From IMG/VR virus record IMGVR_UViG_3300033156_000205, positions 1 through 44,970 of that record: a DNA stretch of 44,970 nt; one strand, 5' to 3'. The position numbers were made by a program, and so were the translations under genes. This document shows, piece by piece, positions 1-44,970 of this stretch. Positions within the stretch are counted from its first letter, which is position 1. Every line of letters begins with the position of its first letter. The notes beneath the pieces are model-generated. The model searched no databases. It had not been told where the DNA came from and saw only the letters and a program-made list of their open reading frames with translations. Source of the stretch: a virus.

Positions 1-114
1 GCTACTGGTTCAGTCTCATCTACCTCGATAGGATTTTCCTCGTCAGGATTTATGACTATTTTCTTTCCTGTTGGCCGTTGCTCTATCGCTGTTCTTCGTG
101 CGAATTCTGGCAGA
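1..114. repeat. Left copy of the 114-bp terminal overlap
   Basis: The 114 bases at the left end are identical to the last 114 bases (44857-44970). A coding frame on the minus strand runs through this sequence at both ends and joins into one 789-residue protein when the copies are merged. The simplest reading is a circular assembly with an overlap; a short direct terminal repeat is the alternative. Confidence 0.95.
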
Positions 115-2252
115 TTGGTATGGTCGATGTTGCCTTTACTGTCTTTTTTTATTGCAAGCAAGGCAGTCAGGGCTTCTTTTGAACTACCTTTCCAAGCAGG
201 CGTGTGGTCTGAATAAGATGCAGCAGTAATATCCCCACCGAAATAAGAATTTGCATCACCTGCCGTGTAAATAGCGTAGTTTGTTGTGCCTACGGTTTGG
301 TCAGCTATGTATAACCCATAAGCGTTAGTAATTGTATCGTCAGCGTTTTTCTGTATCTGGGCGGCATAGTAATCGTATGCTGCCGATACTGTTATTGCTC
401 CCCCGTCTGTAATTTCTGTTGTTTTACAAATCCCATAATATCCCCCAAGTACAAGAACGGTACCCGTACAGTTGTCTCTGGCCACGGTCGCTTCGCCATA
501 ACAACCATAAATACTTGGCGTTCCTGCCCAATCCGTGTTTGGCTCAAAAATACTTTGAAAAGCAAGTCCTCTTTGGTTGCCAAAATTTACGGTTTGCGTA
601 CTGGTTTTTTTGATTAGAACATTGAGCCCATCAGCCATACCAGGCGAGTCGTCATAAATGTAGTCCAAATCCAGTTGTGCATCAAGATTGAGCAGGCCAG
701 TTATATTAGCTCCTGCAAATGTAGGGCTATCGGTAGTCGCCAAGTTCTGGTCGCCATCGTAGGTCGAGATAGTACCGAGACCATCAATCACTGCACCATC
801 GGCAGAGACGTCCCGACCGTCAACAGTCTTGCCAGAATTCATTATGATGTTATCATCAACATAGACGTCTCCAGCAGAAGAGAAATGCAAATCCCCTACT
901 GAAGCATCACAATATATGTTGCCAGAAGCGTCGGGGTAAAGGTGAAACCACGGCGTTTCATAATCGTCTGAAATGTAGAAATCAGAGTCATCTGCCCCCT
1001 TAAGCCATAAAGCCCTGCTTAATTTGGCAGTCCCCGAAGTAAGTTCTGTACCAGTTAGCCAGTCGTGAAGCTGTGTAATGTCGCTCGTATCAAATCCATC
1101 AAGTTTGACTCCATCCTCATAGACATTTCTGTTGTCGACAGTACCGGTCGGAATTATATTTCCATACACATAAAGTTTGCCATTCGCTAATTTTAGAAGG
1201 TCGGTATCGTTTTCAGGGCCAATATAACCGCCAAGTCCATCAAGGAGCAGATTGCCAGCAGTAAGGTCGTGGCCTCCTAAATCTACATTGCTGGCAGCGC
1301 CAGAATAAGGAACAAATATAGTCTCCAGTATTTCCAGATTAGTCGGAGCTTGGATAAAAGATAAATAATCAGTCCCGCAGTGTATAGTAATTTCAGGTGC
1401 GTTTCCAGAGCCAGAAACATCGGCATATAATTTTAGCACTAACCTCGAACCAGCCCCCAAATCATAATCCTCATCAAGCAATAAAGCAGCAATATAATTG
1501 TCTAACGTATCAACTTCGCTGCTGTACATTGAAGTTCCTATTAGATTTTCAACATCGCCAGAAGTCCTTTCGTATAGCTTGAAATAAATCCTTAAATCTT
1601 CTGTGCCAGATGTTTTTTCAGCAAACAGTATCCCCTCGTGAAGCCCTTTTATCGCTTTGTCCAAATCTACGCCTGTTTCTGAAATCCAAGTCGCTATCAA
1701 GTCGTTATCTGACAAATCGGAAACAACTATCGTATTATCAGCAAAGCCAGGTGGGGAAAGCGTCCCAAGATAATATCCGGTATCTCCGTCTGTTGTATCG
1801 GTTGTATAAAACCTAATTCCAAAAGCCGATGCAACTTCATCTACGTATTCCTTATCTATCAATTCGTGGGCGTAAGAAAATGGCGGATGGTCAACAGCAA
1901 GTCTTGGTATCCCGTTCGATATTGTTTGAGGGGTTGTCTGGTCTAACTTCAACAAGGTAGGACTTGTTTCTACGACAGAGCCAAATGTTCCTGTACCAGT
2001 AGTGGTAAAATCATATGACCCAATATCTATATTTGAATTGGCATTGCTACCGTCTCTTTTGAGAGCATCTATCGTACCATCTGCTATCTTCGCTCCGTCG
2101 ATGTAATCAGAGTCATTCGCATCCCACTGAACCGTGCCAACAGTAAAATGCTTACCAGTACCAATGCCCAAGTCTCCAATAGCTCCAAAAGCAAAAACAA
2201 TGCATAGAGCCGAAACTAGCCAATACCAATTTTGAAGCCTGTATCTACCCAT
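1..2252 (-). CDS. Large tail fibre/spike protein, N-terminal 750 residues (gene continues across the contig junction)
   Basis: The frame is open from an ATG at 2252 to the window edge and continues at 44856 to a stop at 44739, giving 789 residues. The start follows an AGGTGGAG-like site at about 2 nt, a tight spacing. Residues 1-25 contain a hydrophobic stretch after a basic start (MGRYRLQNWYW...), which looks like a signal or membrane segment; that is odd for a fibre. The body is rich in G, D, T and N with repeating beta-type segments, and has phrases typical of phage fibres. Near the C terminus are an LPEFAR motif, an RDLGAMVTLL motif and a final short coiled coil, as in trimeric phage fibres with chaperone-like tails. 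I see no clear peptidase S74 catalytic dyad. It overlaps the upstream gene by 37 nt. Confidence 0.85.
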   Translation of the reverse strand, partial: MGRYRLQNWYWLVSALCIVFAFGAIGDLGIGTGKHFTVGTVQWDANDSDYIDGAKIADGTIDALKRDGSNANSNIDIGSYDFTTTGTGTFGSVVETSPTLLKLDQTTPQTISNGIPRLAVDHPPFSYAHELIDKEYVDEVASAFGIRFYTTDTTDGDTGYYLGTLSPPGFADNTIVVSDLSDNDLIATWISETGVDLDKAIKGLHEGILFAEKTSGTEDLRIYFKLYERTSGDVENLIGTSMYSSEVDTLDNYIAALLLDEDYDLGAGSRLVLKLYADVSGSGNAPEITIHCGTDYLSFIQAPTNLEILETIFVPYSGAASNVDLGGHDLTAGNLLLDGLGGYIGPENDTDLLKLANGKLYVYGNIIPTGTVDNRNVYEDGVKLDGFDTSDITQLHDWLTGTELTSGTAKLSRALWLKGADDSDFYISDDYETPWFHLYPDASGNIYCDASVGDLHFSSAGDVYVDDNIIMNSGKTVDGRDVSADGAVIDGLGTISTYDGDQNLATTDSPTFAGANITGLLNLDAQLDLDYIYDDSPGMADGLNVLIKKTSTQTVNFGNQRGLAFQSIFEPNTDWAGTPSIYGCYGEATVARDNCTGTVLVLGGYYGICKTTEITDGGAITVSAAYDYYAAQIQKNADDTITNAYGLYIADQTVGTTNYAIYTAGDANSYFGGDITAASYSDHTPAWKGSSKEALTALLAIKKDSKGNIDHTNLPEFARRTAIEQRPTGKKIVINPDEENPIEVDETEPV

Positions 2253-2530
2253 ACTCCACCTGACTTAGCCTCTAAAATTAAGTTGTTCCCATCTATAATA
2301 AACCGACAGTTGCCATCGTCTCCAACACTGTTACCAGACTTTATTATTTCTAAATAATTAGTGCCTGAAACATCAGTCAGTAAAGTTCCGTCTCCATCTG
2401 GTAGCTTGTATTCTCTGTCATCCGACAGCTCACTCAGCTGAAAGGTAGCCTTATTGTTGCTGCCATTATCTTCTAGACCAAATCTGTTGTCTCTAAATCT
2501 TGTCTGTCCTAATCTTCGATATAAGCTCAT
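2216..2530 (-). CDS. Small virion/fibre-associated protein, 104 aa
   Basis: This 104-residue minus-strand frame lies directly upstream of the large fibre and overlaps it by 37 nt, so the two are probably translationally coupled. The middle contains YKLPDGDGTLLTD, a phrase recurrent in phage tail-fibre repeats, followed by a beta-rich C terminus ending in a WVDTGFKIGIG segment. No enzyme motif is visible. A small structural protein or fibre-attachment piece is the best guess; the role is inferred from the local phrase and position only. Confidence 0.7.
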   Translation of the reverse strand: MSLYRRLGQTRFRDNRFGLEDNGSNNKATFQLSELSDDREYKLPDGDGTLLTDVSGTNYLEIIKSGNSVGDDGNCRFIIDGNNLILEAKSGGVWVDTGFKIGIG

Positions 2531-2683
2531 AAGCTTTCGCCTTTCGACCGCTCGGAGCTACCGCTCCTCGCTCAGGGGGGTTTTCCCGAACACGGGGCGG
2601 ATTTAAGTTCGGATAATTTCACATATCCATTATCTGGATATGTTGGAAAGGCCGGCGTGTTCGGTCGGACTGACACCCCCGAG
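2531..2683. other. Structured intergenic region between TerS and fibre genes
   Basis: These 153 bases hold no gene. They contain an exact dyad (2621-2643), enclosed by a 9-bp inverted repeat CCGAACACG (2586-2594) / CGTGTTCGG (2656-2664), and a small GGAGC-TACC-GCTCC hairpin near 2555-2570. A G-run (six Gs) sits beside it. Because the region abuts TerS, a packaging recognition (pac/cos-like) role is possible, as is an mRNA processing element; neither is shown. Confidence 0.6.
2621..2643. repeat. Dyad copy 1: ACATATCC-N7-GGATATGT
   Basis: Perfect 8-bp arms with a 7-nt spacer (ATTATCT). It is one of five copies with identical arms and identical spacer length (others at 4858, 11808, 23287 and 38294). 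This one lies in the TerS-fibre intergenic region. Confidence 0.9.
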
Positions 2684-3172
2684 TCAGCTACCCGTAGCAT
2701 TGGCCGGCCTTTCTGGCTTCTGAGAGTCGAGAGCGAATGACTCACGCAAAATTGTCAAATCGGTTGAGTTCACAACTATTTCGGGATTTAAGAGGCCGTC
2801 CTCACCAAGCTTTTGTTCTTTGGAGTAGCCCGTCCGGTCGAGTATTTCTGTGGCGGATTTTAGAGAAATTTTTGAGTCGGGCGAGTTCATATGGTAGATG
2901 AGCTTGTCGGCGGCGGCCTTCGCACTTTTTCGGAGAGTTTCTTTGACGGCGTCGAGTTCGCTGGAGATATGCTCGTTCTGGACAGATTCGAGCGAGGCCC
3001 GCCTGATTGCAAATTGATGCTGGAAGGACGGCGAGTTAATTACGATTGAAACTTGGGCCTGAGACATTCCGAGTTCTTTAGATATTTGCTTCGGAGTTAG
3101 GCCGGTTAGGCAGAGGTCGAGAATTCGGTAATGCCGAGGAGTTAGTTTCTTTACTGTTTCGTTGTAAGACAT
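2684..3172 (-). CDS. terS: Putative terminase small subunit (TerS), HTH protein, 162 aa
   Basis: It probably recognises phage DNA and recruits the large terminase for packaging. The start is ATG 3172 (MSYNETVKKL) with an AAAGG site upstream; the frame is open to 3331, but that extension lacks a good site. Residues 8-50 form a LuxR/sigma-4-like helix-turn-helix (LTPRHYRILDLCLTGLTPKQ, then ISKELGMSQAQVSIV). The rest is helical, with a segment of the kind seen in phage small terminases (ATEILDRTGYSKEQK). It is the first gene of the minus-strand late block, on the other side of the fibre genes from TerL. An HTH regulator is the alternative. Confidence 0.65.
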   Translation of the reverse strand: MSYNETVKKLTPRHYRILDLCLTGLTPKQISKELGMSQAQVSIVINSPSFQHQFAIRRASLESVQNEHISSELDAVKETLRKSAKAAADKLIYHMNSPDSKISLKSATEILDRTGYSKEQKLGEDGLLNPEIVVNSTDLTILRESFALDSQKPERPANATGS

Positions 3173-3331
3173 TTGCGAGCCTTTTTTGGATATAAGGCCG
3201 GTTTGATGGTATTTACAGACGACTTTTTTCGTACAAAAAATGACATATTTCTCAAACTTGAAAAAATTAGTGAGAATGCGGACTAAACGTTTCGGCGGCT
3301 CGTGGGGGGTTTTTAGTTTTTGTATGTCCAC

Positions 3332-3359
3332 TTTATATCAATATAGCTTTTGTCGACAA
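3332..3359 (-). promoter_or_regulatory. Candidate sigma70-like promoter for TerS/late block
   Basis: On the minus strand, TTGTCG (3359-3354) is followed after 16 nt by TATAAA (3337-3332). Five of six -10 bases and four of six -35 bases match the bacterial consensus. It would give a leader of about 150 nt before TerS. Found by eye only. Confidence 0.3.
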
Positions 3360-3436
3360 TCTCGGCGGCTTGAGCTCGGGTTTTGTAAGTGCTTAACAAA
3401 TCGCTTTGTTCGGCGAACACATATCCGAGCGGATTT

Positions 3437-3460
3437 GATTTGTTAGATATCTAACAAATC
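3437..3460. repeat. Perfect 24-bp palindrome in control region
   Basis: The sequence from 3437 to 3460 is an uninterrupted perfect palindrome centred on GATATC, with arms GATTTGTTAGAT/ATCTAACAAATC. A second overlapping pair, GCGGATTTG (3429-3437) and CAAATCCGC (3455-3463), allows an extended alternative. An operator for a dimeric regulator is likely. Confidence 0.8.
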
Positions 3461-3643
3461 CGCCGATGTTGATTTTTATCAACACGGTTTCGAGCGTTGA
3501 TATTTTACAACATCGTTTATTTTTTCAAACATTTCCGTAAGTCCTTGCTGGCAAACGGTTTATGTCAAATCCGCCGATTTCGTGTCGATTATTTGCAACA
3601 CGTCGATACAATCGCCCCATTTTACCCAAATTATTTCGGCCAT

Positions 3644-3666
3644 AAGTCCTTATTGCCAAAGGACTT
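3644..3666. repeat. Dyad AAGTCCTT-N7-AAGGACTT
   Basis: Perfect 8-bp arms with a 7-nt spacer, the same geometry as the five dispersed ACATATCC dyads but a different arm sequence. A degenerate relative (TAAGTCCTT, then GGCAAA) lies about 105 bp upstream. A weak plus-strand promoter-like pair, TTGCCA (3653-3658), 17 nt, TTTATT (3676-3681), overlaps it, so it could be an early-promoter operator. Confidence 0.55.
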
Positions 3667-3804
3667 GCGACAATTTTTATTTTATTTTCGGTTTTGGCAC
3701 GGAAATTGCTTAATATATCGATGTTCTTTCGCAAGTAAATATCGACCGATAGCGTCAATCGGTTAAGTAAATCAATTATTAACTTAATTTTGGAGGTATT
3801 AAAA

Positions 3805-4218
3805 ATGTCAACACGAATTAAGCCAGAGGACGTTATGAAGGACGGGTTTTTGTACTCAAAACGAGCGACGCATACCAAAAACGGCAAAAAGCGCTTATCG
3901 GACGCTATGGTACCAAAACCCACCGCCGAAACTTTGCAAGCGTACATCGACGCACATATAATCGCCGATATGGACTATGTTTGCAAACGGTTTGTTGAGG
4001 GCGAAGCAATTCGTCAACAAGCGCAAATCCGAGCCGCTGACAAGTCGGGTAAAATACCCAAGGCTGACTACAACCGCTTATTTAACAAACTCGCAACACC
4101 TGAGGCGTTCCAACAAGCTATCGACGAGGGCGCCGACCGAGAGCAGTTCATTAACGAGCTCATTCAGTCAGCATACAACGAAGAGCTTGAAACAGGCGAG
4201 CCGTTTGAAACTGCCTAG
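3805..4218 (+). CDS. First early gene, hypothetical protein, 137 aa
   Basis: The start is ATG 3805 (MSTRIKPEDV) because TGGAGGT lies just upstream at 3791-3797; the frame is open slightly further. The product is hydrophilic, mostly helical and charged, with a basic N-terminal third (SKRATHTKNGKKR) and an acidic C terminus. No family recognised. As the first gene after the divergent control region, with a near-perfect ribosome site and a terminator behind it, it is expected to be expressed strongly and early, perhaps as a host take-over or DNA-binding protein. Its base composition is more GC-rich than the genes that follow. Confidence 0.8.
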   Translation: MSTRIKPEDVMKDGFLYSKRATHTKNGKKRLSDAMVPKPTAETLQAYIDAHIIADMDYVCKRFVEGEAIRQQAQIRAADKSGKIPKADYNRLFNKLATPEAFQQAIDEGADREQFINELIQSAYNEELETGEPFETA

Positions 4219-4227
4219 TTCAAATCG

Positions 4228-4270
4228 TACAGTGGGCAGGCCCAAAACCTGCCTGCTGTATATTTTTATT
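4228..4270 (+). terminator. Rho-independent terminator after first early gene
   Basis: TACAGTGGGCAGG (4228-4240) pairs imperfectly with CCTGCCTGCTGTA (4248-4260) around a CCCAAAA loop and is followed by TATTTTTATT. It would separate the first early gene, in whole or in part, from the rest of the block. Confidence 0.7.
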
Positions 4271-4304
4271 CACAACAAAAACTCAAAAACGGAAGAACTT
4301 AAAA

Positions 4305-4487
4305 ATGAAAACTGAAATAACAGCAACATTCAAACGGGAGCGGGCCTGCAAGCACTCCGTCCGATTTACTCCAGCTGACGAAACAGCTGAAACTACCGCT
4401 ACAGTGCTCTACTTCAAAAACGAAGTTCTGCAAAACTTAGGCAACCCCCCGAAACTAATCTTAACTCTAAAACCAAAAACTGACTAA
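4305..4487 (+). CDS. Hypothetical phage protein, 60 aa
   Basis: A 60-residue frame (MKTEITATFKRERACKHSVR...) preceded by GGAAGAAC. It has a beta-strand pattern with a conserved-looking KHSVRFTP segment and a hydrophobic end, like many small early phage proteins. No function is assigned. It lies between a terminator-like hairpin upstream and a GC-rich hairpin downstream, so it may be a separately processed message. Confidence 0.7.
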   Translation: MKTEITATFKRERACKHSVRFTPADETAETTATVLYFKNEVLQNLGNPPKLILTLKPKTD

Positions 4488-4496
4488 ACATTGAGA

Positions 4497-4532
4497 TGGT
4501 CCGGAGCGCCCAAGTTGCGAGCGCTCCGGCCA
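4497..4532. other. GC-rich intergenic hairpin
   Basis: CCGGAGCGC (4501-4509) pairs with GCGCTCCGG (4521-4529) around an 11-nt loop, and TGG/CCA extends the stem past a single bulged T. There is no U-tract, so this looks like an RNA processing or stability element upstream of the next ribosome site rather than a terminator. Confidence 0.65.
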
Positions 4533-4558
4533 CAAATCTACAGAAAGGAAGCTAAAAA

Positions 4559-4882
4559 ATGAAAACTGTAAAACGCCGCCAGATTAAACAAATACTTGAT
4601 GACATTCCTATGGAAACTTGGGGAGCTATACCACTCCACGAATTCGACGTTGCACTAAACAGCTCATTCTCTATTTTGGCAAACTTCGTTATTGACAACT
4701 TGCCAAAAGACCCAGCACTTTTAATTTGCATGTGCAATTTGATTCTAGATGGCCTCGCCAGAGGCGAGAGGGAAATACAAGAACTGCAAGAACTTCACGA
4801 ACAGGAAGAAACTGAAAATGAAAATAGTACTAAACCGAACTTGAGCGAACCAACCCAACATATCCAAATTGTGGATATGTGA
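4559..4882 (+). CDS. Hypothetical early protein, 107 aa
   Basis: The frame starts after AGAAAGGAAGCTAAAA. The first 70 residues are a mixed helical domain (RRQIKQILDDIPMETWGAIP, then SSFSILANFVIDNLPKDPA) and the last 35 are an acidic, Q/E/N-rich tail. The final eight codons (QHIQIVDM plus stop) lie inside a copy of the dispersed dyad, so the C terminus is set by that element. No family recognised. Confidence 0.75.
   Translation: MKTVKRRQIKQILDDIPMETWGAIPLHEFDVALNSSFSILANFVIDNLPKDPALLICMCNLILDGLARGEREIQELQELHEQEETENENSTKPNLSEPTQHIQIVDM
4858..4880. repeat. Dyad copy 2: ACATATCC-N7-GGATATGT
   Basis: Identical arms, with spacer AAATTGT. This copy overlaps the last codons of the 107-residue early protein, the only one of the five lying largely inside a coding frame. 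Confidence 0.9.
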
Positions 4883-4939
4883 ACAACAAAAAGCGGCTAA
4901 AGCTGCAACAACAAAATCTACAACGAAAGGAACTGCAAA

Positions 4940-5281
4940 ATGGACAAACTAAACTCTGAAGAACTTGCAAAACTTGCTACTACACCACACCGAAAGTACA
5001 AACTGATAAACCTCTCAAATCATCGGAACGCTGATTTTGAAGTCATTGCAGCAACTACACCCTACCAAGCAGCAATAAAATACCTCAATCTCTTAGGCTA
5101 CACCCTATCTCTAGCTGAACCAACTCAGCGAGAAATTGCTGAAATCTTCAACAGCATCTCTGAAGAAAAACTGCTCGAAATAAGCAACTCCGAAGCACCC
5201 TACGATAATCTAATGAACACTATCAAAGATATATGGGAAGAACGAACTTATCAAAAACGACTCGAAAGGATTAAGAAATGA
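4940..5281 (+). CDS. Hypothetical early protein, 113 aa
   Basis: A frame preceded by GAAAGGAACTGCAAA. The product has an N-terminal alpha/beta segment (RKYKLINLSNHRNADFEVIA), an AATTPYQAAIKYL helix and a charged helical C terminus ending KRLERIKK. The 'recast input by position' look (AATTPYQAAIKYLNLLGY) resembles small phage adaptor-like folds, but I recognise no family. It overlaps the next gene by 4 nt (ATGA), indicating translational coupling. Confidence 0.75.
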   Translation: MDKLNSEELAKLATTPHRKYKLINLSNHRNADFEVIAATTPYQAAIKYLNLLGYTLSLAEPTQREIAEIFNSISEEKLLEISNSEAPYDNLMNTIKDIWEERTYQKRLERIKK

Positions 5282-5607
5282 GCTACGATTGCACAGCAAA
5301 AGCATATTTAGCATTTGAAGAAATAACAAAAATACTACAAGACGCAAGCCCTTCCGCAAAATATGATGAGTTTCAATATGCAGAGAAACAGCACTTTTGT
5401 GAAATAGGCAGCAGCCGTCTAGATGGTGCCGTTGTAGGGGCTGTTTATGAGATTATCGATGACAGTCACTGTAAATTATCAGGCAGCTTCCACATAGACC
5501 CTGACGGACACATTGTCAGATTTCCTGGCAGTAATCGCTATCAACGCTCAGCGGCTGAGCAAAGAGCTCTCAAAAGATACGCTGAAGCATATCCAACAAA
5601 ACTGTAA
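5278..5607 (+). CDS. Hypothetical early protein, 109 aa
   Basis: It starts in an ATGA overlap with the previous gene. The product is alpha/beta with a helical N terminus, a strand-rich middle (VGAVYEIIDDSHCKLSGSFH) and a C-terminal basic segment with SAAEQRALKRYAEAYP. No catalytic motif or known family is visible. It belongs to the tightly packed string of small early genes that precedes the replication genes. Confidence 0.75.
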   Translation: MSYDCTAKAYLAFEEITKILQDASPSAKYDEFQYAEKQHFCEIGSSRLDGAVVGAVYEIIDDSHCKLSGSFHIDPDGHIVRFPGSNRYQRSAAEQRALKRYAEAYPTKL

Positions 5608-5626
5608 ACTGAAAGGAGACTAAAAA

Positions 5627-5929
5627 ATGAAAGTAGTAATCAATACCTGCTACGGCGGCTTCGAGCTATCCCAAAAAGCTCTGGAGCTCTACTCCAGACT
5701 TAAAGGCTCATCTGAACCTATCAATGACTACTACATCGAGCGAAACGACCCTATTTTAATTAAGGTTGTTGAAACTCTCGGAGATAAAGCCAACGGCTCA
5801 ACCGCTGAGTTAGCTATAGTGGAGATACCCGATGACATCAACTGGGAAATCGAGCAGTACGACGGAGTTGAGTGGGTATCTGAAGCTCATCGAAGATGGG
5901 GCGGCGACGACTATATTGAAAGAGACTAA
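5627..5929 (+). CDS. Conserved phage protein, 100 aa (paralogue 1 of 2)
   Basis: Strong AAAGGAG site. The start MKVVINTCYGGF, the block ERNDPILIKVVETLGDKANG and the VEIPDDINWEIEQYDGVEWV block are hallmarks of a small protein family found widely in phages and prophages and without a known function. A shorter relative is encoded at 6595-6870 (MKVVINACYGSF, ERNDPTLVKVVETLGSEAN). The C-terminal HRRWGGDDY segment is kept here and lost in the relative. Confidence 0.85.
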   Translation: MKVVINTCYGGFELSQKALELYSRLKGSSEPINDYYIERNDPILIKVVETLGDKANGSTAELAIVEIPDDINWEIEQYDGVEWVSEAHRRWGGDDYIERD

Positions 5930-5931
5930 AA

Positions 5932-6258
5932 ATGAAATTACTTACAAAACAAATAAGAAAAATCTTACCACCGCTTTATGCACAAGAGAACAGAGGCGGA
6001 GAAGCTATTGCATACATAAAATTCTTTATGCCAGATAACTACTGCTCGGCGTGGTATGCGACAGAATTTGACGGCCACGATATATTCTTTGGCCTGGTTG
6101 TTGGTTTTGGAAAAAAACTCAGCCACTTTAGCTTGAAGGGACTCGAACGTATTCGAGGGCCAGAAAGCTTTTCAGTTGAGCGTGATACGTCTTGGCAACC
6201 AAAACCACTCAAAGAAATCGCTCCTGATTTATTCATTAACGAGAACGAAAGGAACTAA
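5932..6258 (+). CDS. DUF2958 family protein, 108 aa
   Basis: The sequence matches the DUF2958 pattern from memory: an LLTKQIRKILPPLYAQE start, HVKFF-like YIKFFMPD, then WYATEFDG, FFGLVVGF, LSHFSLKGLERIRG, and a final VERDTSWQPKPLKEI. The domain is common on plasmids and phages; its function is unknown. The length is normal for the family. It begins 2 nt after the preceding stop and ends 1 nt before the next start, within a tight operon. Confidence 0.85.
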   Translation: MKLLTKQIRKILPPLYAQENRGGEAIAYIKFFMPDNYCSAWYATEFDGHDIFFGLVVGFGKKLSHFSLKGLERIRGPESFSVERDTSWQPKPLKEIAPDLFINENERN

Positions 6259-6259
6259 A

Positions 6260-6370
6260 ATGCTTAAACTACTTAAAATCACCAAGCTACTATTCGTAGC
6301 AATCTTAAACGGACTCCTCGCAGCTCTTCTCTGCTTATTTTGGCCAAACTATTCCAAACGAAAGCACTAA
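6260..6370 (+). CDS. Small single-pass membrane peptide, 36 aa
   Basis: ATG 6260 follows GAAAGGAACTAAA. The product is a 36-residue peptide with one hydrophobic helix (KLLFVAILNGLLAALLCLFW) between basic ends, so it should insert in the host inner membrane. Early expression suggests a role in host take-over or superinfection rather than lysis. A longer frame from 6176 exists but overlaps the DUF2958 gene; the ribosome site supports 6260. Confidence 0.65.
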   Translation: MLKLLKITKLLFVAILNGLLAALLCLFWPNYSKRKH

Positions 6371-6373
6371 AAA

Positions 6374-6577
6374 ATGCAAAAACAAAACAAACTAACTATC
6401 CATTCATACACTCCGGCATACGGAGGCGTTCTAACCGTCCGCTCTTCAACAGACAGACTCTACACCTACTCCGGCGTCTCCCCTTATCTTCACAACTTGA
6501 TACGCTCTCACATCAAGCATAAGCGTTTCGGAACTGTCTGGAAGATACTTCAGCGGCTAAAATCGCTAAAGCGATAG
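6374..6577 (+). CDS. Hypothetical early protein, 67 aa, basic
   Basis: The frame starts 4 nt after the membrane peptide stop. The product is beta-rich at the N terminus (KLTIHSYTPAYGGVLTV) and basic and helical at the C terminus (HIKHKRFGTVWKILQRLKSL). A small nucleic-acid-binding role would suit the charge, but no family is recognised. Confidence 0.65.
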   Translation: MQKQNKLTIHSYTPAYGGVLTVRSSTDRLYTYSGVSPYLHNLIRSHIKHKRFGTVWKILQRLKSLKR

Positions 6578-6594
6578 AAAGGAAGCTAAAAAAA

Positions 6595-6870
6595 ATGAAA
6601 GTAGTAATAAACGCTTGCTATGGCAGTTTTTTTCTCAGCCACAAAGCACGAGAACTCTACTCTAAACTCAATAACTTAAAAGAGTGCCTTGTCGATGAGT
6701 TTATGCTTGAACGGAATGACCCTACTCTAGTCAAAGTCGTCGAAACTCTTGGTTCTGAAGCTAACACTCCTATCTCTAGCCTAGTGGTAATCGAAATTCC
6801 TGACAACGTAGACTGGGAAATTCGCTCTTGTGATGGACGGGAGTGGATTGCTGTAATTAGTCAAAGTTGA
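6595..6870 (+). CDS. Conserved phage protein, 91 aa (paralogue 2 of 2)
   Basis: Relative of the protein at 5627-5929: the same MKVVIN-CYG start, an ERNDPTLVKVVETLG block and a VIEIPDNVDWEI block. It lacks the HRRW-type C terminus and ends shortly after EWIAV. The two genes are separated by three unrelated small genes, so the duplication is not a simple recent tandem. An AAAGGAAG site precedes the start. Confidence 0.8.
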   Translation: MKVVINACYGSFFLSHKARELYSKLNNLKECLVDEFMLERNDPTLVKVVETLGSEANTPISSLVVIEIPDNVDWEIRSCDGREWIAVISQS

Positions 6871-6904
6871 GACAACTGGAAGTTACCGTTTTCTATGGTG
6901 AAAC

Positions 6905-7049
6905 GGCTGTCGGCCAGGCAGCCGGATTTTCTGGGAGGTTGGTTTTCAAAAGAGGTTTTGGATATTTAATATATTTTTTATCTATTATTAAAACCTAGCC
7001 CCCTCCAAGAACCGCCCTTCCTGAATATTCGGCTGCCTGCCAAACAGCC
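6905..7049. repeat. Large nested inverted repeat with AT-rich core, candidate origin or structured RNA
   Basis: The 274-bp gap between genes (6871-7144) holds nested inverted pairs: GGCTGT (6905-6910)/ACAGCC (7044-7049), CAGGCAGCCG (6915-6924)/CGGCTGCCTG (7030-7039), and AGGTTTT (6953-6959)/AAAACCT (6990-6996). The centre, about 6960-6989, is almost pure A/T. GC-rich arms around an AT-rich core suit an origin-like unwinding element; as RNA the same sequence would form a long hairpin upstream of the 7145 gene. Confidence 0.65.
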
Positions 7050-7144
7050 CAAAAAATTGGACAATGCCGACCCGAAATTATTTTATTATTTTGTCTGTAT
7101 TTTGTCGTTTTTTCGCCTTATACCAACAAAAACGAGGTGAACAA

Positions 7145-7408
7145 ATGCACATAGAAATATCCAAGCTAAACCCTATCTACAAAGCTTTCGACGACGAGCG
7201 AAAACGCCAAGGTTTTACAACATTCAAATCGGCAGTGCTTTCGGCAATGATGCTGTTTCTCAAATCGGCTAAAACAACTGAAGTTACTGAAACAAAATAC
7301 GAACCAAATGAACTAAAACACGAACCACCTACTCTGGAAGAGTTAGAAAAGATAAAAGATGAACCAGTAAAGAAGGGATTAGAATGGCTTTCCGAAAAAG
7401 AGTCATAG
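7145..7408 (+). CDS. Hypothetical protein, 87 aa, possible ribbon-helix-helix N terminus
   Basis: The start is ATG 7145 because a GAGGTGAACAA site precedes it; the longer frame from 7064 has no such site. The first 45 residues (HIEISKLNPIYKAFDDERKR, then TTFKSAVLSAMMLFLKS) have the strand-helix-helix rhythm of small RHH-type DNA-binding proteins. The rest is an acidic, lysine/glutamate-rich tail. It overlaps the next gene by 25 nt. The fold guess is weak. Confidence 0.65.
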   Translation: MHIEISKLNPIYKAFDDERKRQGFTTFKSAVLSAMMLFLKSAKTTEVTETKYEPNELKHEPPTLEELEKIKDEPVKKGLEWLSEKES

Positions 7409-7869
7409 CAGCATTACTAAACAACAACTACTCTGTCTATGTTTCAATAACAGACAGCTCTCTCTGCATAGCATCCCCAAATGCACTCGGCTCGGCTATA
7501 ATAATCCCCACTACAAAAGCATCCAAAGCCAGAACTATTTTAGACCTTCGGAGCAACAAAAACAGCTCTTCTCCAACTCTCCCTCACACCAACTACACTT
7601 ACGTCATAGCAGTTTCGCCTGAAAGCATCTGGCTCATACCAACAGACGACATAGCTAACAACCGAACTCTAAACATGTCCGATAAAAAAGACTGTTATCT
7701 AATCTCCCCACAAAAGCCAATATCTCCTCCGACAGTCTCATCAATAAATCTCTCTGAAAGCATCTCTAAAATAAAAGCGGCAACAGCCGAAACTCTAAAA
7801 TCCATCAGCTCTGAACAGCAACAGCAAAAAACTATACAAAACATCTTATCTAAAAACTCAAAGGATTGA
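7384..7869 (+). CDS. PD-(D/E)XK-like protein with degenerate active site, 161 aa
   Basis: Residues 1-100 resemble the layout of small phage and intron-associated PD-(D/E)XK proteins: an N-terminal helix plus strand (RVIAALLNNNYSVYVSI), a core with two strands, and a final NYTYVIAVSPESIWLIPTDD block like the YFAVYCPE...LIPID region of that group. The expected catalytic D and Q-x-K residues are not seen in the core strands (CIASPNALGSAIIIPTTKAS), so it is probably not an active nuclease. The C-terminal 60 residues are Ser/Gln-rich. The resemblance is from memory and moderate. Confidence 0.55.
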   Translation: MAFRKRVIAALLNNNYSVYVSITDSSLCIASPNALGSAIIIPTTKASKARTILDLRSNKNSSSPTLPHTNYTYVIAVSPESIWLIPTDDIANNRTLNMSDKKDCYLISPQKPISPPTVSSINLSESISKIKAATAETLKSISSEQQQQKTIQNILSKNSKD

Positions 7870-7873
7870 AACT

Positions 7874-8236
7874 ATGAAAAAACGAAAACGCAAACGCTAC
7901 AGCTCTGAAAATCTCCCGCCGCTAAAATCTAAAGTAACAATCTCACCAATCACCTACCTAACTCCAACTATCTACAAACCAAACACAAAAAACTACTTCT
8001 ACAACAAAAACATCTCCGCTACCGTCATAAGCTTACCAACTTTACCTCATCCACCGAGGCCAACTCGCTTGGAACTCAGACATCTCGTAACAGTAAAAAC
8101 TGACACAGGCGAGATTCTAAAAGTCTCGCCAGATTTTCTTGTAGAAAGGAGGAACTCTAATGACCTAAAACTAAAAATCGCAGCACGAATAAAACAACTT
8201 TTATCAACAAGAAAAAGCGAAAGGAAATTATTATGA
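7874..8236 (+). CDS. Hypothetical basic protein, 120 aa
   Basis: It begins with a very basic tail (MKKRKRKRYSS), continues with a low-complexity T/P/Y/N-rich segment and ends in a helical basic region (LKLKIAARIKQLLSTRKSER). The charge suggests nucleic-acid binding. No family recognised. It overlaps the next gene by 4 nt. Confidence 0.65.
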   Translation: MKKRKRKRYSSENLPPLKSKVTISPITYLTPTIYKPNTKNYFYNKNISATVISLPTLPHPPRPTRLELRHLVTVKTDTGEILKVSPDFLVERRNSNDLKLKIAARIKQLLSTRKSERKLL

Positions 8237-8589
8237 GAGAAGTACTTAAAAAAGTCAGACACAAAGGAAAAGTCGTGGCGGAGCTAACTCTGCCCGTCTA
8301 CGAAAACGTCAAGGAACTTGTAGACGCTGAACCGCCCGAGCGAGTCGTGGCTATGTTCAACAACGGCAATCACATAAGAATAATGAGCAATGAGCGGATG
8401 AAGTATGCCGGAACTAAAGCAGGCAAGCGAAAACGCTACAACTTGGCCTTTAACTCTCTTACCGTCGACGAGCTAATGTCTGTAGCACAGGACGCCGACA
8501 AGCTCCAGGCTCTTATCGAGAGTCCGGAAGTCCAAGCGAGAGTCGATGCTCTTCTTCAGCAAGAGTCAGGTGAAACGGAAGCAAGCTAA
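8233..8589 (+). CDS. Hypothetical protein, 118 aa
   Basis: It starts in an ATGA overlap. The product has an N-terminal beta segment (GKVVAELTLPVYENVKELVD), a central basic stretch (KAGKRKRYNLAFNS) and a helical C terminus with alternating charged residues. The middle resembles small phage proteins that act with recombination or replication genes, but I cannot name a family. Confidence 0.7.
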   Translation: MREVLKKVRHKGKVVAELTLPVYENVKELVDAEPPERVVAMFNNGNHIRIMSNERMKYAGTKAGKRKRYNLAFNSLTVDELMSVAQDADKLQALIESPEVQARVDALLQQESGETEAS

Positions 8590-8598
8590 TTGGAGATA

Positions 8599-8640
8599 AC
8601 TTGGAGGGCAGCTTTAAGCAACCACAAATGCCCTCCAAGT
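8599..8640. other. 12-bp perfect hairpin ahead of the 8650 gene
   Basis: ACTTGGAGGGCA (8599-8610) pairs perfectly with TGCCCTCCAAGT (8629-8640) around an 18-nt loop. The 5' arm carries a GGAGG sequence, so the stem would hide a Shine-Dalgarno-like site. It begins 10 nt after a stop codon and ends 10 nt before ATG 8650. There is no U-tract. Confidence 0.75.
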
Positions 8641-8649
8641 AACCTTAAA

Positions 8650-8835
8650 ATGTATGCAACTTTAACAACTGAAGAGAAGCTATCACTAATCTCCAGTCTC
8701 CAACTTGCTCGAAAAACTCTTGCAAAAACAGCTAGAGCTACAAAAGTCAGGCGACTGACTAAACCAAGAAAGGCTTCTGAATTAGAAAAGCTTCTATCGA
8801 GAGTCAGCGAAAGGATTAAAGAGCTACAAAAATGA
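8650..8835 (+). CDS. Hypothetical small helical protein, 61 aa
   Basis: I start it at ATG 8650 (MYATLTTEEKLSL), after the hairpin; an in-frame TTG at 8590 would add 20 residues but would translate through the hairpin. The product is a single basic helical domain (RKTLAKTARATKVRRLTKPR) with a leucine-rich end. The 12-bp hairpin just upstream could control its translation. No family recognised. Confidence 0.55.
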   Translation: MYATLTTEEKLSLISSLQLARKTLAKTARATKVRRLTKPRKASELEKLLSRVSERIKELQK

Positions 8836-8847
8836 AGGAGCATTATC

Positions 8848-9306
8848 ATGTTAGATGACGAAACCGTTCTAAAAAACTGTTACTATTGGGCGAAGCGACT
8901 AGTCTGTAAAGGAATAGACTTCGATGCACTGGTATCTGTCGGCTATATCGTCGGCAAGCCGCTCCGAGATAAAAAGCTTCTAAAAGACTGGCTGCACTAC
9001 TCAATGCTCAAGTTCATCATCACTGAACTTAACAACCGAAGAATGTGCGTTAATTTAGGCGACAACTACGCAGAGAGCATCCGGACAGCATCTGACTCTT
9101 CCAACTACCTAGACCTCTACGAAAGCATCAAGCGAGCCAATCTGTCGAAGCGTGAGCTAGCTGTCCTCCGTGAAACGTTCTTCAAGTTCAAGAACCAGAC
9201 TGAAATTGCAGCTCTACTAAACATAAAACAGCAAACGGTCTCGGTCTATCTTCGGAGAGCTTTAGAAAAAGTTAGGAACGCTTATCTGAAAGGAATTTCA
9301 AAATGA
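8848..9306 (+). CDS. Phage sigma-like factor, 152 aa
   Basis: It probably directs RNA polymerase, or blocks a host sigma. Residues 100-145 are a clear sigma70 region-4-like helix-turn-helix: LSKRELAVLRETF, NQTEIAALLNIKQQTVSVYL, RRALEKVRNAY. Residues 20-65 (FDALVSVGYIVGKPL, then LHYSMLKFIITELNNRR) have the rhythm of a sigma region 2. It is short for a sigma factor and has no region 3. It sits at the start of the recombination/replication genes and precedes the nuclease by 4-nt overlap. It could be the switch to the late block. A plain HTH regulator is the alternative. Confidence 0.75.
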   Translation: MLDDETVLKNCYYWAKRLVCKGIDFDALVSVGYIVGKPLRDKKLLKDWLHYSMLKFIITELNNRRMCVNLGDNYAESIRTASDSSNYLDLYESIKRANLSKRELAVLRETFFKFKNQTEIAALLNIKQQTVSVYLRRALEKVRNAYLKGISK

Positions 9307-10229
9307 TAAAAGTACCGGAAAGTTTTGACATCGACTACATAGACCCCTCAGCAATCTCAACATTCAACCGATGTCCAGCTAAATATCTATTCTCCCGCTT
9401 AATGGGTCTCCGAAAGCCAGACAAGAAGCCTATAATTCTCGACTACGGAACTGACATTCACAAAGCTCTTCCATACTGCTACGACCCTGCAACTGTAGAT
9501 AAAGCGGTTGAGATATTTACCGAGTCTTGGAACAAAAGAGAGTACGAATACGACGAGAAGCGCAATGTCGAGCGGGCTGAAGTTTCGCTTTATAACTTCG
9601 CCAGCTCCCACCCATCTGACATGTGTCCGTACGAGATAATACAGCTTGACATCACTGCACCGACGCAAGATAAAATCTCCAAGAATGAAGTTCCTTTTCT
9701 TATCGACATCGGAGGCAAACTATCACTCGCTGGGCGGATTGATGCGGCGGTGAGATGGAAATCAGACGGGAGTTTGTTTGCTCTTGACTTCAAGACCGCA
9801 TCGGAAATATCCCCCCGCTACTTCAACTGCTTTGAGAACAGCCCGCAAGCAATAGCATACACCCTTGCTCTTTCTCAAATAGCTGGAGAACGGGCTTCAG
9901 GCTTGATAATTGAAGCGATTAGAGTTAGCAAGAGGAACGCCGAGTCTCAAATGCATCTGATATTCGTCAAAGACCATCAGATTAGCTCGTTCATTCGGTT
10001 TGCTAATGCAACTGCATCTAAAATACTTGAGTGCAACGAGAAGAAAGAGTGGCCTCGGCACTGCTCCAACTGTACGCCCTACAGCTCGTTTGGAATTCCT
10101 GGCTACACCTGTGAATATCTAACAATCTGCGACTCGCCGAGTCCGAATGATATGTTCAGGTTCTATAAAAAAGGTAAGCCATTTCACCCGTTCATAATCA
10201 ACAAAGGAACTGAAGATGACAATACCTAA
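9303..10229 (+). CDS. RecB/Cas4-like PD-(D/E)XK nuclease, 308 aa
   Basis: Likely a ssDNA or dsDNA exonuclease in recombination. The N terminus has the family entry motif (YIDPSAISTFNRCPAKYLFS), the nuclease core has LFALDFKTASE with the D-x-K pattern, followed by QAIAYTLAL, equivalent to the QLxxY motif. Cysteines near residue 29 and in the C-terminal block (CSNC, then YTCEYLTIC) suggest an iron-sulfur or zinc cluster like Cas4/AddB. It overlaps both neighbours by 4 and 14 nt and sits next to a Sak4-like ATPase and a DUF669 protein, a common phage recombination set. Confidence 0.85.
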   Translation: MIKVPESFDIDYIDPSAISTFNRCPAKYLFSRLMGLRKPDKKPIILDYGTDIHKALPYCYDPATVDKAVEIFTESWNKREYEYDEKRNVERAEVSLYNFASSHPSDMCPYEIIQLDITAPTQDKISKNEVPFLIDIGGKLSLAGRIDAAVRWKSDGSLFALDFKTASEISPRYFNCFENSPQAIAYTLALSQIAGERASGLIIEAIRVSKRNAESQMHLIFVKDHQISSFIRFANATASKILECNEKKEWPRHCSNCTPYSSFGIPGYTCEYLTICDSPSPNDMFRFYKKGKPFHPFIINKGTEDDNT

Positions 10230-10431
10230 AAACTGTATGTTCTGCTTCTTCTACCACTCAACTGAGCACCGGTGTCTAAAGCATAACATACCAGTCGGGA
10301 ACATCAACAGCTGCAGCAACTGGCGACCAGGAATAAACTGGCTTCGCTCTTACGAGCTACCGGACTTTGAAGATTATAGCCAGTACAAAATAGAAAGGAT
10401 TGAGCAAGATGGCCAAATATGTTATAGTTAG
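10216..10431 (+). CDS. Small cysteine-rich protein, 71 aa
   Basis: Four or more cysteines in the first 35 residues (CMFC, CLKHNIPVG, SCSNW) look like a small zinc site. It overlaps the nuclease by 14 nt and the next gene by 23 nt. The spacing suggests translational coupling. The remaining residues are acidic. A zinc-binding accessory to the nuclease or recombination module is plausible; no family is recognised. Confidence 0.7.
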   Translation: MTIPKNCMFCFFYHSTEHRCLKHNIPVGNINSCSNWRPGINWLRSYELPDFEDYSQYKIERIEQDGQICYS

Positions 10432-10609
10432 AAGATACGTGCCGAGCGCTGATACTTATGTCTTTTGGGCCTGCAGAGAACTCTTCTTCGGCTTAATTAC
10501 TCATTGGTTATTCTGTAGAGCAACAAAGGAACAGTGCGAATTGAGTCTAAAGAAGTACATTGAAACGGACAAAAAAACGAAAGTAGTTAAAAGGATAGAT
10601 ACATTATGA
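10409..10609 (+). CDS. Hypothetical protein, 66 aa
   Basis: Start ATG 10409 (MAKYVIVRRY) after AAAGGATTGAGCAAG; a TTG nine bases earlier is also in frame. The middle is aromatic and hydrophobic (VFWACRELFFGLITHWLFC), but residues on both sides are charged, so it may be soluble. It overlaps the ATPase gene by 4 nt. No family recognised. Confidence 0.65.
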   Translation: MAKYVIVRRYVPSADTYVFWACRELFFGLITHWLFCRATKEQCELSLKKYIETDKKTKVVKRIDTL

Positions 10610-11349
10610 AAGCGAAAGATTTGCTAAAACTTGCCAACTTTCCATCTATTCTCATATATGGAGTAGCTGGCACAGGTAAAACTGCTTTAGTCAGCCAGGC
10701 AAAAGACAGTTATATGCTTGACTTCGATGACGGAATGAGAACGGCGGCGCTTCTAAACGATGACTTTACGAGTCTCCGGCAAGCGTGCGAGTTTGACACT
10801 TATGTAGACCAAGACCCGTCTCATCCAACCGCTTATCTAAAAGCCGAGCGTAAAATCTTTGAGCTGTCTAAGCAATCTGCAGCAAAGCAACTAAAATACA
10901 GGTGCATCATCATTGACAGCTTAAGTGGATTGGTCAAGTCTATGCGGCTTCAAGTGATGACTCAAGCCGGCGACTCGTTTAAGCAACCACAAATCCAGCA
11001 TTGGGGCATTATGGTGAATGAGACGGAGAAACTTCTAACAATACTCCGCTCACTGAACTGCCTCTTGATTGTAACAGCTCACGAGACAACTCTTGAAGTC
11101 GATAGAGAGAACTTAATCCGTCCTCTCTCAGTAACTCAGAAGCACAGCATAAACAACCTGATGTGGCTGTTTGACGAAGTTTGGCATACTTCAATCCGCC
11201 CCGCTGGGCAGAACAAGCATAAATACATCGTTAGCTCAAACGCTACCGGTTGCATTGCAGCCAGAACTCGAGCGGGCAATACTTGGAGTTTGGATGTTAC
11301 AAACGTCGGACTAAAAGCGGTTTTAGAAAAAATTAAGTATGAAATGTAA
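10606..11349 (+). CDS. sak4: Sak4-like RecA-fold ATPase, 247 aa
   Basis: A single-domain RecA-like ATPase. The Walker A is GVAGTGKT at residues 19-26 and the Walker B is CIIIDSLS near 100-107; an LLIVTAHE segment follows, as in AAA_24/Sak4 phage proteins that anneal or load on ssDNA. The gene order nuclease, Sak4, DUF669 is typical for phage recombination and replication modules, and the partner ssDNA-binding protein follows directly. It overlaps the preceding gene by 4 nt. I am sure of the fold and less sure of the exact substrate. Confidence 0.85.
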   Translation: MKAKDLLKLANFPSILIYGVAGTGKTALVSQAKDSYMLDFDDGMRTAALLNDDFTSLRQACEFDTYVDQDPSHPTAYLKAERKIFELSKQSAAKQLKYRCIIIDSLSGLVKSMRLQVMTQAGDSFKQPQIQHWGIMVNETEKLLTILRSLNCLLIVTAHETTLEVDRENLIRPLSVTQKHSINNLMWLFDEVWHTSIRPAGQNKHKYIVSSNATGCIAARTRAGNTWSLDVTNVGLKAVLEKIKYEM

Positions 11350-11370
11350 AACAGAAAAAGGAGAAAAATT

Positions 11371-11799
11371 ATGAGTATTGTGAACATTGACGTAAATGAC
11401 CCAGACCTGCTGAAAGTTCGTAAGTTTGAGCCGGTTCCGGCAGGCAAGTATGTGTGTGAAGTAGAGAACGACCTGACTATTGAGCCTTCAAAGTCATCCA
11501 GCAGTGAAGTGGTTGCCATTGTCCTGCGGATTCTAGACGACGGCGAGTATAAGGGCCGGAAGATTTTCGACAACTTAGTTATAGGAAGTACTCCGGAAGC
11601 AAAAAAGAAGAGTGACTGGAAAATCGCTCAATTTGCACTAGCTTGCGGAGTGTGCACCAAAGAAACCTTGGACAAAATAGACCTGTCTCTGTTCAAAGGC
11701 ACAACTTGCGAAGTCGATGTTGGAGTTAAGTCGTCGACCTATCAAGGCATAACTACAATGAAAAACTTTGTAAAGCAGTATCTATTCGAGGCTGCTTAA
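11371..11799 (+). CDS. DUF669-type ssDNA-binding protein, 142 aa
   Basis: The layout fits DUF669: FEPVPAGKYVCEVEN at the start, an EVVAIVLRILDDGEYKGRKI strand-turn-strand, then FDNLVIGST, KKSDWKIAQFALACG, and an acidic DLSLFKGTTCEVDVG block before FVKQYLF. These proteins act as phage ssDNA-binding proteins next to Sak4. The gene has a GGAG site 7 nt before ATG and ends at 11799, just before dyad copy 3. Confidence 0.8.
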   Translation: MSIVNIDVNDPDLLKVRKFEPVPAGKYVCEVENDLTIEPSKSSSSEVVAIVLRILDDGEYKGRKIFDNLVIGSTPEAKKKSDWKIAQFALACGVCTKETLDKIDLSLFKGTTCEVDVGVKSSTYQGITTMKNFVKQYLFEAA

Positions 11800-11807
11800 A
11801 ACCGCCC

Positions 11808-11830
11808 ACATATCCAAACGGGGGATATGT
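11808..11830. repeat. Dyad copy 3: ACATATCC-N7-GGATATGT
   Basis: Identical arms, extended to 9 bp by flanking C/G; spacer AAACGGG. It sits between the DUF669 gene and a strongly structured element. Confidence 0.9.
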
Positions 11831-11834
11831 GAAA

Positions 11835-11932
11835 GGCACGGAGCTGGAGTGGCTATAAGCAGGCTACGAGCTAACGGGGCCTCGACCTGCACTCGGCACA
11901 AACTCCAGCCCGTGCCGAGGAGTAGGCCCCGT
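11835..11932 (+). ncRNA. Structured element with competing pairings (pseudoknot-capable)
   Basis: Three long complementary sets overlap. GGCACGG-A-GCTGGAGT (11835-11850) is complementary to ACTCCAGCCCGTGCC (11902-11916), a 15-bp helix with one bulge. ACGGGGCC (11874-11881) pairs with GGCCCCGT (11925-11932). CTCGGCAC (11892-11899) pairs with GTGCCGAG (11912-11919), using part of the first helix. So either a nested hairpin forms, whose loop pairs upstream, or an H-type pseudoknot. A terminator follows. It is not a tRNA. The element could be a small RNA or a replication origin. Strand is assumed from the surrounding genes. Confidence 0.6.
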
Positions 11933-11960
11933 TCGTAAGCGTATTCTCTCCTCCTCCTCA

Positions 11961-12008
11961 GGCAGGCCAGTAAGTAAAACGGGCGCTGACGGCTGGCCTG
12001 CCATTTTT
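11961..12008 (+). terminator. Terminator after the structured element
   Basis: GGCAGGCCAG (11961-11970) and CTGGCCTGCC (11993-12002) form a perfect 10-bp stem with a 22-nt loop, followed by ATTTTTAT. It would end the recombination operon, or the structured RNA, before the accessory genes. Confidence 0.75.
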
Positions 12009-12027
12009 ATAAAAGGCAGTAAATGAT

Positions 12028-12249
12028 ATGAGCGAACGAAAATATGAATACTCTTTTTGTCTTTGGCTAGATGAAAAATGGAATTTTCCCAAAGAAGTGT
12101 TTGAGGTTTTTGAATGTCTTAAGAGTCGAATAGCTTTTGTTTGGACACCTGAACATTTTGAGAGAGTGCGAAGTGAATTATCGCACTATGGATTAGTAAT
12201 GCACGAAATATCGAGGCATATTTTTACAAAAGAGGAAATTGTTTTGTAA
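12028..12249 (+). CDS. Hypothetical protein, 73 aa
   Basis: A small acidic frame (MSERKYEYSFCLWLDEKWNF...). No family recognised. Its last codons (EEIVL plus stop) are inside a 19-bp repeat that recurs exactly 300 bp downstream without the rest of the gene. That suggests the adjacent Lar-like cassette was inserted at its 3' end. It follows the terminator at 11961-12008 and lacks a strong ribosome site. Confidence 0.6.
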   Translation: MSERKYEYSFCLWLDEKWNFPKEVFEVFECLKSRIAFVWTPEHFERVRSELSHYGLVMHEISRHIFTKEEIVL

Positions 12250-12549
12250 TGTTCAATTTTTTCCAAGAAGAATACGAAAATAAAATGAGGAGGTTAGGTT
12301 TATGAATGCTAAATACAAATTACTGCCTTGCCCTTTTTGCGGTAGTAAAGAAATAGATATTGCATCTCTAAAAAACAGAGAAAATTGTACAGCATTTGCA
12401 ATATGCAAACACTGTGCAGCGCAAGGACCAATAGTATTTGCAAGCAGAAGAACGCCTGGTAAAGCCATAGACACCTGGAATGAGAGATATATTAAGTCTC
12501 CAGGTTTTTGTGCGGAAAACAAATAAAAGAAGAGGAAATTGTTTTGTAA
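12231..12549. repeat. 300-bp cassette bounded by a 19-bp direct repeat
   Basis: AGAGGAAATTGTTTTGTAA occurs at 12231-12249 and again at 12531-12549, offset exactly 300 bp. The first copy ends the 73-residue gene; the second codes for nothing obvious. The Lar-like gene lies between. This is what a repeat-mediated insertion of a small accessory gene would leave. Confidence 0.85.
12302..12526 (+). CDS. Lar-like restriction alleviation zinc protein, 74 aa
   Basis: The sequence KLLPCPFCGSKEI, then AICKHCAAQGP, and AIDTWNERY are the hallmarks of the Lar family. It holds a zinc ribbon with CxxC pairs at about residues 10-13 and 36-39. Lar-type proteins help prophages resist host type I restriction; whether this one does is inferred. 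GGAGG (AGGAGGTTAGGTTT) precedes ATG. It is the cargo of a repeat-flanked 300-bp cassette, consistent with horizontal gain. Confidence 0.85.
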   Translation: MNAKYKLLPCPFCGSKEIDIASLKNRENCTAFAICKHCAAQGPIVFASRRTPGKAIDTWNERYIKSPGFCAENK

Positions 12550-12561
12550 GGGAAGCTAAAA

Positions 12562-12990
12562 ATGAAAAAGAGCAGATGGATTTGGATGCCGCATCCAGCT
12601 CACTACATTCTTGCTAACAAATGCCAGTTTACTTTAGCTACTTATGTAGGCAAGTACATAGTATCTACTGTTGGTGAACTGTGGCCAGACCGAGATTCTC
12701 GCAGGATAAATGCGAAGATTTCTGACCCTGAATGGTGGGCAAAGAATAAGAGCTTGCTTGGAGACAATTTCGATAGAGCATATTTTGAGCGTTTTGGGTT
12801 TGAAACTATTGGATACAATATAAAATATGAAACGATGGTCTTTAGAGCGAGAAGAATGCCTAAAGACCGATGCTCTGCTTGTCCCTATGAGCCTATAATT
12901 CACAAACAGCTTGATTTTTTAGGTTATAATGACCCTCTATCTGCATACAAAGGGCATTTGGAATTATGTAATAAATGGAGTAAGCAATAA
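12562..12990 (+). CDS. Conserved phage protein, 142 aa
   Basis: The phrase WIWMPHPAHYILANKCQF, then LATYVGKYIVSTVGELWPD, and a later KYETMVFRA belong to a small family I recall from many Gram-negative phages and prophages; its function is unknown. Four cysteines in the C-terminal half (CSACPYEP and a later LELCNKW) suggest a metal site. GGGAAGCTAAAA precedes the start. The upstream context is the second copy of the 19-bp repeat. Confidence 0.75.
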   Translation: MKKSRWIWMPHPAHYILANKCQFTLATYVGKYIVSTVGELWPDRDSRRINAKISDPEWWAKNKSLLGDNFDRAYFERFGFETIGYNIKYETMVFRARRMPKDRCSACPYEPIIHKQLDFLGYNDPLSAYKGHLELCNKWSKQ

Positions 12991-13010
12991 ATGTTAAAAG
13001 GAAGCTGAAA

Positions 13011-13691
13011 ATGATAACAATAAGTGACATAAAAGTCAAAAACCTGGATGAGCTTTTAAGAACGTGGAAAAAAGGAAAAAATAACGAATATGTCTGGACT
13101 GCACAGGACGGGCATGTAGTTATTTCTATTGGCAGATATGTTAAGATTGGTGATAACGTTAGATTTGGCAACAATGTAACTATCGGCGACAATGTTGCTA
13201 TTGGTAATGGTGTTAGTATCGGCAGCAATGCTATCATCTGTTGCAATGCTGATGTCGATGACAATGTCAATATCGACAACCATACAACAATCGGAGACTT
13301 TGTTATAATAGATAGCGAAACTTTTATAGGTCGTGATGTTAAAATCAAATATGGCGTTGAGATAGGTATGAATGTTTATATTGACGATAGTAGCTACATA
13401 AGGGAAGGTGTTAGTATAAGAAACGCCACAAGCATTGGTAGCAATGTTGATATAGGCAAATTAACAACTATCGGTTCTAATGTAAAACTCGGCAACCGCA
13501 CTAAGATTAGTTCTTGTGTTGTCATTGAGCACGATGTTGCTCTGGGAAAGTGTGTTACTGTTGACGATTATGTTGCTATTGGGCAGGGAACTGTTATCGG
13601 AGATAGAGCCAATATAGGTAGTGTTATGCGTATAAGTAAAAACGCTCGTATTGGTAACGATACTACTATCCGCCGTGCCTTATATGTTTGA
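13011..13691 (+). CDS. Left-handed beta-helix (hexapeptide repeat) protein, 226 aa
   Basis: From about residue 40 to the end the sequence is made of roughly 30 hexapeptide-like turns of the [LIV]-G-x4 type (for example VTIGDN VAIGNG VSIGSN), the pattern of bacterial transferase hexapeptide proteins. Only a short N-terminal helical segment precedes it, and no separate catalytic domain is visible. Transferases with this fold usually need a catalytic His and a loop, which I cannot place. It could be an inactive adaptor, a surface-modifying enzyme or an ice- or sugar-binding scaffold. An AAAAGGAAGC site precedes the start. Confidence 0.8.
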   Translation: MITISDIKVKNLDELLRTWKKGKNNEYVWTAQDGHVVISIGRYVKIGDNVRFGNNVTIGDNVAIGNGVSIGSNAIICCNADVDDNVNIDNHTTIGDFVIIDSETFIGRDVKIKYGVEIGMNVYIDDSSYIREGVSIRNATSIGSNVDIGKLTTIGSNVKLGNRTKISSCVVIEHDVALGKCVTVDDYVAIGQGTVIGDRANIGSVMRISKNARIGNDTTIRRALYV

Positions 13692-13705
13692 TTAGGGAAA
13701 ATAAA

Positions 13706-14134
13706 ATGAACAAGAGATACCGAGAAATGGCCGAGCGTCTGACGCTGGATGATGCGTGGGAACTTACTTTGGCACAAGGGAGATATGTAATACAGCACTT
13801 AAAAAGCGTTATGGCGCTTCGGCGTGAGTGGCTTGAAGAACATGGAATAGATACAGGAAGAGAGTCTCCCAGACATTACTGCTTCTTTTGCGAGTATGAT
13901 AAAAGAAATGGAGATGAATGGAAAGAAACCAGAAATGGATTTGCGTGGCAAGGCGAATGCTCAAGTTGTCCAGGCAAATTAGTGTCTCGAAGATTTGATT
14001 GCCACAACAAAACATATAACTTCGAGAATAAACCATTCGAGTTCTATCAAAAGTTGCTGGAGTTAAATAAAAAGCGACTGGAAAAGGAAGCTGTTCAGGT
14101 TCTGCAAGATACAAAAGGAAAGGATATAAAATGA
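13706..14134 (+). CDS. Hypothetical Zn-binding phage protein, 142 aa
   Basis: Start ATG 13706 (MNKRYREM), with AGGGA upstream; an in-frame TTG at 13688 is less likely. The middle has CFFC, then CSSCPG, then a C in DCHNK, which together look like a treble zinc site. The N-terminal third is helical and charged. It overlaps the next gene by 4 nt. Family unknown to me. Confidence 0.7.
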   Translation: MNKRYREMAERLTLDDAWELTLAQGRYVIQHLKSVMALRREWLEEHGIDTGRESPRHYCFFCEYDKRNGDEWKETRNGFAWQGECSSCPGKLVSRRFDCHNKTYNFENKPFEFYQKLLELNKKRLEKEAVQVLQDTKGKDIK

Positions 14135-14388
14135 AACGCTATTTTACAGACGGCAGACCGCTTCAAGACCCAGAAGGTTACTGGTGCAAGTGGGAAGATG
14201 TTAAACAAAAAATTGAACAAATAAAAGAAGGCGTTGAGCTTTATTTGGCTCACAAAACTAATCCTAAATTAGCAGTTATTCGTAGAATGGAGAAATATCT
14301 TGGCCATCCAATAATCAATGAAGGTTACTATAAGTATGTGATTGAAGAAGAACTTGAGGATGCCATAAGAAAACATTTGGAGATATAA
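14131..14388 (+). CDS. Small protein with YWCKWEDVK domain, 85 aa
   Basis: Starts in an ATGA overlap. It has a MKRYFTDGR start, a DPEGYWCKWEDVKQKIEQ block and a EKYLGHPIINEGYY block. The first block recurs at the N terminus of the MazG-like gene at 16048 and the second in the next gene at 14411, so these genes are built from shared pieces. The domain is known from phages without a function. A helical C terminus follows. Confidence 0.75.
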   Translation: MKRYFTDGRPLQDPEGYWCKWEDVKQKIEQIKEGVELYLAHKTNPKLAVIRRMEKYLGHPIINEGYYKYVIEEELEDAIRKHLEI

Positions 14389-14410
14389 GAAAGAAGAAAG
14401 GCGGTAAGAA

Positions 14411-14644
14411 ATGAAACGCTATGAGTTTGATGGTTGTCAGTATTGCAAATACGATGATGTTGAACGCCTGATAGAGTGTTATAAAAGCTACATCGCCCTT
14501 GCTTATATGGGTAATCTTGTTGAGCATTCTGTTCTTCAGAGGGCGGAAAAACTCCTTGGGCATCCAATAATCAATAAGGGCTATTATGTAGAAGATATTC
14601 AAAGGGAGATTATGGACGTCTTGGAAAAATTGGAAAGTGAATGA
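14411..14644 (+). CDS. Paralogue of the preceding small protein, 77 aa
   Basis: Shares with its neighbour a MKRYEFDG start, a diverged QYCKYDDVERLIE block and the block EKLLGHPIINKGYY. The middle third is a hydrophobic helix (SYIALAYMGNLVEHS). The pair is likely a tandem duplication; AAAGGCGG lies upstream of the start. No function is known. Confidence 0.75.
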   Translation: MKRYEFDGCQYCKYDDVERLIECYKSYIALAYMGNLVEHSVLQRAEKLLGHPIINKGYYVEDIQREIMDVLEKLESE

Positions 14645-14661
14645 ATTAAGGAGACAAGAAA

Positions 14662-14877
14662 ATGGCTAAATACATAGTCTCAAACGAAGTAAAAGAACCA
14701 GTAATACCAGTGTGGTTAGAAGGGAATGACTTTGGTTATATTTCATTTCGGGTAGGAAATGAGACTATATTCAAACTCCATCCCGACGGCACTGGAGAGC
14801 TAACCGAAGGCATACCAAAAGACAACCGAATGGGTCTGCAAGTAGATATAGTAGGCCGGATTAAGATAGGAGACTAG
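14662..14877 (+). CDS. Small beta-rich protein, family copy 1 of 4, 71 aa
   Basis: First of four related about 70-residue proteins (others at 15316, 15550 and 15785). The shared plan is a PV-x-L start, a strand with a YVG-like turn, a DGxxxL turn, an IPK-N segment and a GL-x-VD-x-x-GRI end. In this copy: PVIPVWLEGND, RVGNETIFKLHPDG, IPKDNRMGLQVD, GRIKIGD. The GL-x-VD-x-x-GRI end looks like a phage beta-structure cap. GGAGACAAGAAA is upstream. Confidence 0.75.
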   Translation: MAKYIVSNEVKEPVIPVWLEGNDFGYISFRVGNETIFKLHPDGTGELTEGIPKDNRMGLQVDIVGRIKIGD

Positions 14878-14879
14878 TT

Positions 14880-15287
14880 ATGGAGCAAAAAATGAGACAG
14901 ATAAAATTTAGAGTTTGGGTTGAATATGAATTTGAAGGCAAAAAACACAAATCAATGCACGGAATAGGGGGTAATTTTTTGCTTTCGCAAGCAGGAAAGG
15001 TTATGAGCTGCGACTCAATGAACAACCTTTATCCCAACATAGACAGAAAATACAAGAAAATAGTCATAATGTTCTACACTGGCTTAAACGATGAGGATGG
15101 CCAGGAAGTATTTAGTGGTGATATAGCAGTAAATGCAGTAGATTGTAAATACATAGTAGCAGAAGACCCCCTTACCTGTGGTTACTATCTGCGTAGTGAT
15201 GATTTGATTGAAGAACTTCCAGCCGTAGAAAAAATGAAAGTCATCGGGAACATTTACAAAAATCCTGAATTGTTGAGAGGCGAATAA
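14880..15287 (+). CDS. YopX-like protein, 135 aa
   Basis: The start (MRQIKFRVW), the block MFYTGLNDEDGQEVFSGDI and the end VIGNIYKNPELL fit the YopX phage protein family (PF09643). Function is unknown. It sits inside the four-member family of small beta proteins. AGGAG lies 8 nt before ATG 14880; a second ATG follows at codon 5. Confidence 0.85.
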   Translation: MEQKMRQIKFRVWVEYEFEGKKHKSMHGIGGNFLLSQAGKVMSCDSMNNLYPNIDRKYKKIVIMFYTGLNDEDGQEVFSGDIAVNAVDCKYIVAEDPLTCGYYLRSDDLIEELPAVEKMKVIGNIYKNPELLRGE

Positions 15288-15315
15288 GCTAAACAGAAAA
15301 GAAAGGAGAACAAGA

Positions 15316-15546
15316 ATGACTAATTATACAGTAGCATACTCAAAGAGCGGTATTCCTGTGAGGTTGGCAGAAGGTATTGTTAGCGGTAGTGTTGGGCTGT
15401 ATGTAGGGGAATATGAGGTACTTGTTCTTCGGGAGGATGGGAGAATAAGGTTGCATAGAGCCATACCAAAGAAGAATGATGCTGGCCTGAAGGTAGATGA
15501 GGAGGGAAGGATTGAATTGGTAGATTACGAGATAGAAAGGAGATAA
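15316..15546 (+). CDS. Small beta-rich protein, family copy 2 of 4, 76 aa
   Basis: Same plan as the 14662 protein: GIPVRLAEGIVSG, LYVGEYEVLVLREDGRI, AIPKKNDAGLKVDEEGRIEL, with a basic C-terminal extension. It is closest to the copies at 15785 and 14662. AAAGGAG is upstream at good spacing. The local strand composition is very G-rich. Confidence 0.75.
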   Translation: MTNYTVAYSKSGIPVRLAEGIVSGSVGLYVGEYEVLVLREDGRIRLHRAIPKKNDAGLKVDEEGRIELVDYEIERR

Positions 15547-15549
15547 GGA

Positions 15550-15756
15550 ATGACTGAAAAGATAGCACAACCAAAGGCACGTGTAAGGGTAAAGCAGGTG
15601 GGTAAGGATGGACCTATTATGTTGTACGTAGAGGACTACATAGTAGTTAGGCTATCCCAGAATGGCAGGATAACAGTGAATGGGGATATACCTCACTACG
15701 GGGAGGGGAGAGGAATTGAGTTGGGAGAGTGTATAAAGGAAGATTGGTATAGGTAA
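15550..15756 (+). CDS. Small beta-rich protein, family copy 3 of 4, 68 aa
   Basis: The most diverged copy: RVKQVGKDGPIMLYVEDYIV, RLSQNGRITVNGDIP, then a shortened end with GIELGECIKEDW instead of the GL-x-VD-x-x-GRI segment. It starts 3 nt after the previous stop, behind AAAGGAGATAAGGA. Probably a duplicate in decay or one with a changed end. Confidence 0.7.
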   Translation: MTEKIAQPKARVRVKQVGKDGPIMLYVEDYIVVRLSQNGRITVNGDIPHYGEGRGIELGECIKEDWYR

Positions 15757-15784
15757 TAAGACAATGAAAGAAAGGAGACAAGGA

Positions 15785-15997
15785 ATGGCAAGATATAAGA
15801 CTTCACAACCAGGGGAGGATATACCTGTAAAGATAGGACAGGATGTTGCTGATGGTAGTATTAACCTATATGTAGGGAGGTATCTGGTATTTAAGCTTCT
15901 ACAGGATGGGAGAGGAACAATGAGTAAGCACCTGCCACAGAACAATGGTGTAGGGTTGCAGGTAGATAAGGATGGGAGAGTTAGGTTGGTGGATTAG
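15785..15997 (+). CDS. Small beta-rich protein, family copy 4 of 4, 70 aa
   Basis: The start is ATG 15785 because AAAGGAG lies 10 nt upstream; a longer frame from 15764 would put that site inside the gene. Shared blocks: EDIPVKIGQDVADGS, LYVGRYLVFKLLQDGRG, LPQNNGVGLQVDKDGRVRL. It is the copy closest to 14662 and 15316. No function known. Confidence 0.75.
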   Translation: MARYKTSQPGEDIPVKIGQDVADGSINLYVGRYLVFKLLQDGRGTMSKHLPQNNGVGLQVDKDGRVRLVD

Positions 15998-16047
15998 TAG
16001 GCAGTGTGTCAGGTTTAATTAGAAAAAAGATTTGTGAAAGAATAGAA

Positions 16048-16446
16048 ATGAAACGATATGATGTTTTTGATGATTATGAGTTGGAAAGTTCTGATGGCTA
16101 CTGGTGCAAGTGGGAGGATGTTAAGCAGCTTTTATCCGAGAATGAGAAGCTTAAAGAGACAACAACTCTCCAACAAGAAATAGGAAGATGGGGGGAGGAT
16201 GTATTTGGAAAATCTCAATCTGTAAGAGGGCTCGCAAATCATATAGTAAAAGAAGCATATGAACTTAGAGATTCAAATGACCCTGAGGAAGCAGCAGATT
16301 GTTTGATATTGTTATTTCAACACGCCCACGAATGCGGATACGACTTGTTTGAAGAAGTTAAGAAGAAGCACAAAATAAATCTGAAACGCAAATGGGGCAA
16401 ACCTGACAAATACGGAATAATAGAGCATATAAACAAAGAAGAGTGA
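16048..16446 (+). CDS. MazG-like/dATP-dGTP pyrophosphohydrolase fused to YWCKWEDVK domain, 132 aa
   Basis: Residues 1-35 (MKRYDVFDDYELES, then DGYWCKWEDVKQLL) repeat the N-terminal domain of the small protein at 14131. Residues 45-132 match the DUF550/MazZ-type all-alpha pyrophosphohydrolases: EIGRWGEDVF, HIVKEAYELRD, EEAADCLILLF, HECGYDLFEEVKKKHKIN, RKWGK. The E/EE and D residues of the metal site are present. It would hydrolyse (d)NTPs such as dATP/dGTP. Its neighbours are RNR and dCMP deaminase, so nucleotide-pool control fits. No PurZ was seen in the window. Confidence 0.8.
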   Translation: MKRYDVFDDYELESSDGYWCKWEDVKQLLSENEKLKETTTLQQEIGRWGEDVFGKSQSVRGLANHIVKEAYELRDSNDPEEAADCLILLFQHAHECGYDLFEEVKKKHKINLKRKWGKPDKYGIIEHINKEE

Positions 16447-16464
16447 ATTAAGGAAAGATAACTT

Positions 16465-17961
16465 ATGAACTTAAGTAAGAACGCCGAGCTTCTACTAAAT
16501 GAAAGATATTGTAGAAAAAATGAAAGTATTAAAGATTTGTTTGAGAGAGTAGCCGGTGCTTTAAGCGACGGAGATTATGATTTTGGAACCAAGCTTGAAA
16601 AAGCAATGACTGAGAGCTTCTTCCTTCCAGCCTCTCCAACTCTACGGAATGCCGGCATAAGAAATGCCCTTTTGCATCCTTGCCACGTCCTCTCAATATC
16701 TGACAGCATAAAGGGCATTATGAAATGTATATCGAACACCGCAACGGTTTTTCACTACGGAGGCGGAGTCGGCTTTAACGCATCATCCCTTCGACCAAGA
16801 GGCGACAGGCTGTCGCTGGGCGGAACTTCGAGTGGAGTGGTATCGTTTCTAAAGCTATTCGATGACCTGACATCTATCGTCAAGCAGGGCGGTTTTAGAA
16901 GGGGCGCTCTTATGGGAGTTCTAAATCACAACCATCCAGAGATAGCCAGCTTTATTACATCCAAGTTGACTGGCACTCTCTCTAATTTTAACATCTCTGT
17001 ATTAGTCAACGATGATTTTATGATGAAAGCAACTATGAATGACAAAGCGAATGTAAGGTTGACTTTTCGAGGCAGAAAGTACGAGTCAATCAGAGCAAAT
17101 GACTTATTCGATTTGATAGTCTTCTCTGCTTATATCTGCGGCGACCCAGGGCTACTATTCTATAATAGAATAAACAAAGACAACAAGCTGTATCCTAAAA
17201 TAAAAATTGAAGCATCTAATCCTTGTGGAGAAGTTCCGCTTCCGCAAATGACTTCTTGTAACTTGGGCTCGATAAATCTAACGAAGTTTGTAAAAAAGAG
17301 CGGGAAGTTTGACTTCAATAGCTACAGCGATTATGTTGCGATTGGTATGAGGGCACTGAAGAATATAAACAAGATAGCTTGGTATCCTTTTCCTGAGATG
17401 GCTGAGAATATGAGGGCGCTTGATATTTGTGGGCTTGGACATTTCGGGCTTGCAGATGCGTTTATAATGATGGGAATATACTACGATAGCAAAGATGCTC
17501 TTAAGTTTTTAGATGAGCTAAAGACGTACTATGTCAGCATAACAGATGAAATTGGGGGAGACAGTTTCTATAAACGCTCTCAAGCTCCAACTGGCAGCTT
17601 AAGCATTATAGCCGATTGCTCGCCAGGAATTGAGCCGGTTTTTGGAAGAAGTTTCGAGAGACACTTAACGGTCGGAGTGCTGTCGGAAGTTAGAGAGCTT
17701 TACAAATCAAAGTACTGTAAAACGGCCCACGAGATTGACCCAGTTCATCATTTAGCTATTCAAGCTAAAGTGCAAAGTTTCACTGATGCTGGTGTGTCCA
17801 AAACCGTAAACCTGCCTCACGATGCTACTTTAGATGATATAAGGCGGATTTACATAAGAGCCTGGAAGATTGGATGTAAAGGAGTAACTGTTTTTAGAGA
17901 CCAGTCGAAAGAAGGAGTACTTAGAAAAGTAAAGTGCTCCGATGATTTTTGTTATTTGTAA
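16465..17961 (+). CDS. nrdJ: Class II (B12-dependent) ribonucleotide reductase, 498 aa
   Basis: It reduces ribonucleotides to deoxyribonucleotides. Motifs: FLPASPTLRNAG near 53-64; C73 in HPCHVLS and C265 in TSCNLGSIN as the redox pair; N252-C254-E256 in NPCGE as the radical-site triad; and a conserved-type APTGSLSIIADCSPGIEPVF end. C-terminal CSDDFC probably re-reduces the active site. No NrdB or NrdG partner is encoded, supporting class II with adenosylcobalamin. It is at the short end for the class, with no ATP cone. A typical phage nucleotide gene set follows. Confidence 0.9.
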   Translation: MNLSKNAELLLNERYCRKNESIKDLFERVAGALSDGDYDFGTKLEKAMTESFFLPASPTLRNAGIRNALLHPCHVLSISDSIKGIMKCISNTATVFHYGGGVGFNASSLRPRGDRLSLGGTSSGVVSFLKLFDDLTSIVKQGGFRRGALMGVLNHNHPEIASFITSKLTGTLSNFNISVLVNDDFMMKATMNDKANVRLTFRGRKYESIRANDLFDLIVFSAYICGDPGLLFYNRINKDNKLYPKIKIEASNPCGEVPLPQMTSCNLGSINLTKFVKKSGKFDFNSYSDYVAIGMRALKNINKIAWYPFPEMAENMRALDICGLGHFGLADAFIMMGIYYDSKDALKFLDELKTYYVSITDEIGGDSFYKRSQAPTGSLSIIADCSPGIEPVFGRSFERHLTVGVLSEVRELYKSKYCKTAHEIDPVHHLAIQAKVQSFTDAGVSKTVNLPHDATLDDIRRIYIRAWKIGCKGVTVFRDQSKEGVLRKVKCSDDFCYL

Positions 17962-17977
17962 ATGAAAGGGCAGTAAG

Positions 17978-18136
17978 ATGATGGTATGTAGAGAGCACGA
18001 TAATTGCATTGTAGTATTTGAAGGTTTTCGTTGTCCAATCTGCAGATTGATAGAAGACAAGGACGATGAAATCAAAGAGTGCGAAAGAGCGCTAGATGAG
18101 TATGAGGAGGAAGAACGTGCTTCTAACCAAAGATAG
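17978..18136 (+). CDS. Small zinc-ribbon/coiled-coil protein, 52 aa
   Basis: ATG 17978 follows AAAGGGCAGTAAG. The product has C4, C10, C19 and C22 (CREHDNC, FRCPIC), a likely zinc ribbon, then an acidic helix ending EEEERASNQR. Its end overlaps the dCMP deaminase start by 20 nt, so the two are coupled. Too short to classify. Confidence 0.65.
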   Translation: MMVCREHDNCIVVFEGFRCPICRLIEDKDDEIKECERALDEYEEEERASNQR

Positions 18137-18545
18137 ATATTTTATGAACATAGCAAAAACTTGCTCGACTAAATCTCCTGACTTATCAACTAAGCACGGC
18201 TGTATAGCGGTAAGCAGAGCTGGAAGCATACTATCCACAGGCTACAACGGATTTCCTAGAGGTGTAGATGACACAAAAATGCCAACTACGAGACCCAGAA
18301 AATACATCTACACCGAGCACGCTGAACGAAATTGCATCTACAATGCAGCAAGAATCGGAACGCCTTTAGATGGCTGCATATTCTATGTAACTGGAATATC
18401 GTGTGTGGATTGTATGAGAGCTATGTACCAAGTTGGAGCATCTGAAGTTGTAATGCTGGAAAAAGAGTGCTCATCCACAACTCCAGATTGGTATGAGTTT
18501 ATAAAGTTTATCAATAACTATATGAGGATTAGGTATCTAAAATGA
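18117..18545 (+). CDS. Deoxycytidylate (dCMP) deaminase, 142 aa
   Basis: It converts dCMP to dUMP, feeding thymidylate synthesis. Zinc-site motifs are clear: EHAERN near residue 66 and CVDC in TGISCVDCMRAMYQVG. I choose GTG 18117 because AGGAGG (18105-18110) lies 6 nt upstream; the frame is also open from ATG 18096, but that places the ribosome site inside the gene. It ends in a 4-nt overlap with the ParB-methyltransferase. No thymidylate synthase was found in the window. Confidence 0.85.
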   Translation: MLLTKDRYFMNIAKTCSTKSPDLSTKHGCIAVSRAGSILSTGYNGFPRGVDDTKMPTTRPRKYIYTEHAERNCIYNAARIGTPLDGCIFYVTGISCVDCMRAMYQVGASEVVMLEKECSSTTPDWYEFIKFINNYMRIRYLK

Positions 18546-19858
18546 AAGTAAAAATATCAGACATCAGGCTTGAGAAGAAAGATGCGAACAGTAGACGGGT
18601 ACGTGCTGATTTTGGAGACATATTCAAGCTAGCTGAAAGCATAAAGCAGCATGGGTTGCTACATCCGGTAGTTATAAACGAAGACCCTACAAAAGAAAAG
18701 AAGTATGTTCTTGTAGCAGGCGAGAGAAGAATTAGAGCTTGTCTGTTTAATGGATGGTCGGAGATACCAGCTACTCTATTTTCTGATATGGACTCGCTTG
18801 ACAGAAAAATCTGCGAGCTTGAGGAAAATACTATCAGGCTGGATTTGGACTGGCATGAGCAGATAGAAGCCCTTCGGCAACTAGATGAGCTGAAAAGGAA
18901 AAAATATGGAAGCGGAACACGCAGCAGGCAGAGTACTGGCTGGACTCTCCAAGACACTGCTGACACTGTAGGAATATCTAAAAGCTTGGCCGGTCGAGAT
19001 ATTAAGCTTGCAAGGGATTTGCTGGAGAGGCCGGATTTGAGAAAGAAGACGAGAAAGCTTCCGAAGCACGCTGCTGCCAAAATTGTAGAGCAGACGTTAA
19101 AAGAAGAAGAGCTTAAGAGGCAGATAGAGATGAACAAGCTAACTGTATCCTCCACGCTGCTGCACGGAAGTTGTGTAGACTTAATAGACGATTTGGAAGA
19201 TGAGAGCATTGATTTGTGGCTAACTGACCCGCCCTTTGGAAGTGCAAACGTTGTAAAGCTCAGCGGAGCTAATTCACCGTCTGGTGGTATGCCAACATAT
19301 AATCTTACTTCTACCAACGTTGGAAGTGATGAGTATATGCAGCCAATATACGAAGCTCTTATTCCGAAAGTTTATAGAAAACTGAAGCCTGGAGCGCACA
19401 TATATGTATTCTTCGGACATTCTTGGTACTGCAGACTGTATAAGATGCTGACTGAGGCGGGGTTTGAAGTTGACGAGCAACCACTTATTTGGTATAAAGA
19501 GAGACCGTCCGTGATGGCCAAAGACATGCATTATATGTCATCTTACGAAGCAGTGTTCTTCGGACACAAGCCTCCAGTTGGTAGAATACTCTCTAAACCT
19601 CTTCCAAATGTATTATCTGTTTCAGCAATTCATCCTAAGAAGAAGACCCATCCGCTTCAAAGACCGCACGAGCTGCTGAAGATATTCATTGAAAACAGCT
19701 CGAGTGTTGGAGAAACTGTGTTAGATACATTTGCAGGAAGCGCCTCGACGCTTGTATCTGCAAGAAAGCTGCAGCGAAACGCTATCGGTTTTGAAGTTGA
19801 CGAAGGAAATTATTTGAGGGCACAGGAGTTTATGGCTAAGGAAATGAAAGGAGTGTAG
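18542..19858 (+). CDS. ParB/Srx-like domain fused to DNA methyltransferase, 438 aa
   Basis: Residues 1-110 form a ParB-type N-terminal domain ([18 protein letters not shown], then [15 protein letters not shown]). A linker region includes an HTH-like segment ([19 protein letters not shown]). Residues 215-438 are a class-I methyltransferase: TDPPFG near 229 is motif IV, and a later [13 protein letters not shown] near 395 is motif I with the N6/N4 amino-methyltransferase order (IV before I, beta type). It would methylate adenine or cytosine amino groups in phage DNA; the ParB-like part may read DNA sequence. Such fusions are known in phages. It overlaps the deaminase gene by 4 nt. Confidence 0.85.
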
Positions 19859-19860
19859 TT

Positions 19861-20040
19861 ATGCTTGTACTGCTCAGAAAAAATCAGGAGTCAGTAATGA
19901 TAGGAGATGACATTAAAGTAACCGTTGTGAGCGTACTGCAGAATAAAGTCAAGCTTGGATTTCAGGCTCCAAAAGATGTTGTTATTGATAGAGAAGAAGT
20001 ATATTTAGAAAAATGTAAGGAGCGAGAAAATGACACTTGA
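19861..20040 (+). CDS. csrA: CsrA-family RNA-binding regulator, 59 aa
   Basis: This 59-residue frame aligns without gaps over the core of Csr[38 protein letters not shown], with L4 and R44, the two key RNA-binding positions, in place. CsrA dimers bind GGA motifs in leaders and block or activate translation. It follows the methyltransferase by 2 nt after GGAGTGTAGTT and overlaps the next gene by 11 nt. A phage copy may reprogram host or phage translation; the target is unknown. The fold match is strong. Confidence 0.9.
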
Positions 20041-20638
20041 AAATGTTTATAGCAAGAAAAGGACGGAGTCGCTTTTGGATGTAATGCCAGATGTTATGAG
20101 TGTATGGAAAGTAGTACTGATGGATTTGGATAGAGGACTTTACAGAGCACCTTACCGACTTACACCTTACAAAGCTGGAGAGCAAGAAGCTAATGGTGTT
20201 GCTACTTCCTCTTGTAGCTGGGTTGGTGTATATTACAACTTGTTCTTTCACTTCTGGGTAAATAAGTTGTTTGTTTTAGAAAGACTGAATGATTGGCTAG
20301 AGTCATATGCAACTGGTTCTCTCTGTACTAAGCCATATGTAGCAATCGAATTAACAACCATACCTCGTGTAGTCGAATGCTTTATAAGAAAAGACTGGAT
20401 TGCTACTATAGGCAGGCAGTACGGTGGACTAGCTGTAGTCAGTAGAAAAGCGGTATTCCCTAAATATCCTGAAAATAGACCTGCTGGCGTGATGTCTGCG
20501 TCTTTAGCAGCTCAATTAGAAGTGCAGCACAAGTGGGAATCTCCTGCGGCGTTAGAAGAAATTCGCTTTATATCGGCGAGATACATTGAACCTCTCGAAG
20601 AAACCGTCAAGGAACTAGCTTATACCAATGCTGTCTAG
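20030..20638 (+). CDS. Hypothetical protein, 202 aa
   Basis: Overlaps csrA by 11 nt and precedes the polymerase by 14 nt with its own AAGGAG at the end. It is predominantly alpha/beta with a hydrophobic middle ([19 protein letters not shown]) and a conserved-looking C-terminal helical half ([30 protein letters not shown]). No motif for a known enzyme. Its place between csrA and the polymerase suggests a replication accessory role, not shown. Confidence 0.7.
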
Positions 20639-20652
20639 GAAGGAGCAATAAT

Positions 20653-23058
20653 ATGCTTGTTGAAGATATAGGTCCTGCTGATGCTAAAATAATGATAGTC
20701 GGCGAAGCTCCAGGAAAAACAGAAGAGGAAACGGGTATGCCATTTACAGGCTCAAGCGGAAAGCTCCTACGCCAGATGCTGCAGCACTCAGGAATAGACT
20801 ATAGCAGTTGCTACGTAACCAACGTTTCTCCGATGCGGCCTCCAGGAAACAAGTTTGAGTACTTCTATAACAAAAAGTCTCGAAATGAGCCTTCAGATAG
20901 ACTCTTGTATTGGCATAGCGTGCTTAGAGACAAAATAGAAAAGATAAGACCGAATGTTGTAATAGCACTTGGAGCAGAAGCGCTCAGAGCTATTACCAAC
21001 AGAAGAGGCATAAAGAACTGGAGAGGCACAGTACTAACATATAAAGATGTTAAGGTCATAGCTACATACCACCCAGCTGCTGTCATTAGACAGTACGATT
21101 TCCATCCGATAGTCGAAATGGATTTGGCTAAGGCTTTAAGAGAAAGCAAGTTTCGGGAACTCAAATACGATGAATGTAGCATAATAACTAAACCGACCTT
21201 GAGGCAAACTTTAGATTGGCTAAACGAATGCAGTAGGTATCCTCGAGTCGGCTGGGATATAGAAACTGTAGGGAGGCACGTTAGGTGCATCGGCATAGCT
21301 CGGGGCTCGGCGCTTAAGCCAGAAGCTTTGGTAGTTCCATTCATAAAGTTTCCGTCTACTGATATGGTTATGCCAGGACAAAAGAACATAATTAGTGTAG
21401 GCAATGTATCGTATGAGGCGTCTTCTTATTGGAACTCTCACGACGAGCTACTGGTATTGGATGCTATTGCTAAAGTGATGGAAGGAAGGACAATCCAGAA
21501 GGTTGGGCATAACAGCATAGCTTTTGACGCATCTGTTATGAAGAGTGAGTTTAAGATGGAAGTCAACAACCATATTATGGATACAATGCACGCATTCCAT
21601 CTGCTTTACTCAGAGCTTCATATGGGACTGAAGTTTTTAGTTACAATACTCACTAATTATCCAAACTATTGGGCAGATAGACAGAGCGACAACGATGAGA
21701 GTGAATGGCACTACAACGGAATGGATGCTATCGCTACGCTGGTTATATCATACAAGCTGGAAACTGAGCTGCATAATGCTGGCATGATGAACTTATACAA
21801 GCACATAAATGATTTAGCGATTGCTCTAACAAGAATTCAAGAGAGAGGAATTTGTATAGATGATGATGCTAGAAAGGCTATGTTGGAGGAGCAAAATGTC
21901 AAGCTAGACAAAATCCTGAAGGACATATCCAATGTTGCTGGAGGCAGCTTCAATCCGAATAGCCCGAAGCAAGTCAAAGAGTTGTTGTATGATAAGCTAA
22001 AGTTTCCAATAGTTTATAAAGATGGAAAGGAGACAACTGGCGAAGCTGCGCTTAAGAAGTTAGCTAAAAGATATCCGAAAGAGAGAGTTCTTAATGATAT
22101 AGTAGCGTATAGGAAGACTAGCAAGCTAATAAATACATTTTTAGATATGAATCTTGATGCTGATGGAAAAATGAGAACAAGTTACAACGCATCTGGCACA
22201 AAAAGCGGAAGGATTAGCTCATCAAAAACGATATGGAAGACCGGAATGAACTTGCAGAATATACCTGTTGGAAAGGCAAAAGGTGTAGAGAGCATTCGGC
22301 ACCTGTTCATTCCATCTAAAGGAAAAATCTTTGTTAAAGCCGATTTAGTTCAGGCTGAAGCTCTTGTTGTGGCAGAGATACTATCAAGACACGGAGACCC
22401 TACATTGGCGGAGCTGCATAAAAACAAAGACTTCGATGTTCACAGATGGATGGCATCTCACATCTTTAACAAGCCTGAGTCTGAAGTAACAAAGCACGAA
22501 AGGAACATAGGCAAACTCGCTAATCACTCTGGAAACTATGGAGCCGGCCCTAAGGTGCTTACAGACAAAGCAGCTAAAGAGGATATAGAGGGAATAGATT
22601 ATCGAATGGCTAAAAGAATTTTAGAAGTAAGGCACCGAGCTATTCCAGGGCTAAAAAAGTGGTGGAGATATGTAGAGAGGAAGGTGCGAGAAACTAGAAC
22701 TCTAACGACTTGTTTTGGTAGAAGAAGGATATTTTTTGGTAGAATGGACGAGTCTACATTTAGAGATGCATACTCATTCGAGCCTCAGTCTGTTGTCGGC
22801 GAAGTTACTAATAGGATTTTAACTAAGATAGAACTCAATCCAAACAGCAAGCTGACGTTGTTGCTGCAGGTTCACGATGAGATAGATGGAGAATGCTACG
22901 AAAGGGATTTAGATGAAGTAGTTAAAGAGATAAAAGCGGCTGCTACGGTTCCAATTTACATAAACGAAAGTCCTTTAATAATTCCAGTTGATATTGAAGT
23001 AGGAAAAAATTGGGGAGACTTAGTGTCTTATAAGGAGTATAGAAATGGAAAAAGATAA
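20653..23058 (+). CDS. UDG-like domain fused to family A DNA polymerase, 801 aa
   Basis: Residues 1-165 match family-4 uracil-DNA glycosylases (GEAPGKTEEETGMPFTGSSG, YVTNVSPMRPPGN, YHPAAV). The following 3'-5' exonuclease is intact in motifs: DIE at 202-204, a central NSIAFD motif and a YNGMDA motif. The polymerase motifs are A at D564 (ADLVQAEAL, with E569), B at R617-K621-H625-Y629, and C at VHDE (740-743). Motif B has His where E. coli Pol I has Phe762. It would replicate phage DNA, and the UDG part may act on uracil. It overlaps the next gene by 14 nt. Confidence 0.9.
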   Translation: MLVEDIGPADAKIMIVGEAPGKTEEETGMPFTGSSGKLLRQMLQHSGIDYSSCYVTNVSPMRPPGNKFEYFYNKKSRNEPSDRLLYWHSVLRDKIEKIRPNVVIALGAEALRAITNRRGIKNWRGTVLTYKDVKVIATYHPAAVIRQYDFHPIVEMDLAKALRESKFRELKYDECSIITKPTLRQTLDWLNECSRYPRVGWDIETVGRHVRCIGIARGSALKPEALVVPFIKFPSTDMVMPGQKNIISVGNVSYEASSYWNSHDELLVLDAIAKVMEGRTIQKVGHNSIAFDASVMKSEFKMEVNNHIMDTMHAFHLLYSELHMGLKFLVTILTNYPNYWADRQSDNDESEWHYNGMDAIATLVISYKLETELHNAGMMNLYKHINDLAIALTRIQERGICIDDDARKAMLEEQNVKLDKILKDISNVAGGSFNPNSPKQVKELLYDKLKFPIVYKDGKETTGEAALKKLAKRYPKERVLNDIVAYRKTSKLINTFLDMNLDADGKMRTSYNASGTKSGRISSSKTIWKTGMNLQNIPVGKAKGVESIRHLFIPSKGKIFVKADLVQAEALVVAEILSRHGDPTLAELHKNKDFDVHRWMASHIFNKPESEVTKHERNIGKLANHSGNYGAGPKVLTDKAAKEDIEGIDYRMAKRILEVRHRAIPGLKKWWRYVERKVRETRTLTTCFGRRRIFFGRMDESTFRDAYSFEPQSVVGEVTNRILTKIELNPNSKLTLLLQVHDEIDGECYERDLDEVVKEIKAAATVPIYINESPLIIPVDIEVGKNWGDLVSYKEYRNGKR

Positions 23059-23281
23059 AGTGAAGGTGTCGTTTTGGTCAGTTGACTTCAATGTAGCGTT
23101 GAATACGATTGCAACTAGAGAGGATGCTTACAGAGCGATAGAAGATTATGAAGATGTAGCACTTGAATACATTCATATAAAAGGAAGAATAAACGATTAT
23201 GACAACAACGAGATGGCATTTACGCTAAGAAAATCTTCCATTGGAGCAGTAGAGGTTATAGAATTGAACTCAGCATTTTGA
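23045..23281 (+). CDS. Hypothetical protein, 78 aa
   Basis: Overlaps the polymerase end by 14 nt, behind AAGGAG. The product is acidic alpha/beta (SFWSVDFNVALNTIATREDA, then EYIHIKGRINDYD). No family recognised. It probably belongs to the replication operon; dyad copy 4 follows its stop. Confidence 0.65.
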   Translation: MEKDKVKVSFWSVDFNVALNTIATREDAYRAIEDYEDVALEYIHIKGRINDYDNNEMAFTLRKSSIGAVEVIELNSAF

Positions 23282-23286
23282 TATTT

Positions 23287-23309
23287 ACATATCCACAATC
23301 GGGATATGT
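23287..23309. repeat. Dyad copy 4: ACATATCC-N7-GGATATGT
   Basis: Identical arms, spacer ACAATCG. It lies in the leader of the DUF3987 helicase; the apparent ATG at 23306 lies inside its right arm. Confidence 0.9.
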
Positions 23310-23323
23310 TGGAGAAGTTGCAT

Positions 23324-24517
23324 ATGAGTAGAAAGTTGCCTGATGGTATTCTAAAAGCGTTTGCTGATTATACAAAAGATACAGAAATCCCGTCTCTATT
23401 TAGTCTATGGGTCGGGATTTCTACTATATCATCCGTTCTCAGCAGAGATTGTTTTCTAGATTTAGGGCACTTCGTAATATATCCTAATATGTACATAGTG
23501 TTAGTGGCGGGAAGTGCAAAGTGCCGAAAATCTACATCAATAGGAGTAGGCAGAAAGTTTATAAGTAAAGTTACTCCAAGAATAAAAATACTCTCTCAGA
23601 AGATGACTCCAGAAGCTTTGATAGGAGCGTTGAGCGGAATGACTTCAGAAGGGGATAGCAAAATAGTAAATGAAGCAGAGGGGATTTTGATAGTAGACGA
23701 GCTGTCAACTTTGATAGATAGAAACGCTTTCAAATGCGGAATGATTTCTGTGCTAACAAAACTCTACGATAGCGAGGATTTTCCGTATGAAACTAGAGGA
23801 AGGGGAGTTGAATACATAAGAAACCCATGTTTATCTATTCTCGGCGGGAGCACTATTCAGTGGATAAAGGAGTCAGTGCCGTCAGAAGCAATAGGAGGGG
23901 GATTTACTTCTAGAGTAGTGTTCGTGTTTAAGGACTCAATCGAAAAGCTAGTTCCGTTTCCTCACATGTCAAACGAGACTAAAGAGCTCGGCAAGCTGAT
24001 AGAGCACGACTTAAATGAAGTAGCCAAAATGAGAGGTGCATTTGCTTTAGAGCCGAAAGCTAGAGAGGTGTACGAGAAAGAATATGTAAGGTTTATGAGA
24101 AACAGCAGCTTGTTTGAAGACCCGAATTTGACTGGATATGCTGGCAGAAGGCACATAACGCTTCTCAAGGTTGCTATAATAATATCAGCATCTGTTAGAG
24201 ATGATAGAAACATAGACGAGATAGATATGAAGATAGCAATAGACGTTATGAAGATGGTTGAAGAAGACATGCCTAAAGTTCTGAAGGCAATTCGGTCGGA
24301 GTTTGTTGGAGATGTCAGTGAAGAAGTGCTCAAGCTGATAATGAAGCACGGAGTAATAGATAGAAGCTCTTTGGTTAAAAAGATGGCATACCGACTGAGC
24401 TCACAGCAGCTAAATATCATTCTTGATACATTGTTAGAGTATGAAGATGAGAACGGAAACAGAATAGTTGCTGTAAAGAAAGAGGGAAATAGAACTAGAT
24501 ACGTTTATACTAAATAA
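23324..24517 (+). CDS. DUF3987-type phage helicase/primase, 397 aa
   Basis: I start at ATG 23324 (MSRKLPDGIL), behind TTGGAGAAG; the earlier ATG 23306 lies in the dyad. Residues 25-65 lead into a degenerate Walker A (GSAKCRKST at 63-71, with Arg where Gly is usual) followed by Walker B ILIVDEL (121-127). A GGSTIQWI segment and a GGGFTSRVVFVF sensor-like segment follow, and a small winged-helix end (SSLVKKMAYRLSSQQLNIIL) closes it. Phage proteins of this group unwind and prime DNA. It is the last gene of the plus-strand block, ending at the bidirectional terminator. Confidence 0.8.
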   Translation: MSRKLPDGILKAFADYTKDTEIPSLFSLWVGISTISSVLSRDCFLDLGHFVIYPNMYIVLVAGSAKCRKSTSIGVGRKFISKVTPRIKILSQKMTPEALIGALSGMTSEGDSKIVNEAEGILIVDELSTLIDRNAFKCGMISVLTKLYDSEDFPYETRGRGVEYIRNPCLSILGGSTIQWIKESVPSEAIGGGFTSRVVFVFKDSIEKLVPFPHMSNETKELGKLIEHDLNEVAKMRGAFALEPKAREVYEKEYVRFMRNSSLFEDPNLTGYAGRRHITLLKVAIIISASVRDDRNIDEIDMKIAIDVMKMVEEDMPKVLKAIRSEFVGDVSEEVLKLIMKHGVIDRSSLVKKMAYRLSSQQLNIILDTLLEYEDENGNRIVAVKKEGNRTRYVYTK

Positions 24518-24579
24518 AAGGGCCTAGAGAAATTAGATGCACAAAGCCAAAAAATGCACCTACAAAGCTAGGCCCTTTT
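24516..24579. terminator. Bidirectional terminator between the two blocks
   Basis: AAAAGGGCCTAG (24516-24527) pairs with CTAGGCCCTTTT (24568-24579), a perfect 12-bp stem with A-run on one side and T-run on the other, so either direction ends with a U-tract. It sits between convergent stops at 24517 and 24593. Confidence 0.9.
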
Positions 24580-24592
24580 TGAAGGAGGAAAA

Positions 24593-25036
24593 CTATTTAA
24601 GTCCGGCTATTATAGCCTTTCCTATCTTGTATGCTTCTTTATCTTTTAAGTTCTCGCTCACCTTCGATTTAACAACATCACCTATGGTCTCGCCCGAACC
24701 AACTGGTATGTCAGACAGTGCTTCAATAGCATCAACTATTGCCTTAGTAGTAGTGGTGATGTTATTAAGTTCGCTGTCTTTGCCTCCTATAACAATTTTC
24801 TTTTTGTGATTGTTATAGACTCCAATAACTGTAGCTACAATAGTAGTAATCAGCCCAATCAGCATACCAATAGGCGTGCCAGTGGCTGTAGCTCCAGCAC
24901 CCACAGCTGGAGCAATTCCGCCGACTGTATTAACAGCTGTGTTCAAAGAGCTGTTTGGGTCGGCCACGCTTCTTGTTAAACTATCGCACCCAGCAATGAG
25001 CAGAACAAAAAGCGCTGCGAATACAATTTTCTTCAT
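24593..25036 (-). CDS. Phage lipoprotein, 147 aa
   Basis: The N terminus is a lipoprotein signal ending in LIAGC with Cys17 as the lipid site. A second hydrophobic helix lies at about 55-80 (GTPIGMLIGLITTIVATVIG) before a basic NNHKKK turn, so the protein may span or touch a membrane. The C-terminal half is charged and soluble. It is the last gene of the late block, directly downstream of the ejection proteins, behind AAAGGAG, and it ends at the bidirectional terminator. A role in ejection, superinfection exclusion or lysis (o-spanin-like) is possible; none is proven. Confidence 0.8.
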   Translation of the reverse strand: MKKIVFAALFVLLIAGCDSLTRSVADPNSSLNTAVNTVGGIAPAVGAGATATGTPIGMLIGLITTIVATVIGVYNNHKKKIVIGGKDSELNNITTTTKAIVDAIEALSDIPVGSGETIGDVVKSKVSENLKDKEAYKIGKAIIAGLK

Positions 25037-25057
25037 AGTTTCTCCTTTCTTAAAATG

Positions 25058-28000
25058 TTATTTTTTATTCTTCTTTTTTTCTTTTATATCTGGAAGGAAA
25101 CGGACTAAGTCATCGGCTCCGTTATAGATTTCAACAGCAACAGCTTTGATAGCATCTGCTGTACTTATCTTTCCTTCAGAGTATTTGTATGCTATCATAC
25201 TTATTCTATTCATAGTATCTGCCACGATAGACGCTCCAGGCTGCATAATCGAATACCCAGCTCTAAACAGAGAATATAGCGCACCCAGTTTAAGTGCCAG
25301 AAATAGCTTATTCACTGTCCATCTTCCTACTATTCCTTTAGCTAAACCAAATGCTGCTCTCTTTGCTTTTGGGATATCTCCGCTTTTAATACCTTCAAAC
25401 AGCGGCTTTATACCTTTCTGCATATACAAGTCATAAGCTCCTCGAGGGTATGGATATATGCCAGCTATAACTCTCTGCAACGTTGTTCTCTCTATTCCGG
25501 CTCTCCCAGGTATTCTATAGTCTCTAAACGTATCAAGAGTGTTTGTTTCAGCTACGTAATTGGCTAGCTCCCTAACTCTACCAGCTTTCAGCAAATCAAT
25601 AGCAGTGTCGGTTTGAGACTTCTTCATCATCAAATCTATGTGAGTTAATTCAAGAAACTTTTTGAAGCTGATTTTTTTGTTGAGATATTTTATAGCTGCA
25701 TCTTTTGTCAATGTGTAAACAGTAGGCCAAAAAGTAAATCTTCCTATAAGGTCAGCTAGCAAATATCCGAAGCCACTTTTCTGTAAGAAAGCCCACGTAT
25801 ACTGAGCACCTCTTCGTATAAGTCCCCTTGCTCGAGCCTGCTTCTCCAACTTTCTAAACATCCCTCCAGTATAGATGGCCGTTCTTTGATTGATGTGTCC
25901 TCTGAATATCGTTCTATGGTCTTCTAATAACTCTGGGTCGGTTCTTCCCATTATTAGATTAGCAAGTAACTTAGCTTGTGCTGCGTAGTAGGCTTTCAAG
26001 TTGACTGAATGGCCCTTTTCAGCAAATGATTGTGCAAGGTTTCGGAGCCACGCCTTGAGAGCTAGAGGGTTAGTTATTGGAGAGTAGTAAAATGTCCAGA
26101 AGATATTTGATGTCAATGCAAGCTCCCTCGTAAGACTCATTATTATCTCAGGTCGTCTCAGTATTTTGTAAAACATCTGTTTTAGATACTCTTTATCTTT
26201 TGTGCCGAGCTTAATTCTGTTGAACCTTCTAAACAATTCTATAGTATCATCTCTGATAGCATTTCTTATCATTACCTCAGTAAGAGCATTTCTAACATTA
26301 GTGAATACAGAGCCCCTTCTCGGAGTACCCTTGCCTTTTCTTTTAAGAGTTCCAGCACCTACAAGTGGAGGATGCCTGACTTCTCCTTCTGCAGTCTCCT
26401 CAAGGGGCGGCGCTGATACTACCGAAATGAACTTATCGGCTTTAAGTTCTGCTTCTCCTTCGCTTGGATAGTAGTATTCTCTTAAACCAAACCTCTCTCC
26501 ATTATCAAAGAGCTTATTTGTATATTGTTTGAGCATGCCGTTTGCTCTTGCCTCTTTTGCTTCGTTGAAGATTTCCTTTACACGCTCTTTAGTAAAGTTC
26601 TTTTTAATGTCGCTGGGAGCGTTTCTACCGTCAAGCCAATTAGCAAGAGACTCCTCCATTCGCTCCCGAGCAGAAAGTCCTTCTTGCAGGAGGTAGTTGA
26701 GCCGATTGGCTATCGTTGCCTCTTTTTCTGTAAGAGGTTCCATCTCAGCTCTTCCTTCTGCATCCTCAAACAGCCACTTCGCTATTCTATTGTTCTCTTC
26801 AGGTGTTACAGATACTATCAATTTGTCTAGCTTGCGCTTAAGTCTCATAATCTCTTTTGGAGATAAATCAGCATTCTCATCTATTCCAGACATTGCCTTA
26901 ACAAATGCTTCGTTGGCTTTTAGCTCTGTAACATCAGAGTTTCTATGAATCTTTATAAAAGGATATTGCACTGGTATGCCAGTTTGGTCTTCAAATTGAG
27001 CCATAGCATTTCGGCCAGCTTCACGTTGCCTAATCAATCTAACTTCCTCACCTACAGCTTCGGCTCTCTCAATCCTTCTATTGATGCTTTTTGTTTTTCT
27101 AATTTTTTCTTTTCTAATCTCCTTCTGTACCTTAGCTACTTGCGGGTCATCTGATATTATCGGAGCTCCAGAGTCTTGACGCTTCATAACTAGATTATCA
27201 ATCTCGAAGTTTTCTTCTTCATTTGTAGCATTTATGGCTTTTATGACACTCTCCAACTCATCTTTGGTCATATCAGATGCTGACTCTTTTCCTGTTAGCG
27301 TTCTCTGCAGCTGCCTACGTTGAACTTCTCCCATCTTTTTCTCTATTGCCACTTTATGAACTTTGTCCTTTAGCTTGTTTAGCTCGTCTACAGCGGATTT
27401 TGCAGGAGACTCCGGTTTAGTCGGCAGTTTCTTCATCAATGTATTTTGAGCTTCATCGGCCATAACATCGGATGCTGCCTTGTTGACAACTGCAGGACCA
27501 GCTCGCCAAATCCGCTGCATCTCAACTTTTGCAGTCACTGCCTCAAACCTTCTAGCTAGAGACTTTACAATGTTTTTAGCAGTTTTGTTAAGATTAGTTA
27601 TATCTAAGCCTTCAGGAACACCTACACCATTTTTAGTCGCTTCTTGCTTAATGTCTTCCAACACAATTTTCATAGAAGTTGAACTCGGTTCACCTCTAAT
27701 TTTACTGGCAAGTTTTGGAAAAGCTACATCGAACCTGGTTACAGCTTTTGCAAACATCTTAGTGCTAGCTATGCCTTTACCAAGTTCGATTACAATAGGA
27801 AATGCAGCAGATAACAACGCTCCCCACTTTGCACTTCTTACATATCCACTAATGAAACTTTCTCCTCTTCTTACTGCTTCAGTCCCTCCCCAAACCCCTA
27901 AAAACTGAGTGGTTTTAGGTAGGCTACTAAGTGTTTGTCTAACAGTGTTTTTGATGAATGCTTTGGTTCCTCCGTATTGAAAAATGGCTCTCAGTCCTTC

Positions 28001-28918
28001 TTTTCCTCCAGATTTAACAATCTCATTTCCAACTATTTTACTGGCTACTGACTTACCGGCTATATCTAGAAGGCTTCCAATTTTAGTAATCTTAAATAAT
28101 CCACTTAACGCTTTGTATTCTAAAAATTTCTCTGCTCCCCAGCCGAATGCTTCTGGACCTTTTTTATACCAGGGAAGGTTCTCTATCTTATCTGCCCACG
28201 CCTCAACCTCAGCTCTTTCTTCTGGAGACCTAGCACCTATTTGAAGAATGAACTTCCTTGCACCTGGCAGGAGTGCTTCGGCTCCTGCTAAAGCTGGTCG
28301 AGCATATAGAACTTCAGCTAGAGGATATTCTATTCCTGGCTCGTTCATATTCGGCGGTTCAGATGGGTCAAATGGAACAGTGTTAGGGTCTTGTACCGGA
28401 TACTGAATTTGATAAGGTATCAAAGCTGGCTTGTATGGTATTAGAGTAGATTTTTCTTGTTCGTATGGTATCAAAGTTGGCTTCTCTTCAGTTTTTGAAG
28501 CTTCCTTATACTTACTCATAGCATCGTTTATGTACTTCTCATCAACCTCGCCCTTCATATATTTCGTAATCCCAAGATGAAACATGTTCATTATTTCTTT
28601 TGGACTCTTTTTGTCTTTAAGTTTGTTGCCATAAAGCTTTATGTAGTCCTTAATCATCTGCACGGATTTTTCATAATCACGCCTGTCGCTAGATTTCCAA
28701 GCAGGCCGGCCCTCTTTTTTAGCTTGTCTACTTGCATCTTTCATAAAACTCAAGTGAATTTGAAAAGGCCCTACAGCTCTGCCATTGTCTCCATTTGGAG
28801 GATGTAGCTTTCCTGAAGACTCTTTTTGAAAAAGAGCCTTGAAGATTTTATCGTCTTCATCCTTGCTGATGATGTATTCTGATGAAGTAGATTTATACGG
28901 TATAAGTGTAGTAGACAT
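25058..28918 (-). CDS. Large internal/ejection protein with N-terminal muralytic domain, 1286 aa
   Basis: Residues 20-130 look like a lytic transglycosylase: E33 in LFQKESSGKL, then GRAVGPFQIHLSFMKDA, as in phage tail lysins. Four LIPY motifs flank it at about 5-8, 149-152, 159-162 and 166-169. A long helical, charged middle follows (400-850), with later hydrophobic segments (FWTFYYSPITNPLALKAW, IGRFTFWPTVYTL). This layout suits a podovirus ejection protein that digests peptidoglycan and builds a channel. It is last but one in the late block, with two further ejection-type genes before it. No tape-measure features are seen. Confidence 0.8.
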   Translation of the reverse strand: MSTTLIPYKSTSSEYIISKDEDDKIFKALFQKESSGKLHPPNGDNGRAVGPFQIHLSFMKDASRQAKKEGRPAWKSSDRRDYEKSVQMIKDYIKLYGNKLKDKKSPKEIMNMFHLGITKYMKGEVDEKYINDAMSKYKEASKTEEKPTLIPYEQEKSTLIPYKPALIPYQIQYPVQDPNTVPFDPSEPPNMNEPGIEYPLAEVLYARPALAGAEALLPGARKFILQIGARSPEERAEVEAWADKIENLPWYKKGPEAFGWGAEKFLEYKALSGLFKITKIGSLLDIAGKSVASKIVGNEIVKSGGKEGLRAIFQYGGTKAFIKNTVRQTLSSLPKTTQFLGVWGGTEAVRRGESFISGYVRSAKWGALLSAAFPIVIELGKGIASTKMFAKAVTRFDVAFPKLASKIRGEPSSTSMKIVLEDIKQEATKNGVGVPEGLDITNLNKTAKNIVKSLARRFEAVTAKVEMQRIWRAGPAVVNKAASDVMADEAQNTLMKKLPTKPESPAKSAVDELNKLKDKVHKVAIEKKMGEVQRRQLQRTLTGKESASDMTKDELESVIKAINATNEEENFEIDNLVMKRQDSGAPIISDDPQVAKVQKEIRKEKIRKTKSINRRIERAEAVGEEVRLIRQREAGRNAMAQFEDQTGIPVQYPFIKIHRNSDVTELKANEAFVKAMSGIDENADLSPKEIMRLKRKLDKLIVSVTPEENNRIAKWLFEDAEGRAEMEPLTEKEATIANRLNYLLQEGLSARERMEESLANWLDGRNAPSDIKKNFTKERVKEIFNEAKEARANGMLKQYTNKLFDNGERFGLREYYYPSEGEAELKADKFISVVSAPPLEETAEGEVRHPPLVGAGTLKRKGKGTPRRGSVFTNVRNALTEVMIRNAIRDDTIELFRRFNRIKLGTKDKEYLKQMFYKILRRPEIIMSLTRELALTSNIFWTFYYSPITNPLALKAWLRNLAQSFAEKGHSVNLKAYYAAQAKLLANLIMGRTDPELLEDHRTIFRGHINQRTAIYTGGMFRKLEKQARARGLIRRGAQYTWAFLQKSGFGYLLADLIGRFTFWPTVYTLTKDAAIKYLNKKISFKKFLELTHIDLMMKKSQTDTAIDLLKAGRVRELANYVAETNTLDTFRDYRIPGRAGIERTTLQRVIAGIYPYPRGAYDLYMQKGIKPLFEGIKSGDIPKAKRAAFGLAKGIVGRWTVNKLFLALKLGALYSLFRAGYSIMQPGASIVADTMNRISMIAYKYSEGKISTADAIKAVAVEIYNGADDLVRFLPDIKEKKKNKK

Positions 28919-29991
28919 TATTCAACAGCCTCATACTTTCCACTTTTCATCTCAGGTCCATTAGGGTCAGCCCAAAAGAGCTCACCAGTTTCTTTGTCTT
29001 TGACAAGGATGTAGTTTTTAGGAATTTCGCTTGGCGCTTGTGCAGCCTTCTTAGGTTTTCGATTTTTTAATCTTTTATTTACTTCTCCAGTAACAGTTGG
29101 AGTTTCTTCGTATGTTGCTGGAGCGGCTGCCTCCCAATCTTCTTTAGATATTTTTCTATAAACCGCCCCAGGCTCGTCAAGAATAATGTTGCCAGGAGAT
29201 ACGAGTCTAAGCCCTCTTCCTATACTCTCTAGGATGTTACCACTTGGTTCTGGAAGTACACGAAGGTCTATGCTCTTTCCTGCTCTTTGAGCTGCTACAG
29301 CTCTGGCTCTAACATCATCAGGCAACGCATCTAAAAAGCTCTTTGGATACTGACCTGGAGGTGAAGTTTTCTTTAGGCTGAATTTCTCTTCAGATGCTTG
29401 CTTCTCGTGCTTTGTTCCTATCTTAACAACTTCACGCAGCGCATCACTATACGCTTTATATCGCTCATTTTCATTTGAAGTGCCTATCGAAAGCAGGTAC
29501 TCTCTTTTAGCCTCTCCTGCCGCTATAGCAGCAATAGCACCCTCAGAGGTTGGATTTATTCCAGCCAGAAGGTTCACTGTCTTATTGACATTGTTTTCAA
29601 CGGAATTATCTAATTTAATTTGTTGGTCAGCTAGGCCAAGCATAGCCCTTAAATTGTTGATTTCTTGAGTATTTTGAGCACGTATTGCATCTGCAGTCCA
29701 TAGTTGGATGCGTTGTTCCTTTGGCATACTTTGAAAGTCTTTAAGTTTTATCTGAAGCATCTTGGCAGTTGCTGTATCACCTGCAGCTTTTGCTTTAGCA
29801 ATTTGTCGTTTAGCCTCCCAGTCTTGCTCATCCAAAGCACGGTTGAGATATTTATTATACGCATCTGCTATGTCAGCTCTTCTATCTGCTATCTCCTTTT
29901 GCTGTTTTAGACTGTACAGATTTACAGCAAGGTTCATTAGCTTGCCACTATAGTCAGTTTCTCTTGGAGCCGGAATATATGTTACGGCCAT
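28918..29991 (-). CDS. Ejection/internal virion protein, 357 aa
   Basis: Mainly helical and charged, with coiled-coil-like stretches (QQKEIADRRADIADAYNKYL) in the first third, a DQQIKLDNSVENNVNKTVN segment, and a Pro/Lys-rich C terminus. It overlaps the downstream muralytic gene by 1 nt at 28918. Its position matches podovirus internal proteins that are ejected with the DNA. No enzyme motif; the role comes from context. Confidence 0.7.
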   Translation of the reverse strand: MAVTYIPAPRETDYSGKLMNLAVNLYSLKQQKEIADRRADIADAYNKYLNRALDEQDWEAKRQIAKAKAAGDTATAKMLQIKLKDFQSMPKEQRIQLWTADAIRAQNTQEINNLRAMLGLADQQIKLDNSVENNVNKTVNLLAGINPTSEGAIAAIAAGEAKREYLLSIGTSNENERYKAYSDALREVVKIGTKHEKQASEEKFSLKKTSPPGQYPKSFLDALPDDVRARAVAAQRAGKSIDLRVLPEPSGNILESIGRGLRLVSPGNIILDEPGAVYRKISKEDWEAAAPATYEETPTVTGEVNKRLKNRKPKKAAQAPSEIPKNYILVKDKETGELFWADPNGPEMKSGKYEAVE

Positions 29992-30018
29992 TATACAATC
30001 TCCTTAAAATGTTTCAAT

Positions 30019-30948
30019 CTAAAAGCTACTGCCTATTCCCCCGCCGACTGCTGAACCTATGCCTGCACCAATCAGCATACCTATTGGGCCTCCTCCAGCT
30101 CCAGCCAATGCTCCAGCTCCTGCACCTATACCAGCTCCGAGCCCAGCATGAGTTGGGTTGCCATATACAATGGTATCTTGAGTAGGAGACACAGCCATGC
30201 CTGCCATAAGTTGTGCATACTTATACGGGTCTTGTCGCAGATATTCTCTATAGGCTGCAGATAGCGGAGCCTGCTCTTGAGCTTGAAGTGCTCCTGCTAC
30301 TCCGGCTTGTTGCATAAACTGCTGATACGGCAGAGACAACGCAGCCATTCGCCTGGCAGCTGCATTTTCTAAAGATTGAGCGCCCATAGCTTCTTGTGAT
30401 ATCAAACTGCTGTAGAGAGAAGGAGCTATCTTGCTTCCATAAAACTCTCCAGCTTTTTGTGCCAAATAATCACTAGTTCCTCTGCTGTAGTAAGTTCCTG
30501 GCATATTCATAGTTTCCTTTACAATCGGAGCTACAGTTTCTCTCCAGGCCTGCATAGCCGGCTCAGCATATGTCTCTCTCCAACTGGTGGCGGTTTTTAC
30601 AGGACTAAATTCGTAAGCCGGTTTTCCACTCATCAAATCTTTAATGGCTTGCGTTTCTAACTCTCCGTACTGTCCGCCTGCATAATGCTTATACGCTAAA
30701 TTGAATAAATCTGGTGTTTCAGCAACAAGCTGCCCAGGGTAAGTAGCTCCAGCAGTTGTGCTTTTGAGATACGGAGAAGCCCATTCAAATACAGTATTTA
30801 ATGCCTCTCTCTGCTCGGGGCTTAAGCTGCTAACAGTTTTAGTACTAGTGCCTCCTCCTTTATATCTAACAGAGCACATATTGTTTTTGTTAATGCACAC
30901 ACCATTCAGCATCTTGGTGTCAGTAACATCTATCATTATATTCCACAT
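30019..30948 (-). CDS. Ejection/internal virion protein with Gly-rich C terminus, 309 aa
   Basis: Starts at ATG 30948 behind AAGGAG. The core is helical with repeated Ala/Gln/Tyr (SLENAAARRMAALSLPYQQF, QEQAPLSAAYREYLRQDPY). The C terminus ends with a glycine-rich hydrophobic region that looks membrane-active (GAGAGALAGAGGGPIGMLIG). It shares a GPIGMLIG-like phrase with the lipoprotein at 24593 (GTPIGMLIG). This fits an ejected protein that contacts the inner membrane. Confidence 0.7.
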   Translation of the reverse strand: MWNIMIDVTDTKMLNGVCINKNNMCSVRYKGGGTSTKTVSSLSPEQREALNTVFEWASPYLKSTTAGATYPGQLVAETPDLFNLAYKHYAGGQYGELETQAIKDLMSGKPAYEFSPVKTATSWRETYAEPAMQAWRETVAPIVKETMNMPGTYYSRGTSDYLAQKAGEFYGSKIAPSLYSSLISQEAMGAQSLENAAARRMAALSLPYQQFMQQAGVAGALQAQEQAPLSAAYREYLRQDPYKYAQLMAGMAVSPTQDTIVYGNPTHAGLGAGIGAGAGALAGAGGGPIGMLIGAGIGSAVGGGIGSSF

Positions 30949-30966
30949 CTCATATAACTCCTTTTG

Positions 30967-31374
30967 CTAAAACTTACAGTTCATTATATGCCCATGTATG
31001 TTGAAGCCCCAGCTTCTAGCTATTGCATCTGCACTTCTTTCTGTTTCAAACCGAATTTCGTGTATGTTATGCTCTTTAGCGGCCCATTTTTTTATATCTT
31101 CAAGTGCTTGCTTAACAGATTTTCTGCTAACTCCAGGTTTTATCCAAGCTTGGCCAAGCCAGATGTATTGTCTATCTGGAAGAGTCCATCCAATAGCATA
31201 AGCAGTCAGCTCATTCCTATCGAAAGCTACAGATACATATATGTCATCTGGACTGTTCGTCATCATAAACAGAATTTCTTTAGTTATTACATCTCTGGTG
31301 TAACCACCATCTTCAACAAGATGAGGTATTATGTACTTCATAACTTTATAATTTTTTGCTCTAAAGATAATCAA
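30967..31374 (-). CDS. GNAT-like acetyltransferase, 135 aa
   Basis: Start drawn at TTG 31374 (TTGA overlap with the upstream stop); ATG at 31341 is an alternative. The sequence has a GNAT-type order: a strand pair around VSVAFDRNELTAYAIGWTL, QYIWLGQAWIKPGVSRKSVK as the acceptor and pantetheine-loop region, and an IHEIRFETER-AIARSWGFNIHGHI end. Small GNATs are found among phage structural genes with unknown targets. The fold call is moderate. Confidence 0.7.
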   Translation of the reverse strand: MIIFRAKNYKVMKYIIPHLVEDGGYTRDVITKEILFMMTNSPDDIYVSVAFDRNELTAYAIGWTLPDRQYIWLGQAWIKPGVSRKSVKQALEDIKKWAAKEHNIHEIRFETERSADAIARSWGFNIHGHIMNCKF

Positions 31375-31538
31375 TTTCCAAGCTTTCCGTTTTCAAAAGT
31401 GTTTTCCAGCAACGAAGAGCCTTTTAGAGCATCTTCTAATACAACTTGCAGCTCCTGAAGGTATTCTTTTAAGTCATCAGATACTGAGTCAGGAATGACT
31501 GGAAAACTTATGTGTCTAATTGTAATATCTTCGCTCAT
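31371..31538 (-). CDS. Hypothetical protein, 55 aa
   Basis: ATG at 31538 overlaps the stop of the large tail protein (TAATG), and its TGA overlaps the TTG of the GNAT-like gene. The product (MSEDITIRHISFPVIPDSVS, then DDLKEYLQELQVVL) has a strand followed by an amphipathic helix. Function unknown. Confidence 0.65.
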   Translation of the reverse strand: MSEDITIRHISFPVIPDSVSDDLKEYLQELQVVLEDALKGSSLLENTFENGKLGN

Positions 31539-33583
31539 TATCTATCACCCTCCAGCAAGTACTTCATATGCATTGCTCTCAACTGAAAGTCTTTAGATGA
31601 GTTTTGAACAAACTTAAATCTAATTTTTCTAGCACTTGCATCGAAAGGTATTCTATGCTGAGTCCATACATTAGCATCTCCCAATGATACACTCTGACTA
31701 GATGCTATAGATGTCCAAGTATCTCCGCTATCAATACTGTAGTAGACATCGACGGTTGCATCTACCATTGCAGACATAGCATTGAATGATACCCAAGCAG
31801 TTCTAAAGTAATGCTCTTCGGCATCTATAGTTATGTCCATAGTTTCATACACACACTCTATATCACTGTCGTCATCTTTTCCAGTTGAGTCTGTAATCTT
31901 AAACACATAACCGTCAGATGATATAAAGGTAGCTACTGGATAATCGCTCTCTGTAAAGGAGCTGTCTGAATACAAATTAAGCTCATCACAATAGTGTCCA
32001 GCTACCTCAGGGCCATCACAGTACCAAGGTATCTTATTGCTAAAAAGACTGAAGTCTCTAACTGTATCTGCAAATTCGTGATACTCCCAAGTTCTCTTTT
32101 GGTGTTTGTAGTTGTAGCTGTAGCACTGCTTAGCATAAGCACTAGAAGCTGTAGGAAAGAATACGTGAAGTTTGTGTCTTCCAACATCGAGCCCAAACAC
32201 TACTGCATTCTTTTTTGAAACGTCCAGCTCGTTAAACATAGACTCTTCTATAGCCGTGCCGATTTGAGTTAATTGCCTTCCGCCGGCATAACCATATATC
32301 TTTTGGTCTGTTCCAAGGAAGTAGTGAACATTTACAAAATCCCAAAGAGCTTTTTCTGCAAACAACCCAGTCTCATATACAAGAGTAGGAAACATAAATA
32401 AGACAGCACCCCCGAGATATCTGCCGGTAGTAATCGTATTCTCTGAGTATATTACCATGTCCGAGCCGAGTTTTCTGGCTCTTAACAGTTTTCCAATAGT
32501 ATCAGTTAGAACATTAGACCCGCTTGTGCCTCCTGTAAAGTCATCAATATCTCCGAGGTTAGAATATGCCAAACTTCTAACATTAGTGCTACCATTATTA
32601 TAGTTGATAACAAAGAAGTGGTTCCAAAACTCTATAATTTCTTTAGCATATGCAAACCCACTTAAATCTGATAAGTCAAGGGCAGCAAATCTGCTACCAC
32701 TTCCACTTGAATTGCCTTCGTAATAATATATGCTGTCTACATTGTTAGATATACAAAGAGCAGTTCCGCCGTTGTTACTAAACAATGTTGCATCGTGGGC
32801 TGTAGAATGGCTCCATCTGTTGCTGGCATCGCTAGAAAACCCGTCGCTAGCTCTTATATCATCCACAACAATGTAATCATCTGCAGCTAGTGCAGTTTCG
32901 GTATAGATTTCTATAGATGTAACTGTAGATATTCCGCTCAAATCAACCTTTACACAGCAATGATACCACTTTTCTGCAGATGGACTATCGATATATGATA
33001 CAGCATCCACATCAGTATCCGCATCTTTCGTGCGAACTTTTATAGACACACCTGCTTTAGATGCGTAGTACCAAAAAGATATGTGAGATACAGTTCCACT
33101 TACGCCACTAATATCATCATTGTCGAAGGTTGTCGTAGAAGCAATTTTATCTCCAGCAGATATGGCATCAGTAGCCAATATCTTTAGTGCATATGTCCCT
33201 TCATAGTTTTCGGTAGATTGACTTAATGTTATATTAGTTCCAGCAGTCCAATCAGTATCAAGTTCACAAGCCTGCATTTGAACGGACGGCATTATTTCTA
33301 TCCACTGATTATAAGAGCTATCATATTCAAAAGCGCAAGTTGTAGTCAGTGCTATTTGATGGACGATGCCTCTTGCATCTATGTATTGCATAAGCTCCAT
33401 ACCTATACCAGCTAGCGGCAAGTTCAGTCCGCTCTGAATATAGCCGAGTCGTTTCCTAACTCCCCAATTCTCAACGTACATATTCTTCATATTTGGAGAG
33501 GCAGAAGGAATTTGTGTAGGCTGTAGGTCTTTATTAAGTCCATTTACAGCTATTGGTATTTGTACTGTTTGATATTCTGCCAT
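31538..33583 (-). CDS. Large tail protein with propeller-like and carbohydrate-binding-type domains, 681 aa
   Basis: The N terminus (MAEYQTVQIPIAVNGLNKDL) is followed by a beta-rich segment with an insert around residues 100-250 resembling a jelly-roll carbohydrate-binding module (DTDWTAGTNITLSQSTENYE, GTVSHISFWYYASKAGVSIK, CCVKVDLSGISTVTSIEIY). The rest shows recurrent strand patterns with W/Y/D residues, like a propeller-type podovirus nozzle or tail hub. Its neighbours are a fibre-like protein and small adaptors. I cannot match it to a named family. Confidence 0.65.
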   Translation of the reverse strand: MAEYQTVQIPIAVNGLNKDLQPTQIPSASPNMKNMYVENWGVRKRLGYIQSGLNLPLAGIGMELMQYIDARGIVHQIALTTTCAFEYDSSYNQWIEIMPSVQMQACELDTDWTAGTNITLSQSTENYEGTYALKILATDAISAGDKIASTTTFDNDDISGVSGTVSHISFWYYASKAGVSIKVRTKDADTDVDAVSYIDSPSAEKWYHCCVKVDLSGISTVTSIEIYTETALAADDYIVVDDIRASDGFSSDASNRWSHSTAHDATLFSNNGGTALCISNNVDSIYYYEGNSSGSGSRFAALDLSDLSGFAYAKEIIEFWNHFFVINYNNGSTNVRSLAYSNLGDIDDFTGGTSGSNVLTDTIGKLLRARKLGSDMVIYSENTITTGRYLGGAVLFMFPTLVYETGLFAEKALWDFVNVHYFLGTDQKIYGYAGGRQLTQIGTAIEESMFNELDVSKKNAVVFGLDVGRHKLHVFFPTASSAYAKQCYSYNYKHQKRTWEYHEFADTVRDFSLFSNKIPWYCDGPEVAGHYCDELNLYSDSSFTESDYPVATFISSDGYVFKITDSTGKDDDSDIECVYETMDITIDAEEHYFRTAWVSFNAMSAMVDATVDVYYSIDSGDTWTSIASSQSVSLGDANVWTQHRIPFDASARKIRFKFVQNSSKDFQLRAMHMKYLLEGDR

Positions 33584-33629
33584 TTCAATCTTTTCTATGA
33601 AGCTAAATATAGTAAATTCGTGTTTTCAT

Positions 33630-34457
33630 TTAGTATCCTATTGCTATCCAGTACGCCTCTCCAGCGTTTTGATAATTATTGACATAGAACTTAAACGAGG
33701 ACGTGCTTACATCATCTACACAAAACGCTTCGCTCACAACGAACTCATCGGACTCGTGGGTTAGGCATAATTGGACATTTATTATCTGTGATGGAAAGGC
33801 GGTTTCAAATGTTACTGTTGTGCTTATTCCTGTATATGCTTTTTTACCTTGCTTTATAATAAGACCATTCGGAAATGTGATGCTTTCGCTGCCAGAGTCA
33901 AAACTTGCACCTGCTACGCCGTCAACTTGGAATAAGTCATCCACATACTTCTTAATACTTTGCTGCGTAGCCAATTCAGTGTCAGAGTTTGAGTTCATAT
34001 CATCCTCATCAAGCACACCAGTAACTGCAGTTGTTCCTTGTATGTTTAGGGTACCAGCTATAGTTGTATTTCCGTTTGTAGCATCAACGGTGAACTTGTC
34101 AGTGTTTAATGTTATGTCTGCATCTGCTCCACCAGCAATTCCCTTATCAAATGTCTGAAGAGACGCCCACGTGTGAGCTGCAGCTACCATCTGTGCTGCT
34201 ATCTCTGTATAGATAAGTGTCCAAGTTGGCACAGAATAATCAGTAAGGATATACATCTTGTTGTCGTCGCTTGAGTCTATCCAGATAGAGCCATTATCAT
34301 TAGCTTCAAAAGCAGCTCCACTCGGTCGGGTTGAAGGTTCTGTTGCTTGAAAAATTACTCTGGACTTAAGTAAGTCTTTTAGATTTCTGACTTCCTCAGG
34401 CAAAGCTGACACTAATGTATGGTCAATCGGTTTTGAAGTATCCCACGAGCTAGCCAT
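33630..34457 (-). CDS. Tail fibre protein with gp53-like C terminus, 275 aa
   Basis: The N-terminal third has head-binding style phrases (WDTSKPIDHTLVSALPEEVR, SIWIDSSDDNKMYI). The middle is repetitive (TLNTDKFTVDATNGNTTIAG). The C-terminal 90 residues (FPNGLIIKQGKK, TVTFETAFPSQIINVQLCL, end YWIAIGY) match the gp53-like fibre C-terminal domain I know from enterobacterial and other phages. It is distinct from the large fibre at the junction. Receptor binding is likely. Confidence 0.8.
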   Translation of the reverse strand: MASSWDTSKPIDHTLVSALPEEVRNLKDLLKSRVIFQATEPSTRPSGAAFEANDNGSIWIDSSDDNKMYILTDYSVPTWTLIYTEIAAQMVAAAHTWASLQTFDKGIAGGADADITLNTDKFTVDATNGNTTIAGTLNIQGTTAVTGVLDEDDMNSNSDTELATQQSIKKYVDDLFQVDGVAGASFDSGSESITFPNGLIIKQGKKAYTGISTTVTFETAFPSQIINVQLCLTHESDEFVVSEAFCVDDVSTSSFKFYVNNYQNAGEAYWIAIGY

Positions 34458-34669
34458 TATTTCTTCCTCCTGCTCTTACCTATGCTTGGATACCTCTTGT
34501 GAACCGCCGCTCGAACTTGTTTTTTCTCAGCAGGCGTACCGTATTTAGCAACCATCGACAATGCACTTATTGCATGTGTCTTGTCGTGAATTGGATATTT
34601 TCGCTTGCTAGGAATTGCAAAAGATGACTTGCGTAATCCCTTTCTTTTTTTATATGTCAATCTAGCCAT
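34457..34669 (-). CDS. DUF6582-like small basic protein, 70 aa
   Basis: Start ATG 34669 (MARLTYKKRKGLRKSSFAIP). The block KYPIHDKTHAISALSMVAKY, then GTPAEKKQVRAAVHKRYP, matches a small conserved module seen alone or at the ends of phage virion proteins. It is basic throughout. The frame is open upstream to 34813, but that extension is the antiphase shadow of the RGG peptide gene, so I exclude it. It may bind DNA or a virion partner. Confidence 0.75.
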   Translation of the reverse strand: MARLTYKKRKGLRKSSFAIPSKRKYPIHDKTHAISALSMVAKYGTPAEKKQVRAAVHKRYPSIGKSRRKK

Positions 34670-34670
34670 T

Positions 34671-34820
34671 TTAACCTTTCCTTCCAAGACCTCTACCTCT
34701 GCCCCCTCCTCTGCCATAGCCAGGGCCTCCTCGACTACAGCCGCCAGTGTTTCTGTTTCTTCGACCACCGCCAGCACGGCCTCTACCTCTGCCAGCACCT
34801 CTTTTAGCATCATAAGCCAT
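34671..34820 (-). CDS. RGG/glycine-arginine-rich mini protein, 49 aa
   Basis: ATG 34820 shares bases with the previous stop (TAATG), and the stop at 34673-34671 lies just before the next ATG. The product has repeated RGRGR and RGGG clusters over its whole length (RGAGRGRGRAGGGRRNRNTG, then RGGPGYGRGGGRGRGLGRKG), with a CSRGG break. This resembles RGG boxes of RNA-binding proteins. Competing frames in the same bases give an E/V/A-rich run with no start context. Translation is not proven. Confidence 0.6.
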   Translation of the reverse strand: MAYDAKRGAGRGRGRAGGGRRNRNTGGCSRGGPGYGRGGGRGRGLGRKG

Positions 34821-34978
34821 TATCTTTTTCTCCTTTTCTTTTTCGGCTTAAAGCCATGTCTAATGGCATCAAGCAACCTCTTTTGTGCTTTAGCTTTCTT
34901 TTTTGTTGTACGCTTAGCACTCACTCTGCCTCCGTGTGTAACTCTGTATCCATCTACTTTTTTAATATGAACAGGCAT
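34820..34978 (-). CDS. Small very basic protein, 52 aa
   Basis: ATG 34978 is shared with the stop of the upstream gene (TAATG). The product is MPVHIKKVDGYRVTHGGRVS, then KRTTKKKAKAQKRLLDAIRH and a basic end KPKKKRRKR. It is likely a DNA- or RNA-binding virion protein. The VDGYRVTHGG entry phrase is the sort seen in small phage proteins that accompany the head and neck genes. Confidence 0.7.
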   Translation of the reverse strand: MPVHIKKVDGYRVTHGGRVSAKRTTKKKAKAQKRLLDAIRHGFKPKKKRRKR

Positions 34979-35124
34979 TAGCTATCCTCTCTTGACAAAA
35001 TCTCTAATATGACAAACTTAACATCACTAAAATCACTCTTTAGTGTGTTTAAGTCCTCATCTATTATAGCTATCAGCTTCTCGAGCCGTTCGAGCTCCTC
35101 TTCTATACTATCTTTATCGCTCAT
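34978..35124 (-). CDS. Small acidic coiled-coil protein, 48 aa
   Basis: ATG 35124 follows the previous stop by 3 nt. The product is heptad-like throughout (SIEEELERLEKLIAIIDEDL, then SDVKFVILEILSRED) and its TAA overlaps the next ATG. Acidic coiled coils of this size often oligomerise next to virion proteins. It sits beside three very basic small proteins, so a charge-paired complex is possible. Confidence 0.65.
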   Translation of the reverse strand: MSDKDSIEEELERLEKLIAIIDEDLNTLKSDFSDVKFVILEILSREDS

Positions 35125-35127
35125 TAG

Positions 35128-35889
35128 CTAGTACCAAGTATCAATCTCTCCGCATCTGTCATGTCCAGTTATTAAGTTTTTGACAGATACACCTCTCTCT
35201 TTAGCTGTGCTCATATCTCTCTCAACGACCTTGTCCTCAGCAGACTCGCTTCTATCTTTCTGTTTGCATTGCAGAAGAGTTCCACCAACTCTGCCTCTAT
35301 CATAATCTCTGCCTAAGGCCATTATGTACCAAGACAAATACTTATCGGTCATACCCAATGACAGATAAACCATAGCAGTTACATATTGCTCTACAAAAAC
35401 ATCTAGAATTCCAATCGGACACTCTACATCATCGCCAGCAAAAGTGGGAACAGAAGATACTCTAAGCCTCAGCTCTAATCCGCTCATAGCAGGGCATTCT
35501 AGTATAATCTTTGAGCCGAACTTAAGACCAAATCTTGGCCAGCCTTTCTGATTATCTTCTGGATTTACTATGTTCTTATCCCACCACTGCTTATTTTTCA
35601 GCTTAAGAATTTTGTTTCTCGAGCCATCAGCCTCAACTATTCTAGCAGTAATTATATCGATAACAGTTCCTACACTGACACTGCTCTCTGTCAACGTTGA
35701 AATATCTACGGATGTAGCATCTTCATCAATAGTCAAGTCATCGCAAATATGTAAACTGTCTTGAAACGGATGCTCGGTAACAGCAACCTTAAGAGCATTG
35801 TCGCACTGGCTATTTATCAAAGATGTCTTGTCGCTTCTGCCTGTATTTAGAACAACCAAAGCTGCTATTTCTGCTCTAGTTTTTGCCAT
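35128..35889 (-). CDS. Neck/head-tail adaptor-like protein, 253 aa
   Basis: The N-terminal helical segment (MAKTRAEIAALVVLNTGRSD) and the order alpha-helix, strands (TIDEDATSVDISTLTES), CPAMSGLELRLRVSSVPTFA, and helices (LDVFVEQYVTAMVYLSLGM) fit podovirus neck or gp6-type adaptor proteins. It lies three genes downstream of the glycosyltransferase fusion and upstream of the small basic proteins. The call is from context and fold rhythm. Confidence 0.55.
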   Translation of the reverse strand: MAKTRAEIAALVVLNTGRSDKTSLINSQCDNALKVAVTEHPFQDSLHICDDLTIDEDATSVDISTLTESSVSVGTVIDIITARIVEADGSRNKILKLKNKQWWDKNIVNPEDNQKGWPRFGLKFGSKIILECPAMSGLELRLRVSSVPTFAGDDVECPIGILDVFVEQYVTAMVYLSLGMTDKYLSWYIMALGRDYDRGRVGGTLLQCKQKDRSESAEDKVVERDMSTAKERGVSVKNLITGHDRCGEIDTWY

Positions 35890-35898
35890 AATAGCCTC

Positions 35899-36249
35899 CT
35901 AAGCGGACACAAACCCCTCTACAATTCCGCTAACAGGACCTGCAGACCCGCTGACAACTAACGGAGTAGCATCAGCTAGCTTTATAGGACGAGTGAACGA
36001 AATGTTATGAGTTAAGCCGGTATCTGTTGCTATAACTTTAATATCAGTAGTTTCATCTCCCACACTTATAGTTCCAGCAACATCTGCAGCCACCTGCAAA
36101 TTCGTTATGTATATTGCCTTCCCAGTAGCCGGAGCCGCCTTAATGGTCTCAGTTCCAGACGCATCTGCACTGTAAAAACTTATAGCAAACAAAGTTCTTC
36201 CAGGAGGGTTAGGAACAGCTACTGTTAAGGTTGTAGCAGTAATTGACAT
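35899..36249 (-). CDS. Hypothetical virion beta protein, 116 aa
   Basis: An all-beta Ala/Thr/Val-rich protein (SITATTLTVAVPNPPGRTLF, TGKAIYITNLQVAADVAGTI, SFTRPIKLADATPLVVSGSA). It looks like a small decoration or adhesion protein, placed among the neck genes. No family recognised. Confidence 0.65.
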   Translation of the reverse strand: MSITATTLTVAVPNPPGRTLFAISFYSADASGTETIKAAPATGKAIYITNLQVAADVAGTISVGDETTDIKVIATDTGLTHNISFTRPIKLADATPLVVSGSAGPVSGIVEGFVSA

Positions 36250-36261
36250 AATTTAATCTCC

Positions 36262-36564
36262 TTAATCTACACTAATAGCTGTCCAAGTAGCATCTGTACT
36301 AGCTGCACAGTCGGTAGTACACACATATGTGAGCTCGTTAGTTGTATCAATACATAGGTCTCCAACCTGTAGCAAGTCGTACGGAGACGTAGCGTAATCC
36401 GCTTTCAGTGTTGACGGCGTCCCTTCAGAATACCAGACTCTTCTTCTGGCGTGTCCTATATTTTTAGCTCCTGTCTCTCCAAGAGTTGTGCTCTTGCCCA
36501 TATATCTTATGGCCAAATTGAATGCCCTAGATTTATTCTCGGGAACTTTAATGTTTGTAGCCAT
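36262..36564 (-). CDS. Hypothetical virion protein, 100 aa
   Basis: The N-terminal half (MATNIKVPENKSRAFNLAIR, then GKSTTLGETGAKNIGHARRR) is basic; the C-terminal half (YDLLQVGDLCIDTTNELTYV, CTTDCAASTDATWTAISVD) is strand-rich with three Cys. It sits between the glycosyltransferase fusion and a beta protein in the head region. No family recognised. Confidence 0.65.
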   Translation of the reverse strand: MATNIKVPENKSRAFNLAIRYMGKSTTLGETGAKNIGHARRRVWYSEGTPSTLKADYATSPYDLLQVGDLCIDTTNELTYVCTTDCAASTDATWTAISVD

Positions 36565-36567
36565 TGC

Positions 36568-37725
36568 TTATTCTCCTTTCAGTCTACAAACTACAACAAT
36601 AGACTTATAGTTTATAATCTCATCATATCTGTCGCACTTGATTATCTCAAATCCGCAGCTTTTGACAAATTCCTTAAACTGCTTCTCAGTCCAGAAGTTC
36701 TTATGCTCGGAGTTGACCAGAATGTCTTTAGCAACTGTGCTAACATCTGGAGTAGATAGCACAGCGACTCCATCGGGCTTGATGCAATTTTTAATAGTAC
36801 TCATAGCATTATCGAGATTGTCTAGGTGCTCAAGAACATCGGCACACAACACTAGGTCATATTTAGCAGCGCTAAAGTACTTCTCGTTTAAGTTCCAGCA
36901 AACCCAATTTATGTCTTTGTCTCGTGTCTTGCATAAATCTATAGCATCATTAACATCAACAGCTGTAATGTTTTTGCAGACCGGTTTTATGTAATCGATT
37001 AGTTTAGAACCAAACCCGCAGCCCAAATCAATCATACTAGTGTAGCTATTATCTTTAATAATCCTGGCAGCTTCTAAATAGGTGTTTAGCTGAAAGACTC
37101 TGTTTTTAGGATAAAAGATTTGAGGCTTTCCTATATGTCCAACAACCACTCTAGTGTCAATCCGTATAATCTTACCGAGCCCTCTAAGCTCTCTACAGAA
37201 CTGCATATCGCTTCTTCTGGAATAAAGCTTGCCATTCTTGTTTCTAGGAGTAGTATCTTTGAAGTAAGGCTTCTCTATATCTTTGAATACACTCAAATCA
37301 ATCAAAGTACATCCAAATGCACAAGAGTCCACTTCGTAAGATATGCCATCTAAAGGTAGCTGCACAGTATAAGAGTAGTCCTCATCAGCTTTAATAAACC
37401 CTACTTGAGGCCCATCGCCGCTTCTCTTAGTAACCACTCCACTGACAGCAGCAGCATCAGTGTTACCAAGTAAACACGGAAGCATACTGCTGTCAATAAT
37501 GTGGTCTGCATCTACAAAAAGAATATGTGTGCAATTCATCTCAATAGCTTTGTCGACTAGAATGTTTCTAGCTTCAGCTACTTTAGCACCATCAAGAGTC
37601 ATGAACACAATGTTGTAGTTCTTAGCCCAATCGGAGAATACAGCAATGTGATTAGCATACGCTGCAGGCTCTATGTGGCCATATGTATGGACTGCAACTG
37701 CTACCTTTTCTTTGCTCGATGACAT
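36568..37725 (-). CDS. Glycosyltransferase-methyltransferase fusion, 385 aa
   Basis: Residues 1-215 look like a GT-A glycosyltransferase: VAEARNILVDKAIEMNCTHI, then LFVDADH with D72/D74 as the DxD, and GHIGKP late. Residues 228-385 are a class-I SAM methyltransferase with MIDLGCGFGSK (231-241) as motif I, ADVLEHLDN as post-motif, and GVAVLSTPD. It would transfer a sugar and methylate it, or act on two sites. It lies inside the head/neck genes, between a decoration-like protein and the neck genes, so a virion protein may be the target. The fold calls are good; the target is inferred. Confidence 0.8.
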   Translation of the reverse strand: MSSSKEKVAVAVHTYGHIEPAAYANHIAVFSDWAKNYNIVFMTLDGAKVAEARNILVDKAIEMNCTHILFVDADHIIDSSMLPCLLGNTDAAAVSGVVTKRSGDGPQVGFIKADEDYSYTVQLPLDGISYEVDSCAFGCTLIDLSVFKDIEKPYFKDTTPRNKNGKLYSRRSDMQFCRELRGLGKIIRIDTRVVVGHIGKPQIFYPKNRVFQLNTYLEAARIIKDNSYTSMIDLGCGFGSKLIDYIKPVCKNITAVDVNDAIDLCKTRDKDINWVCWNLNEKYFSAAKYDLVLCADVLEHLDNLDNAMSTIKNCIKPDGVAVLSTPDVSTVAKDILVNSEHKNFWTEKQFKEFVKSCGFEIIKCDRYDEIINYKSIVVVCRLKGE

Positions 37726-37738
37726 TGCAGCGCACTCC

Positions 37739-38254
37739 TTATAGGCATTTTACATATACATTCTTAGCATATGTAGCTCCTGTAGCATCAGAGCATGCCT
37801 CCATTGCTTGGAATGTAAACATTCTTTTGGGAGCAGTCCCAACAGCAGTAGCTCTTGTTAGAGTGCTAGCACCGTTAGCAGCTGTAAGTTCATCTCCGAT
37901 AGCAACAGCAGTTCCGCTAACTCCAAGTACTCTAGCATCCAAGTGGACTCCGTAAACTTGTATCCACCCGTAACATACGCCTCCAGACGCTGCAATCGCA
38001 GTCATTGCAATTCCTGCTTGGAACATCAAGTCAGCAGTAACAGGCCCGTTTACTGATTTGAAAATCTCCCCAGTTCCATCAGCATTATCTGCATCGTAAC
38101 ACACTGGCTGGTGCTGCACGATAGCAGTAGCACTCCTGTTCTTTACCCATCTGTATACATTCCCGTCATACTCCCTCCTGAGAGTACCAACACCTTCAAC
38201 ATCGGTGCTCTCAACTGAAGTAAGACCAGTCTGAAACAAAATCTTCTGAGCCAT
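37739..38254 (-). CDS. Probable capsid decoration protein, 171 aa
   Basis: A beta-rich, Ala/Gly/Thr-rich protein directly downstream of the major capsid gene (VYRWVKNRSATAIVQHQPVC, GVSGTAVAIGDELTAANGAS). Such small proteins next to the capsid are often head decorations. The phrase AVAIGDELTAANGAS is typical of phage structural beta proteins. No named family. Confidence 0.65.
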   Translation of the reverse strand: MAQKILFQTGLTSVESTDVEGVGTLRREYDGNVYRWVKNRSATAIVQHQPVCYDADNADGTGEIFKSVNGPVTADLMFQAGIAMTAIAASGGVCYGWIQVYGVHLDARVLGVSGTAVAIGDELTAANGASTLTRATAVGTAPKRMFTFQAMEACSDATGATYAKNVYVKCL

Positions 38255-38293
38255 AATTTAATCTCCTTAGATTAAAGTAGTTAACAATTTCTA

Positions 38294-38316
38294 ACATATC
38301 CATATTGGGGATATGT
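38294..38316. repeat. Dyad copy 5: ACATATCC-N7-GGATATGT
   Basis: Identical core arms, extended to 10 bp by TA/TA (TAACATATCC/GGATATGTTA); spacer ATATTGG. It lies between the capsid gene and the decoration gene, and its last base is in the capsid stop codon. Confidence 0.9.
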
Positions 38317-39374
38317 TATGAAGAATACTCACAGGCGGCGTGCCGTCTGGGCTGGTCAGTTATAAGACCAGTCGTCATGCAGGCAATATAAGTTACCCGC
38401 TCAAGCTGGTTCGCAGTTTCCTTCCAGTTAGTCATCGCAAACCACATGTCTGGGTCATATACAAATTCAATGTGGTTGAGATTGAGGAAGAACAGATGCT
38501 TAGTGTCCGCAAGTTTAGATGAGTACGTCATAGTTGCACCTTTGAAGGTCATAGTTACAAAACCTAAGTCTGCCGCCTTATTGTTGAAAGCACTCCTTAC
38601 AATCTGCTGCTTGTCTCCAACCTCATCTTCATACGCCTCATACAAATCCTGGTCCATAATGATGAAGTTAGGAGCCTCTTGGTTGGCATTTACAACATTA
38701 AATATATGCCTCATGTCTGAAACTAAACCCATAGAATAAGGCGAGTTTAGATTAAGAAGCCTGTTAGATATGCTCTCTGTTTGGTCGTCAGCAGCTGCAA
38801 AGTTTCTCCACCAGGTATTAGTTCTGCTAATGTTGCCGTTAGAAGAACCCGTTGCATAAGTTCCGCTCGCACTGCCAGAACCCACTGCACTCTCAGCAGT
38901 AACCTGAGGAGCTATATCATAAATGCCATTAAAGTGATAAGGAGCAGTAGTATAAGCACCCCACCTAAACAAATCCCTTTCCATGTCAGCTGCTAAAGCA
39001 TCCCTTGCAGCCGAAAGGCGTCTAGTCAAATAATCCTTAATCTTAAACTTGCCAGCATTCTTGCTATCATCGATGAGAGAACGATTAACATCCACCAAGA
39101 AGTATCTCCAATCCCATCGAGCAAGCGTATCGAGTTTCTTAACTTCCTGGTCAAGAACTGAACCCTCTTGAAACGCTTGAGTACTTTTCGTCCCATATCC
39201 AATCGTTCTGGTAACATATTCCCCACCGACCTGAGGTGTCATACAACCGTGCTCTTTCAGAGCTAATGAGAATACATTTGACTCAAGCACATTATCAACA
39301 ACCTGTGGACGGATTTCGTACCAAGTATTTACAAAATCATCGTCCAAAGTTCTAGTAAGAGTAGGAAGAGCCAT
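38316..39374 (-). CDS. Major capsid protein, 352 aa
   Basis: It forms the head shell. The start (MALPTLTRTLDDDFVNTWYE), the block RWDWRYFLVDVNRSLIDDSK, the following YLTRRLSAARDALAADMERD and the later W-rich WWRNFAAADD and VYDPDMWFAMTNWK segments are of HK97-fold capsid type known from phages. It follows scaffold with a gap of 116 bp containing a candidate promoter, and precedes the decoration protein. The length is normal for capsids without a fused protease or scaffold. Confidence 0.85.
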   Translation of the reverse strand: MALPTLTRTLDDDFVNTWYEIRPQVVDNVLESNVFSLALKEHGCMTPQVGGEYVTRTIGYGTKSTQAFQEGSVLDQEVKKLDTLARWDWRYFLVDVNRSLIDDSKNAGKFKIKDYLTRRLSAARDALAADMERDLFRWGAYTTAPYHFNGIYDIAPQVTAESAVGSGSASGTYATGSSNGNISRTNTWWRNFAAADDQTESISNRLLNLNSPYSMGLVSDMRHIFNVVNANQEAPNFIIMDQDLYEAYEDEVGDKQQIVRSAFNNKAADLGFVTMTFKGATMTYSSKLADTKHLFFLNLNHIEFVYDPDMWFAMTNWKETANQLERVTYIACMTTGLITDQPRRHAACEYSS

Positions 39375-39394
39375 AAATTGTTCTCCTTTATTTT

Positions 39395-39423
39395 AATATA
39401 AACATCACAATAGTTAGTAACAA
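39395..39423 (-). promoter_or_regulatory. Candidate promoter upstream of major capsid gene
   Basis: On the minus strand, TTGTTA (39423-39418) is 17 nt from TATATT (39400-39395). The gene starts at 39374 with AAAGGAG between, so the leader would be very short. Separate high expression of the capsid gene would be logical. By eye only. Confidence 0.3.
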
Positions 39424-39490
39424 TCAAAGGCGTTAATATAAGCCCGCAGTATGTATGGATACTTAAAAAGTTGAGCTATCTTACCATACC

Positions 39491-40237
39491 TTAATAGCCT
39501 TGGCGTCCTCTAATTTTCAAAACTTTATCTGCAGCCTCATCTAAAAATGACTTAAAAGCCCTCTGAGGAGACATAGGAATTTTAGAGCTTTTTTCTTTCT
39601 TAATTTTCTCGTATCTCTCAACAGCTGCAGCTGCTCTAGTTCCTAAACTAATCGGCTTTTCTGATGCCGTTTCAGACTCAGGAGGCTCATCGCTTGCTTT
39701 ATGTCCTTTAGCTAGTATGTAAGCATCTTCAGGAGAAATCCCAGGATAAGCCTCGAAGATTTTAGCTATATCCTCCTTATAGTCATCAAAGTCTTTGAAT
39801 TTGTTCCTGGCCGCATCAATTCCAGAAGCAGCCTCCCTATGCAACAAATACTTCTGTATAGACTCAATCTTTTTATTGATTTCAACAAGCGGCTTTTCTA
39901 CTTCAGAAGCCGCTAGTTTAGTTCTGGCTTCAATAGCAGTGTCAAATGCATTAGCTACAATGTCAAGAATCTCTTTATTGCTCAAGTCGTCATAATCAGT
40001 TGAACTGTCCTTTTCCGAAAGCAGCTTCTTGATATCTGCTTCAGCCTGCAGTTTGGCTGCTTCCTCAGCCTGCAGTTTAGCTGCTTCTTTCTCTTGATTA
40101 GCCACAGCTTCAGCCGGTTTGCTCTTTTGAGCTTCCAATGTTTTCTGCAGCTCCTTTATTTGCTCCTGAATTTGAGACACTGTTGGCTCTTGTTCCTTCT
40201 TTTGTTCCGGTTCTTTCTTTTGCTCTTGTCCGTTCAT
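39491..40237 (-). CDS. Scaffolding protein, 248 aa
   Basis: Acidic, Gln/Glu/Lys/Ala-rich and almost wholly helical (KEPEQKKEQEPTVSQIQEQI and LQKTLEAQKSKPAEAVAN at the start, FKDFDDYKEDIAKIFEAY later), with a basic C-terminal segment (SPQRAFKSFLDEAADKVLKI) that could bind the capsid protein. It is directly upstream of the capsid gene, as is common. Its first 43 codons overlap the upstream gene in another frame. Confidence 0.85.
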   Translation of the reverse strand: MNGQEQKKEPEQKKEQEPTVSQIQEQIKELQKTLEAQKSKPAEAVANQEKEAAKLQAEEAAKLQAEADIKKLLSEKDSSTDYDDLSNKEILDIVANAFDTAIEARTKLAASEVEKPLVEINKKIESIQKYLLHREAASGIDAARNKFKDFDDYKEDIAKIFEAYPGISPEDAYILAKGHKASDEPPESETASEKPISLGTRAAAAVERYEKIKKEKSSKIPMSPQRAFKSFLDEAADKVLKIRGRQGY

Positions 40238-40418
40238 TTTCTTCTTCCTTTAGTTTAACTTGTCTTAAATTTCTTCTGTATTCAGACACGAACCTTCTAC
40301 GTGCCAGCTTCAAAGACTTAATTACCCTTAGAAGGTCTCTTTTACTAATATGTTTTCCTCCTAAGTCTACGTCAATAGTACCATTATCTAATAGCTTTAT
40401 GTTAATTTCTGTACTCAT
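40110..40418 (-). CDS. Hypothetical protein, 102 aa, overlapping scaffold start by 128 nt
   Basis: It starts at ATG 40418 in an ATGA overlap with the zinc-ribbon gene and ends at 40110, running 128 nt into scaffold in another frame. The first 60 residues are a compact strand-helix part (INIKLLDNGTIDVDLGGKHI, then SKRDLLRVIKSLKLARRRFV); the last 45 are low-complexity R/T/E/G/N/S. The N terminus looks like a real protein, while the tail may be a by-product of dense scaffold codons. Confidence 0.7.
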   Translation of the reverse strand: MSTEINIKLLDNGTIDVDLGGKHISKRDLLRVIKSLKLARRRFVSEYRRNLRQVKLKEEENERTRAKERTGTKEGTRANSVSNSGANKGAAENIGSSKEQTG

Positions 40419-40678
40419 AATAAATAGCCTAACTCTACATTATTATCTCTTTCGTACTGCCGCATTTCTTTTTTGCTATAGAACGTTTTTCCTTCAGGAG
40501 ACACATGCTCCAAATAAACTCCATCAGCCGGAAACGTATCTGCAACTATTCTAGTCGGTACCAGCTTCGACATGTTGCTTCCGCACTGCTTACACTTAAC
40601 TTTAGCATCAAATCTATGCACAAAATTATCTAAAACCTTTCTGCCACAATTTGGACATTCGTAATCGAAAACAGGCAT
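40415..40678 (-). CDS. FmdB-like zinc-ribbon protein, 87 aa
   Basis: The N terminus MPVFDYECPNCGRKVLDNFV, then CKQCGS, gives two CxxC pairs like FmdB-type zinc ribbons; the C-terminal part has a short KMEM-like charged helix. Such proteins occur between portal and capsid genes in phages without a known role. It shares stop/start bases with both neighbours. Confidence 0.75.
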   Translation of the reverse strand: MPVFDYECPNCGRKVLDNFVHRFDAKVKCKQCGSNMSKLVPTRIVADTFPADGVYLEHVSPEGKTFYSKKEMRQYERDNNVELGYLL

Positions 40679-42366
40679 TATTTCGCTCCTTCTTCTGTTT
40701 TAGTTGCCGGAATGGTAGGTAAAGCACCTTGTGCAGTTATCCTTCCCTGCTTGCCTACCATTCCTAACATTTCTGCAAAATATGGGTCTCCGCTTGCATC
40801 AATAACATATTTCTTCATAGCCTCTATGTTCACTCCAGGGATTTGAGCCAGTTGTGCTATCATAGCAATCGCTTCCACTTTCCTTTGAGCTATGCTAAGG
40901 TTTCTTTTAGTCGAAAGAGTAACATCATAAAGATAATCGCCTTCTAACTCTTCACCAGTAAACTTCACCCACTCGTTTCCAACCATAGTAAATCTTGGAA
41001 GCTTCCAGTATCTAAAGATTATCTTATTTATCTTTCTAATAGTCTCAGTGTATAAATCAATAACGCAGCTCATTCGTCTTGACGTTCTAAGCTGCGACCC
41101 TTGCTGCACAAAAGTGGCTTCACGAGCCGTTCTTCTTGATGAAGTATCAAATTCGCCAAGCTGATTTCTACTAAATCCTATCGCATCCCTAGCATCAGCT
41201 CTGGTAGCATTCGCCTCCATAACAAAATCAATCATTCTACCTTGAGGAAATGGAATGAAAACTTCGTTCAGAGGCTGAGTAGTATCTGCCATACCAACCG
41301 CTCCAACATCGCCGCTAATCAATTTGTTTAGCTCGGCTTCATCCATAGCTCGCTTTGATGCAATAAACTTTAAGGTATTGATGCGTCTTTGCTTCTCGCT
41401 TTGCAGAGCTATATCATATTGAGTCCTTTGAATTTGACCTAAATAATACGCCTGAGGAGTAGACCAGAATGACCTAGGATGCTTCACCAAACTAGTGCTT
41501 ACAAACGGAAGACCACATACTTGAAGAGCATCGACAGTGTTCCTTAAGAACATATCATAGTCTGGAGATATAACCAAAACCCTTCCGGTCATTTTGTCGT
41601 GTATCTCCCATAGCACATTAAACACAGACTTAATTCCATCTCTATGGCCTGCATTTGAAGCATAAGACATTCTTCTATTCTTAGCCATTACGTGCCCATA
41701 GCTATTAACAAAGTCTTCCATAGATACTCTAGGCTCGAGCCTGCTAGTATTTTTATACTTTGGGTCTCGTTTAATGTACTCGTTAAGTCTAATAACCCTA
41801 TGCGCTATCCATGGAGCATCTTCTATCGACTTAGTTCCCCACGGAACTACAATGTCGTGAGGAGAAACAGCAGCTACCCACGGCATTCCAGGACTAGCAT
41901 CTCCTGACTCTATCCTTCTGCCTCTTTTATCAAACTGCGTAAAAGTCATTCCAAGCAAATTATTTCCGCTGCCTATATCGTAGTAGGGCGACCATCCAAA
42001 TTCGCTGTCATAACCTATCTTCAAAATAGCCCTACTAAACAAATATGAATTCATCACAGCATCTTCTACCGCATACTTTATGCGAAGTTTCTTGATAAGC
42101 CAATTATCAGTAGCTTCTACTACCGGCACCCTGCTAATAGCTGAAGGATGCTCGGCAGACAGTAGAACCTCAGGGTCGGGAACAATTAAACTGCTTAAAA
42201 GACTATCGCCCATAGAATATATTAAGTTAGGCCCAACTGTGCAATCAGAGTTAGGGTCATTAGTATAATCAAGCTCCAGCTTGCCCCATGCGTCCTCTCT
42301 ACCAAATTGCCTTCTATACTCTAGACCGCTATCTATTTCTTCCATCCACTCTTCTGGACTAAGCAT
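40678..42366 (-). CDS. Portal protein, 562 aa
   Basis: It forms the DNA-entry ring of the head. The N terminus has acidic and Trp-rich segments (MLSPEEWMEEIDSGLEYRRQ). A helical block (VVEATDNWLIKKLRIKYAVE) and a later stalk-type region (ATRADARDAIGFSRNQLGEF, RRTAREATFVQQGSQLRTSR) resemble podovirus and siphovirus portals. It directly follows TerL with an 8-nt overlap, the usual order. Length fits. Confidence 0.8.
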   Translation of the reverse strand: MLSPEEWMEEIDSGLEYRRQFGREDAWGKLELDYTNDPNSDCTVGPNLIYSMGDSLLSSLIVPDPEVLLSAEHPSAISRVPVVEATDNWLIKKLRIKYAVEDAVMNSYLFSRAILKIGYDSEFGWSPYYDIGSGNNLLGMTFTQFDKRGRRIESGDASPGMPWVAAVSPHDIVVPWGTKSIEDAPWIAHRVIRLNEYIKRDPKYKNTSRLEPRVSMEDFVNSYGHVMAKNRRMSYASNAGHRDGIKSVFNVLWEIHDKMTGRVLVISPDYDMFLRNTVDALQVCGLPFVSTSLVKHPRSFWSTPQAYYLGQIQRTQYDIALQSEKQRRINTLKFIASKRAMDEAELNKLISGDVGAVGMADTTQPLNEVFIPFPQGRMIDFVMEANATRADARDAIGFSRNQLGEFDTSSRRTAREATFVQQGSQLRTSRRMSCVIDLYTETIRKINKIIFRYWKLPRFTMVGNEWVKFTGEELEGDYLYDVTLSTKRNLSIAQRKVEAIAMIAQLAQIPGVNIEAMKKYVIDASGDPYFAEMLGMVGKQGRITAQGALPTIPATKTEEGAK

Positions 42367-43924
42367 AGTTATAATCCCTAAATCTACTGGCTCTCATTCT
42401 ATCTGCGTTTATTCCTATATCATAAGGATACCTGTCTAACCTTCTCTTTCTACCTCTGAGCTCCTCGATAATAGCTTTGCCTGAGAACGGACTTGTATTC
42501 TCTACTTTTCTAAAAGTCTTCTCGTCCTCTCCAACCTTATACCAGAAGCCTATCTGCATACTAAGTGCATCCACAATATCATCGTGAGCACCGTTAGGAA
42601 AAGATAAAAGCTCCCTCTCTAACTCTCCCATGCTAGGTTTAATCTTAATTTTGCCTGCTGCAAAGTAAGGCTGCAAACCGTTTACTCTATCGACCTTAGA
42701 ACCGGACATGCCTTTTATAGGCTCAACATAGAACGGCATTCCCAGCTTGTCTTGTCTTTTCTTAATCCAATACACTAAAGTTCTTTGATATGCAATAGCC
42801 TCAACCTTAACAACTACTGGCTTGTATGCTCTGTAGTGATTGAATATGACATCAATCTGCTCACCAGGGTTCATTCTTCTCCTATCATAATGAACTACAT
42901 ATACTATTCCAGTATCTCTATCAACTCCAGTAGTCAGCACAACTGTGTAATCTGGGTCAGATGAACCTTCTTTCTTTGTCGATGCTGGGTCAACTGATGT
43001 ACAGAACAGAGTCCCCTGAACAGGCATATTTTGATAATAGCTAATCCATTCCCTCCTAAACGTAGCATTTATTCCGCTCAATGGAGTGTTCATAAATAAA
43101 GTAGAGAACATATAAGGACCGATTGACATTTCTAGCTCTTTTAACACACTGTCGTCATATCTGCTCCATATAGTCTTGCCGTTCTCCCTTGCAGCTCTAG
43201 ACAATACTACATAGTCTAAAGAGTTCTTCATAATCCATCCTATCAAGTCTCTTTCGCACCATCTAGTTCCAATCACTACAATCTTGGATTTTTTAGGATG
43301 AAGCAAGAGCGGATGGGTCAATCTGTGAAACCCGATAGCCTTCTCAATCTCAAGCTGAGTCGGCTGCTGAACTATTCCAGTCATATCATCAATCTCTGGA
43401 CTAACAGTATCATCTTCAATTATCAAATCGTAGTGCCGGCTAGTAACCGCCGTTCCAGTTCCAGCAGCCTCAAACGTGCCCTCTGGATATGCCTCAGTTC
43501 TCTTAACAGTTAAGCATTCAGCAGTCCAAACACTCCTTCTATCTGGAAGAATTTCTGGAAACAAAGCTCTGAGTAAGCTGTTCTTCTCAATAATTCGTTT
43601 TATAGACTGCAGTTTCTTTCTAGCATTGCTCATCGAATTTTGAACAATCAAAACTCTAATGTTCGGATTATTTACAGCTGACCATATTGGATAAGCAATA
43701 GAACCCAAAGACGATTTGAACCAATCTCTAGGGAGAACAATTAAAACTCTCTTATTGTTATCGTCCTGCAGCTTGTCGCAAATAGGCTTATGAATGTTGA
43801 CATCGAAGTCAGAAAACTTCAATATACCTCTAGCAAAGAAGAACAGACTCTCCTTTCCCTTCTTCCTTAAAGTAGCAATATCATCTTTGCTTAAAGCAAC
43901 CTTTTTATCATTTGCATCTATCAT
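42359..43924 (-). CDS. terL: Terminase large subunit (ATPase-nuclease), 521 aa
   Basis: It packages DNA. Walker A is a nonclassical LPRDWFKSS at 64-72, Walker B YDLIIEDD at 165-172, the coupling motif VVIGTRW at 216-222. The nuclease has D312 in TSVDPAST, E375 in VKVEAIAYQ and D448/D449 in AHDDIVDALS, so all three acidic sites are present. It overlaps the portal gene by 8 nt and the upstream small membrane protein by 17 nt. TerS is about 4 kb away, beyond the fibre genes. Confidence 0.9.
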   Translation of the reverse strand: MIDANDKKVALSKDDIATLRKKGKESLFFFARGILKFSDFDVNIHKPICDKLQDDNNKRVLIVLPRDWFKSSLGSIAYPIWSAVNNPNIRVLIVQNSMSNARKKLQSIKRIIEKNSLLRALFPEILPDRRSVWTAECLTVKRTEAYPEGTFEAAGTGTAVTSRHYDLIIEDDTVSPEIDDMTGIVQQPTQLEIEKAIGFHRLTHPLLLHPKKSKIVVIGTRWCERDLIGWIMKNSLDYVVLSRAARENGKTIWSRYDDSVLKELEMSIGPYMFSTLFMNTPLSGINATFRREWISYYQNMPVQGTLFCTSVDPASTKKEGSSDPDYTVVLTTGVDRDTGIVYVVHYDRRRMNPGEQIDVIFNHYRAYKPVVVKVEAIAYQRTLVYWIKKRQDKLGMPFYVEPIKGMSGSKVDRVNGLQPYFAAGKIKIKPSMGELERELLSFPNGAHDDIVDALSMQIGFWYKVGEDEKTFRKVENTSPFSGKAIIEELRGRKRRLDRYPYDIGINADRMRASRFRDYNYA

Positions 43925-44141
43925 CTAGCTTTTTCTCAATTCTACGCAAACTATTTTGTATCTCTGCCAGTATTTTATTATTTCCTTCTTTGTACTCATT
44001 GAAAGTAGAAATCCTCAGCCTCTCGTTTATAGCGGATTTATTGTTTCTTATGTCCGCCGACATCGCCCCCCAAGCTACTAGACTAGGAGCCAAAGCTCCA
44101 ACTACAAATCCAAGTAGCAGCATCCACCAACTCTTGCTCAT
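43908..44141 (-). CDS. Small membrane-anchored coiled-coil protein, 77 aa
   Basis: The N-terminal 30 residues are one hydrophobic helix (MSKSWWMLLLGFVVGALAPS), followed by a charged helical part (NNKILAEIQNSLRRIEKKLD). A single N-terminal anchor with a coiled coil is the architecture of inner-membrane spanins and some holin-associated proteins; AAGGAG precedes the start. It overlaps TerL by 17 nt. It is the best lysis candidate in the window, but this is weak. Confidence 0.6.
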   Translation of the reverse strand: MSKSWWMLLLGFVVGALAPSLVAWGAMSADIRNNKSAINERLRISTFNEYKEGNNKILAEIQNSLRRIEKKLDDRCK

Positions 44142-44158
44142 ATAAGCGTCTCCTTAAA

Positions 44159-44647
44159 CTACCAACCACTAACATCAATTAACCAAGACCCAGAAGCAAA
44201 ACTGAGCTTAACGAAAAACACATCGTAACCGCTAGCATCAAACGCAATCCTAGACATACCATCGTTTCCGTTTCCATCAGCAACCTTAACCTCGGTAATC
44301 CAACGGTCAGTTAAAACAACAGTTGCAACGTAGTAATAATTATCACTAGATACCTGCGCTCCAGTTGTTAAAGTAGCTGTTCCTATCAAAGATATATCGT
44401 CAAATGTACCAGCTGATTTGTCTAAATATCGAGCTCCGTAAAAGTAGGCTGTAGCAACCAAAGGAGTGTTGAGACTGGCAGCAAACCTGACCTCTACATT
44501 GTTCATAGACTCCGGTATAACAAAAGCATTTTTCGGAACATTAGCTCCTTTTTTAGTGGTAGCAGTCAATGCAGACTCGCTGCCACTAAAAGGAGACCTG
44601 TACCTGACCCAAGGGGCATGTTTTGTAGCTATAGTTACTTTAGACAT
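44159..44647 (-). CDS. Probable virion protein, 162 aa
   Basis: The beta-rich protein (MSKVTIATKHAPWVRYRSPF, then SLNTPLVATAYFYGARYLDK and GYDVFFVKLSFASGSWLIDV) is of virion type, without a recognisable domain. I start at ATG 44647. The frame is open to ATG 44728, which would add a basic helix (ENILRWWERRRGKLNKYFKR). Neither start has a strong site. It is between the large fibre and the membrane protein. Confidence 0.6.
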   Translation of the reverse strand: MSKVTIATKHAPWVRYRSPFSGSESALTATTKKGANVPKNAFVIPESMNNVEVRFAASLNTPLVATAYFYGARYLDKSAGTFDDISLIGTATLTTGAQVSSDNYYYVATVVLTDRWITEVKVADGNGNDGMSRIAFDASGYDVFFVKLSFASGSWLIDVSGW

Positions 44648-44738
44648 TTTCTTCTTTCTCTTAAAATACTTATTTAGTTTCCCTCTTCTACGCTCCCACC
44701 ATCTTAATATATTCTCTTCTAAACTCATTAGCCATTTA

Positions 44739-44970
44739 TCAGTTCTTCTTTTCCAAAACTGCTATTCGTGCCTTTAATTCATTTATCTGGTTCTGCTGTT
44801 CTTTTATGGCCTCGGTTAGTAAAGTTACCATTGCACCCAAATCTCTGGCCGGAACGGCTACTGGTTCAGTCTCATCTACCTCGATAGGATTTTCCTCGTC
44901 AGGATTTATGACTATTTTCTTTCCTGTTGGCCGTTGCTCTATCGCTGTTCTTCGTGCGAATTCTGGCAGA
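44739..44970 (-). CDS. C-terminal end of the large tail fibre (other part at 1-2252)
   Basis: This open frame without a start continues the gene from position 1 across the junction. Bases 44857-44970 repeat 1-114, so only 44739-44856 are new: residues 751-789. They encode PARDLGAMVTLLTEAIKEQQ, then NQINELKARIAVLEKKN and TGA. The short final coiled coil is what trimeric phage fibres often end with. Its presence proves the two window ends belong together. Confidence 0.9.
   Translation of the reverse strand, partial: LPEFARRTAIEQRPTGKKIVINPDEENPIEVDETEPVAVPARDLGAMVTLLTEAIKEQQNQINELKARIAVLEKKN
44857..44970. repeat. Right copy of the 114-bp terminal overlap
   Basis: Identical to 1-114. Remove one copy to obtain the unique genome of 44,856 bases. 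Confidence 0.95.

Follow-up and report, generated by a model that had tools for sequence, protein, structure and literature searches.

The locus analysed here raises the question of what a long, strongly self-complementary gap does in the genome of an uncultivated phage, and whether it acts as DNA or as RNA. The window is the whole IMG/VR phage record (G000, 44,970 bp), in which the gap at 11800–12027 sits between the gene for a DUF669 single-strand DNA-binding protein (SSB) and a 73-aa ORF of no assigned function at 12028. A direct repeat of 114 bp is found at both ends of the record (1–114 and 44857–44970); contig L007 runs across the end junction, so the record very probably represents a whole genome read as a circle. 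L007 is otherwise almost identical to G000, lacking an 80-bp stretch (38240–38319, with a dyad behind the major head gene) and also about 70 bp near 1107–1175. A different phage of the same length as the window, L163 (IMGVR_UViG_3300033141_001796, 44970 bp), has a small terminase subunit (terS) 40% identical to that of G000 and shares no sampled 30-mers with it in the part compared. Elsewhere, G000 encodes a sigma-70 region-4-like protein (8848–9306; conserved, 60% in the sister phage G003), a DNA methyltransferase fused to a ParB-like domain (18542–19858) and a protein of DNA polymerase I type whose N-terminal domain belongs to the uracil-DNA-glycosylase superfamily (20653–23058; Pfam UDG 6–148, DNA_pol_A 408–789).

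Structure of the gap behind the SSB gene

The first-pass annotation had described competing pairings in this gap. All the segments it named are present, and the gap folds with a minimum free energy of −94.9 kcal/mol (z −4.8), with none of 200 shuffles as stable. Two further helices, P2 and P3, lie inside P1, and the 8-bp pairing 11874–11881/11925–11932 is present as annotated but lies inside a longer 10-bp helix, P5. The features of the locus, all on the plus strand, are:

11371–11799, plus strand: DUF669 SSB gene, directly upstream of the RNA element
11808–11830, plus strand: dyad ACATATCC-N7-GGATATGT, operator-like, outside the RNA fold
11835–11841 and 11843–11850 with 11902–11916, plus strand: P1, 15 bp with a bulge at A11842; its lowest 5 bp overlap the 3′ strand of P4
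11860–11863 (CAGG) with 11886–11889 (CCTG), plus strand: P2, from structural descriptor scans and covariation
11867–11870 (CGAG) with 11881–11884 (CTCG), plus strand: P3, from structural descriptor scans and covariation
11871–11880, plus strand: apical loop L3, CTAACGGGGC
11892–11899 (internal-loop strand CTCGGCAC) with 11912–11919 (GTGCCGAG), plus strand: P4, 8 bp
11873–11882 (L3 strand AACGGGGCCT) with 11924–11933 (AGGCCCCGTT), plus strand: P5, a pseudoknot of 10 bp
11920–11923, plus strand: P4–P5 linker GAGT, 4 nt
11961–11970 with 11993–12002, plus strand: stem of an intrinsic terminator, T-run at 12004–12008

P4 and P5 jointly make 18 bp; when the stretch downstream was dinucleotide-shuffled 2000 times, no shuffle reached this value. 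In this copy the P1 set and the P4/P5 set have seven bases in common, because GTGCC is used by both lower P1 and P4; P1 and P4 cannot both form fully here since no linker separates them. Just 5′ of the terminator, TTCTCTCCTCCTCCTC (11944–11959) is complementary to Shine-Dalgarno sequences. The anti-Shine-Dalgarno-like CCTCCTCCTC (11950–11959), considered for a trans-acting small RNA, was not seen in the other copies described below.

No Rfam 15 family matches anywhere in the window at gathering score, matches at the elements and at the relatives' loci are at chance level only, and ARAGORN found 0 tRNA or tmRNA genes, in line with the earlier failure to recognise a tRNA or ribozyme here. No description of such RNAs was found in the open-access literature, of which coverage was incomplete. 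The family set out below is previously undescribed and without an Rfam entry.

A second copy and its relatives at the terS end

Relatives were found via the large terminase (55–75% identity). In G003 (a 45,961-bp contig), the DUF669 protein is 66% identical to that of G000, and its gene is followed by a dyad and then by a hairpin that shares its core (CAGGCT..ACGGG..ACCTG.ACTC) with the G000 element but has a different P1. A survey of all dyads revealed a second element in both phages, this one where terS ends and on the minus strand, giving one coding-strand copy per opposed operon in G000 and G003. The second copy of G000 is laid out as follows:

2684–3172, minus strand: gene for the small terminase subunit, terS (phrog_2538); P3 of the second RNA copy contains its stop codon
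2713–2576, minus strand: second RNA copy, better conserved, overlapping the terS end
2713–2703 with 2656–2646, minus strand: P1
2694–2691 with 2669–2666, minus strand: P2
2687–2683 with 2674–2670, minus strand: P3
2664–2656 with 2594–2586, minus strand: P4, followed by the linker GAAA
2680–2675 with 2581–2576, minus strand: P5

Between the core of this terS-end element and that of the SSB-locus copy of G003, 26 of 64 alignment columns are invariant, and a purely structural descriptor gave these two copies the top scores on their strands in both phages. CM R1, made from the two G003 copies and the second G000 copy, recovers those three and misses the main G000 copy, so homology is not carried by sequence alone. 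Ribosomal frameshifting or read-through at the terS stop was rejected, as the position of the stop varies relative to the fold.

The same P1–P5 plan, in almost unrelated sequence, lies behind terS in G000, G003, L018, L021 and L036; phrog_2538 terS is conserved in L018, L036, L021 and L023. Full P1–P5 is found in six elements from five phages, and the SSB-locus copy of G003 has P1–P3 only. The gene upstream is constantly terS, whereas downstream lies a tail-like ORF (G000, G003, L018), a small ORF (L021) or terL (L036). In G000, G003 and L036 the last part of terS overlaps with the element, whose start lies 37 nt behind the gene in L018; in L021 the distance is about 375 nt.

In the other phages covered, no element was found. 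None was seen after terS in the more distant relatives G039 and G005, and the structural descriptor gave nothing above background in G039, G005, G006, G007 and G008. The terS–terL gaps of L023, L025–L028, L033, L034, L043 and L055, folded and judged by eye, gave no such element. Searching with blastn for the gap in a phage collection of named phages gave no match, single-sequence DUF669 and Sak4 searches of viral contigs gave no close relative with the element (L003 has Sak4-DUF669 and lacks it), and core sequence-pattern scans returned the same phages only, plus unrelated matches without a P1 stem.

The constant terS link in the five element-bearing phages, together with the compact tertiary fold and the terminator behind the main copy, could suit a free-standing non-coding RNA cut from the mRNA, such as a terminase packaging RNA with intramolecular or intermolecular loop pairing. 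The element resembles the pRNA of phi29 in being a structured RNA of phages that has loop pairings, in this case tied to a terminase gene. It appears to differ from pRNA in fold and has no Rfam match in the window; P4 and P5 are long helices formed in cis with full complementarity, neither processing sites nor a promoter of its own were seen, and another copy lies in the replication region. We consider a free RNA unlikely. GOLLD and ROOL are likewise structured non-coding RNAs found in phages, but much larger, and there is no match to their Rfam models.

Covariation and the conserved fold

In every full copy P1 (11–15 bp) is followed by P2 and P3, P4 (7–10 bp) pairs with a strand downstream of P1, and P5 (6–10 bp) involves the apical loop. 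The P4–P5 linkers range from 4 to 9 nt (GAAA, GAACAAA, GAGT in the main copy and 9 nt in L036), and the linker forms GGAACAAA, GGAAA and GGAGT accompany P1–P5 in the five phages. The first-pass annotation had named covariation in relatives as the check for an RNA, and the pairings do covary. In a pair table by helix, whose helices were selected because they pair, 190 of 190 chosen cells are canonical and all 29 positions have at least two pair types, with six G-U cells and no A-C cells. The stem sequence of P1 is wholly different yet paired in six other copies.

Because the helices of the table were picked for pairing, independent weight falls on the P4+P5 shuffles and the descriptor scan. P4 and P5 together make 14–18 bp in the six elements, matched by 0–2 of 2000 dinucleotide shuffles per element; the exception is the SSB-locus copy of G003, in which P4/P5 is not significant (39 of 2000). 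A structural descriptor run over both strands of 473 kb placed the family elements at the top with scores of 40 to 34, the next score being 31, while ten shuffles of an almost identical set peaked at 29–34. The main copy, for which the descriptor counted only 8 bp of the 15-bp P1, ties with the best shuffle; the support for this copy comes from synteny with G003, the shared core and the P4+P5 shuffle test.

Since the letters have changed almost completely while pairing is preserved, the element is a real functional RNA, one of the readings that the first-pass annotation had offered, and the presence of G-U and absence of A-C identify the coding-strand RNA as the selected molecule. It is highly likely that 11835–11933 belongs to this conserved structured RNA family.

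The same observations weigh on a DNA element, be it a replication origin, a pac site or a recombination site. The inverted repeats adjoin a dyad occurring five times per genome, and pac sites are often in or near terS. Conservation of pairing rather than of sequence, with G-U on the side of the coding-strand RNA and A-C never replacing it, makes any such reading highly improbable. The replication origin offered earlier finds no support in this pattern, nor in the other family members, which adjoin terS.

With whole folds evaluated, the two pairing sets share 0–1 bases in the terS copies of G000, G003, L018 and L021; one base is shared in L036, whose P1–P3 string was not scorable. Both sets can thus coexist there as a double pseudoknot. 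The alternative folds proposed earlier describe the main copy, with its seven shared bases, but not the terS copies; what the family conserves is a pseudoknot, not a switch.

Such a topology at an intercistronic site fits small ribozymes in general, and a self-cleaving ribozyme might separate the terS (or SSB) mRNA from the downstream message. The HDV-like, pistol and twister ribozymes share the compact arrangement of nested and crossing helices; the family differs from them in helix order, has no Rfam match and has few loop positions alike between copies, unlike a catalytic core. We regard a ribozyme as very unlikely.

Terminator and dyad repeats

The terminator behind the main copy starts 28 nt downstream of it and is among the few strong ones in the G000 genome (11961–12002). 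Its annotated 10-bp stem is present, although our scan counts 11 bp. The SSB-locus copy of G003 runs into a T-rich stretch only, and the other copies are without a terminator, so the description of an element with its own terminator applies to the main copy but not to the rest. The terminator is a local feature, outside the conserved RNA family. A terminator or T-rich end behind the SSB-locus copies of both G000 and G003 suggests that a transcription unit ends at the SSB locus. The terminator loop AAAACGGGCGCTGACGG (11976–11992) resembles the element core ACGGGCAGCTGA, and is perhaps a decayed third copy.

A strong terminator directly behind the main copy, and one coding-strand copy per opposed operon, could also point to a processive antiterminator, in which nascent RNA would bind the polymerase and carry it through a long operon, here past the terminator. 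HK022 put likewise comes as a related pair, with one member on each early transcript (PMC9378689), in opposed phage operons and on the coding strand, as a cis RNA proposed to control long operons. The put RNA is about 70 nt in two stem-loops near early promoters (PMC9378689), a layout the family does not show, its members consisting instead of a single long hairpin and a strand further downstream, and lying behind the terS and SSB genes. Sequence is not conserved, one copy comes after the first late gene, terS, and the late operon is almost without intrinsic terminators to overcome, which weakens antitermination there. Antitermination of the put kind seems unlikely.

The dyad at the start of the gap, also noted in the first pass, is real but independent of the RNA. 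CATATCC-N7-GGATATG has five exact copies in G000 (2622, 4859, 11809, 23288 and 38295), a count reached in none of 100 shuffles. Four of these positions are kept in G003 (after terS, before the SSB-locus copy, before primase and after the major head gene), where the homologous sites have changed together and mostly read CATATTC/GAATATG. G039 (TTGTTCA palindromes) and the contig of L023 have their own repeated palindromes instead. The dyads look like a phage-specific operator set co-evolving with its binding factor.

A possible cis-acting element of the mRNA

The best overall explanation, which we hold at somewhat below even weight, is a double-pseudoknot RNA serving as a cis mRNA element behind terS and SSB. 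Pairings, covariation, coding strand and synteny are observed; a cis role on the carrying mRNA is a tentative inference. The P1–P2–P3 hairpin would fold first, and the strand transcribed next would then pair with the internal loop (P4) and the apical loop (P5) to give the double pseudoknot. Placed after terS in polycistronic phage mRNA, and in G000 also just behind the SSB gene, where 11835–11933 would be a paralogous copy, the element would most likely act as a compact barrier where the upstream cistron ends (3′), fixing where decay, processing or transcript ends stop. Expression of terS (or SSB) may thereby be separated from that of the genes that follow. With P1 and P4 competing and a terminator next to it, the main copy is probably where the SSB transcription unit ends.

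Counting for this explanation, besides the P1–P5 plan in five phages and the covariation, shuffle and descriptor results, are the constant upstream terS against a variable downstream gene, and the terminator or T-rich end at the SSB locus in both phages. Counting against it are P4/P5 of the G003 SSB-locus copy, the distance in L021, the lack of an element in G039 and G005, and the choice of helices in the pair table. The T4 gene 32 mRNA also carries a pseudoknot in an SSB gene's message; that one lies in the 5′ leader, whereas here the pseudoknot is 3′ of SSB and the family is mainly found beside terS.

A more far-reaching possibility, which we regard as doubtful, is a new functional class, in which a double-pseudoknot RNA from the 3′ end of terS would serve terminase as a cofactor or bind the polymerase as an antiterminator, a paralogue having been taken into the replication operon. 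Reading competing complements in a single genome can reveal a real pseudoknot, here an RNA family without an Rfam entry, showing strong covariation across an uncultivated phage clade and fixed beside a packaging gene. If the RNA controls late-gene expression or packaging, it would offer a defined, mutable part to test.
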